Shown: positions 1-45,853 of the stretch, piece after piece
Numbering within the stretch: position 1 is the first letter of the stretch
How the letters are laid out: every line of letters begins with the position of its first letter
Assembly (NCBI GenBank): GCA_030427145.1
Contig: JAUHWT010000027.1
Span: 1 to 45,853 of the forward strand
Source: Alphaproteobacteria bacterium
Lineage (GTDB): Bacteria; Pseudomonadota; Alphaproteobacteria; Rhodobacterales; Rhodobacteraceae
Direction: 5' to 3'
Length of the DNA: 45,853 nucleotides
Made by a program: the position numbers and the translations under genes
The notes under the pieces: model-generated
What the model was told of the DNA's origin: nothing
Databases searched by the model: none
Seen by the model: only the letters and a program-made list of their open reading frames with translations

Positions 1-127
1 ATCGGCCAGCGGCGGCGTGAGCTGGGGCTGCAGCGCCCGCTCGGCGGGTTCGGCAACCCGGAGCGGCAGGAGGCGTTCAACCGGTACATCCGCGAACACT
101 GGCGGCGGAAGTCGGACGTGCAGATGG
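1..127. repeat. Terminal direct repeat, left copy (circular junction)
   Basis: Bases 1-127 are identical to 45727-45853. An exact 127-base overlap at both ends is what an assembler leaves when it closes a circle with that k-mer length, so this is most simply the same locus seen twice and the molecule is a 45,726-bp circle. It lies inside an open reading frame that is uninterrupted across the junction, which supports circularity over a true terminal redundancy. Confidence 0.93.
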
Positions 128-330
128 CCGCCGATCTCGGGGTGACTGCACCGGCGATCCGGCAGCGGCGCAAACGGCTCGGGTTCGAGCGGGAGTCCGG
201 CGCAAGCGGCGATGCGGCCGCATCGCACATCGGCACGGGCGGCGACGCGGCGCACGGCAAGGCGGTGCTGGCCTGCCGGCCGTGGGGGTTCGGGCCGCGT
301 CCGGTGGTGGAGGCGCGGGCGCATGGGTGA
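1..330 (+). CDS. Two-repeat HTH-like DNA-binding protein, 3' part (gene crosses the circular junction)
   Basis: C-terminal 109 residues of a 156-residue protein whose start is at 45586. Two similar basic helical motifs, RIGQRRRELGLQRP near the window start and AIRQRRKRLGFER about 50 residues later, each follow a short acidic/hydrophobic helix. This looks like a duplicated helix-turn-helix unit, and the second copy (ADLGVTAPAIRQRRKRLG) has the spacing of a classical HTH. The tail after residue about 110 is Ala/Gly-rich and probably disordered. It is the gene following the ParB-like protein and precedes small unknown genes leading to the primase-helicase, so a role in early regulation or replication is likely. 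No named family is recognised. Confidence 0.75.
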   Translation: MGQRRRELGLQRPLGGFGNPERQEAFNRYIREHWRRKSDVQMAADLGVTAPAIRQRRKRLGFERESGASGDAAASHIGTGGDAAHGKAVLACRPWGFGPRPVVEARAHG

Positions 331-379
331 CGGGACGATGGATGGTCTGTCCGAGGTCATTGTGGGGGCGCTGTCGTGA
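323..379 (+). CDS. Possible 18-residue micro-ORF
   Basis: ATG at 323 overlaps the end of the HTH gene by 8 bases, and its TGA (377-379) overlaps the GTG start of the next gene as GTGA. The overlaps at both ends fit the translationally coupled style of this operon and are the only support. The peptide (MGDGTMDGLSEVIVGALS) has no recognisable feature. Confidence 0.25.
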   Translation: MGDGTMDGLSEVIVGALS

Positions 380-630
380 CCGGCCGCCGGTATTCCGCCG
401 GGGCGCTGGTGGCGGGGGGATGCCCGTATCTGGCGCAGCGTGAGGCGCTGAGCGGGGCGCTGCGCGAAATCCTTGTCGCGGAATGGCTGTACCTTGAATC
501 GCGGGTGAAGCTGAATTGCGTGCCGTATTCGCGCGATCTCGATCCGGCCGATCCGCTGTCCTTCGCCGGTGACGACTGGCGGGCACTGTTCAGGGCGGCG
601 GAGGATGCCGGGATCTGGGGGCGGCCATGA
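376..630 (+). CDS. Hypothetical protein, 84 aa
   Basis: Starts at GTG 376 and ends in an ATGA overlap with the next gene. The sequence is mixed alpha-helical (helix around AQREALSGALREILVAEWLY) and ends with a WRALFRAAEDAGIW segment. No family is recognised. It lies in the early operon between the two-repeat HTH protein and the primase-helicase, among genes of similar size that overlap by four bases, so it is probably translated. Function unknown. Confidence 0.65.
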   Translation: MTGRRYSAGALVAGGCPYLAQREALSGALREILVAEWLYLESRVKLNCVPYSRDLDPADPLSFAGDDWRALFRAAEDAGIWGRP

Positions 631-935
631 CCTCGCCCCGTGCAAAATTCGTCGATGCGATGGTGTTCAACGGGCTGGTGGCCTGCTTTTTCGGCTTTGG
701 CCCGGAACGGGACGATGCGGCGCGGATGGTGCGGGATGCGATGCGCGAGACCGATCCGGGGTCGATGGACGCGCTGCATGTGGCCGGCCGGGCGCTTTGC
801 CGGGGGCGGGCGGCGGAGGATCCGCTCGAGCGGGCGCGCGAGGAAAGCATCGCCCGTCAGGCGCTTTGCGGAGTGGCGCAAAAGCGGATGCGGTCGCTGC
901 TCGACATTCTGGCGCAGCCGGGGCGGGCGGGCTGA
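627..935 (+). CDS. Hypothetical protein, 102 aa
   Basis: ATG 627 overlaps the upstream stop (ATGA), and its own TGA overlaps the ATG at 935. The protein is soluble and helical, with MRETDPGSMDALHVAGRALC in the centre and a basic C-terminal helix. It has no signal peptide or membrane segment. It belongs to the small-gene cluster just before the D5-type helicase; function unknown. Confidence 0.7.
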   Translation: MTSPRAKFVDAMVFNGLVACFFGFGPERDDAARMVRDAMRETDPGSMDALHVAGRALCRGRAAEDPLERAREESIARQALCGVAQKRMRSLLDILAQPGRAG

Positions 936-1360
936 TGGCGGATGGGGCGGGCATGATTCGGCATGCGGCCGGGTCGGCGATGGCCGGCGATGCGCTCGAG
1001 GTGGCGCTGGTGGACGGGAGCGCGGCCGGGTGGATTGCCGCCGGGGTGGAACTGCGCCGGCACATCAGCGCCGAGGGCCGGGCGATCCTGCTCGGGGTTC
1101 TGCTGGAAATTGCCGATCCGGACGATGCGGCGCGGATGGTCGACGGCTGGTTCGGTGCGGCGCAGGCGGGCTGGATCGACCTGCGCGACCCGCTCGACGA
1201 CGTGCAGCCGGGCGGGATGCGGGAATTTGCCGACGGATGGGCGGCGATGGCGACGGAAACCGAGGTCAAGGTGATGATTCTGGCCTGTTTCCGGCACCTG
1301 GGCGCGCGGGACCGGGTGCGGTTTCTCGGCGCGGCACAAAAAGAGGCTTTGAGGCAATGA
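935..1360 (+). CDS. Hypothetical protein, 141 aa
   Basis: The start at ATG 935 is chosen for its overlap with the upstream TGA; the stop overlaps the helicase start (ATGA at 1357). The protein is acidic and helical, with DPDDAARMVDGWF around residue 70 and MATETEVKVMILACFRHLG near the C-terminus. No domain is recognised. Tight coupling to the primase-helicase suggests co-translation and perhaps a replication accessory role, which is inference. Confidence 0.7.
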   Translation: MADGAGMIRHAAGSAMAGDALEVALVDGSAAGWIAAGVELRRHISAEGRAILLGVLLEIADPDDAARMVDGWFGAAQAGWIDLRDPLDDVQPGGMREFADGWAAMATETEVKVMILACFRHLGARDRVRFLGAAQKEALRQ

Positions 1361-3039
1361 CGCAGGTGGAACCGGCGGCGCCGGATGTGGCGACGCTTTG
1401 TGAGGGGTCGAAGCTGCCGCTCAACGATTTCGGCAACGGCCAGCGGATCAGGCTCTACATGGGCGGGGACATTCTGTTCGTGCCGCGCATGGGCTGGTTC
1501 GTTTGGGACGGGCACCGGTGGGAACAGGACGGCGACAGCATGGCGATCCGCCGGCGGGCGCACCGCCTCGCCGAGCTGGTGCGGCGCGAGGCGTTCGAGA
1601 TCCGGCCGTCGGAGGTCGATCAGGCGGTGATCGACGCGGGCGAGGATGCGGAGGCGGCGCTGCTGGTGTTGCCTCCGGTGCGCGAGTCGACGGCCGACCA
1701 GAAGGCCGAGCGGGCGCGTCTGTCGCTTCTGGTCGAGGCCGGGGCGCTGGCAGCGGCGAAGGTAAAGACTGCGCGGGACCGGCACCTGACCCACGCGAGG
1801 AACTGCGGCAACACGAACGCGATCAACAACATGATGGGCGAGGCGGGGCCCTATGTGGCGGCGAAGCTCGAGGCGATGAATGCCGATCCGATGCTGGTCA
1901 ACGCGCGCAACGTGACGCTCGAGATCGCGCCGAACGGCGACGGGCCCGGGCATGGCGTGGTTGTCCGCGAGCAAAAGCGCGAGGACCGGATTTCCAAGGC
2001 GATGAACGTCGATTACGACCCGGAGGCGGAATGCCCGGTGTTCCTCGATTTCCTCGCCGACATCCAGCCGGACCCGGAGATGCGGGCGTTCCTGCAACGC
2101 TGGTTCGGCTGTTCGATCACCGGATTTCTGATGCAGAAACTGGTGTTTCTTTACGGAACCGGCCGAAACGGGAAATCGACGCTGGTCGATGTGATCGCGA
2201 AGATCATGGACGAATACGCGACGACGGTGCCGATCGAGAGCCTGACGGGCTCGGAAATGCGCAAGGGGTCGGACGCGACACCGGATCTGGTGCGTCTGCC
2301 GGGCGCGCGGATGGTGCGGGCGTCCGAGCCGGAGGAAGGCATCCGGTTTCGCGAGGCGACGGTCAAATCCTTCACCGGCGGCGAGCCGATTCTGGTCCGA
2401 AAAATGCGCGAGGAATTCGTCGAGATCGAACCGGTGTTCAAGCTGACCATTTCCGGCAACCACAAACCGAACGTGCGCGGCACCGACGACGGGATCTGGC
2501 GGCGGATCCTGCTGGTGCCGTTCGAGACGCAGATCCCGAAAGACGAGGTCGATCTGCTGTTGCCGAAAAAGCTCTGGGCCGAGCGGGCGGGGATTTTCAA
2601 CTGGCTGCTCGAGGGCGCGGTGGCGTTCATGGACGGCGGGCTGCGGGAACCGGCCAGCGTGGTCGATGCAACCGCCGAATTCCGCGAGGACAGCGACCCG
2701 GTGCGCTCGTTCCTGATGTCGGACGGCTGGTGCGCGATCACCGGCGATCCGGATCATTTCGAGAAAACCCGCGATCTGGTGGCCGTGTTCCAGGCGTATC
2801 AGCGCGAACAGGGCGGCCAGCCGTGGGGCAACCAGACGGTGCAGCGCCGGCTGCGCGAAAAGGCCGGGGTGTTCCGCACCGCCGGCGGCGTCACCTTCAG
2901 CCCACACAAGCGGCCGGATGCGAACGGCTACATCGGCATCCGCATCACCACCGCCGCGTGGTCGGCGATGTCGGGCGGTGGTGATGCGGCGCGCGGCACA
3001 CCGGCGAAACTGTCGCCGGACATCGACGATTTCGTGTGA
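1357..3039 (+). CDS. D5/P4-family primase-helicase (SF3 helicase)
   Basis: 560 residues. Replicative helicase-primase of the poxvirus D5/phage P4 C-terminal family, expected to unwind the phage origin and drive DNA synthesis. Visible motifs: Walker A GTGRNGKST at about 267-275; the SF3 B-region RASEPEEG at about 321-328; the polar ISGNHKPN sensor motif at about 365-372; and the arginine-bearing DDGIWRRILLVPFE at about 378. The first 80 residues (GGDILFVPRMGWFVWDGHRW) match the N-terminal D5_N-associated region. An Arg-rich 100-210 segment links the parts. I do not see a full TOPRIM or AEP primase, so priming activity is uncertain. ATGA overlap with the upstream gene. The probable iteron origin lies about 800 bp downstream. 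Confidence 0.93.
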   Translation: MTQVEPAAPDVATLCEGSKLPLNDFGNGQRIRLYMGGDILFVPRMGWFVWDGHRWEQDGDSMAIRRRAHRLAELVRREAFEIRPSEVDQAVIDAGEDAEAALLVLPPVRESTADQKAERARLSLLVEAGALAAAKVKTARDRHLTHARNCGNTNAINNMMGEAGPYVAAKLEAMNADPMLVNARNVTLEIAPNGDGPGHGVVVREQKREDRISKAMNVDYDPEAECPVFLDFLADIQPDPEMRAFLQRWFGCSITGFLMQKLVFLYGTGRNGKSTLVDVIAKIMDEYATTVPIESLTGSEMRKGSDATPDLVRLPGARMVRASEPEEGIRFREATVKSFTGGEPILVRKMREEFVEIEPVFKLTISGNHKPNVRGTDDGIWRRILLVPFETQIPKDEVDLLLPKKLWAERAGIFNWLLEGAVAFMDGGLREPASVVDATAEFREDSDPVRSFLMSDGWCAITGDPDHFEKTRDLVAVFQAYQREQGGQPWGNQTVQRRLREKAGVFRTAGGVTFSPHKRPDANGYIGIRITTAAWSAMSGGGDAARGTPAKLSPDIDDFV

Positions 3040-3061
3040 GGGAAGACAGGAGAAAGCGAGA

Positions 3062-3229
3062 ATGAGGTCTGATGTTTTGGTGAATCTGCCTGTGGTGACG
3101 CAGGAGGTTGTCGAATACGAAAATCTGGAAGCGGATCTGGCGATGGCAAACAAACGGGTGGCTCAAGCGACCCGGCGGCGGGACGAGTTGCTTGAGCAGA
3201 TGGTCCCGCCGCCGGAGGGCAATACGTGA
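3062..3229 (+). CDS. Small coiled-coil protein, possibly the N-terminal part of a frameshifted gene
   Basis: 55 residues from ATG 3062, preceded by AGGAG at good spacing. The centre (YENLEADLAMANKRVAQATR to ELLEQM) has heptad spacing and should form a coiled coil. The frame closes at 3229, but the +1-shifted frame continues without a break to 3503 with a folded-looking sequence. The pair may be one gene interrupted by an indel or joined by frameshifting. Confidence 0.55.
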   Translation: MRSDVLVNLPVVTQEVVEYENLEADLAMANKRVAQATRRRDELLEQMVPPPEGNT

Positions 3230-3503
3230 TCTCGAAAAGCGCGGCATAATTCTGGGCAAGACCCGTGTGGTTGTCAGTGACAAGACATGGGATGACCCCG
3301 GATGGATTTACAAGGAAGTCTTTGTCACCGACGTCGTCGCGTCCAGACGGTATACGCGATCCGACGATGACGACGATCTCCTCTTTGGTTCCTACATGAG
3401 GATAGACATTGAGTACAAGTTTGCGCTGATCCGGAAGGACGGGAAACCAAGCAAGGCGGGGAACGGGCTCTATCGCCCGACAATCGAGCGGATTGTCGGC
3501 TGA
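3192..3503 (+). CDS. Hypothetical protein, start uncertain; candidate continuation of the gene at 3062
   Basis: Open frame ending TGA at 3503. No good start with a Shine-Dalgarno sequence is seen; TTG 3192 is the first plausible codon and GTG near 3267 is another. The part after about residue 15 looks like a small beta-rich domain (GKTRVVVSDKTW, GWIYKEVFVTDVVASRRYT, a run of five Asp, then MRIDIEYKFALIRKDGKP). Without a clear start it may be translated as a fusion with the upstream coiled coil. Function unknown. Confidence 0.45.
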   Translation: MSRWSRRRRAIRDLEKRGIILGKTRVVVSDKTWDDPGWIYKEVFVTDVVASRRYTRSDDDDDLLFGSYMRIDIEYKFALIRKDGKPSKAGNGLYRPTIERIVG

Positions 3504-3515
3504 GGGGGTGAGGGC

Positions 3516-3923
3516 ATGCCGATCCGACCGGAAAACCGGAAACGCTATCCGCCGGACTGGCCGGCGATCAGCCGGGCGCGGCGTGCGCAGGCCGGCAACA
3601 GGTGCGAGGGCTCGCCGGCCTGGCCGGACTGCCGCGCCGCGAATGGAATGCCGCATCCGGTCACCGGGTCGCGGGTGGTGCTGACCGTCGCGCATCTGGA
3701 TCACCGGCCGGAAAACGTCGACCCGGCCAATCTGCGCGCCTGGTGTCAGCGGTGTCACAATACCTACGATGCGCCGCACCGGTCGCGAAATCGTGCCGCG
3801 CGGGGTGCGGATGCCATGGGCGCATGTCCGGTTTCCCCGCACCCCGGCCTGTCCCGGCATGGAGGCAATGGAGGCAATCCGGCCGGGGATGGAGGCAATT
3901 TTCGGGGGTCCGGGGGGGATTGA
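3516..3923 (+). CDS. HNH-type zinc protein (putative endonuclease)
   Basis: 135 residues, ATG 3516 after a GAGGGGGTGAGGG purine run. Metal-binding and HNH-like residues are in order: C30, C39, AHLDH at 59-63, N72 (PANLRAWC), C77 and C80-H81 (CQRCHNTYD). This is the pattern of small zinc-bound HNH nucleases encoded near phage replication genes. After residue about 95 the sequence becomes Gly/Asn-rich (GGNGGNPAGDGGN), because the iteron repeats of the probable origin begin inside the 3' end of the gene; this tail is unlikely to be functional. It may nick or process phage DNA near the origin, but a homing-type nuclease is also possible. Confidence 0.75.
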   Translation: MPIRPENRKRYPPDWPAISRARRAQAGNRCEGSPAWPDCRAANGMPHPVTGSRVVLTVAHLDHRPENVDPANLRAWCQRCHNTYDAPHRSRNRAARGADAMGACPVSPHPGLSRHGGNGGNPAGDGGNFRGSGGD

Positions 3924-4167
3924 CGTGAAAAATCAATGGCTTTGGAGGCAATGGAGGCAATGGAGGCAATTTCCGGCATGACCCACGCGCGCGCGCGAGG
4001 AACAGGCGTGTTTTTCAAGGGGCTTTCTTCACGTATGCGGGGATTTGCCTCCATTGCCTCCATTGCCTCCATACGGGGTCTAAAACCCGTTTTAAAACAG
4101 AGGTTTAAATTGGTCCGGTTTGATACCTTCCGGCAAATTTGCCTCCATAATGCCTCCATTGCCTCCA
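3860..4167. repeat. Iteron array: twelve copies of TGGAGGCAAT in two orientations (probable replication origin)
   Basis: Direct copies start at 3860, 3869, 3890, 3943, 3952 and 3961. Inverted copies (ATTGCCTCCA or one-base variants) end at 4053, 4062, 4071, 4147, 4158 and 4167. They form four groups of three, often head-to-tail with a 9-bp step. Between the two inverted groups lies an AT-rich segment (about 4080-4128, with TAAAAC, TTTTAAAAC and GGTTTAAAT) in an otherwise GC-rich genome. No gene is supported between 3924 and 4248. Iterons beside an AT-rich core, just downstream of the primase-helicase and HNH genes, are the usual layout of a phage origin. A regulatory array is the alternative. 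Confidence 0.8.
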
Positions 4168-4248
4168 TATGGTTTCGGTCGAAAATAGCCGATGTTGTGG
4201 TTTCGCGGTTTAGTGCCGCGAAATGTTGTGAAGTGGAGGGGTGAGGAT

Positions 4249-4413
4249 TTGACCTATTTTGCGATCATGGTCTGGGTCGGCGGGGCAGTGTCGCTGACCG
4301 ACCAGGCAGGCGCATTCAAGGCGGCGTTCTGGCCAATCTATCTGGGCCGCTACCTCGCGAAGATTGCGATGCGCGATTACTTCGACGCGACGTCTGAACG
4401 GAGCGATCCGTGA
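4249..4413 (+). CDS. Small membrane protein, 54 aa
   Basis: The start is probably TTG 4249 after GTGAGGAT, or ATG 4267 a few codons later. The peptide is largely hydrophobic: TYFAIMVWVGGAVSL then AFKAAFWPIYLGRYLAKIAM, compatible with two short membrane helices or one re-entrant segment. The C-terminus is polar, and the stop overlaps the next GTG start. It is the first gene after the probable origin. Function unknown. Confidence 0.5.
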   Translation: MTYFAIMVWVGGAVSLTDQAGAFKAAFWPIYLGRYLAKIAMRDYFDATSERSDP

Positions 4414-4646
4414 CCGTAGCCAACGCCTTCACAGACCCTCGCACGAAAGTACCGGCGCCTTCGCGGTCCCGCCGACGGTGCCATTGCGGCTGTGGCAAGC
4501 GCGCCACTCACATGGGGCAGGCAGGTGGCGTCACGATGATTATTGGGTGCGAGTTGTCCGTTGCGCGGTGGGTCAAGAGCCACGTGCGGCATCGGGTGGC
4601 ACAAATCAGGGCCGCGCAACGCGGTCTGTTCAAACAGGAGGGCTGA
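4410..4646 (+). CDS. Small Cys-rich basic protein, 78 aa
   Basis: GTG 4410 overlaps the upstream TGA. CHCGCGKRATH around residues 25-35 is a compact zinc-binding-like cluster; the flanks are strongly basic (PSRSRRR; VRHRVAQIRAAQRG), suggesting nucleic-acid binding. No family is recognised. Its neighbours are small genes between the origin and the late region. Confidence 0.6.
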   Translation: MTVANAFTDPRTKVPAPSRSRRRCHCGCGKRATHMGQAGGVTMIIGCELSVARWVKSHVRHRVAQIRAAQRGLFKQEG

Positions 4647-4648
4647 GG

Positions 4649-4837
4649 ATGGCGGCAAAAGTCGAGGGTCTGCTCTGGGAACGGGCCGACAGGGCGATCG
4701 ATGCGGCGCGGGAGGATGCGAAGGCCTGCGGCGGCGGCTGGCTGCTGGTCGATGCCGAAGGCCGGTTGAAGCACGTCCCGTCGTCCGGCGTGATTGATTG
4801 GGCGATCAAACAGGTTCAGCGGAGGGTCGGGAAATGA
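4649..4837 (+). CDS. Hypothetical protein, 62 aa
   Basis: ATG 4649 is directly preceded by GAGG, and the stop overlaps the next ATG (4834). It is helical at both ends (LLWERADRAIDAAREDAKAC and GVIDWAIKQVQRRV) with a small central beta hairpin (GGGWLLVDAEGRLKHV). No known domain. Translational coupling with the 4834 gene suggests a shared role. Confidence 0.65.
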   Translation: MAAKVEGLLWERADRAIDAAREDAKACGGGWLLVDAEGRLKHVPSSGVIDWAIKQVQRRVGK

Positions 4838-5499
4838 CGCTGACTGACCCACGGCCGCCGGTGGGGGATCCGGCGATGGGGCGGGCGCGGCTGGTGGCGG
4901 CGGCGCTGGTGCAGGCGCTGGTGCGGGCGCGGGCGGCGGCGGCGCAGGGGCGCGGTGTTGGCGCCGGTGCGCGCGCGCCGGCCGGTGCGGCGCGGGCACC
5001 GGTGGATCTCTGCGAGATCGTCGAGGCGCGGGGCGATGACGGGCAGGAGCGTTCGACGTGGATCGGGTACCGCACCGCGCGGGTCAGGTTGGCGCATCCG
5101 CTCTGCGTGCTGCCGGTCAGCGACCGCCGGGTTCAGGTGGCGCTGCTCTATGCCGATCTGGTCGAGCGGGTCGGGTCGGTGCCGATTTCCGACATTTCCG
5201 GCGCCTCGGGGTCCGGGCGGATCAGCGACGGCGGTGCGGTGGCCCGCCTGGACTGCCGGTTCCGTCTCTCCGCGCTCGAGGTCTGTCTGACCGGCACCGC
5301 TCTGCCGGTGCTTCGGGGTGGCGGCGGGCGCCGGCCCATTCCCGAGCGTGCCGCCGTGGATGCGGTCGTGCTGGGCGCGGAGAGCGTGCGCAGTGTGCTG
5401 TTGCGGTTTGGGTGGAAAGTTACCGGAAAAAGTGTCGACGCGCTGTCTGCGGCGATCCTGTGCGCTCTGGCGCGAATGTCGGATCGAATGGGGTATTGA
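4834..5499 (+). CDS. Hypothetical protein, 221 aa; last gene before the late region
   Basis: ATG 4834 overlaps the previous stop. Residues 15-55 are a low-complexity Ala/Arg/Gly stretch. The remainder is folded-looking: DLCEIVEARGDDGQ, a beta region ending PLCVLPVSDRRVQVALLYAD, and a helical C-terminus that may hold an HTH (SVRSVLLRFGWKVTGKSVDA). It is followed by an intrinsic terminator and then the packaging genes, the place where many phages carry a late-gene activator or antiterminator. That role is inferred from position only. Confidence 0.6.
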   Translation: MTLTDPRPPVGDPAMGRARLVAAALVQALVRARAAAAQGRGVGAGARAPAGAARAPVDLCEIVEARGDDGQERSTWIGYRTARVRLAHPLCVLPVSDRRVQVALLYADLVERVGSVPISDISGASGSGRISDGGAVARLDCRFRLSALEVCLTGTALPVLRGGGGRRPIPERAAVDAVVLGAESVRSVLLRFGWKVTGKSVDALSAAILCALARMSDRMGY

Positions 5500-5543
5500 C
5501 TTAAGACACATTCGCTGCCAGACATTGTCACAATCAGAGATTG

Positions 5544-5583
5544 CGCCCGCCCGGGAAGGTTCCCGCCGCGGGCGTTTCTGTTT
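5544..5583 (+). terminator. Intrinsic terminator after the early operon
   Basis: CGCCCGC (5544-5550) pairs with GCGGGCG (5568-5574), and an inner CGGGAA (5552-5557) pairs with TTCCCG (5560-5565). The hairpin is followed by TTTCTGTTTC. It lies in the 146-bp gene-free gap between the 4834 gene and the HNH gene. The same gap may contain the cohesive-end site, which I cannot locate. Confidence 0.7.
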
Positions 5584-5645
5584 CAGCCAGTCATGTGAAC
5601 GGATTTGCGATGGTGCTTCGTGCTTCAGGCGGTGGGGTGTAGGCG

Positions 5646-6002
5646 TTGGGCCGGTTGGCCGGGCGTGGCATGCCGAGCCGGTTGGGGCGTGCCCCGTCGC
5701 GCCTGCGGTTCGGGACGGCCGATGCGGCCGTGCGTGGCGGGCAGGCGTGGCGGCGGTGGTATGCGACCGCGCGGTGGCGGAAGCTGTCGGCGGAGGTGAT
5801 CGCGGATGCCGGGATGCGGTGCGAGCAGACGGGCGTGCCGTTGATCGGCAGGGCGCCTGCGCCGGACAGCCCGGTGGTTGACCACAAGGTGCCGCATCGG
5901 GGCGATCCGGATCTGTTCTGGGATCGGGGCAACCTGCAGGCGGTGTCCAAGGCCTGGCACGACAGCGTCAAGCAGCGGCAGGAACGGCGCGGCGATGTGT
6001 AG
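5646..6002 (+). CDS. HNH endonuclease next to terminase
   Basis: 118 residues from TTG 5646 (ATG 5670 is an alternative). Motifs: a helical AWRRWYATARWRKLSAEV at about 34-51, then the HNH signature D79-H80 in VVDHKVPHRGD, N96 in WDRGNLQAV and H105 in KAWHDSVK. It has a single Cys in place of the usual CxxC pairs. HNH proteins encoded beside terminase subunits are required for cos cleavage in HK97-like phages, so this one probably works with TerS/TerL at packaging and points to cohesive-end DNA. Confidence 0.85.
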   Translation: MGRLAGRGMPSRLGRAPSRLRFGTADAAVRGGQAWRRWYATARWRKLSAEVIADAGMRCEQTGVPLIGRAPAPDSPVVDHKVPHRGDPDLFWDRGNLQAVSKAWHDSVKQRQERRGDV

Positions 6003-6074
6003 GGGGGGGTGGTCGAAAGTCCGGAACCTCCGCCGCCGCAGACCGGTGCCCCCAACATTCGGGGATTTTTTTTG

Positions 6075-6614
6075 ATGGGGAGTGAAAATTCGGGGGAGGT
6101 TCTGGGGTTTAACCTTTGGGGGGAGCCGGTTTATCGGGACCGTCGGACGAAGGGGCGGCCGCCGTTTGAGTGGACGGAGGAAAATTCGAAGAAAGTCAGT
6201 ATGTTACTGGCGATGGGGTGGGGGAATGAGCGGATTGCGGGGGTAGTGCTGGATCCGCGCACCGGCAAGAGCATATCGGTTCCGACGCTGAAGCGGCATT
6301 TTAGAGCCGAGCTCACGGTGCGGGACCAGGCGCGGGATCTGTTGCGATCCAGGCAGCTGACCGCGGCGGCGAAGATGGCATTCGAGGGCAAAGGGAATGT
6401 CGGTGCGATGCGGTTGTTCGAGCAGCTGGTGGCGAAGAACGACATGATGCTGGCGGCGGAACGTTTGGCGCGGGCGGGAAAGGAGCCCGAAAAGGACGCC
6501 GCGCCGGCGGCTGCGGGCAAGAAGGAAACCGCGCGCCGGAAAGCGCGGGACATGGTCAGTGGCCGGGTATCCGGGCCATGGGGCGATGACCTGAAACCGG
6601 GATACAGGAACTGA
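6075..6614 (+). CDS. Terminase small subunit
   Basis: 179 residues from ATG 6075; GTG 6009 would add 22 residues of Pro-rich sequence. Recognises phage DNA and presents it to TerL. The N-terminal half has an HTH-like region (MLLAMGWGNERIAGVV, then ISVPTLKRHFRAEL) typical of small terminases in alphaproteobacterial phages. A helical middle (GNVGAMRLFEQLVAKND) probably oligomerises, and the tail is Lys/Ala-rich. Just before the ATG a weak CCCC/GGGG hairpin is followed by eight T, which may attenuate transcription or only reflect the ribosome site. The large subunit follows after 2 bases. Confidence 0.8.
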   Translation: MGSENSGEVLGFNLWGEPVYRDRRTKGRPPFEWTEENSKKVSMLLAMGWGNERIAGVVLDPRTGKSISVPTLKRHFRAELTVRDQARDLLRSRQLTAAAKMAFEGKGNVGAMRLFEQLVAKNDMMLAAERLARAGKEPEKDAAPAAAGKKETARRKARDMVSGRVSGPWGDDLKPGYRN

Positions 6615-6616
6615 TA

Positions 6617-8338
6617 GTGCTGGGCGACGTGCCGGTGATGTTCGACCTGGACGATCCCGCATGGAATACGGCCGTGCCGGACTGGGAGGAACGCATCCTG
6701 GGTCGCCGGTCGCTTATTCCCGATCTGCCGCTGAACGATGCGGTCGCCGACAAGGCGCTGCGGATATTCAAGCGGCTGCGGGTTCCGGACCTGATCGGTA
6801 CGCCAACCTATGGCGAGATTTGCGGCGATTGGGTGTTCGATTTTGTCCGGGCGATATTCGGGGCATACGATCCGGAGACGAAACGGCGGGCGATCCGCGA
6901 GTTTTTTCTGCTGGTTCCCAAGAAGAATGGCAAGTCGGCGATTGCGGCAGCAATCATCGTAACCGCCGCGATTCTGAATGAACGGCCGGATGCCGAGTTG
7001 CTGCTTATCGCGCCGACACAGAAAATCGCGAACATCGCGTTCAAACAGGCGGCCGGCATGATCCGACTCGATCAGGATCTGTCGACCGTGTTCGACGTGA
7101 AAGATCACAAGAAGGAAATCAGGCACCTCGATACACATGCGGTGATCATGATCCTGTCGGCGGACGGGGATGTGGTGACGGGTTCCAAGGCGGCCTATGT
7201 CCTGGTTGATGAAACGCATGTTCTGGGTTCGAAACACAAAGCGCCCGACATTTTCCTCGAGCTGCGCGGCGGTCTGAAATCCCGGCCGGAAGGGTTTTTT
7301 CTGCAGATCACGACGCAGTCGAAAGAACGGCCGACGGGTCAGTTCGAGAAGGAACTGCAAACGGCGCGGGCGGTTCGGGATGGAGAAATCCGGTTACCGA
7401 TGCTGGCCGTTCTGTATGAATTGCCGCGGGAAATGGTCGAGGATGAACGCTGGACCGATCCGGACACCTGGCGCCTGGTCAATCCAAATTTCGGGCGATC
7501 TGTCTTCGCCGAGGATTTGATGGCCGACATGCGCAAGGCCGAGCGTGAAGGCGTTGAATCGGTCGCGCTGTTCGCGTCGCAGCACCTGAACGTCGAGATC
7601 GGCGTCGGAATGAACACGGGTAGGTGGGTTGGCGCCGATTATTGGGAAAAGGCGGCAGTCAAGGGGCTGGACCTCGAAACGATCATTGCGACATCGGACG
7701 TGTGCGTTGCCGGGGTCGATGGTGGCGGGCTGGATGACCTGCTCGGGCTGTTCGTTTTGGGGCGTCATCGGGAAACGAAAGTCTGGCAGGGCTGGGGCCG
7801 CGCCTGGGCTGACCGTGGGGTGCTGACGCTGCGAAAGGTCATCGCACCCGAGTTGACCGCGCTCGAGGCCGAGGGGGATCTGGTGCTGGTGGACAATATC
7901 GAGGATGAGGCGAATCCGGAAATCGTCGATATTTGCCTGCGTATTCGCGATGCGGGGCTGTTTCCGGAAAAGAACGGCATCGGCATGGATCCGGAGGGGG
8001 TCGGGTCGATCATTGACGGTCTGGTCGAGGCGGGTTTTTCGATCGACGACATTCAGGCGGTCAGTCAGGGATACAGGCTGAACGCCGCGATCAAGACGGC
8101 GCCGGTGAAGCTCAAGAACGGGCGCATGGTGCATTGCGGTCAACGGATCATGAACTGGTGCGTCGGCAATGCGAAAACGGAAGCTCGGGGAAATGCGGTG
8201 ATCGTGACAAAGGCGCAGAGCGGTTCGGCGAAGATCGACCCGCTGATGGCGATGTTCAATTCCGTGCAGCTGATGTCCTGGAACCCGGAAGCTGCGGGCG
8301 TTTCCGCCTATCGCGACCGCGGGCTGCTGGTGGTTTAG
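6617..8338 (+). CDS. Terminase large subunit (Terminase_1 type)
   Basis: 573 residues from GTG 6617 (GTG and ATG codons a few triplets later are alternatives). ATP-driven packaging motor and nuclease. Walker A is PKKNGKSA at 101-108; Walker B is VLVDETH at 195-201 with D198/E199; a motif-III-like LQITTQS lies at 229-235. The C-terminal RNase-H-type nuclease begins with AGVDGGGLDD (D368, D373/D374), and a later acidic residue lies in GMDPEGVGS. Length and order match HK97-like large terminases. The portal follows directly. Confidence 0.95.
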   Translation: MLGDVPVMFDLDDPAWNTAVPDWEERILGRRSLIPDLPLNDAVADKALRIFKRLRVPDLIGTPTYGEICGDWVFDFVRAIFGAYDPETKRRAIREFFLLVPKKNGKSAIAAAIIVTAAILNERPDAELLLIAPTQKIANIAFKQAAGMIRLDQDLSTVFDVKDHKKEIRHLDTHAVIMILSADGDVVTGSKAAYVLVDETHVLGSKHKAPDIFLELRGGLKSRPEGFFLQITTQSKERPTGQFEKELQTARAVRDGEIRLPMLAVLYELPREMVEDERWTDPDTWRLVNPNFGRSVFAEDLMADMRKAEREGVESVALFASQHLNVEIGVGMNTGRWVGADYWEKAAVKGLDLETIIATSDVCVAGVDGGGLDDLLGLFVLGRHRETKVWQGWGRAWADRGVLTLRKVIAPELTALEAEGDLVLVDNIEDEANPEIVDICLRIRDAGLFPEKNGIGMDPEGVGSIIDGLVEAGFSIDDIQAVSQGYRLNAAIKTAPVKLKNGRMVHCGQRIMNWCVGNAKTEARGNAVIVTKAQSGSAKIDPLMAMFNSVQLMSWNPEAAGVSAYRDRGLLVV

Positions 8339-8347
8339 GGGGTGTCG

Positions 8348-9622
8348 ATGTTCGGTTCACTGTTCCGGCGCATGTCGGGTGCGGCGGAACAGCCAAAGGC
8401 GGCCGTCCAGAGCGGGGCTGGCGGCATTGTCGTCAGTTCGGTTGAGGAACTGGCCGAGGTGATGAATGCAGGCGCGGAAACGGCGGCAGGGCAGCGCGTG
8501 ACGCCGGAAAGTGCGATGCGCCTGGCGGCGGTGTTCGCCTGTGTCCGGCTGATTTCCGGGGCTCTGTCGAACCTGCCGTTGCAGGTGATGGAACGGCGGG
8601 ACGACAACGTCCGGCTGGAACGCAGCGATCTGGGCGTGTCCGGGGTGTTGCGCCGGCGGCCGAACCGGTGGCAGACGCCGAAGCAGTTCAAGCAGACGAT
8701 GACGGCGCATGTCCTGCTGCGTGGCAACGCGTTCGCCCAGATTGTCCGGTCGCGCGGCGGGATCATCGCGCTTTATCCGCTCGATCCAGACCGGATGGAG
8801 GTGGCGCAGGGCGACGATCTGGGCATTCGGTACACATACACGCGGCGCAGCGGGTCGCGCGTGGTATTGCCGCAGAGCGACGTGTTTCACCTGGTCGGCC
8901 TGTCGCTGGACGGGGTTCGCGGCGTATCGCCGATTGCATATGCGCGTGAGGTTCTGGGCCTGAGCATGGCGCAGGAACGGCATGGCGCCGCGACGTTCCG
9001 CAATGCGGCGCGGCCGTCGTCGGTGATGACGCATCCCGGGCGGCTCGGGCCGGAGGGGGTGGCGACGATCCGGGCGAGCCTGGACGAATACCGGGCCGGC
9101 GGGGAAAGCGAGGGACGGACGCTGATCCTCGAAGAGGGGATGAGCGTTGCGCCGCTGTCGATGACGGCGGAGGATGCGCAGTGGATCGAAAGCCGGAAGA
9201 TGTCGCGAACCGACATTGCAATGGTTTTCGGAGTGCCGCCGCACATGATTGGCGATACGGAAAAGACCACAAGCTGGGGCAGCGGTATCGAGCAGCAGTC
9301 GATCGGGTTCGTTACCTACACGCTCGAGGATCATCTGACCGCGTGGGAGGAAACCGTGAACCGGGATCTGATCGCCGAGCCGGGTATTTACACGCGGTTC
9401 AACCGCAACGCGCTTCTGCGCGGCGATCTGAAGACCCGCAAGGAATTTTATGTGTCGATGATGCAGTGGGGCGTGTTCAGCCCGAACGAGGTGCGCGGGA
9501 AAGAGGACGAAAACCCGCGCGAGGGCGGCGACGTATATTACGACCCGCCAAACATGGCCGGTGGTTCGGCGGAACCCGAAGGAGTGGAAGACGATGACGA
9601 TCAGAAGCCTGCCGAAGATTGA
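8348..9622 (+). CDS. Portal protein (HK97 family)
   Basis: 424 residues. ATG 8348 is preferred over GTG 8342 because TAGGGGG lies at proper distance only from the ATG. Dodecameric DNA channel at the capsid vertex. Family landmarks: VFACVRLISGALSNLPLQVM near residue 60, LLRGNAFAQIVR near 120, the VFHLVGLSLDGVRGVSPI segment, and the MSRTDIAMVFGVPPHMIGD clip region near 285 followed by the long helix. The acidic C-terminus overlaps the protease gene by 29 bases, so the two are probably co-translated. Confidence 0.95.
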   Translation: MFGSLFRRMSGAAEQPKAAVQSGAGGIVVSSVEELAEVMNAGAETAAGQRVTPESAMRLAAVFACVRLISGALSNLPLQVMERRDDNVRLERSDLGVSGVLRRRPNRWQTPKQFKQTMTAHVLLRGNAFAQIVRSRGGIIALYPLDPDRMEVAQGDDLGIRYTYTRRSGSRVVLPQSDVFHLVGLSLDGVRGVSPIAYAREVLGLSMAQERHGAATFRNAARPSSVMTHPGRLGPEGVATIRASLDEYRAGGESEGRTLILEEGMSVAPLSMTAEDAQWIESRKMSRTDIAMVFGVPPHMIGDTEKTTSWGSGIEQQSIGFVTYTLEDHLTAWEETVNRDLIAEPGIYTRFNRNALLRGDLKTRKEFYVSMMQWGVFSPNEVRGKEDENPREGGDVYYDPPNMAGGSAEPEGVEDDDDQKPAED

Positions 9623-10436
9623 CGCCGGCCCGCGGCCGCAGAATTTCCGCTGGGACGCGCCGTCGGACGTTTTGGCGAAGTGGGCGGAATCGCCGCAGGC
9701 GGCGGCAACCGACGACGATGCGACGATCACCATGTATGAGCAGATCGGCGAGGATTACTGGTCCGGCGGCGGGGTCACGGCAAAGCGGATTTCAGCGGCG
9801 CTGCGGTCGATCGGCGACCGGGACGTGACGGTGCGGATCAATTCGCCCGGCGGCGACATGTTCGAGGGGATCGCGATTTACAATCTGCTGCGCAGTCATC
9901 CGCGCCGGGTTACGGTCGAGGTGATGGGATGGGCCGCATCGGCGGCGTCGATCATCGCCATGGCCGGCGACGAGATCCGCATGGGCACCGGCACGTTCAT
10001 GATGGTGCACAATGCCTGGGGGATGGTGATCGGCAACCGGAACGATTTCAGTGAGGCGGCCGAGACCTTTGCCCGGTTCGACGGGGCAATTGCCGACATT
10101 TACGAGGCGCGGACCGGGGCAAAGCGCGATGAAATCGTCCGGCTGATGGATGCGGAGACATTCATGACCCCGGCCGAAGCGGTCGAGCAGGGATTTGCCG
10201 ACAGTGTCGACAGCGGTCTGTCGCAGGAGACCGTCGGGAATTCGGCGCCGGATCGGATCAACGCGGTGCGCCGCGTCGATGCGTTGCTGGCGCAACAGAA
10301 TATCCCGCGCAGTGAGCGCAGAAGCCTCATTCGCGGGATCAAGGGGGACACGCAGGACGCTGTCCCGGCCGTCACGCAGGACGCTGACGCATGGGCGGCT
10401 GCAGCGATGCAGCTGATTGAAACGATCAAAGCCTGA
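9594..10436 (+). CDS. Prohead protease, ClpP-like (S14/S49 type)
   Basis: 280 residues from ATG 9594 after GGAG, overlapping the portal end. Cleaves the capsid N-terminal scaffold during maturation. The fold is ClpP-like: VRINSPGGDMFEGIAI at 80-95 (oxyanion region), nucleophile S116 in GWAASAAS, H139 in MMVHNAWG, and the MDAETFMTPAEAVEQGFAD helix near 180-200. The C-terminal 80 residues are charged and may act as scaffold. Confidence 0.93.
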   Translation: MTIRSLPKIDAGPRPQNFRWDAPSDVLAKWAESPQAAATDDDATITMYEQIGEDYWSGGGVTAKRISAALRSIGDRDVTVRINSPGGDMFEGIAIYNLLRSHPRRVTVEVMGWAASAASIIAMAGDEIRMGTGTFMMVHNAWGMVIGNRNDFSEAAETFARFDGAIADIYEARTGAKRDEIVRLMDAETFMTPAEAVEQGFADSVDSGLSQETVGNSAPDRINAVRRVDALLAQQNIPRSERRSLIRGIKGDTQDAVPAVTQDADAWAAAAMQLIETIKA

Positions 10437-10448
10437 GAGGATCAAGGC

Positions 10449-11723
10449 ATGAACATGATGGTAACCCCGCGCCGTGCGCGCGGCGTCGTTTCCGTGCGCG
10501 CGGACGTATCGGACCCGACGAAAATCCTGAACGAAATGCGCAGCGCGTTCGAGGCATTCAAGGCCGACAACGACAAGGCGCTGGCCGACCTGAAGAAGGG
10601 TCAGGCCGATGTGGTGCAGACGGAGAAGGTCGACCGCATCAACACCGAAATTTCCACCCTGCAGAAAGCGCTCGATGAAACGAACGCGATGCTGGCGGCG
10701 ATCCGCACCGGCGGGGCGGGCACTGCCGCCGATCCGGCGGTGGCCGAACATGCGCGGGCGTTCAATTCGTGGTTCCGCAAAGGGGATCGCGCGGTGGATG
10801 CCGATCTGCATGCGCTCGAGGTCAAGGCGGCGCTGACCACCGATTCCGACCCGGATGGCGGTTACCTGGTGCCGGAGGAAATGGCATCGACCATCGACCG
10901 GGTGGTCGGCACCGTTTCGGTGATGCGCGACATTTCCAGCGTCATGACGATTTCCGGCGATACCTATACCAAGCTGGTCAACATGGGCGGCGCGGGCGCC
11001 GGTTGGGTTGGCGAGCGCGAGGCGCGGCCGGAAACCGCCGCACCGACGCTGCGGCAGCTGGTGTTCAACACCATGGAGCTTTACGCCAATCCGGCGGCAA
11101 CGCAGAAGATGCTCGACGACGGGCGGATCGACATCGGCCAGTGGCTGGGCAACGAAGTCGCCGAAGCCTTTGCCGAGCAGGAAGGCGCGGCATTCATTTC
11201 CGGCAACGGGGTGAACAAACCACGCGGTCTGCTGGCCTATGATCCGGTGGCGAATGCGTCCTGGGCATGGGGCAAGATCGGATTCGTCAAATCCGGCGGC
11301 GCGGCCGGGTTCGCGGCGGATGATCCGGCCGATGCGATCATCGACCTGACCTATGCGCTGAAACAGGGGTACCGCAACGGGGCGTCGTTCCTGATGTCGG
11401 ATGCGACCATGGGCGCGGTGCGCAAGCTGAAGGACGGCGACGGCGCCTATCTGTGGCGGATTCCCGAGGGTTCGGAAGGTGTTCCGACGATCCTCGGCAA
11501 GCCGGTGCGGACCGACGACAACATGCCGGCGATCGGCGCCAACGATTTTCCGATCGCGTTCGGGAATTTCCCGCGCGCCTATCTGATCATCGACCGGTTC
11601 GGCATCCGGGTTCTGCGCGACCCGTTCACCAACAAGCCGTTCGTGCATTTCTACACCACCAAGCGCGTCGGCGGCGGGGTGCAGAATTTCGAAGCGGTCA
11701 AGCTGCTGAAGATCGCGAACTGA
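10449..11723 (+). CDS. Major capsid protein (HK97 fold)
   Basis: 424 residues, ATG 10449 after GAGAGGATC. Residues about 22-90 form a heptad-rich helix (KILNEMRSAFEAFKADNDKA and following), the delta domain removed by the protease. Mature capsid probably starts near residue 126, before AALTTDSDPDGGYLVPEE (128-144). The rest has the HK97 order: spine helix and E-loop region, ELYANPAATQKML, and FYTTKRVGGGVQNFEAVKLL at the end. Followed by a strong stem-loop before the next gene. Confidence 0.95.
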   Translation: MNMMVTPRRARGVVSVRADVSDPTKILNEMRSAFEAFKADNDKALADLKKGQADVVQTEKVDRINTEISTLQKALDETNAMLAAIRTGGAGTAADPAVAEHARAFNSWFRKGDRAVDADLHALEVKAALTTDSDPDGGYLVPEEMASTIDRVVGTVSVMRDISSVMTISGDTYTKLVNMGGAGAGWVGEREARPETAAPTLRQLVFNTMELYANPAATQKMLDDGRIDIGQWLGNEVAEAFAEQEGAAFISGNGVNKPRGLLAYDPVANASWAWGKIGFVKSGGAAGFAADDPADAIIDLTYALKQGYRNGASFLMSDATMGAVRKLKDGDGAYLWRIPEGSEGVPTILGKPVRTDDNMPAIGANDFPIAFGNFPRAYLIIDRFGIRVLRDPFTNKPFVHFYTTKRVGGGVQNFEAVKLLKIAN

Positions 11724-11729
11724 TCCGGG

Positions 11730-11750
11730 GCGGGCGGCGACGCCGCCCGC
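11730..11750 (+). terminator. Perfect 9-bp stem-loop after the capsid gene
   Basis: GCGGGCGGC (11730-11738) and GCCGCCCGC (11742-11750) with a GAC loop, starting 7 bases after the capsid stop. There is no T run, so it is more likely a partial terminator or an RNA-stabilising 3' end that raises capsid mRNA than a complete stop. Confidence 0.5.
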
Positions 11751-11783
11751 GACCATTGAAACCACAATCGAAAGGATGGTCCC

Positions 11784-12170
11784 GTGAAAGACCTTTATTC
11801 GAAGACGGGCGCCCTGCAGGCGCTCGCCCCTGCGGTGCTGGCGGCAACCGACACCGGGGATGCAATGGACCTTCAGGGGTTCAATTCGGCGCTGCTGGTG
11901 GTCAACACCGGCGCAATCGTCAGTTCCGGCGATTTCACCACGAAGCTGCAGGAGTCCGACACCACCACATCGGGCGATTTTTCCGACGTCGCCGCGGCCG
12001 ATCTGATCGGGGAATTCCCGGCGAGTCTCGAGGCCGATTCCGTGGTCAGGGTCGGGTACCGCGGCACGAAACGTTACCTGCGGCAGGTGACGACCAAGAA
12101 CAGCGGCACGTCGATTGCCGTTGGCATTGTTCTGCTGCGCGGGAACGCGGCAGACGCGCCGGTTGCCTGA
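11784..12170 (+). CDS. Putative head decoration/stabilisation protein, 128 aa
   Basis: Starts at GTG 11784 after AAAGGATGG. All-beta sequence: FNSALLVVNTGAI, DFTTKLQESDTTTSGDF, VRVGYRGTKRYLRQVTT, and a hydrophobic end IAVGIVLLRG. Small beta proteins of this form regularly follow the capsid gene in HK97-like phages of alphaproteobacteria and are often called decoration or head proteins. The gene stands alone between two strong stem-loops, suggesting expression set separately from its neighbours. The role is inferred from position and style. Confidence 0.6.
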   Translation: MKDLYSKTGALQALAPAVLAATDTGDAMDLQGFNSALLVVNTGAIVSSGDFTTKLQESDTTTSGDFSDVAAADLIGEFPASLEADSVVRVGYRGTKRYLRQVTTKNSGTSIAVGIVLLRGNAADAPVA

Positions 12171-12178
12171 CCGGTTTT

Positions 12179-12203
12179 CCTGCGGCGGGTGATCCGCCGC
12201 AGG
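12179..12203 (+). terminator. Perfect 10-bp stem-loop after the decoration-like gene
   Basis: CCTGCGGCGG (12179-12188) pairs with CCGCCGCAGG (12194-12203) across a GTGAT loop, followed by GTTTCGC. With the hairpin at 11730 it brackets the 11784 gene. The short T tract makes partial termination likely. Confidence 0.55.
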
Positions 12204-12228
12204 GTTTCGCGCAGCGCAGGGTTTAGAC

Positions 12229-12795
12229 ATGATTCCAAGACTGGTCACCGCGCCGTCGCAGGCGCCGGTCACGCTCGAAGAGCTGAAACGGGATGTGCGG
12301 GCCGAGGGATTTACCGACGATGATGCGCTGCTGTCGTCGAAGATCGACGCGGCGGTTGCCGAGCTGGACGGGTATGCCGGGCTGCTGGGGCGGTGCATCG
12401 TCACCCAGACATGGGCGGTGGATCATGCGGCATGGTCCGACATCCGGTTGCCGTTTCCGGACGTCGCATCGGTGACGGTGACATGGTTCGACGCCGAAGG
12501 GGCGGAACAGGACGTCGATTCCGGCGATGTCGTTCTGATCCATGATGCGCGCGGGGCGCTGGTCCGGTTCCGGCCGGAGTTTTCGCGCCCGGCGCTCGAT
12601 CCGGCGCGGCCGTTTCCGGTGACGGCGGAGTTCGTCGCCGGGTTTGGCGGGCCGTCGCAGGTTCCCGCCGATCTGCGCGGCGCGATCCTGTTGCGGGCGG
12701 CGCAGATGTACACATACCCGGACGGGGCGCTGCCGCGGATTGCCGAGGATTACTGGTCCCGGCTGATCGCGAAGTACCGGCGGTTGCCGTGGTGA
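12229..12795 (+). CDS. Head-tail connector protein (gp6-like / phiE125 gp8 family)
   Basis: 188 residues. Forms the ring beneath the portal. The helix APVTLEELKRDVRAEGFTDD, a second helix (DALLSSKIDAAVAELDGYAG) and a beta region with QTWAVDHAAW are the standard N-terminal pattern; the C-terminal helix VPADLRGAILLRAAQMYTY ends in IAKYRRLPW. The stop overlaps the next GTG. Position after capsid and decoration genes agrees. Confidence 0.85.
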   Translation: MIPRLVTAPSQAPVTLEELKRDVRAEGFTDDDALLSSKIDAAVAELDGYAGLLGRCIVTQTWAVDHAAWSDIRLPFPDVASVTVTWFDAEGAEQDVDSGDVVLIHDARGALVRFRPEFSRPALDPARPFPVTAEFVAGFGGPSQVPADLRGAILLRAAQMYTYPDGALPRIAEDYWSRLIAKYRRLPW

Positions 12796-13139
12796 ACCGG
12801 GTTTCATCGTTGCGCGAGGCGGTGGCGTTCGATGCGCCGGTGCAGAGCGCGGACGACATGGGCGGGGTCGAGACCGGTTGGGGCGACCCGGTGGATGCGT
12901 ATGAATGCCGGGCGGCGTTCGTGCATCTGCGCGGGTCGGAGGCTGTCGAGGCGGCGCGGCTGGCGGGGCGCGAGGTGTACCGGGTGAAGATCCGCCAGTC
13001 GGCCGCCGCGCGGGCGGTGACCACGGACTGGCGGATGCGGGACACGCGCCGCGGCACCGTGTTCAACATCCGGTCCGTCGATGCGGTGACCGATCCGGCA
13101 TTCATCTGGATCACTGTTGAAAGCGGGGTGGCGGTGTGA
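12792..13139 (+). CDS. Head-tail adaptor (SPP1 gp16-like)
   Basis: 115 residues, GTG 12792 in a GTGA overlap (GTG 12789 is also possible). Beta-barrel adaptor that closes the connector. Diagnostic stretches: REAVAFDAPVQSADDMGG near the start, the conserved aromatic WGDPVDAYECRAAFVHLRG, and the C-terminal FNIRSVDAVTDPAFIWITVE. Order and size match the gp16/HK97 gp7-like slot between connector and DUF3168 protein. Confidence 0.8.
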   Translation: MNRVSSLREAVAFDAPVQSADDMGGVETGWGDPVDAYECRAAFVHLRGSEAVEAARLAGREVYRVKIRQSAAARAVTTDWRMRDTRRGTVFNIRSVDAVTDPAFIWITVESGVAV

Positions 13140-13564
13140 GCGCGTCGCAGGCGTTGCAGAGGATGATCGTCGCCGTTCTGAAAGCCGATGCGGCGGTTTC
13201 GGCGGTGATGGGCGCGCGGGTTTACGATGAGGCGCCGACGGATGCGGTGTTTCCGATGATCGAAATCGGCGCATCGGATTTCCGGCCCGATGACGACATC
13301 GGCGACGGGTCCGGGCCGTGCATCGTCGGCCGGGAGGAAACCGTGCAGATCGACGTCTGGCACCGGGATCAGGGGCGCAGGGGCCCGTGCCGGGCCAGCG
13401 TCGATGCGGTTTACGCGGCGCTGCACCGGGCCGATGCGGCGCTCGACGATCCCTATGCGCTGGTGGCGATCACCGTCGAGCTGGCGCGGGTGATGGGCGA
13501 TCCGGACGGGATCACCGCGCATGGGGTGGTGCAGGTGACGGCGGTGGTCGAGGACCGGTCCTGA
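13136..13564 (+). CDS. Tail terminator/completion protein (DUF3168)
   Basis: 142 residues from GTG 13136, overlapping both neighbours. DUF3168 proteins cap the tail tube at the head-proximal end. Visible: N-terminal helix ALQRMIVAVLKADAAVSAVM, then VYDEAPTDAVFPMIEIGASD, a beta strand VQIDVWHRD and the C-terminal strand HGVVQVTAVVED. The usual order, HK97-gp10-like protein before or after, is kept. Confidence 0.8.
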   Translation: MSASQALQRMIVAVLKADAAVSAVMGARVYDEAPTDAVFPMIEIGASDFRPDDDIGDGSGPCIVGREETVQIDVWHRDQGRRGPCRASVDAVYAALHRADAALDDPYALVAITVELARVMGDPDGITAHGVVQVTAVVEDRS

Positions 13565-13974
13565 TGGTGCAGGGGCTGGCCGATCTGAAACGGCGCTGGT
13601 CGGCGGTGCCGGAGTCGGTGCGGATGAACCTGCGGGCCGAGATGGAAGCGATTGCCAATGACATTGTCGACGAGATGTATTCACAGGCGCCGCACGATAC
13701 CGGCGATCTGGCCGGGTCGATCGGCTGGACCTGGGGGGATGCGCCGGCCGGGGCGCTGACGATCGGCACGGTTGGCGGCCGCGAATATGGAACCATGCGG
13801 ATCACGGTTTACGTCGGCGGCAGGGGGTCGCCGGGGTGGTATGCGCGGTTTCTGGAATTCGGCACGCAAAAGATGACGGCGCGGCCGTTTTTTTACCCGG
13901 TCTGGCGGGCGCGGCGGAAGCGGGTCCGGGCGCGGATCACCCGGGCGATTTCAAAAGGGATCAGGGACGCGTGA
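13564..13974 (+). CDS. HK97 gp10-family tail component
   Basis: 136 residues, ATG 13564 overlapping the upstream TGA. Family features: long N-terminal helix (SVRMNLRAEMEAIANDIVDE), then the conserved APHDTGDLAGSIGW, and WYARFLEFGTQKMTARPFFY with the EFG-T motif, and a basic C-terminal helix. Tail assembly protein next to the DUF3168 protein. Its last 14 bases overlap the 3' end of the oppositely oriented gene at 13961. Confidence 0.88.
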   Translation: MVQGLADLKRRWSAVPESVRMNLRAEMEAIANDIVDEMYSQAPHDTGDLAGSIGWTWGDAPAGALTIGTVGGREYGTMRITVYVGGRGSPGWYARFLEFGTQKMTARPFFYPVWRARRKRVRARITRAISKGIRDA

Positions 13975-14251
13975 CGCAGGTGGCAGCGTCGGTTTTGCGG
14001 ATGTCATCGGTTTCGGCGATCGACGTGTTGACCGCCTGCAACAGTGCCTCGCGGATTCCGTCGATCTGCGTCGCCGCGTCATCCGACAGATCGGCAGTCA
14101 GCGGCAGCGTGGCGAGCATCACGGTTTGCGCCAGTACGTCACCGGACAGTCGGGACCAGGCAGCGTTTTGCCGCGACCAGGCATCGCAGGCGTCGGCGCG
14201 GGCGGTGACGGGGATGGCCGCGAGGGCGGCGGCGAACAGCAGAAAACGCAT
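13961..14251 (-). CDS. Secreted small protein on the opposite strand of the tail module (putative moron)
   Basis: 96 residues, read against all neighbours. ATG at 14251 gives a clean signal peptide: MRFLLFAAALAAIPVTARA, with likely cleavage before DACDAW. The mature part is about 77 residues, helical, with one Cys near each end (one possible disulfide). The region 13975-14438 holds no convincing plus-strand gene, and a promoter for this gene can be seen at 14292-14320. Single genes with their own promoter, inverted in a late operon, are typical morons expressed from the prophage; an exported product could alter the host envelope or exclude other phages. The family is unknown and the function is not claimed. 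Confidence 0.65.
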   Translation of the reverse strand: MRFLLFAAALAAIPVTARADACDAWSRQNAAWSRLSGDVLAQTVMLATLPLTADLSDDAATQIDGIREALLQAVNTSIAETDDIRKTDAATCVTRP

Positions 14252-14282
14252 TGGGATTTCCCGGTGAGGATCAGAATTTTGG

Positions 14283-14320
14283 CTGATGCGCATTATCGCA
14301 TCAGTTCGGGCCGCTCGCAA
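14283..14320 (-). promoter_or_regulatory. Moron promoter with overlapping inverted repeat
   Basis: On the minus strand, TTGCGA (14320-14315) and GATAAT (14297-14292) are separated by 17 bases and lie about 40 bases upstream of the ATG at 14251. The -10 box is inside a perfect 8-bp inverted repeat, CTGATGCG (14283-14290) and CGCATCAG (14297-14304), which looks like an operator. It is not the 13-bp operator of the phage repressor, so a host regulator is possible. The remaining bases from 14321 to 14438 hold nothing else I recognise. Confidence 0.55.
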
Positions 14321-14438
14321 TCTTTCCACGCGGGCTGGCAGGGATCGGTGTTGCGGGTGACCGGTGAGGCGCTCGTGGCCCGGGGCGTTGCCGAGAGGAT
14401 CGGCGGCAAAACACCGTCAGGGGCAAAAGGAGCACATC

Positions 14439-14882
14439 ATGGCGACGGGAAATCAGACGACGCGGCTGATCATTCAGCTGGGTGACGGGGAAGAGACGGA
14501 AAGCTTCGCGCATACCTGCGGGGCAAATTCGTTCGGTGTCACCCTGACCAACAATCTTGGGGAAAACACGGTTCTGGACTGTGACGATCCGCTCGACGTG
14601 CCGGCGGCGATCATCCGGCATCTGGAATCGCAGGACACCAGCGCGACCATCGCCGGCATGGTGACGACATCCGCTTGGCCGGTCTGGCGGGCATGGGCCG
14701 ATGACGGGGCGGAGAAGAACATCAAGATCCTGCTCGACGAAAGTGCCGCGAACAACGGCGGGTTCTGGGTGTTGCCGGCGTATCTGCAGCAGCTCGAGCT
14801 CGGCAAGGAAAACAGCGGCAAGGTCACGTTCAACGCGACGATTGTCGGCGCGGGCCAGCGCGCCTGGACGGACGCAAGCTAG
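14439..14882 (+). CDS. Major tail (tube) protein
   Basis: 147 residues, ATG 14439 after AAAAGGAG. Forms the stacked rings of the tail tube. Beta-rich sequence with TRLIIQLGDGEETESF at the start, a central AAIIRHLESQDTSATIAGM and a C-terminal GKVTFNATIVGAGQRAWTD. Position between gp10-family protein and tail assembly/tape measure genes and the strong ribosome site support a highly expressed tube protein. Confidence 0.8.
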   Translation: MATGNQTTRLIIQLGDGEETESFAHTCGANSFGVTLTNNLGENTVLDCDDPLDVPAAIIRHLESQDTSATIAGMVTTSAWPVWRAWADDGAEKNIKILLDESAANNGGFWVLPAYLQQLELGKENSGKVTFNATIVGAGQRAWTDAS

Positions 14883-15425
14883 GTGGCGGAGATCATCGCG
14901 GAATGGGCCGGGAAAGAGCGTCTTTTCCGGCTCAGTTTCGGCGGGGTTCTGGACCTCGAACAGGCCTGCGGCAAGGTCGCGGTCGGCGAGATTTTCCAGC
15001 GCATATCCGCGGGGCGGTTTTTCGCCGGAGACGTGTGGCATGTCATTCGGCTGTCGCTGATCGGGGGCGGTGAAAGCCCGCTCGAGGTCAAGCGGCTGTT
15101 GGATGCGCATTTCGACCATACGCCGTACATGGTCAGCGCCGGGATCGCCGGTGAGATCCTGATCGGGTTGATGGTCGGGGTCGAGAGTGCCGGCAAGGGT
15201 GGCGGCGACGCGCCCGCGCCGATGAAGTTTTCCGAGCTGTCGCAGGTTTGCCGGGTGTTCAACCTGTCGCCGAACGACCTGCGGGCGATGGAATACGCCG
15301 ATCTGATCAACATGATTTCCGGGTTCAATGCGGCGTCGTCCGGCAAGCTGGAACATCTGAGCGAGGAAGAATTCGCCGAAATTCTGGCGAAGTATGAACC
15401 CGGGGCGCTGAACGATGGCAAATGA
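14883..15425 (+). CDS. Tail assembly chaperone (GTA_gp10/TAC type)
   Basis: 180 residues, GTG 14883 directly after the tube-protein TAG. The N-terminal 80 residues (FRLSFGGVLDLEQACGKVAV, then GEIFQRISAGRF and VKRLLDAHFD) match the GTA-type tail assembly family. The last 60 (FSELSQVCRVFNLSPNDLRA and MEYADLINMISGF) look like the second assembly protein found downstream in relatives. Both parts are in one frame here, so the programmed frameshift of lambda G/GT is not needed. Overlaps the tape measure start by 11 bases. Confidence 0.8.
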   Translation: MAEIIAEWAGKERLFRLSFGGVLDLEQACGKVAVGEIFQRISAGRFFAGDVWHVIRLSLIGGGESPLEVKRLLDAHFDHTPYMVSAGIAGEILIGLMVGVESAGKGGGDAPAPMKFSELSQVCRVFNLSPNDLRAMEYADLINMISGFNAASSGKLEHLSEEEFAEILAKYEPGALNDGK

Positions 15426-17478
15426 TCTCGAGAACGCGCTGATCGTCCGCATGGAGGCGTCGCTGGCGAAGTTCGAGCGGCAGATGAAGCGGGCGCAGGA
15501 CGTGGCGGCGACGGCAGCGACCGGAATGGAACAGCGGTTTCAGAAGTCGAACACGGCGATCGCCGCATCGGCGGAACGGTCGACGACGGCGTTGGCGCGG
15601 TTCGGCCGCATGACCGGCAACCAGCGGTTCGTGATCCAGAACACCGCGAACCAGATCGGCGACATGGCCGTGCAGATGGGGTCGGGCACCAGTGCCGCCC
15701 GGGCGCTCGGGCAGCAGTTGCCGCAGCTGCTCGGCGGGCTTGGGCCGGTTGGGGCGATCATGGGCACGATTGCGGCAATCGGAATTCCCCTTGCCGCCGC
15801 GTTCATTTCCATGGGCGGCGGCGCGAAGGATCTGGCCGACGCGATCAAGGAAGCACAGGAGACGGTCGACAGTTACAAGGACAGTCTCGACCTGGCATCC
15901 ATGTCGGTTGCCGACCTGCGCGAGCGGTTCGGTTCGGCGGCCGAGGGGATGCGCAGTGTCCTGGACATTCTGTCGGAGATCGAGGCGCGGGGGGCGCAGC
16001 GGGCGATTGACGGTCTGGCGGAGTCGATGGCCGAGTTGATGGAAGTCAGCGGCGACGGGATGAAGGGCATCGAGATCGCGCAGTTTTTCGATGTGGATGT
16101 ATTTTTGGCGTTCACGCGGGAGGCGAAAAAGGCGCGGGGCGTGGCGCGGGATCTGGTGGAGGAATTCTATCAGGCGCAGCGGGCGCTCGATTACGCCGGC
16201 AAGATCGAGGATGCGACCGAGCGGCTGGAGGCGCAGATTGCCGCGCAAACGCGGCTGCTCAATGCGGCCAAAGACCTGGCGGTGGTCACGGGCGGAATTT
16301 CCGAAGAAGAGGACAATCTGGTTCGTCTGATCGGCGAAGGGCTGGCGTCGATGATCCAGCTGCGCGGGGCGTCTCAGGACGCGGCGGGGGATTTTTCGGC
16401 GGCGGCCGAGGCGGCGGGGCGGATCGCGGACGAGCTGGCGCGGGCGGTCAACAATGCGGTGGCGCTGGCGGCGCAGTCGATCACCGATTTGCAGCGGGCG
16501 GAGATCGAACTGCAGTACCGGGACGATCCGGTGGGGCGGGCCCGGGCGATGGCTGGGGCGGAATTCGATGCAAAGACGGAAATACCGGCGGGGGCCGACA
16601 GCACGATCCTGAATGTCATTCGTGAACAGCGCCGCGAATTTATCGCCAATGCCGAGGCCACCGAAGAGGCGCGGCAGAAGCTGATCGCCTGGCGGGGCGA
16701 ACAGGCGAAGATTGCGGCCACGGCGCAGAAGCCCACAAGGTCGGCTGGCGGGCGCGGCGGGGTGGACCCGATGCTGGCCGAAGCCGAACGGGTTTACACG
16801 GCGACCCGCACAGCCGCCGAGGCCTATGCGGCCGAGCTGGAACGGCTCAACGCGCTGTATGACGGCGGGTACATCAGCGCGGACACCTATGCCAGGGCGA
16901 CAAAGGGTCTGGAAGACGGCATTACGCAGGTGACCGGCGCGGCAAACCGGTTGCAGGATGCCACGACCAACATGTTCACCAGCATCGTCGACGGCAGCGC
17001 CACGGCGCAGGAGGCCGTCGGGCGGCTGTTGCAGGAACTGTCGGGCATGGCATTCAATGCGGCGTTCACGCAGTTGACGTCCGGCATGTTCGGCGGCGGG
17101 TTCGGCGAATTCCTGGGCGGGATATTCGGCAGCGCCAAAGGCAATGCGTTTTCCAGGGGGGCGCCGATCGCGTTTGCCAAAGGCGGCGTGGTCAACTCGC
17201 CGACGCTGTTTCCGATGGCGGGCACGCGGACCGGGTTGATGGGCGAGGCCGGGCCGGAGGCGGTATTGCCGTTGGAGCGTGGCGCGGACGGCAGGCTGGG
17301 GGTCCGGTCGTCCGGCGGCGGTTCGGTCAACGTCACCTATGCGCCGACGATCAACGCACCGGGGGCGACGAAGGAAGCCGTGGCGGCGCTGGCGCAGGCG
17401 CAGGCGCAGGCGCAGGCGCGGTTTCCCGGCGACGTGGTGCGCGTCGTGCGGTCGGCGCAGCGCGGGCGGATGCTCTGA
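15415..17478 (+). CDS. Tail tape measure protein
   Basis: 687 residues, setting a rather short siphovirus tail. N-terminal coiled coil (MEASLAKFERQMKRAQDVAA), a conserved NQRFVIQNTANQIGDMAVQM segment near 68-87 found in lambda-type tail-length proteins, then a membrane-insertion-like hydrophobic stretch LGPVGAIMGTIAAIGIPLAA near 109-128. Long Ala-rich helices fill the middle. The end has the typical MGEAGPEAVLPLERGADGRL and a strand-rich tail. Stop overlaps the next ATG. Confidence 0.93.
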   Translation: MANDLENALIVRMEASLAKFERQMKRAQDVAATAATGMEQRFQKSNTAIAASAERSTTALARFGRMTGNQRFVIQNTANQIGDMAVQMGSGTSAARALGQQLPQLLGGLGPVGAIMGTIAAIGIPLAAAFISMGGGAKDLADAIKEAQETVDSYKDSLDLASMSVADLRERFGSAAEGMRSVLDILSEIEARGAQRAIDGLAESMAELMEVSGDGMKGIEIAQFFDVDVFLAFTREAKKARGVARDLVEEFYQAQRALDYAGKIEDATERLEAQIAAQTRLLNAAKDLAVVTGGISEEEDNLVRLIGEGLASMIQLRGASQDAAGDFSAAAEAAGRIADELARAVNNAVALAAQSITDLQRAEIELQYRDDPVGRARAMAGAEFDAKTEIPAGADSTILNVIREQRREFIANAEATEEARQKLIAWRGEQAKIAATAQKPTRSAGGRGGVDPMLAEAERVYTATRTAAEAYAAELERLNALYDGGYISADTYARATKGLEDGITQVTGAANRLQDATTNMFTSIVDGSATAQEAVGRLLQELSGMAFNAAFTQLTSGMFGGGFGEFLGGIFGSAKGNAFSRGAPIAFAKGGVVNSPTLFPMAGTRTGLMGEAGPEAVLPLERGADGRLGVRSSGGGSVNVTYAPTINAPGATKEAVAALAQAQAQAQARFPGDVVRVVRSAQRGRML

Positions 17479-18116
17479 TGGCGGTCAAGAACAACATCAT
17501 GCCGGCGGCGCCGCGGTGGGTGCGGTGCGAGGTCAACCTCGACATTGGCGCGCAGTACAGCCGCGCCGCCGACGGCACGACGCGGTCGAAGCTGTTGCGG
17601 CCGACGCTGTGGCGGGCGGCATATACCACGCAGGTGCTCGACAAGGTCGCGTCGGGGATCATTCGGACCCGTCTGAACGATCACGAGGCGGCGGGAAGTC
17701 TGTTTCGGCTCTGGGATGTGCGCCGGGCTTGGCCGGCGAGCGTGAGCAGCGGCACGGGGCTGGATGCGGTCGAGATCCTGTCAGTGAATGCCGACAGGCG
17801 GCACATCGCCCTGACCGGTCTGCCGGCGAATTTCGCGCTGACCGAGGGCGATCATCTGGCGTTTACCCATGACAGCGGTACGATCCGGGTTCTGCACCGG
17901 CTGACCGAGAGCATATCCGCCAACGGGGCCGGGTACACGGCGCAGTTTCGGGTCGATCCGGTGCTGATCCCGGGGGCGGAGGCGGGGCTGGCGGTCGATC
18001 TGTACCGGCCATACGGCTGGTTCCGGGTCGAGCCGGGCAGCATTGCCGAGGAAATGGCAGGGCCGCGCCGAAGCCGGGTTTCGTTTTCCGCCGCGCAGGT
18101 GTTGCAGGATGTCTGA
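17478..18116 (+). CDS. Distal tail protein, 212 aa
   Basis: ATG 17478 overlaps the tape-measure TGA. Beta-rich: VRCEVNLDIGAQYSRAADG near the start, a central LFRLWDVRRAWPASVSSG, and YGWFRVEPGSIAEEMAGPRR near the C-terminus. This protein type sits between tape measure and tail-tip genes in related phages and is presumed to form the distal tail ring. No clear named domain, so the call rests on order and style. Confidence 0.65.
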   Translation: MAVKNNIMPAAPRWVRCEVNLDIGAQYSRAADGTTRSKLLRPTLWRAAYTTQVLDKVASGIIRTRLNDHEAAGSLFRLWDVRRAWPASVSSGTGLDAVEILSVNADRRHIALTGLPANFALTEGDHLAFTHDSGTIRVLHRLTESISANGAGYTAQFRVDPVLIPGAEAGLAVDLYRPYGWFRVEPGSIAEEMAGPRRSRVSFSAAQVLQDV

Positions 18117-18723
18117 CGCGGAGGATTATGCCGCCGCGTTGACGTCGGCCCGGCAGGTGGTGCGGGATTTCATCTGGTTTACCGCCCGGGACGTGGAAAC
18201 CGGTCTGCCGGTCGAGGAGGGCGTCTGGTCGGATCTTTACGACGCGACATGGCTGGTCGAGCATCCGGTGACGCGCACGGCGGTGTCGCGGGCGTTCATC
18301 GGCGGCGGGTCGCTGATCGAGGTTCCGGCGGTGCCGCGGGTGTCGGGTCTGACCGTGCAGCGGGTGACCATGCGTCTGCCGTCGGTCGATGACCGGGTGA
18401 TCGCCCTGGTGCGCGGGTACGACATGAAGCAGGCGCCGGTGACGATCTGGCGCGGGTATTTCGACCCGGAGACCGGCGCGCAGACGGGCGCGGCGCGGGT
18501 GCGGTTTCATGGCGTGGTCGACCGGATCGAATTCGACGAACCGGAGGAAGGCGCGACCGGGTCGATCAATCTGGAATGCACCGACGCCACCGCGCAGCTG
18601 AACATTGCCTCGGCCGCCATGCGGTCGGACGCGGATCAGCGGGCGTTTGCCTCCGGCGACGGGTTTTTCGCCGATGCCGGGTCGATCGGTGACTGGACCC
18701 ATTTCTGGGGCTCGAAGGGGTGA
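18109..18723 (+). CDS. Tail hub/baseplate-type protein, 204 aa
   Basis: ATG 18109 overlaps the previous gene by 8 bases. Pattern: RDFIWFTARDVETGLPVEEG near residue 20, VSRAFIGGGSLIEVPAVPRV, the conserved VIALVRGYDMKQAPVTIWRG near 100, VRFHGVVDRIEF, and a C-terminal DGFFADAGSIGDWTHFWGSK. I know this arrangement from siphovirus tail proteins just upstream of the tail-tip protein; it probably joins tape measure and tip. The precise subunit role is inferred. Confidence 0.7.
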   Translation: MSDAEDYAAALTSARQVVRDFIWFTARDVETGLPVEEGVWSDLYDATWLVEHPVTRTAVSRAFIGGGSLIEVPAVPRVSGLTVQRVTMRLPSVDDRVIALVRGYDMKQAPVTIWRGYFDPETGAQTGAARVRFHGVVDRIEFDEPEEGATGSINLECTDATAQLNIASAAMRSDADQRAFASGDGFFADAGSIGDWTHFWGSKG

Positions 18724-19160
18724 GCCTGACCATTCGGCCGGCGGAAATGTCCGACCGGTTTCAGATGGTGCATCTGGGGCGCCAGTATCACGGCGTGGCC
18801 GGGTTCGGGTTTCCGTTCAACGCGGTTTGGGCCGAGGACTGCGCCAAATCCTACATTGCAGCACCGGACCGGTGCGCGTTCGTCGCCGTGCCGGGCCCGT
18901 TCGCGCGCGGGATGATTTTGGGCATGGCGGCGCGGCATGAGTTTTTCGGCCAGGTGATCGCGGCGGAAACGCTGTGGTGGGTCGATCCGGCGGCGCGGAA
19001 CGCGGGCGCGGGGGTGCGGCTGCTCGAGGCGTTCGAGGCATGGGCGCGGGAGTTTGGCGCCGCCGCCTGTGCGGTGGCGGTGCAGCGGGTCGGGCAGGCG
19101 CAAATTCTGGAACGGCGGGGATACATGCGGACCGAAACCCATTTGCTGAAGGTGTTTTAG
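18720..19160 (+). CDS. GNAT-family N-acetyltransferase inside the tail module
   Basis: 146 residues, GTG 18720 in a GTGA overlap. GNAT fold cues: N-terminal LTIRPAEMSDRFQMVHLG, the strand ETLWWVDPAARNAGAGVRLL containing the acetyl-CoA loop (RNAGAG) at about 88-93, the following helix, and a final strand QILERRGYMRTETHLLKVF with the ERRGY signature. It would transfer an acetyl group from acetyl-CoA; the target is unknown, perhaps a tail protein or a host factor. Four-base coupling shows it belongs to the tail operon. Confidence 0.85.
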   Translation: MSLTIRPAEMSDRFQMVHLGRQYHGVAGFGFPFNAVWAEDCAKSYIAAPDRCAFVAVPGPFARGMILGMAARHEFFGQVIAAETLWWVDPAARNAGAGVRLLEAFEAWAREFGAAACAVAVQRVGQAQILERRGYMRTETHLLKVF

Positions 19161-19163
19161 GCG

Positions 19164-22100
19164 ATGCCGGTCATTTCCGCGATTACGGCCGCCGTCGGGG
19201 CGGTTGTCGGCGCCGTTGGCGCGGCCGGCGGGATCGGCGCGGCGCTGGCCGGGTCGACGTTCCTGTCCGGCGTTGGCGGGTTCGTCCTGAAAACCGCCGT
19301 CGGATTCGCGCTGAACTACGCCGCGTCGGAGTTTCTTGCGCCGAAGTCGTCGATTCCGCAGGCGTTGTCGCGCGGTCAGCAGATCCAGACCGGGGCGACG
19401 GTTGCGCGCAGTTTCATCGTTGGGCGCGCGCCGACCCGGGGGTCGGACGTGTGGCGCAACGAATGGGGATCGAACGGCGACGTTCCGAACGCGCTGTTCA
19501 CGCGGGTTTACGCGCTGTCGGATCTGCCGGTGAAGGGGCTCGACGCGATCCTGTTCAACGGCGAGGCGTTCGTTCCCGCCGGGGCAAACCATGCCGACGG
19601 CCGCGGGCAGGCGTTCATTCACGACCACAAGGGCCGCCCGGTTGCCTGGGCGAAGTTTTACGACGGCACGCAGACCAGCGTTGACGGGTTTCTGAACGGC
19701 GTTGCGGCATCCGTAGACCGGCCGTGGGGCACCGGGCGGGTCTATACCTCCGGCGCCTATGCGATCGTCACGACCCTGGTGTCCGAGAAAACATGGGCGG
19801 GCGCGTTTCCGGAGTTCGATTTCGTCGTTGACGGCATTCGCCTGTACGACCCGTCGCGCGACAGCAGCATCGGCGGCGTCGGGTCGCAGCGGTTCGACGA
19901 CCCGGACACATGGGGCGGCGACGGCGATTATTACCCGGCGGTGCAGGCGCTGAACCTTCTGCTCGGGCTCGAGCGGGACGGGGCGTGGTTTTACGGCCTG
20001 CGGAATTCGGACCTCGCGTCGTTTCCGATCGCGCACTGGATCGGTGAAATCGAGCGGTGCCGGGCGGAGGTCACCCAGGCATCCGGGCCGGTGGCGCAGT
20101 GGCGGTCCGGGGGCGAGATCCCGGTCAACCTCGACCTCGGCGATGCGCTGACCGCGATTGGCGCGACCTGCATGGCGCGGCCGGCGCATATCGCCGGGCA
20201 GTGGTATTTTTTCGTCGGCGGCGAACGCGACGCGGTGGCGTCGATCGACGCGGGCGAGATCGACGTTTCCGCCCGACAGACCTACACGCCATTTGCCGGA
20301 ATCGACGACACGGTCAATTCGGTGGTCGGCGTGTTCCGCGACGCCGCCGACGGATGGCGGGTGACGACCACCGCACCGCACACCAGCGCCGATCACCTGG
20401 CCGAGGACGGCAACCTGCCGCGGGAAAGCCGGGTTGAGTACAGTTTCGTGTCCGACGCCGAGCAGGTGCAGCGGCTGAACCAGGCCGGTTTGGCCGAGGC
20501 ACGGCGCGCGGGCGGGCGGCGCTGGACGTTCCGGTTGCCGCCGAAATATTCCGGGCTGATTCCCGGCCAGATGGTCACGTTCACCGACGCGGAATTCGAC
20601 ATCGACGACAAGGTGTTGCGGGTTGACGGGCTGCTCGATCTGCCGGACGGCGACGTCGAGGTCGATCTGACCGAGTACGATCCGAACGATTGGAGCTGGT
20701 CGACCGGAACCGACTACATTCCCGGCACGCCGGGTCGGTCGGGCGTGATCGACCCGCCGAGCCATGTGTTCACCACCGCCGGGTTCGAGGCCTGGGCGAT
20801 CCGCGACGATGCCGGCAACGCGGTGGTGCCGGCGATCCGGGCATTCTGGCCGATCCTGACCGGCATGGACTGGATCGAGGTGCAGATCCGGGTCAAGGCA
20901 ACCGGCCAGATGGTCAAGACGCGGCCGATCGTGCCGCTGCAGGATGCGGTGGCCGAGGCGCTGCTGACGCTGACGGTGGGGGGCATTCCGCTGACGGTGG
21001 GGGGAAGCCCGCTGCAGATCCGGGTGCTGACCGATGCGTCGGACGGGTTCGAGATTTATTCGGAAAACATCCGCTACGCCACCACCTATGAGTGCCGGAT
21101 GCGCGGCGGGTCGCGGTCGGGCCGGATCCTGTTTCAGTGGACCGACTGGGAGGATGGCGAGGTCACCACCGACGACATCCGCATCGCCGAGGTCGATTTC
21201 CGCGAGGATCTGCGCGACCGGATCAATGCGATGGAAACCAGCGCGCTCACCGCGCTGTCGCAGGTCAATACGGCGCTGGCCGACGCGGCCTATGCGCGGG
21301 CGCGGGTCAACACCCTGTCGGGGGATGTGACCGAGGAACTGGAAGAACTGCGCGACCAGATCGACGCGCTGATCGACGGGGGCGAGCTGGTGGAGTTTCG
21401 CGATCTGTCGATTGCCGGGCTGCGCGACGGCAGCTGGCTGGCCGATCCGAAGTTTTTCAACTGGACCGGCGGCGATCTCGACAACTGGACCACCACCGGG
21501 ATCGTCGCGCACGGGGCGCAGGACAAGCCGAACGGGCTCTACAAATCGTCGCTTTACATCGACGTCGCATCCGGCAACGGCGACGGCATCACGCTGCGGG
21601 CGACCAAGGCGTTTGCCGGGGAAATGCCCGGCGCCGATCCGGCGGCGCAGTATGTGACCGTCGCCATGGCGATCGAGATCAACGCCGGTGACCTCAACGA
21701 CGCGCGGTTGCGGGTGGAGTGGCGCAACGGCGGCGGAGCCTGGACCCGCGGCCATGCGTTCGGCGGCAACAACGCGCTCGGGCGGCTGTCCGATTGGGGG
21801 TTCCGGGTCGAGGCGGGCGTGGTGCAGTCGAAGTCGTTCACGTTCGAGCGGCCGATCACCGCCGACGACGTGGCGCTCTATTTCGTTGCCAAGCTGACCA
21901 GCACCGACGACGCGGTGCAGATGCGGGTGCATGCGCTGACCATGCAGGCGGCGACGCAGGCGGAGATCGACGCGCATCTGGCCGGGGCGCAGGCGGAAAT
22001 CCTGGTCGACGAGCTGCGGGTCGAGATCACCGGGCCGACCGGGGCGCTGTATCTGGCGACGGAATCAATCACCACCGCATACGAGGCCGCCGTTGCCGGG

Positions 22101-24137
22101 GTGTCGGAGTCGGTGGTCGAAGTCGCGGACGATGTTTCGGCGCTGACGGCGCGGGTGGCGGTGACCGAGGCGGGCTGGAACCCGTTCAACCTGATCCGCG
22201 GCGCGGCGCTGCTGGGCGGGGTGAGTGGACCGGGTGTCGCGCCGGCATGGTTTTCCAACATGCCGCCGGCGTGGGAGGTGGTGGCGCGCGACCCTGCGTC
22301 GGGTTCGGCGGCGGTGGCGGCGGCGCCGGCGGCGCATATTTTCAAGGCGCCGGCCGACAGCGTCAACCGGGCGGTTGTCGCCGCGACATTCGACGTGAAG
22401 CCGGGCGAGCTTTATCTGCCCGAATTCCGCTATGCCGCCGGCGGCACCGGGCCGAACGTGACGATCGAGGCGGTGTTCGACATCTACAACGCCGCGGGCG
22501 CGAGCGCCGGGGCGTCGATTGTCCGGGCCGTCACCACGACCTCGACCGCATGGGGGCTGAGCGCGTTCGACCGGGTCAAGATCCCGGCCGGGGTGGCGCG
22601 GGCGCGGGTGCGGCAGCGGGTTCTGGGCGGCGGGTCGGGTGTGGCCTATTTCGGGGCGCTCGCCTGTTTCCGGCAGGACGCGGCGGCGCTGGCGCGGATC
22701 GAGCAGGTCGAGATCACGACGGCGGACAATTCAGGGTCGATTGCATCGCTGTCGGCGGAGCTGACAGCGCAATACACCAGTCTGGACGGGTCGCTGACCG
22801 CGGCGCTGGCGCGGCTGACCACGGTGGAGACGGTGGCGGCGTCGAACACCGCGGCGATCGTCAGTTCGGAGACGACGCTGCGGGCGGAGTTCGAGGCCGC
22901 GGACGGCACGATCACCTCGGCCGTCGCCGGGATCGATATTCGGGTTGCCGCGACCGAGAATTTTGCCGCCTCGACCATCGCGTTTCGGGTTGGCGAGAGC
23001 GGGCTTTACCTGACGGACTCGGATGGTGTCGGCACGTTTTACGCCGATGCGCAGTATTTCATTGCCAGCGGAACCATCGCCGCCGAGCAGCTGGTGATCG
23101 GCGATCTGGGCTCGAACATCATTCCGGACGACCAGATCCAGTCGAACCGGACATGGGGCACGCCGGACCAGCCGTTTACGCTGAACCCGAATTCGAGCCG
23201 GCCGGAAAAGAAATCGCAGGGCGAGCTGCGCTATACCGCCGCCAATGCGACCGGGGCCGGCTGGGTGCAGGTCACCGGCGGCGTGTTCCCGGTGACGCCG
23301 GGTGAATGGCTGGTGATTTCGTGCAGCATCGACCGGATCACCGGCACCACCATGCGCACGGTGCCGCAGATCCGGTTCGGCGCCGGTGGTACGTCGAACA
23401 CCATCGTCGGAAGCCCGGTCAACGTGTCGAACGACGGCGAGATCATCGACACCACCAATGCGGCGCTGTTGCCGCAGGAACGGCGGATACAGGTTCCGGC
23501 GGGCGCGCATGTGGCGCAGATGCGCTGGACGGTCGACCAGGACAACACCGACGGCGACATCCGGTTTCTGGACCCGGAGGGTATCCGGCAGCGGCCGGGG
23601 GCGACGCATATCCTGCCGAATTCGATTTCAACCGACCTGATCGCGGCGGATTTCGTCATCACAAATTCGGCCTGGATCGGCGAGGCGACCATCGGCACGC
23701 TGAAGGTGATCGACGGGGCGATTTCGGAGATTGGTGCGGCGAACCGCACGACGCCGCTGACCGCGTCGGTCGACGGGACGTGGTACACCATCGCCTCGGT
23801 GACGGTGGAAAAATACGACAACCGGCTGGTGTTCCTCCACACCTACGCGGTGTTGGACCAGGAGGCGCGGCACATTTTCACCAATGGCGGCACCGATTTC
23901 GAGTTCGCCGGCCAGAACTATTTCCGGATCCGGCGCGGCGGTTCGACGATCTGTTCGGCGCCCGCGCCGATCCCGTTTTTCATGGATACGTCCAGCGCGT
24001 CCGGGTCGGTCACATACGAGCTGCAGTTCAAGGCGGAACCGCAGAACCTGACCGACCCGGCGTATGTGTACGACAGCCGGATACAACCGGCGATTTTGGC
24101 CGTTGGGGGCATCGGCACGCAGATGTTGAAAAAATGA
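19164..24137 (+). CDS. Tail-tip/host-specificity protein (J-like), 1657 aa
   Basis: Large protein that forms the tail tip and contacts the host. N-terminal 60 residues are a Gly/Ala hydrophobic stretch (ITAAVGAVVGAVGAAGGIGA) typical of tip proteins of this type. Residues 60-500 carry the hub-like region with NEWGSNGDVPNALFTRVYAL, VYTSGAYAIVTTLVSEKTW and GGEIPVNLDLGDALTAIGAT. A helical segment near 700-740 (LTALSQVNTALADAAYARAR) is followed by carbohydrate-binding-like beta regions. Repeated helices (SGSIASLSAELTAQYTSLDG and following) and a DUF1983-like YLTDSDGVGTFYADAQYFIA part lie near the C-terminus. Overlaps the next ATG. Confidence 0.9.
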   Translation: MPVISAITAAVGAVVGAVGAAGGIGAALAGSTFLSGVGGFVLKTAVGFALNYAASEFLAPKSSIPQALSRGQQIQTGATVARSFIVGRAPTRGSDVWRNEWGSNGDVPNALFTRVYALSDLPVKGLDAILFNGEAFVPAGANHADGRGQAFIHDHKGRPVAWAKFYDGTQTSVDGFLNGVAASVDRPWGTGRVYTSGAYAIVTTLVSEKTWAGAFPEFDFVVDGIRLYDPSRDSSIGGVGSQRFDDPDTWGGDGDYYPAVQALNLLLGLERDGAWFYGLRNSDLASFPIAHWIGEIERCRAEVTQASGPVAQWRSGGEIPVNLDLGDALTAIGATCMARPAHIAGQWYFFVGGERDAVASIDAGEIDVSARQTYTPFAGIDDTVNSVVGVFRDAADGWRVTTTAPHTSADHLAEDGNLPRESRVEYSFVSDAEQVQRLNQAGLAEARRAGGRRWTFRLPPKYSGLIPGQMVTFTDAEFDIDDKVLRVDGLLDLPDGDVEVDLTEYDPNDWSWSTGTDYIPGTPGRSGVIDPPSHVFTTAGFEAWAIRDDAGNAVVPAIRAFWPILTGMDWIEVQIRVKATGQMVKTRPIVPLQDAVAEALLTLTVGGIPLTVGGSPLQIRVLTDASDGFEIYSENIRYATTYECRMRGGSRSGRILFQWTDWEDGEVTTDDIRIAEVDFREDLRDRINAMETSALTALSQVNTALADAAYARARVNTLSGDVTEELEELRDQIDALIDGGELVEFRDLSIAGLRDGSWLADPKFFNWTGGDLDNWTTTGIVAHGAQDKPNGLYKSSLYIDVASGNGDGITLRATKAFAGEMPGADPAAQYVTVAMAIEINAGDLNDARLRVEWRNGGGAWTRGHAFGGNNALGRLSDWGFRVEAGVVQSKSFTFERPITADDVALYFVAKLTSTDDAVQMRVHALTMQAATQAEIDAHLAGAQAEILVDELRVEITGPTGALYLATESITTAYEAAVAGVSESVVEVADDVSALTARVAVTEAGWNPFNLIRGAALLGGVSGPGVAPAWFSNMPPAWEVVARDPASGSAAVAAAPAAHIFKAPADSVNRAVVAATFDVKPGELYLPEFRYAAGGTGPNVTIEAVFDIYNAAGASAGASIVRAVTTTSTAWGLSAFDRVKIPAGVARARVRQRVLGGGSGVAYFGALACFRQDAAALARIEQVEITTADNSGSIASLSAELTAQYTSLDGSLTAALARLTTVETVAASNTAAIVSSETTLRAEFEAADGTITSAVAGIDIRVAATENFAASTIAFRVGESGLYLTDSDGVGTFYADAQYFIASGTIAAEQLVIGDLGSNIIPDDQIQSNRTWGTPDQPFTLNPNSSRPEKKSQGELRYTAANATGAGWVQVTGGVFPVTPGEWLVISCSIDRITGTTMRTVPQIRFGAGGTSNTIVGSPVNVSNDGEIIDTTNAALLPQERRIQVPAGAHVAQMRWTVDQDNTDGDIRFLDPEGIRQRPGATHILPNSISTDLIAADFVITNSAWIGEATIGTLKVIDGAISEIGAANRTTPLTASVDGTWYTIASVTVEKYDNRLVFLHTYAVLDQEARHIFTNGGTDFEFAGQNYFRIRRGGSTICSAPAPIPFFMDTSSASGSVTYELQFKAEPQNLTDPAYVYDSRIQPAILAVGGIGTQMLKK

Positions 24138-24538
24138 GATACCCGTTTTCGGTTTACGACGCCGCGACCGGGCTGGTGCAGTACGGCGGCTTTTGCGCGT
24201 CGGAGGCAATGCGCGACGCGCAGGCGCCCGGCGAGGGGCTGGCGGTTTACGCGGGCGAGGTGACCGACCCGGACGCGACCGCGATCGACACCGTCACCGG
24301 CTGGCCGATGGCGCGGCCGGTGCTGGACCTGCCGTCGGCGGTGACGGTGGCGGCGGGCGGCGATCTGAGCCTGACGGTTCCCGGCGGCACGGTCGCGGTG
24401 GTGACGGCCGAAGGCGTGCGGCTCCACGACGGGCCGTTTTCCGGCGTGATGCAGATGCCGGTCGACGGCGTGTTCCGGTTCGAGGTGATCCCGCCCGCGC
24501 CGATGCGCACCGCCGTCGTCGTGGTGACCGTCACATGA
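24134..24538 (+). CDS. Small tail protein, 134 aa
   Basis: ATG 24134 in an ATGA overlap with the tail-tip gene. Beta-rich: RYPFSVYDAATGLVQYGGFC, then LSLTVPGGTVAVVTAEGVRL and a C-terminal PMRTAVVVVTVT strand. It has no signal or membrane helix. It resembles the short chaperone or trimming proteins encoded after tail-tip genes, but no family is recognised. Next gene overlaps by four bases. Confidence 0.65.
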   Translation: MRYPFSVYDAATGLVQYGGFCASEAMRDAQAPGEGLAVYAGEVTDPDATAIDTVTGWPMARPVLDLPSAVTVAAGGDLSLTVPGGTVAVVTAEGVRLHDGPFSGVMQMPVDGVFRFEVIPPAPMRTAVVVVTVT

Positions 24539-24909
24539 CCGCGCTCGATGTTTCCGCGCTGCTGGCGAAGCGGCGGCGGGCGATGCAGGTCGGGCGCACG
24601 TCGATGCACCTGGCGATGAACGCGGTCACCGTCGGCGGGGAAACGCTGCTGTCGCGGGTCGAGGCGATTCTGGCCGGGACGGTCACCGCGCCGGGGCTGT
24701 CGCCCGAGGATCTGCCCGAGCTGCGCATCCGCTGGGCCGGGGCGATGCAGTTCGACCGCACGCGCCCGGCGGTGGCCGGCTGGGCGGCGCTGATCGGCGT
24801 CAACAGCGACGCGAAGCTCGACGCGCTGTTCCGGCTCGCCATGGCGTTCGAGGCCGAAACCGACACCGACGCGCCGCAGGCGGCGCTGCAGAACCTGCTG
24901 GAAAGTTAA
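24535..24909 (+). CDS. Hypothetical tail-module protein, 124 aa
   Basis: ATG 24535 overlaps the upstream stop. Alpha-helical throughout (VSALLAKRRRAMQVGRTSMH, then LRIRWAGAMQFDRTRPAVAG and LDALFRLAMAFEAETDTD). No Cys, signal peptide or membrane segment. It lies between the small beta protein and the repeat fibre, where fibre-assembly chaperones are often found; that role is a guess from position. Confidence 0.6.
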   Translation: MTALDVSALLAKRRRAMQVGRTSMHLAMNAVTVGGETLLSRVEAILAGTVTAPGLSPEDLPELRIRWAGAMQFDRTRPAVAGWAALIGVNSDAKLDALFRLAMAFEAETDTDAPQAALQNLLES

Positions 24910-24919
24910 CGAGGACAAC

Positions 24920-26692
24920 ATGACGGAACTGACGGGACTGTCCGGCACCGATCTGGCCGGAACAGACAAGATTGTCGTGGTCGATGACAGCGGCGATGCG
25001 GCTGTGCGCAAGGCGGCGGATGCTGCAGCCGGGGCGGTTTATGCCTCCGGCCTGTCGGCGCTGTCGGGCACGGCACGGTTGCCGCATACGGCCGTCAAGG
25101 GGCTCGGGACCGCCGCCGCCGCGGCGACCGGGGATTTCGCCACCGCGGCGCAGGGCGCCAAGGCCGACACCTCGGTGCAGCCGGAAGATCTCGGCGCGGC
25201 CGCCACCAGCAACAGTTACGGCGATCTCGACGACAAGCCTACGCTCGGGACGGCGGCGGCAGCGGCCACCGGCGATTTCGCCACCGCTGCGCAGGGCGCC
25301 AAGGCCGACACGTCGGTGCAGCCGGAAGATCTCGGCGCGGCCGCCACCAGCAACAGTTACGCTGATCTCGACGACCTGCCGACGCTCGGGACGGCGGCGG
25401 CGGCGGCGACCGGCGATTTCGCCACCGCCGCGCAGGGTGCCAAGGCCGACACGTCGGTGCAGCCGGGCGACCTTGGCGCGGTTGCCACCAGCAACAGTTA
25501 CGCTGATCTCGACGACAAACCGGAAGTGACCGGCGGCGACGTGGTCGGACCCGGTGTGTCAACGGACGGCAATCTGGCGGTCATGGATGGCGCCACCGGC
25601 AAGCTGATAGCCGATGGCGGCGTGGCGGTGGCGGATGTCGTCACCTATTCCGAAACGGTCGCGGTCAGCAACGAGTGGGCCGAACTGTCGGCGACCGACG
25701 GAGTTGTCACGTTGCCGTCACCGTCGCCGTTTGGCGAGGTTCGGCGCTGGCGCACGCTGGCGGGCGATGAAGGCATTGCTTCCATCACGCCGTTCCTCGC
25801 CGGTTCGGTGCGGTTGCGGGTGATACAGGACGCAACCGGGGGGCGGGTGCTGAGTTGGCCGACGGATGTGCGGGCAATCGGTTTTACCGATGTCACGCTG
25901 CCGATGACGCCGAATTCATTCTACGACGCGATTTTCACCGCCGGGAGCGATGGCGTCATGGAGGTGCATTTTGGCGGTAAGTTCGATGCTGCGCCGTTGA
26001 GCATCGTCGGCCAGACCATTCTGGTCAACAACACGCCGTCGACCGTCGAGAACGACAAGATCATGTCCGTGCCTGCCGGTCTGCAGGACGGGGATGATCT
26101 GTTGCTGATTCAGGTCAAGGCGTTCACGACCAGCGCGACCGAGACGCCGACGGTGCCCGCGTCCGGAAACCCGACCGACATGCCGGCGGATTTTACCAAC
26201 GTTCGGGATTTCACAAGGATCTCCGGCGGCGCCCTGGAGGATCGCGCCTGTATGGCGGTGCAGCGCCGCACGGTGACGTCGGTCGATTTGCCGTTGACCG
26301 AAATCACCCTGCCCAAATTCCTGAATCAGTCGTCCTACTCGCTCATGGTGGTACGCGGCGGAATTGGATCGATCACCAGTGCCACGGCGGCGAACCGCGA
26401 TGGTGGGGCCGATGCAAACGAAATCGCCCTGCCGGTTGAAACGATTTCGAGCGGCAACGCGCTGGTTCTGTCGGTTGTGTGGCACAGCGGAAAAGAGAAA
26501 ACCTATACCGTCACCGGCTGGGACCGGCAGTATACCGCCGATCACAGTGGCGGCGACCATGTGTTCGCGACGCACGCGGTGTTTGTGCAGCAGAACGTGA
26601 CGCCGGGCGACACGGCGGCCGCAACCGTCAGCCTGGGCGGTGCCGCGGAAGAATCCGTTTCCGCGATGACCATGGTCCTGGAGCCCGCGTGA
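24920..26692 (+). CDS. Tail fibre with tandem 47-residue repeats, 590 aa
   Basis: ATG 24920 after GAGGA. Residues 62-201 are three near-identical 47-residue repeats (GTAAAAATGDFATAAQGAKA followed by DTSVQPEDLGAAATSNSY and DLDDKPT), a common phage-fibre shaft module that probably forms a trimeric stalk. Residues 230-360 form a beta domain with LPSPSPFGEVRRWRTLAGDE. The C-terminal 230 residues (from ILVNNTPSTVENDKIMSVPA) look like a compact beta-sandwich head and are the likely receptor-binding part. Stop overlaps the next ATG. Confidence 0.85.
   Translation: MTELTGLSGTDLAGTDKIVVVDDSGDAAVRKAADAAAGAVYASGLSALSGTARLPHTAVKGLGTAAAAATGDFATAAQGAKADTSVQPEDLGAAATSNSYGDLDDKPTLGTAAAAATGDFATAAQGAKADTSVQPEDLGAAATSNSYADLDDLPTLGTAAAAATGDFATAAQGAKADTSVQPGDLGAVATSNSYADLDDKPEVTGGDVVGPGVSTDGNLAVMDGATGKLIADGGVAVADVVTYSETVAVSNEWAELSATDGVVTLPSPSPFGEVRRWRTLAGDEGIASITPFLAGSVRLRVIQDATGGRVLSWPTDVRAIGFTDVTLPMTPNSFYDAIFTAGSDGVMEVHFGGKFDAAPLSIVGQTILVNNTPSTVENDKIMSVPAGLQDGDDLLLIQVKAFTTSATETPTVPASGNPTDMPADFTNVRDFTRISGGALEDRACMAVQRRTVTSVDLPLTEITLPKFLNQSSYSLMVVRGGIGSITSATAANRDGGADANEIALPVETISSGNALVLSVVWHSGKEKTYTVTGWDRQYTADHSGGDHVFATHAVFVQQNVTPGDTAAATVSLGGAAEESVSAMTMVLEPA
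25103..25525 (+). repeat. Three tandem 141-bp repeats in the tail-fibre gene
   Basis: Copies at 25103-25243, 25244-25384 and 25385-25525, each encoding the same 47-residue fibre module with few changes. Such direct repeats can change number by slippage or recombination, altering stalk length. Confidence 0.9.
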
Positions 26693-29600
26693 TGACGGTA
26701 TTTCGCGAACTTTCCACCGATGCGCTGGTGACGGTCGATTCCGCCGCGATTTCCGCGCGGGGCGCGGGAACTTTGACCGATGAGCCGCAGTTCGATTGGA
26801 TACTGACGTCGGACAGCAACGGGCGGTGGCAGGCGGCGGTCAGGATCAACGCGCTGCCGGCCGGTGCCACCGGCGCCCGTATTCAGGTTCTCGGCAACGC
26901 ACGGATTTCGATTGACGTCGGCACCGATCTGGTGACGCAGGAGCTTGGCGACATCTCCGATTGCATCCGGGCGGACGGTGTTGTTCTGGTCGGCATTTCG
27001 GCGCTTAACGGCGGCGGCGTCGGGCATGGCAACTGGCAGCGGATCGACACGAACGATGTGGATACGCCGTCGCCTTCCGCGCCGGTTCTGTTGTCGCCGC
27101 CGGATTTGATCGGGGTGGCCGAGGTTGGGCAGATTCTGACCGGCACGCCGGGCGACTGGTCCTATGCGAGGACGCTCGGATTTGTGATTGAGCGCCGCGA
27201 CGACGAGGATGCCGCGCAGACGGATGTTGTCGCGCCACATACCATCACGGACGGGGAAGTCGGGTGGACCTATCGCATAGCGGCAACGGCGAGCAACGAT
27301 TACGACGGCGGCTCAACGGTCGTCGCGTATTCCGAATGGTCCGATCCGGTCGCGACACCGGTCTATTCAAAGCCGGACACGCCGACCGCCGCCGACTGGT
27401 CGCGCGATTTCCACGATTACGAGGACGGCACCTATACCGTTGACTTGACGCTGGATTCGGGGCTGTCGGCGGTGGCGGTTCAGTGGACCAACATTCGCGC
27501 ATCGCATCCGGACGCGAACGAGGACGATTCGTTCGAGGACACAACATCGCTCGGATCGGATGTGTGGCGGATGACCAGTTCCGACGACCGGCATCTGAAA
27601 GAATACGGCGAGGGATTTGCGAACCTGTCGATCCGCTACAGGACCGATCTGGCCGGGCCGTGGTCCGACCGGTCGGTCGACATCAAGCCGTTGACGTATG
27701 ACGGCCCGGGCGACCCGCCGCCCGATCCCGATCCAGACCCGGTCTATGACTGGTTCCCGCTCGCCATAACGACCGCCGAACAGGCGGCTGCAGGCGTCTA
27801 TGGCGACGGCGGCCAACACATGCAGGGCGCCGCCAGATGCCTGGGATCGCCGCAGTACATTTCACTGTCGCAGGACGTGTCCGGCCTGTGGGTCTCGGAG
27901 GACGGCGGGGCAACGTATTACGTTCCGCGTCTCCAGGGGATGGGTTGTTCGGCGATGAATTCCATTGCGATCGACCCGGTCAATCCGTTGCGGCAGTTGG
28001 TAAATGCCGCCGGTTTCGGCGATGACGACTGCAAGGATTTTCAGGGCATCTATCTGACGACGGATCTGTGGAAAACCTGCACGCGGGTTCTGGCGAAGCC
28101 GGGCGACCAGGACTGGATCATCTGTCGGGACCGGTATGTGAACCGAAAGATCACGTTCGATCCGTCAACGGCAGGTGATCCGGAGGACCAGCGGGTCTGG
28201 TACGCGATTATCGAACTGACCAGCAGCGCGGTGCCGAATGGCAGTTTCGTGCGCCAGAACGGCTTTCTGTACCGGTCGGACGATGGCGGCGCGACGTGGA
28301 GCGGTAAATTGTTCACCATCCCCGCCGCCTGGGGTCAGACCGGTACGCTGCTGGTGCATCCGACAACGGGCGATCTGTATCTGTCGACCGAACAGGGGAT
28401 CAAACGGTCGCAGGACGGCGGATCGTCGTTTAACTCCTGGGGCACCGGCTACCCGTCGGGCGCCGTCAAGAACATGGTGCATTCCAGTGACGGCGCCACC
28501 ATGACGATCGCGGTTGAGAAGAAAGGCGTTTATCGGGCCACCGCAGGGTCGAGTGTGTTTACGCTGCTGCTCAGTGACACCAACCTGCACACGGTCGACG
28601 TGCATCCGGCAGACGACGACATCATCTGGGCACTGTATTACAAGGGTTATCCCAAAGTATCCGTCAACGGCGGAACCTATTGGAGCAACGTTTCATCGAC
28701 CGGTGCCGGTTATGCGCGGGACTGGTACAAGCAGATCCACGAACTACCCGCAATTCTCGGCAATCCCGACGATGTGGAGGACGCTGTCGCGACCGGCGGC
28801 TCGACGTTCCACCGGATGACCGCGAACATGAAACAGAACCGGATCGCACAGCAGGGGTTCATCGGGTCGTCGAACATGCGAACGCGCTGTTCGATCGCGT
28901 TCGACCCGGAAGATCCCGAATCCGTTTCCATGGGCCTCAACGACAAGACGCTGGCATGGTCGCGGGGTTCGGGCCTGCGGGCCTGGACGTTCAACGAGAT
29001 CCTGCCGACGCGCCCGGGCGGCAGTGACGACGTGATCCGGTCGGAACTGCCTGGCGGCGGGTCAAACGCGGTGCGTTCCGGGCTGATCTGTTTCGTTCCC
29101 CCTGTCACCGGGTCAAACCGGGTCGTTTTGGGTGTCGGAAACTACAGCAGGCGGATTCTGGTGACTGCCGACAACAACGGCGAAAACTGGAAACACGCCA
29201 CCGCGTCGCCGCATCCGCAGGAGAATTTTCTCGGCGGCGGATTCTCGCCGCTTGACGCCAATCTGTGTTTTGCCGGCACCTATCGCTCGACGAATGGCGG
29301 TGTGCTGTTTTCACAGATGACCGGCGCGCAGAACGGGGTGTTCGGCGTCTCAGGTCAGAACGCCGATGTCTGTTTCGCGGTCAATATTTCCGGCGGAAAA
29401 ATCTACCGTTCCGACTCTGGCGGCGACAGTTTCACCGAGTGGGTCGATTTCGGCGCCAATCTCGGAACGATTTACGGCGCGGACCCGATGTGGGTCATCG
29501 ATCCGACCGATGATACAACCAGTTTTGGCGTCCGATCCGACGGTGATCTGTGGCGGGCGACAAAGGTCGGGTCGAACCCGGTGACGTTCACAAAATGCAA

Positions 29601-31539
29601 CCTTCTGCAGCACATGGGCGGCGGCAAAATCAGCGGGTTCGCTGTCGATCCGAACGATCAGGACATTCTCTATGCGATCGCCGACCGGCGCGGTGTTCCG
29701 TATATCTGGCGGTCGATCGACCGGGGCCTGACCTGGACTGACATAACCAACGGACATCCATTGTTGGGCCGCCTGCGCTGGCCGCAGGTCAGCCCGTTTG
29801 GCGATGTCTGGATGGGCGGCGCGAACGGCATCCGCCTGTTCCCGCCGCCCTATGCCAGTGCCGGGAGCATGTGGTTGCGGGTGCGGGGATACAGCGCGAA
29901 GAAACCGTTGCCGCCGTCAGTGGTTGCGCCGACGGTGGATGTGGCGCCCACGATCAGCGGGACCGGACTGGTCGGTGGCACGCTCACACTCGATCCGGGC
30001 AGCTTTGACGGAACGCCGGCACCAATTGTCACGCAGCAATGGGTGCAGAACGGCGACCCGGTCCCGGCGGAAACGAACCTGACATATTCCGACATCATAT
30101 CGGTCGCACCTGCGGATGCGGTTTGCGTGGTCACGGCCACCAATTCGGCCGGGGCGGTAGAAGTCACCACCAACGCGATCGAGATCAACAGTCACAGTGT
30201 TGCCGTCGCTGACGTGGCCGGAGTATTCGGCGGGGCCGCAACACCGGTACTGCTGCAGGACGATGAGATTGAAAGCGTCAAGGCGCACGCAACCGACACT
30301 CTGCGAATCAGATTTGTCGGCGGCGCGCAGCCATGGGTGTCGATGATGGCGCATGTTGAAGGCGTCACCGATACGGTGACGCTGACGTGGGATGCCGGTT
30401 CCACTCTTTATAAATCGTCTGACAACAGCGACGTGTACGACGCATTCGCGGCGCAGTCGGGCGGCGTCATCGGCATAACGCCGTATGGAACGCCGGGGGT
30501 CGCGCCGACAATCGGAACGCTCGACGACAAGGACTGGCCGGTCGATACCGGTGACAGGTTCTACAACTACGGCCAGACAATGACCGGGACGCCGCCGTTC
30601 GACTTCTATCTGCATGCAAAGGTAATTTCAGTGCAGATATTCGACAACGGTGACGGGAGCCTGGGGTGTCGCGGCCTGGTCGCGGGTACGCCGGCGCCCG
30701 ACGTGTCGCGGCAGTGGAAGCTCAACGGCGCGGCATTCGACCCGGAACAAACCGGGGCATTGATCGACGCGGCCGGATTGACCGGGGATGTCACATGCGC
30801 GATCACGGCGGTCAATGAACACGCATCCGACACGCTCGAAAGCGCGGCGATTACACTCGGGGCTGCGGTCAATCCGGTGATCCTCGAGGTCATCGCGTCG
30901 GGAACCAACAGCGGCACGACGTCGTTTTCCGCGACCAACCCGGCCTATTCGATCGGTGATCTGGTGATTGTGGCCGTGCACATCGACCGGGGCGCGCAGC
31001 ACACCCTGACCGTGACTGCACCGGACGGTGAAACCGTGGTCGCGGCCGAACCCTATTTCGACACGGGTGATACAGGCACCGGCGGGAATTCGTCGGGGCT
31101 GTTTTACTACATCGCGACATCCGCCGGTGCCGAAGGGGCAAACATTACATGCACCTACGGCACCGGCGAGCAGTTCGCGGTTACGGTCGCCGTCGTCGAT
31201 TCCGGAACGTTTAACGCCGCGACACCGCTGGTGGATGTCGCGGCCACCAGCGCAACCGGTCTGACGGGCGAGGCATCCGCCGTTTCCGCCGCGTTTACGG
31301 CGACACCGGCTGCGGGCTTGGTGGCGTTTTTCTGCGGCAGCAACGCGGACGCCGTCAGCGGCACGCCTTCGGGATGGACGCAGCAAGTCAACCTCGATGT
31401 CGGCGCGGTCGCCGGATACTGCGCTACCCGCGACGCGCCGACAACGGCATCCGAGAGCGTCGCGGCCGGTACGTTCACACTGGCCGGCACGCAGATATGG
31501 ACCGGCATCACCGCCGTCATCAATCCCGGGAGCGCATAA
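26692..31539 (+). CDS. Asp-box beta-propeller tail protein, 1615 aa
   Basis: ATG 26692 overlaps the fibre stop. At least five Asp-box (BNR) motifs are seen: SEDGGATYY near 402, RSDDGGATW near 528, RSQDGGSSF near 573, RSDSGGDSF near 906 and RSIDRGLTW near 1007. These mark a sialidase/sortilin-like propeller across about 360-1060. N-terminal 340 residues contain fibronectin-like beta domains and a PPPDPDPDPDP linker. After 1070 come Ig-like repeats (PTISGTGLVGGTLTLDPGSF) and further beta domains. A surface-polysaccharide binding or cleaving role is plausible, but no complete sialidase active site was identified, so enzymatic activity is uncertain. Confidence 0.85.
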   Translation: MTVFRELSTDALVTVDSAAISARGAGTLTDEPQFDWILTSDSNGRWQAAVRINALPAGATGARIQVLGNARISIDVGTDLVTQELGDISDCIRADGVVLVGISALNGGGVGHGNWQRIDTNDVDTPSPSAPVLLSPPDLIGVAEVGQILTGTPGDWSYARTLGFVIERRDDEDAAQTDVVAPHTITDGEVGWTYRIAATASNDYDGGSTVVAYSEWSDPVATPVYSKPDTPTAADWSRDFHDYEDGTYTVDLTLDSGLSAVAVQWTNIRASHPDANEDDSFEDTTSLGSDVWRMTSSDDRHLKEYGEGFANLSIRYRTDLAGPWSDRSVDIKPLTYDGPGDPPPDPDPDPVYDWFPLAITTAEQAAAGVYGDGGQHMQGAARCLGSPQYISLSQDVSGLWVSEDGGATYYVPRLQGMGCSAMNSIAIDPVNPLRQLVNAAGFGDDDCKDFQGIYLTTDLWKTCTRVLAKPGDQDWIICRDRYVNRKITFDPSTAGDPEDQRVWYAIIELTSSAVPNGSFVRQNGFLYRSDDGGATWSGKLFTIPAAWGQTGTLLVHPTTGDLYLSTEQGIKRSQDGGSSFNSWGTGYPSGAVKNMVHSSDGATMTIAVEKKGVYRATAGSSVFTLLLSDTNLHTVDVHPADDDIIWALYYKGYPKVSVNGGTYWSNVSSTGAGYARDWYKQIHELPAILGNPDDVEDAVATGGSTFHRMTANMKQNRIAQQGFIGSSNMRTRCSIAFDPEDPESVSMGLNDKTLAWSRGSGLRAWTFNEILPTRPGGSDDVIRSELPGGGSNAVRSGLICFVPPVTGSNRVVLGVGNYSRRILVTADNNGENWKHATASPHPQENFLGGGFSPLDANLCFAGTYRSTNGGVLFSQMTGAQNGVFGVSGQNADVCFAVNISGGKIYRSDSGGDSFTEWVDFGANLGTIYGADPMWVIDPTDDTTSFGVRSDGDLWRATKVGSNPVTFTKCNLLQHMGGGKISGFAVDPNDQDILYAIADRRGVPYIWRSIDRGLTWTDITNGHPLLGRLRWPQVSPFGDVWMGGANGIRLFPPPYASAGSMWLRVRGYSAKKPLPPSVVAPTVDVAPTISGTGLVGGTLTLDPGSFDGTPAPIVTQQWVQNGDPVPAETNLTYSDIISVAPADAVCVVTATNSAGAVEVTTNAIEINSHSVAVADVAGVFGGAATPVLLQDDEIESVKAHATDTLRIRFVGGAQPWVSMMAHVEGVTDTVTLTWDAGSTLYKSSDNSDVYDAFAAQSGGVIGITPYGTPGVAPTIGTLDDKDWPVDTGDRFYNYGQTMTGTPPFDFYLHAKVISVQIFDNGDGSLGCRGLVAGTPAPDVSRQWKLNGAAFDPEQTGALIDAAGLTGDVTCAITAVNEHASDTLESAAITLGAAVNPVILEVIASGTNSGTTSFSATNPAYSIGDLVIVAVHIDRGAQHTLTVTAPDGETVVAAEPYFDTGDTGTGGNSSGLFYYIATSAGAEGANITCTYGTGEQFAVTVAVVDSGTFNAATPLVDVAATSATGLTGEASAVSAAFTATPAAGLVAFFCGSNADAVSGTPSGWTQQVNLDVGAVAGYCATRDAPTTASESVAAGTFTLAGTQIWTGITAVINPGSA

Positions 31540-32603
31540 TGGTTACGCGAACAGTCACAGGCGACCAGAATTGGGTGCAGTACAAGACGGATGAAGCGGA
31601 TGTCTTTGACATCCTTGAATGCACCAATGCGATTTTTCGGACCGCCGGTTGGCCGAACACAACCCAGCAGCGTTACCCGCTGCTGGTCGACAAGCATGTG
31701 GGTGCCGTAACCGTGCAGAACGGGACCGTTCTGGGTGAGTGGTCACTGACCGAGGAATGGGGCCGGATGTATACGCCGCCGGACCCGTTCAAGGGGAACG
31801 GAGCCGCGGTGTTTGTTCGCGATGGTCCTGCCGCCGGCGCGACAGTGAAGGGATGGCGGCTGAAACAGGTTTGGGACGGAATCAGGATTACCGGATGCCC
31901 GTTCCTGATCGAAAACTGTTGGTTGACGATCGCCCGCGACGATGTTGTCGAAGTTGATGACGGATTCCCCGGAACGATTCAGAATATTCTGGGAGAGGAA
32001 TGTTTCACCGGCCTGTCATTTGGTTCAAACAGCACGAAACAGGGGCAGGAAACCAACGTCCAGACATACACCAATGTTTTGATCGGGATGGGTCTGTGGA
32101 ACAGAAGCGGCACGTTGACGCACGCATCGCCGCTTAAATCCAACTATTACAGCCCGCAGGTTCTTATCACCAACAGCGACTTCGCGATCTCGCGGGTCGA
32201 CCATAACGATTTCAATAATCTGACCCGCTCAATGAGCAAGGTGCATTCGAGTTCAGCGAACAATTACTGGTTGAACCTGACCGACAATGCCCTTCCGACA
32301 AATTACCCGTCGCTGCACGGTTCGTTTACGGTCCTGAACGGGTCGGCGGCGCGCGAGCGGTGGAGCAACCGTCGGGATGCGTTCATTGCCACATGGAACG
32401 GAGACCCGCCGCCCGATCCTGATCCGGACCCGGACCCGATGCCCACTCCAACGATCGATCTGGTCGTGACGGTCAATCCCGTTACGGGCGCGCTGCGGTT
32501 CGTGACTGCGCAGACCTATTCCGCCGCGGTTCTGACGGCCGGCGCATCCAACAGCTTCGGCAGCGATGAGGAAACACTCACGGCATCGGTTTCGGAGCCA
32601 TAA
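31539..32603 (+). CDS. Beta-helix tailspike-like protein, 354 aa
   Basis: ATG 31539 in a TAATG overlap. Residues about 60-270 show short strands and Asn/Gly turns like a right-handed beta-helix: VGAVTVQNGTVLGEWSLTEE, then DGIRITGCPFLIENCWLTIA, NVQTYTNVLIGMGLWNRSG and PQVLITNSDFAISRVDHNDF. A DPPPDPDPDPDPMPT linker, nearly the same as in the previous gene, joins a small C-terminal beta domain. It is probably an adhesin or glycan-degrading spike; catalytic residues cannot be assigned by eye. The gap 32604-32698 contains only a short GTCC/GGAC inverted repeat. Confidence 0.7.
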   Translation: MVTRTVTGDQNWVQYKTDEADVFDILECTNAIFRTAGWPNTTQQRYPLLVDKHVGAVTVQNGTVLGEWSLTEEWGRMYTPPDPFKGNGAAVFVRDGPAAGATVKGWRLKQVWDGIRITGCPFLIENCWLTIARDDVVEVDDGFPGTIQNILGEECFTGLSFGSNSTKQGQETNVQTYTNVLIGMGLWNRSGTLTHASPLKSNYYSPQVLITNSDFAISRVDHNDFNNLTRSMSKVHSSSANNYWLNLTDNALPTNYPSLHGSFTVLNGSAARERWSNRRDAFIATWNGDPPPDPDPDPDPMPTPTIDLVVTVNPVTGALRFVTAQTYSAAVLTAGASNSFGSDEETLTASVSEP

Positions 32604-32698
32604 ATCGCCAGGTCTGACCGTCCAAGTGGACAGCCCGTGGCGGCGGTATCGGCAGTTTTGGACGTGATGGCCCTGGGATTTGCAAACGGGAGGATTTC

Positions 32699-32932
32699 GT
32701 GACGGAAGAAGAACGACAGAAACTCGACCAGACGCACGCGGTCTGTATGCAGCTCAAGCGCGCGTTTCTGGATGTTCCGGACGGTCACACCGAGAGCCTG
32801 ATCAAGCGGATCGTGCATGTGGTCGAGACGGCCGAGCGGAGCGGCTGGGCGGGCAAGTGGGCGGTGCGCGTTCTTCTGACCGGCGGGGCGATCGTCGGCG
32901 CGCTGTCCGTCATCAAGGGGGGCGTGAAATGA
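32699..32932 (+). CDS. Small membrane protein of the lysis module, 77 aa
   Basis: GTG 32699 after GGGAGG. N-terminal soluble half (TEEERQKLDQTHAVCMQLKR) and one C-terminal hydrophobic segment WAVRVLLTGGAIVGALSVI with Lys at the end. It lies between the tail spikes and the holin/amidase genes and overlaps the next ATG. It may be a holin partner or antiholin; a role in lysis is inferred from position. Confidence 0.65.
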   Translation: MTEEERQKLDQTHAVCMQLKRAFLDVPDGHTESLIKRIVHVVETAERSGWAGKWAVRVLLTGGAIVGALSVIKGGVK

Positions 32933-33411
32933 ACGGCCGGAAACCGGTCAACGCGCGGTGGTCGAGGTTCGACCGGCTGGGCGGCGTGCTTGTCCTGATC
33001 GTCGGGCTGTGGCTCGCGATTCCGCCCCGCATGTTTCTGCGCCAGATCGAAATGGTTTACCTGCCGGAAACGCGGGAAATCGTGCTGGTGCGGGAAACGC
33101 CGTGGGGCGACGTCGATGCGCTCTGGTGGGCGTCGATCACCCTGGTCGGCGTGTCGGCGGATGCGCTGAACGAATGCCATTCCGGGCCGGCCGGGTTGAC
33201 GACGTTTCAGGCGGTCGAGGGCAATACGGTGCGATACCGTCTCGGTCCGTGGGCGCAGCCGTGTCTCGACCAGGGGCCGCCATTTTACATCACCAGCAAG
33301 CGCGTCGTCCTGCTGCTCGGCTTTCTGCCGCTGCGGCCGATGACCGAACACACCGACATCCGCGGCGGCCGTCGCCCGGTTGGCGTCGTCAGCGAACCGC
33401 GGGCGTTCTGA
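32929..33411 (+). CDS. Single-pass membrane protein of the lysis module, 160 aa
   Basis: ATG 32929 overlaps the previous stop. One membrane helix near the N-terminus (LGGVLVLIVGLWLAI, residues 17-31) after a basic leader, then about 120 mostly beta residues outside (FLRQIEMVYLPETREIVLVR; two Cys at NECHSG and QPCLDQ), and a basic tail. The topology suits a protein anchored in the inner membrane with a periplasmic domain. It could be an inner-membrane spanin analogue, but lacks the usual coiled coil. Unknown family. Confidence 0.65.
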   Translation: MNGRKPVNARWSRFDRLGGVLVLIVGLWLAIPPRMFLRQIEMVYLPETREIVLVRETPWGDVDALWWASITLVGVSADALNECHSGPAGLTTFQAVEGNTVRYRLGPWAQPCLDQGPPFYITSKRVVLLLGFLPLRPMTEHTDIRGGRRPVGVVSEPRAF

Positions 33412-33414
33412 GGC

Positions 33415-33430
33415 CGTCGCCCGGGCGACG
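33415..33430. repeat. 16-bp perfect palindrome after the lysis-module gene
   Basis: CGTCGCCCGGGCGACG starts three bases after the stop at 33411. It is self-complementary and could be a hairpin, but has no T run. The rest of the gap to 33527 shows nothing except a ribosome site (AGGGGA) for the next gene. Confidence 0.5.
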
Positions 33431-33527
33431 CCGAACAGCGGTCACACACCGATCCGAAGAGTTCCGGCCGGCGCATTCGTGCCGTGCCGTTTTGCCGCAT
33501 GCCGGCGTTTCAACAGGGGAAATGACC

Positions 33528-33863
33528 ATGGACCTTCTGACACCAGACCTGATCGGCGCGATTCTCTCGGCGCTGATCGGTGTTCTTTGCGTGATCCTGC
33601 GCCGGTACACCGGGATCAAGATCGAGGAAAAACACAAACGCGACCTGCACGACGCGTTGATGTCCGGCGCGATGGCCGCCGTCGCCGGCGGGCCGGCGGC
33701 GGGTGCGGAGGAACTGAAGGTGCTGGCGGTGCGCCATGCCCAGCGATCCGTGCCGGGCGCCATCAAGGCGCTGATCCCCGGCGACACGGTGCTCGACACC
33801 ATCGCGGCGCGTTACGTCAGCGAGGCGCTGGTGCGTCTGGGGAAGCCCGATCCGCGCGGGTGA
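33528..33863 (+). CDS. Putative holin, 111 aa
   Basis: ATG 33528 is chosen over ATG 33522 because AGGGGA (33514-33519) is at proper distance. One N-terminal membrane helix (LIGAILSALIGVLCVILRRY, about residues 8-27), then a highly charged helix (KIEEKHKRDLHDALMSG) and an Ala-rich second half with a possible amphipathic segment. The gene lies immediately before the endolysin. A pore-forming or pinholin-type role is likely from this arrangement; holin families are too diverse for assignment by sequence. Confidence 0.7.
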   Translation: MDLLTPDLIGAILSALIGVLCVILRRYTGIKIEEKHKRDLHDALMSGAMAAVAGGPAAGAEELKVLAVRHAQRSVPGAIKALIPGDTVLDTIAARYVSEALVRLGKPDPRG

Positions 33864-33901
33864 CGGCGCGGTACCCGATTCCACGAAGCACGGAGACTGA
33901 C

Positions 33902-34543
33902 ATGCGAAAGATCGCGATCGTGGTGGGCCACAACGCGTCGGCACAGGGGGCTGTGCGGGCGACGGACGGGCGCACCGAATACGACTGGAACGGCGAGCTG
34001 GCCGAACAGATCCGCGCCCTGAACCCGGCACAGGTGCGGGTGTTCCGGCGGGAGGCCAGCCGCAGCTATGCCGCCGAAATCCGCGCGGTTTACGACGCCG
34101 TCAATGCCTGGGGCGCGGATGTGTCGGCCGAGCTGCATTTCAACGCGGCGCCGGGGGCCACGGGTACCGAAACGCTCTGTGCCACCGAACGGGGCCGGGA
34201 GGTGGCCGAACCGGTTCAGCGGGCGATGGTCGCGGTTCTGGGGCTGCGCGACCGGGGCGTGAAAAAGGTCGGGCCGGGGGATCGGGGGCACGCCAGTCTG
34301 GTGGCGGGGTCGGCGCCGGCGGTGCTGCTCGAGCCCTATTTCGGGTCGTACGTGTCGGACGCAACGCGGGCGGATGAATGCCGCGACGCGCTCGCCCTGG
34401 CGATCTTCACGGCGCTCGGCGGGGTGAATGCGCGCGATGTCGCGCCAGAACCGCCGGTTGACGCGACGACGGTTGCCGCCCTGCAGGCGGAAGTTGCCCG
34501 TCTGCAGGGCGTTCTCGCCGAGATCCGAGCGCTGGCGGGCTGA
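33902..34543 (+). CDS. Endolysin: N-acetylmuramoyl-L-alanine amidase (Amidase_3)
   Basis: 213 residues, ATG 33902. Zinc amidase that cuts the peptide from muramic acid in peptidoglycan. Zinc ligands are in order: H10 (IVVGHN), E32 (WNGELAEQI) and H79 (AELHFNAAPG); catalytic Glu E144 lies in VLLEPYFG. There is no signal peptide, so release must depend on a holin. After residue 175 a Pro linker leads to a coiled coil (TTVAALQAEVARLQGVLAEI) that may oligomerise the enzyme. Following 34544-34754 is free of a supported gene. Confidence 0.92.
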   Translation: MRKIAIVVGHNASAQGAVRATDGRTEYDWNGELAEQIRALNPAQVRVFRREASRSYAAEIRAVYDAVNAWGADVSAELHFNAAPGATGTETLCATERGREVAEPVQRAMVAVLGLRDRGVKKVGPGDRGHASLVAGSAPAVLLEPYFGSYVSDATRADECRDALALAIFTALGGVNARDVAPEPPVDATTVAALQAEVARLQGVLAEIRALAG

Positions 34544-34754
34544 GTGGGGCGGGTGCCGGGTGCCCGGCAGGCGCGGACGTCGGACGAGCCGCCTGCAAGC
34601 GCGTCATCGCGGATTCCTGACGCGACCGGGCAGGGGGCGGGGTATCATTTGCGGGGGTGGGAATCAAATGCCTTCGGTGGTGGCATTGCCGCGCTGGACA
34701 CGGTGCCCTAGAACCGGCCGGAGTTCATTGTCACGCCGAAGGTGGGTAACCGTT

Positions 34755-34997
34755 TTGACCGCCGCACGAAACCTGTCCGGGCACCAGCTTTACATTTTCT
34801 GCCAGTGCGGCCGCATTGCCGGGGTGCCGGTTGATGCGCTGATCGCTCGGCATGGTCCGGAGTACGACCTCGACCGGCACCGGGCGGCGCTGCGCTGTTC
34901 GGTCTGCGGTGTGCGGCGTCCGGAAACGCGGTACAGTTTCATCATTCCAAGCGAGACAGGCGGCGCTACCAGCCGAGCAGATCCTGCGCGATCCTGA
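34755..34997 (+). CDS. Zinc-ribbon-like protein, 80 aa
   Basis: Start probably TTG 34755 (an in-frame TTG near 34728 is an alternative). CQC near residue 18 and CSVC near 52 form a split four-Cys zinc site around a conserved GVPVDALIARHGPEYDLDRH. I recognise this arrangement as a common short zinc-ribbon protein in alphaproteobacterial phages and chromosomes. The biochemical role is unknown. It is the last rightward gene before attP, the place where accessory genes are often carried. Confidence 0.65.
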   Translation: MTAARNLSGHQLYIFCQCGRIAGVPVDALIARHGPEYDLDRHRAALRCSVCGVRRPETRYSFIIPSETGGATSRADPARS

Positions 34998-35070
34998 TTT
35001 GCCAGATCCAGTATGCCACCGACGCGGCAAACAGGCAGGTATTGAACGCAATCGTGCGAATCCTCCGCAT
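34966..35070 (-). CDS. 34-residue single-pass membrane peptide
   Basis: ATG at 35070 on the minus strand, preceded by GGGGGAG at suitable distance. The peptide has a basic start (MRRIRTIAF), one hydrophobic helix (NTCLFAASVAYWIWQIRI) and a short polar end. It runs opposite to the zinc-ribbon gene and overlaps its 3' end. A good ribosome site and a convincing membrane helix support it, despite the small size. Confidence 0.4.
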   Translation of the reverse strand: MRRIRTIAFNTCLFAASVAYWIWQIRIAQDLLGW

Positions 35071-35224
35071 CCCGCTCCCCCACCCAACAGTGAACCCCGC
35101 ACCATGACTGCCAGACACACACCGGGCCGCGCAACACCGCCCGCGAGGTGTGGTTAAGAGGGTGACCGACCTGCCGCGACGTTTTACAAACGTCCGGTAA
35201 GTCATTGATTTGTATAGGTCAGAA

Positions 35225-35328
35225 TCAAGCGGCTTTTGCAAAAATCCGCTTGAGATTCAGCGGTTTCGCCCGGACTGTAACTCCGTCTCGGTAACGATAC
35301 ACTGGTTCGAATCCAGTCCCCCCCACCA
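35225..35328. other. attP region: inverted repeats plus host tRNA-identity core
   Basis: The core is the tRNA-Tyr 3' half described at 35271-35328. Its anticodon stem-loop gives CGGA-7 bases-TCCG, the classical arrangement of a tyrosine-recombinase crossover site. Just before it are TCAAGCGG (35225-35232) and CCGCTTGA (35246-35253) as a perfect inverted repeat, enclosing the palindrome TTTTGCAAAA (35234-35243); these may be arm-type integrase or excisionase sites. The integrase stop codon lies 60 bases to the right. Confidence 0.8.
35271..35328 (+). tRNA. 3' half of tRNA-Tyr(GTA) carried in attP (partial)
   Basis: Anticodon stem CGGA (35271-35274)/TCCG (35282-35285) around loop CTGTAAC, giving anticodon GTA at 35277-35279. 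A long variable arm follows with TCG-GTAA-CGA, as expected for a class II bacterial tRNA-Tyr. The T arm is ACTGG (35301-35305), TTCGAAT, CCAGT (35313-35317); then seven C for the acceptor strand, A73 and CCA (35326-35328). No D arm or 5' acceptor strand is present upstream, and the outermost anticodon-stem pair is mismatched (C/T). So host identity begins around 35271, and integration would rebuild the host tRNA 3' end. Confidence 0.88.
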
Positions 35329-35387
35329 CTGCAAAATCAGCTACTTACGGTTGGCGGTCCCGGTGGGGCCGTTTTGCGTTTTACAGG

Positions 35388-36428
35388 TCATTTTACAGTT
35401 CCGTTCTCGATCCGTGCCAGAACCGAGTCGGTGATCGCCGGGTCGAGGGCGGCGTACTTGTGGATCATCTTGGCGGCGTTTTCGACGCTCCAGCCCATGG
35501 CGAGGGCGATTTCGGCGAGGCTGCAGCCGATCGACAGCAGCCGGGTGCAGGCGGTTCCGCGCAGGTCGTACATGCGCAGGCAGTCGCGGACGCCGGCGGC
35601 GCGGGCAAAGCGTTTGACCTCTTTCGACAGGTGTTGTGGCGACCAGGCGCGGTCGCGCGGGGTGCGCAGGATGGTCGGGCGGGATTTCGGGGCGGCGTCG
35701 ATGATGGCAGCGATTGCCGGGGTGATCGGCGTTGCCAGCAGCTGGCCGGTCTTGTGGCGGTGGATCTCGATCCGCCGGCCGGACGGGGTCGGTTTGACGT
35801 GCCAGTGCGAGAGGGCCGCGAGCTCGGCCGGGCCGAGGGCCGTCCATTCGGCCATGGTGATGGCGGCGGCGACCTCGGGCGATGCGGCGTGGCAGGTGGC
35901 GGCGATTTCGTCGCGCGTCCAGATGATTTCGGCGCGGTCGGACCGGTACGATCCGCCGCCGCGCTTGATGTGGATTTCCGTCAGCAGCGTCCGGTCGTAT
36001 GCCCAATGGACGATGCGGCGCAGGACCGTCCATGCGTAGTCGGCCTGTTTGCCGTGCCATTGATCGCGCCAGTTCAGGGCGACGGGGCGGATGCCGGGGC
36101 GGTTGAACGCGGCGATCGGCGCGGTGCCGAATTTGGCGTCGATGCGGTCGATCCAGACGCGATAGTCGGCTTGGGTGCGCGGCGAGAGGTCGCGCCATTC
36201 GCGGCTGTTCTGATAGGCGATGATGATTTCGCGGAACGTGCCGCGGGCGTGGGCGGCCGGGCGGGCGGCATCCGTCCAGGCGGCGTGATAACCGGGCGAT
36301 CCGGGCGGGTTCGGGGCGCCGGTCTTCCAGATCAACGGGCCGCCGCGCCATGCGTAATGGTATTCGATGCGTTTTCCGCCGGCGAGGGTGGCGCGAACCC
36401 GGTGCAGCCCGGCGAGATCAGCCCGCAT
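35388..36428 (-). CDS. int: Tyrosine recombinase/integrase with altered active-site residues
   Basis: 346 residues. Integrates and excises the phage at tRNA-Tyr. An N-terminal SAM-like core-binding domain spans about 64-155 (TFREIIIAYQNSREWRDLSP). The catalytic domain shows K226 (HRHKTGQLL), a box II YDLRGTACTRLL with R290, W313 in MGWS, and nucleophile Y325 in MIHKYAALD. The usual first Arg (TGLRxxEL) is Gly199 in WTALGPAELAAL, and the box II His is Tyr287. The stop is 60 bp from the tRNA core, as expected for an int-attP pair. The start overlaps the upstream gene by 11 bases. Whether this is a functional subfamily or a weakened enzyme cannot be told by eye. Confidence 0.88.
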   Translation of the reverse strand: MRADLAGLHRVRATLAGGKRIEYHYAWRGGPLIWKTGAPNPPGSPGYHAAWTDAARPAAHARGTFREIIIAYQNSREWRDLSPRTQADYRVWIDRIDAKFGTAPIAAFNRPGIRPVALNWRDQWHGKQADYAWTVLRRIVHWAYDRTLLTEIHIKRGGGSYRSDRAEIIWTRDEIAATCHAASPEVAAAITMAEWTALGPAELAALSHWHVKPTPSGRRIEIHRHKTGQLLATPITPAIAAIIDAAPKSRPTILRTPRDRAWSPQHLSKEVKRFARAAGVRDCLRMYDLRGTACTRLLSIGCSLAEIALAMGWSVENAAKMIHKYAALDPAITDSVLARIENGTVK

Positions 36429-36621
36429 TCCGCGCGAGCCATTCGTCGGCGGCGTCGATGACCTTTGCCGATGCGGTCACGGTCTGCGGATCCCTGCCCA
36501 CTGCGATCTCCCCCACTGTCCCGTCGGGATAGTGCAGCCGAATCACGTATTCAGGCAAGCCGGCCGCCTGCGCCGCCTTGATCAGGCGCTTTTCGAGGGC
36601 GCGGTGGGATCGTTTGGGCAT
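36418..36621 (-). CDS. Hypothetical protein upstream of integrase, 67 aa
   Basis: Overlaps the integrase start, so it is probably co-translated. A basic N-terminal helix (KRSHRALEKRLIKAAQAAGL), a beta pair (YVIRLHYPDGTVGEIAVGRD) and a C-terminal helix. Small basic proteins beside int are often excisionases; the sequence does not show a clear winged-helix Xis motif, so this remains a possibility only. Confidence 0.65.
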   Translation of the reverse strand: MPKRSHRALEKRLIKAAQAAGLPEYVIRLHYPDGTVGEIAVGRDPQTVTASAKVIDAADEWLARNAG

Positions 36622-36639
36622 GGGAATATCCGGGGGTTT

Positions 36640-36906
36640 TTAGGACTTCGGGTTTGGGGCGGCGTCAAGAAGTTTGCGCAGATCGTACTGCATGGACTTG
36701 CGACCGTTTTCGAAGCCTGCGCGCATGGCGATTTCCTGCTGCGCAGTTACGTACTCGAGCAAATCGACCGCGGCATCAGGTAGCGCCGCAAGCCTTTTGG
36801 GAACCTGGAATTCATCCCATTCCATTTCGCTGTCCAAGATGCGCCAGTTTGGGCCTGTATCTGGGATGTGGTCATAACGATCATTTATCTTGACGGACTG
36901 TGTCAT
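36640..36906 (-). CDS. Hypothetical protein, 88 aa
   Basis: ATG at 36906 with GGAGG 5 bases upstream. Acidic N-terminus (MTQSVKINDRYDHIPDTGPN), then WDEFQVPKRLAALPDAAVDL and a long helix ending in MQYDLRKLLDAAPNPKS. No family is recognised. Part of the left operon, between integrase and a possibly structured 225-bp gap. Confidence 0.65.
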   Translation of the reverse strand: MTQSVKINDRYDHIPDTGPNWRILDSEMEWDEFQVPKRLAALPDAAVDLLEYVTAQQEIAMRAGFENGRKSMQYDLRKLLDAAPNPKS

Positions 36907-36966
36907 AGGACCTCCGGTTTCGCTGCGATGGCGGCATTGGCACATCGCAGCATGTGAACGGCCAAA

Positions 36967-37072
36967 TCTCAGCGGCCCGCACGGTGGTTTGTAACGACAC
37001 AAACACAACGCCTTCCTCTGATTTGCCCGCCGGATACCGTGCGTAGGCGGGTAGGGGGTTGGGCCGCTGAGA
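36967..37072. repeat. Long-range 12-bp inverted repeat in a gene-poor gap
   Basis: TCTCAGCGGCCC (36967-36978) and GGGCCGCTGAGA (37061-37072) are perfect complements enclosing 82 bases. A shorter GTTTGT/ACAAAC pair lies within. The gap 36907-37131 has no strong gene; a minus-strand frame from ATG 37081 to 36881 (66 codons, no ribosome site) is possible but weak. An RNA structure or a regulator site is possible. Confidence 0.45.
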
Positions 37073-37087
37073 ACTGGTCATTCGGGG

Positions 37088-37135
37088 TCACTGGACCGGC
37101 CAGAGCAGGGCGAGGGCTGTGAGGACGGGTTTCAT
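37088..37135 (-). CDS. 15-residue hydrophobic micro-ORF
   Basis: ATG at 37135 overlaps the stop of the Ala/Trp-repeat gene as ATGA and has GGAGG directly upstream. The peptide MKPVLTALALLWPVQ is hydrophobic, and its end resembles the VLPLLWPLS end of the membrane protein at 40871. The ribosome site and four-base overlap argue that it is translated. Confidence 0.35.
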   Translation of the reverse strand: MKPVLTALALLWPVQ

Positions 37136-37869
37136 GATGCCTCCGCTATCAGGCGAAGGATGGTGTCGCGCTGCCGGATGCGGGCTACCCTTCGGGCATC
37201 ATCATCAGCATTAACAGCCCATCGGGCAGCATCAACAGCCCATCGGGCAGCATTAGCAGCCCATCGGGCAGCAATTGCAGACCATCGGGATTCATCAGCC
37301 CGTCGGGCAGCATCAGCAGCAGAAGCAGCAGCCCATCGGGCAGCATCAGCAGCATCAGCAGCAGCCCATCGGGCATCAGCATCAGCATCAGCAGCAGCAG
37401 CAGCAGCATTAGCAGCAGCATTGGCAGCAGCAGCAGTATCCCACACACCGCCGGATGCCAGCAGGTCCATCCCGGCAATCACGGGGTTAATCACGGCCTG
37501 CATCTCGTCACTCTGCGGTGGCAGCGCCCGCAGCTCAGCGGCGAGGAACTTCCACGGGACACGGGTAAGATCCTTCCCGTCTCGGGCCACGGCACCGGGG
37601 AAGTCACGGAAGAATGCCTTTGCCTCGTCGGGCGGGAGCGCCTCGAATACGTATTCACATATTCGGAGCAGCATTGGGGGCAGGCCAAACCGCTCAAATG
37701 CCGCGTCAGGGCTGCTGGAATGGGTCAGGCAGGAGATAAAGCAGCCCCTGCCGCCAACGGCGTTGCCGTGTTTGCGCCAGTAAACGCCTTGCACCAGCGC
37801 ATCGGCGGCAATGTGTTTTTCAACCTCCGTAACAAGATCGACGTGGTTGCGGGTCAGTATGAGGGTCAT
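37132..37869 (-). CDS. Phage protein with Ala/Trp helical repeats, 245 aa
   Basis: ATG at 37869 after GGAG. Residues 1-140 form a folded domain of a widespread but unnamed phage family: GRGCFISCLTHSSSPDAAFE, PPMLLRICEYVFEALPPDEA and VPWKFLAAELRALPPQ. Residues about 144-228 are low-complexity helical repeats of AARWAAD type (AANAAANAAAAAADADADAR followed by repeated ARWAxxA). The end (RIRQRDTILRLIAEAS) closes with a charged helix. The same domain/repeat/charged-helix order is seen in relatives from memory, so the repeats are genuine. Function unknown. Confidence 0.75.
   Translation of the reverse strand: MTLILTRNHVDLVTEVEKHIAADALVQGVYWRKHGNAVGGRGCFISCLTHSSSPDAAFERFGLPPMLLRICEYVFEALPPDEAKAFFRDFPGAVARDGKDLTRVPWKFLAAELRALPPQSDEMQAVINPVIAGMDLLASGGVWDTAAAANAAANAAAAAADADADARWAAADAADAARWAAASAADAARRADESRWSAIAARWAANAARWAVDAARWAVNADDDARRVARIRQRDTILRLIAEAS
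37194..37440. repeat. Low-complexity repeat region with 21-bp and 6-bp periods
   Basis: Multiple copies of AGCCCATCGGGCAGCAT separated by AGC/ATC triplets, with runs of AGCAGC and AGCATC. On the minus strand it encodes the Ala/Trp repeats of the gene at 37132-37869. The regular 21-bp step near 37215-37280 suggests recent duplication. Confidence 0.85.
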
Positions 37870-37885
37870 GTGGGTTCTCCGGGAG

Positions 37886-38083
37886 TTAGCTGGTCATCGT
37901 CCGCAGGCCGTTCAGAAGGCTCTGGATCGGTCGCAGATTGATGGTGGTTTCACTTCCGTCCGACAGGTCAAGCGTGACCAGATCGTCACGGACATGACGG
38001 ATGCGCCCTCCTTCTTCGATGTGGTCGCGCAGATAGTCGATCTGGCAGTGGGCTTGGAAAATATCGTCTTCAAGGTCGATCAT
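37886..38083 (-). CDS. Hypothetical protein, 65 aa
   Basis: ATG at 38083, preceded by the operon motif TAACCCCGGAGG. Acidic helix MIDLEDDIFQAHCQIDYLRD, then a beta section (DDLVTLDLSDGSETTINLRP) and short helix. No known domain. Located in the left operon, 14 bases from the preceding gene. Confidence 0.65.
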   Translation of the reverse strand: MIDLEDDIFQAHCQIDYLRDHIEEGGRIRHVRDDLVTLDLSDGSETTINLRPIQSLLNGLRTMTS

Positions 38084-38097
38084 TGGTTCCTCCGGGG

Positions 38098-38295
38098 TTA
38101 TTTGGACACGTAGCGCTTGGCTGATCGGTCGTATGTCACCGCGTCAGGGTGGCGCCGCTGAAATTCGCGAAGGTCCGAAGATGCCTGCGGGGTCGAAATT
38201 CCGAACATCTTCTCGATGTGCTCACGGTTGATGAAGCCGTAGACCCGGATCATCTCTCCGATCCATTCAACGCGCTTCTCGACAAACCAGGTCAT
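38098..38295 (-). CDS. Winged-helix-like DNA-binding protein, 65 aa
   Basis: ATG at 38295 after GGATGGAGA. The sequence INREHIEKMFGISTPQASSD has the helix-turn-recognition-helix spacing of DeoR-type HTH domains, followed by LREFQRRHPDAVTYDRSAKR as the wing. It could act as a small regulator or excisionase of the left operon. Assignment of HTH is by pattern only. Confidence 0.7.
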   Translation of the reverse strand: MTWFVEKRVEWIGEMIRVYGFINREHIEKMFGISTPQASSDLREFQRRHPDAVTYDRSAKRYVSK

Positions 38296-38311
38296 ATCGT
38301 CTCCATCCGGG

Positions 38312-38524
38312 TTAAGTGGACTGCGGCGCGAAGCGCTCGATCCGGCGATCCAGAACCGCCAAGTAGACGGTCATGGCGTCGTGCTGTTCCTCGATCAGAT
38401 CGCGGTCGAGAATGTCGATGGCCTTGAAGTCGTCGGAGACAATGAACGCCTCCAGCTTCACGCACTTTTCGGCCAGTTCGGCGCGCTCTGCGAGGACTCG
38501 TTCTTCATGGGGTTGCAGGGGCAT
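38312..38524 (-). CDS. Small helical phage protein, 70 aa
   Basis: ATG at 38524 after AAAGGA. Two long helices: PHEERVLAERAELAEKCVKL and LIEEQHDAMTVYLAVLDRRI, ending in ERFAPQST. Matches a very common short phage protein type (Arg-Val-x-x-Glu-x-x-Glu-Leu start, RI-x-x-F end) of unknown role; related proteins occur in many unrelated phages from memory. Confidence 0.75.
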   Translation of the reverse strand: MPLQPHEERVLAERAELAEKCVKLEAFIVSDDFKAIDILDRDLIEEQHDAMTVYLAVLDRRIERFAPQST

Positions 38525-38542
38525 TTCTGTTCCTTTCGGGGG

Positions 38543-38806
38543 TTAGTTGGATTGATCCCCGCGCGCTATGGCGCGAAGGCGCGGCAATTCGCGCTCGAAG
38601 TATGGGACAGCCTCCGTAACTAAGTGAGGCAACAAAAACTCCGCGCCGACTGTGGCGTGTGAGAAGTCGCTTTCCTCACACATCGACCACCTGCCATCTA
38701 TCCAGCAGGCGGTGAAAGGTCCGTAGTATCCGGGCCAGAGCAGCGCCCATGTCCCTTCTTCCGGCTCCCACTCGTGGAGCGATCTCCACGCGATTTCTTG
38801 CTGCAT
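38543..38806 (-). CDS. Hypothetical protein, 87 aa
   Basis: ATG at 38806 after CCCGGAGG. Trp-rich N-terminus (AWRSLHEWEPEEGTWALLWP), YYGPFTACWIDGRWSM, and a C-terminal helix YFERELPRLRAIARG. The small beta fold resembles short phage proteins with unknown function. Member of the left operon. Confidence 0.65.
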   Translation of the reverse strand: MQQEIAWRSLHEWEPEEGTWALLWPGYYGPFTACWIDGRWSMCEESDFSHATVGAEFLLPHLVTEAVPYFERELPRLRAIARGDQSN

Positions 38807-38822
38807 TAGTGCCTCCGGGGGG

Positions 38823-39272
38823 TCATGTCTGTGGTGGCGGCAGCAGTGGCCTGTCTCCGCCGGTGATTGCGTCGATGGTCCTGCGCCCGTCTGGCAGGGC
38901 GATGTGCGGAAGGAATGCGGCGTCGGTATCGAGGAAGCCGGCGGCGATCATCGCGGCCTGTGCCTTGATCCAGTCGGCCATGATCGCCCATGCGGCGTTT
39001 TCGGCCTGCTGGCGTGCCTTTGCCTGATACTCTTCTTCCGTCGATTTCATCCGCTTTGTGTGCGGGTTTTCCCGCAGCCATGCCGCCTGATAGGCGCCGA
39101 CCCGGATCGGGATGGTGATTTCGCGACCATGCAGCCGAAACTGCGCGATGATCTGGTCCGCGTCGTCGTCAACCATGAAGCCGACTGCACTCGCGCCGAC
39201 ACCGCGCAGGATCGTGCGAATTTCACGTTCCCGCGCCTGACCGGCGGTTGATGATGCGTAGGGCAGGGCCAT
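38823..39272 (-). CDS. Hypothetical protein, 149 aa
   Basis: ATG at 39272 after AGAGG. A start helix (AGQAREREIRTILRGVG), a small domain with VGFMVDDDADQIIAQFRLHG and REITIPIRV, then a long basic/Gln-rich helix (TEEEYQAKARQQAENAAWAI) and DGRRTIDAITGGDRPLLPPP. I have seen this pattern in other phages without assigned role. It is possibly a recombination or DNA-binding accessory; this is uncertain. Confidence 0.7.
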   Translation of the reverse strand: MALPYASSTAGQAREREIRTILRGVGASAVGFMVDDDADQIIAQFRLHGREITIPIRVGAYQAAWLRENPHTKRMKSTEEEYQAKARQQAENAAWAIMADWIKAQAAMIAAGFLDTDAAFLPHIALPDGRRTIDAITGGDRPLLPPPQT

Positions 39273-39287
39273 GGGTGCCTCTTGGGG

Positions 39288-39599
39288 TTACTCGGACTTG
39301 CGCGCGGCGGCGCGGTCGATGCGGTCGATCTCGGCCGCTATCAGGGCGCCTGCGCGGACGAGATCGCGGCGGCGATCCTTTGGCTTCCACCAGTCGCGAT
39401 GCCAGGGCCACAAGTCGCGGGCAAGACCTCGAACGCGATCGCGCAGATCGACCCGGCCCACGTCAAGCTCGGCGAGGATGTAGCAGGCGGCGGCACCGGC
39501 AATCTCGCCACGCTCGTGGGAATCGTCATGGCCACGGGTCCACCCCTCCTGCTCGACCTGTCTTTTCCGCTCTGCGGCGATGCTCTCAATACCGTTCAT
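39288..39599 (-). CDS. MazG-like/phage ERxRQ-EGW family protein, 103 aa
   Basis: ATG at 39599. Conserved pattern: IAAERKRQVEQEGWTRGHDD, then HERGEIAGAAACYILA, WPWHRDWWKPKDRRRDLVRA and a final GALIAAEIDRIDRAA. This is a frequent phage protein with the acidic-helix style of all-alpha NTP pyrophosphatases (E-H-DD-E positions). If active it would hydrolyse nucleoside triphosphates; catalytic residues are only suggested by pattern. Confidence 0.75.
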   Translation of the reverse strand: MNGIESIAAERKRQVEQEGWTRGHDDSHERGEIAGAAACYILAELDVGRVDLRDRVRGLARDLWPWHRDWWKPKDRRRDLVRAGALIAAEIDRIDRAAARKSE

Positions 39600-39621
39600 G
39601 ATGCCTCCGGGGTTAGGTGGG

Positions 39622-39903
39622 TCACTCGTCCAACAGGACGGCGAGGGGCAAGGTGCCGGTGATGGCGCAGTCGGAGCAGATGCAGATGGTTTTTTCCGTC
39701 ATCGGCTGCGCCAGATCCTCGTCCATGAAGGCGGTTGCCAGAGCGCCGTTGCCGCCGAGCATGGTTTCAAGCCCGTGCTGGCGCTGGATCGCCCTGATGT
39801 CGCACACCATCTGCGCGACGGTGGCACGGTAGAAGAACGGCGATCCACGGTGGAGCATACCTTTGCCGCACATCGCGCAGTTCTGAAATTCGGACTGTTT
39901 CAT
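39622..39903 (-). CDS. Zinc-ribbon protein, 93 aa
   Basis: ATG at 39903, overlapping the upstream gene by four bases. CAMCGKG near residue 9 and CICSDC near 73-78 give two Cys pairs flanking a helical centre (RATVAQMVCDIRAIQRQHGL). It probably binds one zinc. A homologue with named function is not recognised. Confidence 0.65.
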   Translation of the reverse strand: MKQSEFQNCAMCGKGMLHRGSPFFYRATVAQMVCDIRAIQRQHGLETMLGGNGALATAFMDEDLAQPMTEKTICICSDCAITGTLPLAVLLDE

Positions 39904-40181
39904 GGGCTCCTCCGGGTGGTGGGTGGGGTTGACTCAAGAATGAAGCGTGCTTTGGCGAGGGATGCGTGGGCGGCGGTGTAGTCATCGCCGGACAGAAGTC
40001 CTTCAACACCGGCACGGAGACACCACAATCGAGCCAAGGTTATCAATGCAGACCGCAAGTCGGTGTCCAGGGCTGCGTTGGCGAACGCCTCAATGTCCTC
40101 ATCGAGTTTGGCCGCGGCGGCACGGAATCTGTCGCCTTCGATTTTCCATTTTGGTGTCATGCCGTGAAATCCTTCGGACAT
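39900..40181 (-). CDS. Hypothetical helical protein, 93 aa
   Basis: ATG at 40181 after CCCCGGAGG. Nearly all alpha-helix: GDRFRAAAAKLDEDIEAFAN, LRSALITLARLWCLRAGVEG, DYTAAHASLAKARFIL. No signal or membrane segment. An internal ATG seven codons later is an alternative start but lacks the ribosome motif. Confidence 0.65.
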   Translation of the reverse strand: MSEGFHGMTPKWKIEGDRFRAAAAKLDEDIEAFANAALDTDLRSALITLARLWCLRAGVEGLLSGDDYTAAHASLAKARFILESTPPTTRRSP

Positions 40182-40195
40182 GGGTTCCTCCGGGG

Positions 40196-40399
40196 TCAGG
40201 CCGACACGGCTTTGCGCATCGCCATTTCGTCGTATTGGTCAAGGATCGCCGCCAGAACCGATTTCGCTTCGTCCTGCGATTTCAGTTCGAGTGTCAGGGT
40301 CAGCCCGTCAAAATCGTCGTCGACTTCGAACACGTCGCCACAATCGTCACCAACCCGAAACCGGCGACCCGTCATGTCGAGAGGTAGGGTCAAAATCAT
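40196..40399 (-). CDS. Hypothetical protein, 67 aa
   Basis: ATG at 40399 after GGAGGG, overlapping the stop of the upstream gene. A beta half (MILTLPLDMTGRRFRVGDDC and DVFEVDDDFDGLTLTLELKS) and a helix (DEAKSVLAAILDQYDEMAMR). Acidic. No known family. Last of the soluble genes before the membrane-protein run going upstream. Confidence 0.65.
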   Translation of the reverse strand: MILTLPLDMTGRRFRVGDDCGDVFEVDDDFDGLTLTLELKSQDEAKSVLAAILDQYDEMAMRKAVSA

Positions 40400-40560
40400 G
40401 CCGTGAAACCCTCCGGCAGGGTTGGGGGTGTGAAGGGGGCGGGGCATTCGCTGATGCGGTAGTGACGGTTCACCGTGATCACCTTGGGGGCGGTGGTTCC
40501 GGACAGGACCAGCATCGCGAGCGCGAAGGCGCCGAGGGCGAGGCTTTCGGTGGCCGTCAC
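40396..40560 (-). CDS. Small membrane-associated protein, 54 aa
   Basis: GTG at 40560 overlaps the stop of the upstream gene (GTGA), and its TGA overlaps the next ATG (ATGA). N-terminal hydrophobic segment ESLALGAFALAMLVLSG followed by a short polar part with one Cys (ISECPAPFTPPTLPEGF). Could be anchored by this segment or exported. Overlaps on both sides support translation. Confidence 0.5.
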   Translation of the reverse strand: MTATESLALGAFALAMLVLSGTTAPKVITVNRHYRISECPAPFTPPTLPEGFTA

Positions 40561-40727
40561 CGGGTCACCTGTTCGACGAACGTGCGGCCGTCGAGTTCAA
40601 AGCGGCCGTCGGCGAGTTCGGCGTCGACGGCGATCGCGGCGAAGAGGATGGTCAGGGCAACGCCGAAGGCGGTGCCGAGGATGAAGGCCTGACGCCGGGT
40701 GGCGGCGACGGGTTTCGATGGGGGCAT
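40557..40727 (-). CDS. Small membrane protein, 56 aa (start uncertain)
   Basis: ATG at 40727 with GAAAGG upstream gives MPPSKPVAATRRQ, one membrane helix AFILGTAFGVALTILFAAIAV and a 22-residue outside tail. An ATG at 40874 overlaps the upstream stop (ATGA) and would add about 49 Arg/Pro-rich residues; this is the alternative, and it would fill the otherwise empty 143 bases. Confidence 0.5.
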   Translation of the reverse strand: MPPSKPVAATRRQAFILGTAFGVALTILFAAIAVDAELADGRFELDGRTFVEQVTR

Positions 40728-40870
40728 GTCGGGTGCCTTTCGTGTTGGGACCGGCCGGCTGAACCGCCGCGTTTTGCGCGGCTGAGGGAATTGCAGAACC
40801 ATGATTGTCGGCCCGGGCCTGCGCGCGCGGCGGGGGCGGGTTGAAAGGGCACGGCGGTTCAGCGGGCGGG

Positions 40871-41065
40871 TCATGACAGGGGCCAGAGCAGGGGCAGGAC
40901 ATGCGCGATGGCGATGGCGATGCCGCAAAGGATCACGGCGGCGCAGATGACGAGAACGAGGACCAGCATGCGCGCGGGCGGGTGGACCGGCTGGCGCGGT
41001 GTGTTGTCCGGCTCGATCTCGGCCATGTCGGGCCGGGTCATCAGGTGGTTTTCCATGAAATCCAT
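40871..41065 (-). CDS. Small membrane protein, 64 aa
   Basis: ATG at 41065 with GGAG nine bases upstream. Soluble N-terminal half with PDMAEIEPDNTPRQP, then a strong membrane helix MLVLVLVICAAVILCGIAIA and end AIAHVLPLLWPLS. One base separates the ATG from the preceding stop. Part of five successive membrane genes. Confidence 0.6.
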   Translation of the reverse strand: MDFMENHLMTRPDMAEIEPDNTPRQPVHPPARMLVLVLVICAAVILCGIAIAIAHVLPLLWPLS

Positions 41066-41066
41066 G

Positions 41067-41207
41067 TCAGTATGCTCCGGCCGCCGGCCATGTGTTGATG
41101 TCGATCACGAGCAGGGTCGCGTCATAGAGGATGTTGCCGAGCCACAGACCGATGCCGACACCAAGGGCGATGACCAGGGCGGTGCGCAGATCGCGGATGA
41201 CGGTCAT
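41067..41207 (-). CDS. Small membrane protein, 46 aa
   Basis: ATG at 41207 in an ATGA overlap with the upstream gene, GGAGGAT upstream. Basic start MTVIRDLRT, one helix ALVIALGVGIGLWLGNILY, then DATLLVIDINTWPAAGAY. Unknown function. Confidence 0.55.
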   Translation of the reverse strand: MTVIRDLRTALVIALGVGIGLWLGNILYDATLLVIDINTWPAAGAY

Positions 41208-41398
41208 CGCGCGATCCTCCGGCCGGGGCGGGTGCCGAGCGGGCCGTTGGCAAGTCCGCGGGCGAAGGTCAGGAACAGGAGCGCGACCCCGGCCGGAACC
41301 ACCGAGGCGATGCCAACCGCCAGTGCCGCGAGCAGGACGAGGGCCGTCGCCACGGTCAGGGCGGCGGCGGCGATCCAGATGCAGACCCGGCGCATCAC
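41204..41398 (-). CDS. Small membrane protein with two helices, 64 aa
   Basis: GTG at 41398 (or ATG 41395) overlaps the upstream stop. Hydrophobic segments CIWIAAAALTVATALVLLAA and VASVVPAGVALLF-like stretch GIASVVPAGVALLFLTF would form a hairpin, with a basic C-terminus (TRPGRRIAR). Unknown function. Confidence 0.55.
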   Translation of the reverse strand: MMRRVCIWIAAAALTVATALVLLAALAVGIASVVPAGVALLFLTFARGLANGPLGTRPGRRIAR

Positions 41399-41661
41399 GC
41401 GGCGGCCTGTCGGAGCCAGGCGGCAAGGGCGCGGCGGCCGGCGGGCGTGACCTCAAGGTCGATGGTGCTGCCTTTGCCGTTCGGGTCGATTGCCGCCCAA
41501 TGGCCGCTTGCCAGTTTGCGCCGGGCCAGATGACCGCCGCGCAGGAAGGTCATGCGGTTTTTGCGGATCTCGCCTAGCGGATCGTCTGGCCGGCCGAGCG
41601 CGTGGTCGATGTCGTCCATGTCGTGGCAGTCGAGGGTGCGGGCGTCGTTCGTGGCGTTCAT
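41395..41661 (-). CDS. First gene of the left operon, 88 aa soluble protein
   Basis: ATG at 41661 after GCGGAGG. Acidic N-terminus (LDCHDMDDIDHALGRPDDPL), then MTFLRGGHLARRKLASGHWA and a C-terminal VTPAGRRALAAWLRQAAA that resembles the end of small wHTH or regulator domains. It stands right behind the operator-controlled left promoter, a usual place for an antirepressor or antiterminator. That role is inference. Confidence 0.65.
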   Translation of the reverse strand: MNATNDARTLDCHDMDDIDHALGRPDDPLGEIRKNRMTFLRGGHLARRKLASGHWAAIDPNGKGSTIDLEVTPAGRRALAAWLRQAAA

Positions 41662-41701
41662 TGGGGGGTGCCTCCGCTGTTCGTGTCTGGGAGGGATGTA
41701 T

Positions 41702-41762
41702 ATGCGAAATGCACATGCTCTGTCCAACAAAAAATGCGTTACGCACATTTATTGTTGGACAG
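41702..41762 (-). promoter_or_regulatory. Left promoter with two operators and a nested inverted repeat
   Basis: On the minus strand TGGACA (-35, 41726-41721) is followed after 18 bases by TATACA (-10, 41702-41697). The operator at 41702-41714 (13 bp, reads GTGCATTTCGCAT on the minus strand) fills the spacer. A second operator lies at 41734-41746. It is flanked by an 11-bp perfect inverted repeat, CTGTCCAACAA (41720-41730) and TTGTTGGACAG (41752-41762), centred within one base of the operator. Repressor bound here would block transcription toward the 41661 gene. Confidence 0.7.
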
Positions 41763-41792
41763 GGTCGAATCGGGTGCTATGCGGAGGTCATG

Positions 41793-41818
41793 AAAAAACC
41801 CGGCGCGGTGCCGGGTTT
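41793..41818 (-). terminator. Intrinsic terminator of the repressor operon
   Basis: Stem AAACCCGGC (41796-41804), loop GCGGT, GCCGGGTTT (41810-41818). On the minus strand the stem is followed by a run of six T (41798-41793). It lies 26 bases beyond the stop of the 41844 gene. Confidence 0.85.
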
Positions 41819-41843
41819 AGGAAGACGGGACAGGTGATGGGTG

Positions 41844-42161
41844 TCAGGAACTATGGCCGTGACGGTTCATCCAGTCGGCCAGTCGGGAACCGTCCGATGC
41901 CAGGGTATGCAGCTCATGTGCTGTTGAAGATCCGAAAAGCCGAGCGATGTCGGGTAGTCGTGCCGCTGCCGCGCGATGCACGGACTCATGCAGCTCTGAT
42001 AATGTTGCGTCAGCTGGGACTTCTAGATGAATCCGTAGCCGCAGCGTATCTGCAGCGGCTTTGGTCACCGCCTCGATCTTGATCTCTACGGTAGCGCAAA
42101 GGTGGTTTGGCGGAGTGCCGAGCAGTTCGATGTCGTAAATCCGATAATCCAGAACGTCCAT
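41844..42161 (-). CDS. Hypothetical protein co-transcribed with the repressor, 105 aa
   Basis: ATG at 42161 after AGAGGAA, 20 bases after the repressor stop. Mixed fold: DYRIYDIELLGTPPNHLCAT and VEIKIEAVTKAAADTLRLRI strands, then a helix with LSELHESVHRAAAARLPDIA and a polar end. Followed by an intrinsic terminator, so this and the repressor gene form the likely prophage-expressed operon. Its role in lysogeny (superinfection or conversion) is open. Confidence 0.65.
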   Translation of the reverse strand: MDVLDYRIYDIELLGTPPNHLCATVEIKIEAVTKAAADTLRLRIHLEVPADATLSELHESVHRAAAARLPDIARLFGSSTAHELHTLASDGSRLADWMNRHGHSS

Positions 42162-42181
42162 TGGAATTCCTCTTTGCGGCG

Positions 42182-42808
42182 TCAGTCATTCAGGCGCCAA
42201 CTCGCGGTGACGGTGCCTTTGATCTCAACGCTTTCGCCGTCGACATTATGCGCCGATACATGCCCGGTCACATGGCCGAGGATGATTGCGAAGGGCGGCG
42301 CGTACTGTGCCAGGTGATTGGTGGCGCTGCCGATTTCAAGGTCGTTGAGGGCGATCAGAACCTGCGCGCCTTCGTCGGGATCGGTCGCGGCGTGGTCGAC
42401 CAGCAGGAAGTCGCCCGGCAGGTATCCGGCGGAAATCATCGTCTGGTTGGTCACGCGCCACACCTCGCGGTCGCCGCCGGCACCGGCGGCGCGGGCCATG
42501 TCCAGCAGATGTTTCGACGGATGGTGCGGGCCGTCACGGCGCAGCAGGAATGGCGTGACCGAGGATTGCGGCCGGTCGTCCGGTGCCGGCGCCTCGACGC
42601 CGAACAACAGCCATTCGCGGGTGACCCGGAACGCGGTCGCATATTTCGCGGCGGCGCGGGTGATCCCGCGCGTGCCGTTTTCGTGCTGCGCGTAGGTCTC
42701 ATACTTCCAGTTGAAGCGTTTGGTGGCGGCGAGCGCGGAGTCAAATCCGGCACGCTCGCGGGCCTGTTGCAGTCGAATGGCGGGTTCGGGGCGGGTGTCT
42801 GTCGTCAT
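42182..42808 (-). CDS. CI-like phage repressor (HTH plus S24-like domain), 208 aa
   Basis: Start ATG 42808 abuts an operator (42810-42824). Residues 11-70 form the HTH domain (RLQQARERAGFDSALAATKR; ENGTRGITRAAAKYATAF; VTREWLLFG). After a linker, about 115-208 resemble a LexA/CI S24 dimerisation domain: VWRVTNQTMISAGYLPGDFL with PGDFLLVD, and VEIKGTVTASWRL at the end. The canonical Ser-Met is Thr-Met (123-124), and I see no obvious catalytic Lys. This would suggest a repressor not removed by self-cleavage. A CATAAT box 6 bases before the ATG implies leaderless mRNA, as for lambda cI. Confidence 0.85.
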   Translation of the reverse strand: MTTDTRPEPAIRLQQARERAGFDSALAATKRFNWKYETYAQHENGTRGITRAAAKYATAFRVTREWLLFGVEAPAPDDRPQSSVTPFLLRRDGPHHPSKHLLDMARAAGAGGDREVWRVTNQTMISAGYLPGDFLLVDHAATDPDEGAQVLIALNDLEIGSATNHLAQYAPPFAIILGHVTGHVSAHNVDGESVEIKGTVTASWRLND

Positions 42809-42809
42809 G

Positions 42810-42873
42810 CGTGCATTATGCACGGATGATATGTGCATTTCGCCTTGACGGGCGTATGTGCGTTATGCATTTA
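42810..42873. promoter_or_regulatory. Repressor/Cro control region with three operators
   Basis: Operators (13 bp, GTGC-R-T-W-W-Y-GC-x-x): 42811-42823 (perfect palindrome, 15 bp with flanks), 42833-42845 and 42858-42870; centres are 22 and 25 bp apart. The rightward promoter has TTGACG (42845-42850) and a weak -10 near 42868-42874; the third operator sits in its spacer and the second touches its -35. The leftward repressor promoter has CATAAT (on the minus strand) inside the first operator. Binding would repress both directions. Confidence 0.78.
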
Positions 42874-42881
42874 TCCTCGCC

Positions 42882-43097
42882 ATGTCGAATGTCATGAACC
42901 TTAAACAGATCCGCAAGAGCGCCGGGTGGGGCCAGAAACGGCTCGGGGATTTCCTCGGGGTCGATGCCTCGACGATTTCGCGCGTTGAAAGCGGCAAGGT
43001 CATTCCGTCCGGTCCGCTGACCAAGATGATCGACCTGTGGGTCGAGCAGCACGGCGCCGCCGGCACACAAACCGAAAACTGCGGGGCGGCGCAATGA
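42882..43097 (+). CDS. Cro-like HTH repressor, 71 aa
   Basis: ATG 42882 (ATG 42894 is an alternative). Single XRE-type HTH: LKQIRKSAGWGQKRLGDFLG, VDASTISRVESGKVIPSG with recognition helix DASTISRVESG, then KMIDLWVEQHG. It is divergent from the CI-like gene and shares its operators, the usual place of Cro. No strong Shine-Dalgarno sequence; the predicted transcript start falls near the ATG, so it may be leaderless. Confidence 0.85.
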   Translation: MSNVMNLKQIRKSAGWGQKRLGDFLGVDASTISRVESGKVIPSGPLTKMIDLWVEQHGAAGTQTENCGAAQ

Positions 43098-43202
43098 GCG
43101 CCGCCCCTGTCACGCGTACCAGACATACAAACGAACTCCCGCATGACGGGGCGTCAGAACCGAGCAGTTCCGAATCCCGAGTATCAGTAGAGCGGAGTTT
43201 CC

Positions 43203-43538
43203 ATGAACAATCCTGCATTTTCGACGTGCCTGAAGAAAATTTCAGCGTCCGGCGTGGTGCCGCCGGACGGGAGGGGCCGCGAGGGGCGGCCGAAATACGA
43301 TCCGCGGCGGCGCGACCGGGTGCGGCGGCGGATGGCGGCGATGCTGGTCGCGGCGTTTCCGGCGGAAACGCAGGCGGACACGGCGCGGGCGGCGTCGGCG
43401 GCGACCGGGTATTCGGCGCGGCAGGTGATCAACTGGCTGAACGGGTGCCACGACATGCCGGCGTTCATGGCCGAATGGCTGGCGGAACGGGTCGAGGCGG
43501 TCGAGGCGCTGGCGCAGCGGATCGAGGCGCGGCGCTGA
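43203..43538 (+). CDS. HTH protein of the early operon, 111 aa
   Basis: ATG 43203 after CGGAG. Gly/Arg-rich N-terminus (GRGREGRPKYDPRRRDRVRR) followed by helices: MAAMLVAAFPAETQADTARA, an HTH-like ATGYSARQVINWLNGCHDMP and MAEWLAERVEAVEALAQRIE. The central segment with YSARQVINWLNG has the recognition-helix form. It could be a second early regulator or a transcription activator (CII-like slot). The 105 bases before it contain only a doubtful frame starting at 43094. Stop at 43538 is followed by a stem-loop. Confidence 0.7.
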   Translation: MNNPAFSTCLKKISASGVVPPDGRGREGRPKYDPRRRDRVRRRMAAMLVAAFPAETQADTARAASAATGYSARQVINWLNGCHDMPAFMAEWLAERVEAVEALAQRIEARR

Positions 43539-43544
43539 GGGCCG

Positions 43545-43815
43545 GCATCGCCGGTCTGGCGATGCTTGTAACGTTTTCGGTGCGCCGTATCGGCGGCGCC
43601 CTGATTTTCCGGCTGCGCGGGCGCTGAAAGATTTTTCAGCCGCGCGACCGGTTCTGCTGACGTTCCCGGGGCAACAGCCCTTTTCCTCCCCGGGCCGCTT
43701 CGGGGGCGTCAGCAGAACCGGAAGGACCGCCGGTTCGAAGGGTCGCGGCACGGGCTGGTCGAACAAACCCGCCGCGACCCGCGCCGCCGCCGGTGGGTTG
43801 AGGCACCGGCGGCGG
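43545..43815 (+). ncRNA. Tandem array of five stem-loops in a gene-free stretch (candidate structured RNA)
   Basis: Five perfect inverted repeats in 271 bases: GCATCGCC/GGCGATGC (43545-43565); GCTGAAA/TTTCAGC (43623-43640); 15-bp CCGGTTCTGCTGACG/CGTCAGCAGAACCGG (43648-43662, 43707-43721) enclosing CCCGGGG/CCCCGGG; 9-bp GGGTCGCGG/CCGCGACCC (43740-43780); 12-bp CCGCCGCCGGTG/CACCGGCGGCGG (43784-43815) with an 8-base loop. The first may be a terminator (followed by TTGTAACGTTTT). No convincing frame covers the interval. Possible roles are an antitermination (put-like) RNA, a regulatory RNA or a replication/packaging signal. Confidence 0.55.
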
Positions 43816-43846
43816 ATTGGCGCAACGGCAGGCAGGCAGGCAGGGC

Positions 43847-44053
43847 ATGGGCGGACGGCCGGAAGGGTTTGAACACATGGCGGGCTCGGATTTCGAGGCG
43901 CTGGACCGGATGGCGGCGGCATCGGGCACCACGGCGGACCGGCTGGCCTGCGCCCTGGTTGAACAGTCGCTCGACCACATCCGCCAGTTCGGCGTGACGC
44001 CGGGCGGCGCGGGGCTGCTCGGCCCGGTGCAGGCGGCAAGGCGAAAGGGATAG
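43847..44053 (+). CDS. Small helical protein, possible RHH-like fold, 68 aa
   Basis: ATG 43847 after a GGCAGG tract. FEALDRMAAASGTTADRLAC followed by ALVEQSLDHIRQFGV resembles the helix pair of ribbon-helix-helix proteins, but the first strand is not evident. Gly-rich ends. First gene after the structured region. A DNA-binding role is possible. Confidence 0.6.
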   Translation: MGGRPEGFEHMAGSDFEALDRMAAASGTTADRLACALVEQSLDHIRQFGVTPGGAGLLGPVQAARRKG

Positions 44054-44057
44054 GGCG

Positions 44058-44275
44058 ATGGACCGTTCGCTGCACGGCAACGGCGAGGCCTGCGCGCTGC
44101 GGCGGGCCGATCGCCGCGCGGCGCGGGAGTTTGAGCAGGGCGTGTCCTGCAACCTTTGCGCCGGCGCGGGGCGGATCGAAAGGCCCATGCCGGCGTGGTG
44201 CGCGAGGCGGCGGCATGGGCCGCGCAACATTACTGGCCGGAGCGCGTGGCGCGCTGGCGGATGGCAGGAAGGTAA
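44058..44275 (+). CDS. Small CxxC protein, apparent frameshift near 44190
   Basis: ATG 44058 opens a frame with EACALRRADRRAAREFEQGV and CNLCAGAGRI that has no stop before the next gene. After about 44190 a shifted frame gives VVREAAAWAAQHYWPERVAR and WRMAGR, ending in TAA 44273-44275, five bases before the next ATG and its ribosome site. The combined protein (about 72 residues) looks natural, so an indel or programmed frameshift is likely. Reading straight on to 44570 as one fused protein is the alternative. Confidence 0.4.
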
Positions 44276-44279
44276 GGCG

Positions 44280-44570
44280 ATGACAGGAACGGTGACGCGG
44301 GACGTGATCCTGCAGGGGGCGTCGACGGCGCTGGTCGAGCGGGGCGCGAAATACGGCGAGGCGGGCGCGCTGTTCGGCCGGGTGGCGGCGGTCTGGTCGG
44401 TGCGGCTCGGGGTTGCGATCGCGCCGTCGATGGCGGCGTCGCTGATGGGCGATCTGAAACGCGCCCGGGCCGACATCGGCGGGTTCGATCCCGACCATGC
44501 CGTCGATGCGGTCGGCTACGAGGCGCTGGCCGGCGAGCTGGCGGCGGCGGAAGATGCGGAGGTGTTCTGA
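44280..44570 (+). CDS. DUF6378-type protein, 96 aa
   Basis: ATG 44280 after AGGAAGG. Pattern: ILQGASTALVERGAKYGEAG, FGRVAAVWSVRLG, LMGDLKRARADIGGFDPDHA, VDAVGYEALAGELA. This is the helical DUF6378 domain, common in phage early regions and related in style to MazG-like nucleotide pyrophosphatases (DRxxxYGxxxxxF). Function not established. Four-base... the stop overlaps the next ATG by one base. Confidence 0.8.
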   Translation: MTGTVTRDVILQGASTALVERGAKYGEAGALFGRVAAVWSVRLGVAIAPSMAASLMGDLKRARADIGGFDPDHAVDAVGYEALAGELAAAEDAEVF

Positions 44571-45586
44571 TGCAGGGGCATTTTCGCCGGGTCGACATTG
44601 GTGACATGAAGGCGCCGCCGGCGCGGGAGGATTTCGGCCCGGCACCGGATCTGCGCTGGCTCGAGATTGCCGACATGGTGATCGACGGGCGGTACCAGCG
44701 CGAGATCGGCCCGCGAAACATCCGGTCGATCGAGGCGATTGCAAGGGCGTTCGAATGGGCGAAATTCTCGCCGGTTTTGGTGGCGCCGGTCGAGGGCGGC
44801 AAATTCGCGGTGATCGACGGTCAGCACCGGATTCATGCCGCGGCACTCTGCGGGATTTTGTCGGTGCCGTGTCAGAGCGTCAATCTGGCGACGCGGGAAC
44901 AGGCAGCGGCGTTCACGGCGGTCAACGGCAATACGGTGAAGATCACCGCGTTTCACATTTACCGTGCGGCGCTGGCGGCCGGTGAGCCATGGGCCTGCGG
45001 GATGCGCGACTGTGTCGAGGCGGCGGGGTGCCGGGCGATGACCGGCGCTACCTCTACGGCGCAGAAAAAGCCGGGCGAGATTTACTGTCTGACGTTCATT
45101 CGCGAGCGGATCGCCCGGACGGGACCGGAGCCGGTGACATGGGCGCTCGACGGGCTGCGCCGATCGGACAGGGGCGGCGCGGAGCCGTGGCTGTGGGGCT
45201 ATGCGTTTCTGCGGCCGTGGGTGCTGGCGCTGACGGCGCGGTTCGACCTGCGCCGGGGCGGGGTGGATCTCGCGGGCTTCGTCGATGCGCTGGACATCCG
45301 GCGCATCGAGCGTGAGGCGGATGCGCGGATCGACGGTCTGCGCCGGACGGGCGGCGTCACGCCACCGCGCCATGACCTGATCGAGGCGGCGTTGGGGGAA
45401 GAACTCGACCGGTTCGTCAATCCCGGACAGGCGCCCGTGCCGCCGGCGGCGCTGGTGGTGCCGCGGATCGCCGCGCCGACGGTAAAGTCGGCGCCGGTTT
45501 CGCCCGCACCGGCGAAGGAGGTGCGTCTGACCAGGGCGGACAGGGCGTTCGGCGCGGCACTGGCGGCGATGAAGGGGGGCGCGTGA
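44570..45586 (+). CDS. ParB/Srx-fold nuclease-like protein, 338 aa
   Basis: ATG 44570 overlapping the DUF6378 stop. N-terminal ParB-like domain: LEIADMVIDGRYQREIGPRN (about 31-50), IRSIEAIARAFEWAKFSPVL, and the signature VIDGQHRIHAAALCG at 81-95 containing the GQHR nucleotide-binding motif. A helical middle (TREQAAAFTAVNGNTVKITA) and C-terminal helices with a Pro-rich linker follow. Free-standing ParB-like proteins in phages act as DNA-binding CTPases or nucleases and often belong to early operons. The specific role here is unknown. Stop overlaps the next ATG. Confidence 0.85.
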   Translation: MQGHFRRVDIGDMKAPPAREDFGPAPDLRWLEIADMVIDGRYQREIGPRNIRSIEAIARAFEWAKFSPVLVAPVEGGKFAVIDGQHRIHAAALCGILSVPCQSVNLATREQAAAFTAVNGNTVKITAFHIYRAALAAGEPWACGMRDCVEAAGCRAMTGATSTAQKKPGEIYCLTFIRERIARTGPEPVTWALDGLRRSDRGGAEPWLWGYAFLRPWVLALTARFDLRRGGVDLAGFVDALDIRRIEREADARIDGLRRTGGVTPPRHDLIEAALGEELDRFVNPGQAPVPPAALVVPRIAAPTVKSAPVSPAPAKEVRLTRADRAFGAALAAMKGGA

Positions 45587-45853
45587 TGGCGCATGCGTTG
45601 ACGGCGGAGGACTGGACGGCGGTCGATGCGGTGTTGCGCGGCAACTGGACCCTGTGCAGCGATCTGGAACTGTCGGCAATGACCGGAGAGGTGCTGCGGC
45701 ATCGTGGGGCGCTGTCAGTGTCGAGAATCGGCCAGCGGCGGCGTGAGCTGGGGCTGCAGCGCCCGCTCGGCGGGTTCGGCAACCCGGAGCGGCAGGAGGC
45801 GTTCAACCGGTACATCCGCGAACACTGGCGGCGGAAGTCGGACGTGCAGATGG
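45586..45853 (+). CDS. Two-repeat HTH-like DNA-binding protein, 5' part (continues at base 128)
   Basis: ATG 45586 overlaps the ParB-like stop. First 89 residues of the gene whose 3' part is at 1-330: LTAEDWTAVDAVLRGNWTLC, then a helix LELSAMTGEVLRHRGALSVS, the first basic motif RIGQRRRELGLQ and the start of the second unit (ERQEAFNRYIREHWRRKSD). Read through the circular junction the protein has 156 residues. Confidence 0.78.
   Translation, partial: MAHALTAEDWTAVDAVLRGNWTLCSDLELSAMTGEVLRHRGALSVSRIGQRRRELGLQRPLGGFGNPERQEAFNRYIREHWRRKSDVQM
45727..45853. repeat. Terminal direct repeat, right copy (circular junction)
   Basis: Exact copy of bases 1-127. The reading frame that starts at 45586 enters this repeat in the same phase in which the left copy is read, so joining the two ends gives one intact gene. 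Confidence 0.93.

Follow-up and report, generated by a model that had tools for sequence, protein, structure and literature searches.

A conserved two-part element downstream of a small HTH gene in early operons of Rhodobacteraceae phages, and a probable worn copy of it within a highly structured interval

Genomic setting of the locus

The window, i.e., the whole stretch of 45,853 nucleotides that was analysed, is a complete contig (C31) of a 4.54 Mb genome in 40 contigs. Genes for a D5 primase, TerL, a portal protein, a head protease, a major head protein and an integrase are among those scanned in the window, and judged by these matches the gene set is as in a temperate tailed phage. Positions 1-127 and 45727-45853 are identical, and these 127-bp ends give a circular assembly of 45,726 bp, which may represent a phage-plasmid, an excised prophage or the assembly of a permuted genome. 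The early region contains the following genes:

42182-42838, minus strand: CI-like repressor gene (PHROG phrog_4, transcriptional repressor, 3.4e-8)
42858-43097, plus strand: Cro-like HTH gene (HTH_3, 2.7e-8), the first of the early rightward operon
43203-43538, plus strand: P3, the second HTH gene, used as marker of the conserved locus
43535-43627, plus strand: candidate small ORF with a CTG start overlapping the P3 stop, or an ATG at 43562, in the position of the Arg-rich ORFs of relatives
44280-44570, plus strand: DUF6378 gene (P5; Pfam, 1.5e-15), a downstream gene common to some relatives
44570-45586, plus strand: ParB-like gene (P6) of the early rightward operon

The early rightward operon is thus ordered Cro-like gene, P3, hairpin interval, small ORFs, DUF6378 gene and ParB-like gene. 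Repeats also occur elsewhere in the window. An array of the 9-bp repeat TGGAGGCAA occupies 3859-4171, with direct copies at 3859-3878 and 3943-3970 and inverse copies at 4045-4072 (TTGCCTCCA) and 4140-4171 (TGCCTCCATA); direct and inverse copies together form a 27-bp inverted repeat with a fold z of -8.9, located downstream of the D5 primase and an HNH gene. The array is iteron-like and perhaps marks a replication origin. A 141-bp unit is present in three tandem copies at 25102-25522 inside a long ORF, and degenerate CAGCAT/CAGCCCATCGGG tandem repeats at 37206-37436 lie over a minus-strand ORF (37185-37478).

P3 looks like an XRE-type HTH protein in its AF2 model, which has a mean pLDDT of 83.4 and four main helices; the Foldseek matches listed are largely HTH proteins and are not significant (best E 1.8 in PDB and 0.24 in BFVD). 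Relatives of P3 were found in 10 of 394 genomes of the family and in 11 of 292 genomes of the order (own genome included in both), as well as in 52 viral-contig loci. The P3 of the window matches the P3 family profile with an E value of 1.6e-29, the window being one of the nine rows of that profile, and single-sequence matches reach down to 1.1e-9. Downstream of P3, 75 loci were read, of which 55 are distinct; without the window, 54 distinct loci were reduced to 39 representatives. In four of these (L056, L062, L127, L129) the RQVxNWL core is missing, and their relationship to P3 is doubtful.

The downstream genes are shared with part of these loci. The DUF6378 protein has tblastn matches at the P3 loci L058, L069, L078, L088, L100 and L125, plus L174, which is the contig of L078. 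This contig, IMGVR_UViG_3300048586_000277, is syntenic with the window, carrying P3, the H1/H2 element described below, DUF6378, D5 primase, HNH and TerL in the same order; the proteins of the two phages share 40-42% identity. Relatives of the ParB-like P6 are present in 12 of 394 family genomes (own included) and in seven phage records, and Paracoccus phage Shpa encodes one; the flanks of P6 relatives that were examined, including those in three of the seven phage records, gave no P3. Together with a Haematobacter contig that carries the P3 of L067, the Shpa relative suggests Rhodobacteraceae as the host family.

Predicted structures of the hairpin interval

Between P3 and the DUF6378 gene the DNA is densely packed with inverted repeats. 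The earlier note on this DNA had described five perfect stem-loops in 43545-43815, and a repeat search of the window recovers all of them. The lengths given there (8, 7, 15 with a nested 7, and 12 bp) are correct except for the repeat noted as 9 bp, which has 10 bp; moreover, the list had missed the hairpin SL2, the one that turns out to be conserved. The structures of the interval, all in plus-strand orientation, are:

43545-43565, plus strand: SL1, 8-bp hairpin, perfect repeat (arms 43545-52/43558-65)
43579-43601, plus strand: SL2 = H1 hairpin with several possible pairing registers, also terminator-like (R1 match, fold, terminator-like scan)
43623-43640, plus strand: SL3 = H2 dyad, GCTGAAA-GATT-TTTCAGC, 7 bp, perfect repeat (arms 43623-29/43634-40)
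43648-43721, plus strand: SL4, 25-bp hairpin including G-U pairs
43740-43780, plus strand: SL5, 10-bp hairpin (arms 43740-49/43771-80)
43784-43815, plus strand: SL6, 12-bp hairpin (arms 43784-95/43804-15)
43728-43734/43816-43822, plus strand: closing stem of the predicted three-way junction enclosing SL5 and SL6 (RNA fold)

The minimum free energy of 43530-43830 is -187.1 kcal/mol compared to a shuffle mean of -149.0 (z -6.4), and none of 100 shuffles is as low. In a GC-corrected scan of both strands with 271-nt windows every 90 nt, 43561-43831 on the plus strand ranks first, followed by 43471-43741 on the plus strand and by 43561-43831 on the minus strand.

The interval splits into two parts, module A (43535-43646) directly after P3 and module B (43647-43822) behind it. 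Module A folds with a z of -2.8 (43539-43646) and module B with a z of -7.8, the latter as a 25-bp hairpin followed by a three-way junction. The SL4 arms form a 21-nt pair (43648-68/43701-21) with the outer 15 bp perfect and a nested 7-bp repeat at 43665-71/43688-94. Counting G-U pairs, the 15-bp stem extends to 25 contiguous pairs in the sense strand and 15 in the antisense strand, which points to a plus-strand RNA.

No relatives of module B were found by BLAST of the interval against phages and plasmids or in Rfam. A 3-kb query gave no match among phages or plasmids; with a 322-bp query, plasmids gave none and phages only GC-rich matches of 28-29 nt in three Gordonia phage records. DNA matches of the interval in 115 of 295 family genomes (own included) were short and by eye GC-rich low-complexity pieces; these were rejected. 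In 198 family genomes (own included), a covariance model built from nearly a single sequence of module B had no match outside the contig of the window, and its matches in 48 loci and 14 TerL-neighbour loci have E values of 0.16 or worse. Furthermore, 13 nt of each SL4 arm have no exact match in viral contigs. Within the window, the model gives weak matches at 31120-31259 and 28112-28269 (E 0.04). As a predicted structure module B is real, and so far it is a phage-specific RNA with a very stable modelled fold; a role as barrier, processing structure or regulatory RNA is a guess.

The assignment to no described family, made before any database search, agrees with Rfam, since neither the window nor eight relatives have a match at the gathering score; the best sub-threshold match is mir-9223 with 24 bits, 53 being needed. 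The notion of a single five-hairpin element does not hold up: in the relatives found, only SL2 and SL3 have counterparts.

A small Arg-rich ORF after P3

Of the 39 representatives, 32 have a small Arg-rich ORF that begins at the P3 stop or close to it, often as ATGA, and that encodes a common motif; this motif is missing in L055, L056, L062, L067, L105, L127 and L129. The peptide reads roughly M..R...Y..RFYEARxxRA..Y..LK..AEKFFRRL. Among the four examples scanned, no fitting Pfam or PHROG family was found. In relatives the small ORF appears to be translationally coupled to P3, and the ORF family is clearly conserved as a protein. One class of these ORFs (e.g., L063 and L079) has a greater length and a C-terminal stretch that by eye is hydrophobic and may span a membrane.

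The window itself has no small Arg-rich ORF that stays open through H2, and at the overlap with the P3 stop it carries CTG, not ATG. Its candidate ORF has a Phe codon at +36, as in L067, whose P3 is carried on a Haematobacter contig, and the frame ends at a TGA within H2. The candidate small ORF of the window is possibly a worn-down version of the gene of the relatives. The earlier statement that the interval holds no credible gene is therefore correct from about 43628 on, but not for 43535-43627 (from the CTG) or 43562-43627 (from the ATG), where an open frame lies at the position of the small gene of the relatives.

Nucleotide conservation of H1 and H2 within the coding sequence

In the relatives, H1 sits on the EARxxRA codons of the small ORF. 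In the null model, codons were redrawn from each locus's own usage, and scoring covered the 32 of 39 representatives with the peptide motif. An H1 stem of at least 6 bp (G-U allowed, one fixed register) is present in 21 of these 32 loci, compared to 3.1 expected from synonymous resampling. H2, the dyad GAARNWTTYTTC, is found in 23 of 32 small ORFs versus 1.85 expected; the H2 resampling covered at most 45 codons after H1 and thus missed the H2 of L125 at +188. The folding of the small ORF as a whole is only mildly better than in codon controls (mean z -1.1 resampled and -0.8 permuted, 36 ORFs).

For H1, two-sided changes were seen in six of nine pairs of the 15-row alignment A3, and again in six of nine in the 27-row A6, a model-fitted alignment that leans to the model. 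The covariation score in A3 exceeds all 500 shuffles and six slid controls, the shuffles ignoring relatedness. The outer pairs often fail in A3 (8-28 is unpaired in 11 of 15 rows and 9-27 in 7 of 15); the innermost pair in A6 is C-G in 10 rows, G-C in 10, unpaired in 5 and gapped in 2. Because G-U pairs occur and two-sided changes are kept, we infer that H1 probably acts as RNA. Covariation at homologous sites, which had been proposed as a check, is accordingly seen for one hairpin.

The H2 core lies downstream of P3 in 26 of the 39 representatives, in 25 at +78 to +118 and in L125 at +188, and 13 representative P3 loci have none. In the 25 loci with a settable codon register, the register is 0 in 15 and 2 in 10, so that the dyad accompanies AEKFFRRL-like as well as AEKYFSRL-like peptides, built from different codons in each. 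Moreover, all 12 EKFF motifs counted use GAA AAA, though these codons make up 36% and 28% of usage. The inner positions within GAA/TTC often have A opposite C, for which reason H2 is maybe a DNA site; on the sequences, both an RNA function and that of a DNA dyad are possible for H2.

Both arms of H2 differ together in one group of loci: L054, L067 and the window have TGAA/TTCA instead of GGAA/TTCC, and they also have a common P3 variant (..VINWL..HDMP). Since this variant accompanies the TGAA..TTCA arms and P3 is HTH-like, P3 as the reader of H2 would be a reasonable assumption. The window contains a second copy of the dyad:

43230-43245, plus strand: CTGAA-N6-TTCAG, lying within the P3 gene some 390 bp upstream from the SL3 copy

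The motif CTGAA-N6-TTCAG thus occurs twice in the window versus 0.02 expected, with none of 100 shuffles having two, and it is missing from all 126 loci (of 131) in which the window's own stretch is not contained. In L135, an apparently intergenic second H2 (GGGAAAAATTCTTCC, position 559) lies by eye directly upstream of the promoter-like TTGACG-N17-CATAAG.

A conserved reading frame through the interval had been named as an observation that would speak against a structural element. It was found in part: in the relatives, the small ORF overlaps the first 90 nt, within module A. The nucleotide signal nevertheless exceeds what coding explains.

The covariance model R1 and the copy in the window

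H1 and H2 are both present in 26 loci. The covariance model R1 was built from the 15 of equal length (78 nt; A3), the window not included and L054, L057, L058, L063, L070, L071, L079, L089, L107, L125 and L128 left out; the alignment A2 (24 of the 26 loci) was set aside, MAFFT having aligned the two H2 registers with an offset of two columns. The H1/H2 of the syntenic L078/L174 phage belongs to the training set. R1 reaches E <= 1e-4 in 23 of the 28 viral records searched (of 52), including 15 of 20 records outside the training set. There is no convincing second R1 site in the 28 records, weaker matches having E values of 0.0018 or worse and the records possibly being fragments. Among 198 family genomes, R1 reaches this threshold in three: two known P3 loci and one false positive, L134 in a genome of the same genus, which was rejected as it lies between host genes reading by eye like gcvH and gcvP.

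On both strands of the 45.9-kb window, the best R1 match is 43573-43643 with a modest 16.6 bits (E 0.0083), placing SL2 at H1 and SL3 at H2; in the genome-wide R1 search this copy falls short of E <= 1e-4. A second match in the window (15.2 bits, E 0.02) lies antisense in P3. The H2 core GAARNWTTYTTC of the window is at 43626-43637, +88 after the P3 stop. At the level of sequence comparison, it could be shown that 43573-43643 matches a two-part H1+H2 element retained immediately behind P3 in many temperate phages of this bacterial family, and that in the relatives H1 and H2 are conserved as nucleotides beyond the needs of the peptide, at a near-fixed place in the early operon. SL2 and SL3 look like a worn copy of this element. 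The dyad is intact though the small ORF is closed through H2, which would fit a site whose function does without the peptide. Together with the gene matches, the H1/H2 conservation supports what had been suspected from the letters: behind the Cro-like gene and the second HTH gene, the early rightward operon contains a nucleic-acid element.

In the contigs whose TerL is closest to that of the window (L143-L146, 74-76%), the 10-kb flanks examined gave neither a P3 match (E <= 0.001) nor an R1 match (E <= 1), so the H1/H2 element tracks the early module and not the packaging genes.

Possible mechanism and alternative explanations

We favor, tentatively and with less than even confidence, the reading that module A acts in cis on the early transcript, at a place like that of a nut site, and that module B is a barrier or processing structure behind it. 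For module A, we infer action in cis on the early rightward transcript. RNA polymerase would leave the cro-P3 genes and H1 would fold in the nascent RNA, whereupon a phage regulator, i.e., P3 or the Arg-rich peptide, would recognise H2 by its fold or its sequence. This recognition would set the level of transcription into the downstream early genes, nut-like in position and logic, and module B (SL4-SL6) would most likely be the barrier or processing structure on which the H1/H2 control acts. Antitermination through intrinsic terminators was considered as a form of this control and rejected, because the terminator count downstream gave no sense surplus (14 sense versus 12 antisense in 40 loci).

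The strongest alternative, possible but on the whole unlikely, is that H2 serves as an operator in the DNA, where a dimeric HTH protein (in the simplest case P3) would bind GAA-N6-TTC and block or activate transcription, and H1 would be a separate RNA hairpin. The nearly symmetric dyad with its frequent A opposite C at inner positions is in line with this, as are the HTH-like model of P3 (structure matches not significant), the P3 variant common to the loci with TGAA..TTCA arms, the two copies near the P3 start and after P3 in the window and the second H2 of L135 next to a sequence that by eye is promoter-like. However, the usual H2 lies within a coding region and follows the P3 gene at a distance of about 90 bp, and an AT-core GAA-N6-TTC upstream of the P3 stop is present in only five of 40 loci (L072, L078, L109, L129 and the window). 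For H1, moreover, the G-U pairs and two-sided changes point to RNA.

That the interval is a terminator cluster or attenuator which limits the early operon, with no antitermination involved, is improbable. It contains several strong GC hairpins, and SL2 plus CCTGATTTTC has a terminator-like score in the sense strand, where it alone qualifies; yet there are no T-runs after SL4, SL5 and SL6 or, by eye, after H1 in relatives, and the scan of 42700-44200 on both strands gave four sites, including a single sense one, compared to 1.4 +/- 1.4 in shuffles.

Membership in the HK022 put family, raised before as a possibility, is not supported. HK022 put acts by protein-free antitermination via the beta' zinc-binding domain. 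The put RNAs are about 70 nt long with two stem-loops and occur as putL and putR (PMC9378689). Two hairpins in an early rightward transcript are the likeness to module A. In contrast to put, H1 and H2 are separated by unconserved sequence of about 31 nt in the equal-length relatives and of 24 to more than 100 nt in others, no convincing second copy was found per record (28 records), and there is no Rfam match; we regard direct modification of RNA polymerase by module A as a put-like RNA without protein as very unlikely.

No more credit can be given to H2 as a conserved module-boundary sequence for the mosaic recombination of phages, an idea from lambdoid phages: H2 does lie near the end of the cro-P3-small ORF block, but just 12-16 bp are conserved and both arms differ together in the L054/L067/window group. 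The least likely explanation is that the pattern is a by-product of the conserved peptide (EARxxRA...AEKFFRRL) in GC-rich codons. The small ORF family is clearly conserved as a protein, yet resampling falls far below the 21 and 23 of 32 loci with H1 and H2, H2 uses two codon registers and the H2 of the window is kept out of the small-ORF frame.

Comparison with known regulatory systems

Returning to the nut-like reading of module A, a close likeness is to lambda nutR (boxA-boxB), an early rightward site downstream of cro with a short hairpin and an Arg-rich small protein. The element described here is similarly placed downstream of cro in the early rightward transcript, has a short hairpin with covarying arms (H1 was scored with a 5-nt loop) and an Arg-rich small protein nearby. 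Unlike nutR, it lacks a conserved boxA, has its conserved linear part (H2) downstream of the hairpin and is embedded in a coding region. In the 40 loci, GYTCTTTRA (<= 1 mismatch) was found four times versus 1.7 expected, CGCTCTTA five times versus 2.5 and TGCTCTTTRACA (<= 2 mismatches) once versus 0.3. No N homologue was identified with Pfam and PHROG profiles. By analogy, the covarying H1 might be a boxB-like hairpin bound by a hypothetical N-like protein.

Aca2-type HTH autoregulators bind DNA inverted repeats as well as RNA stem-loops. A small HTH protein adjoining inverted repeats is common to both cases and serves as a lead only; the Foldseek match of P3 to 7vjq_A has an E value of 6.6 and is not significant, and the sites lie downstream of the gene here.

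Implications for phages of this family

The best-described cases of early-operon RNA control are those of enterobacterial lambdoid phages. In the open-access literature searched (titles and starts of abstracts), no such element is described for alphaproteobacterial phages, which is not proof of its absence in print; one article treats the anti-termination of a Caulobacter gene transfer agent (PMC11150451). As a more far-reaching and rather doubtful proposal, H1 and H2 might constitute a processive elongation-control site, nut-like and of independent design, that is hidden in the gene of a small Arg-rich protein and has either this protein or P3 as its partner; in the phage of the window the site would have outlived the reading frame, with a hyperstable RNA module behind it.

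The overlap with a coding sequence would let the H1/H2 element escape screens of intergenic regions. A widespread covarying element with two codon registers moreover offers a concrete target, since mutations can disrupt and restore H1 and H2 while the peptide stays the same. If true, this would be an undescribed nut-like system in temperate phages of this alphaproteobacterial family.
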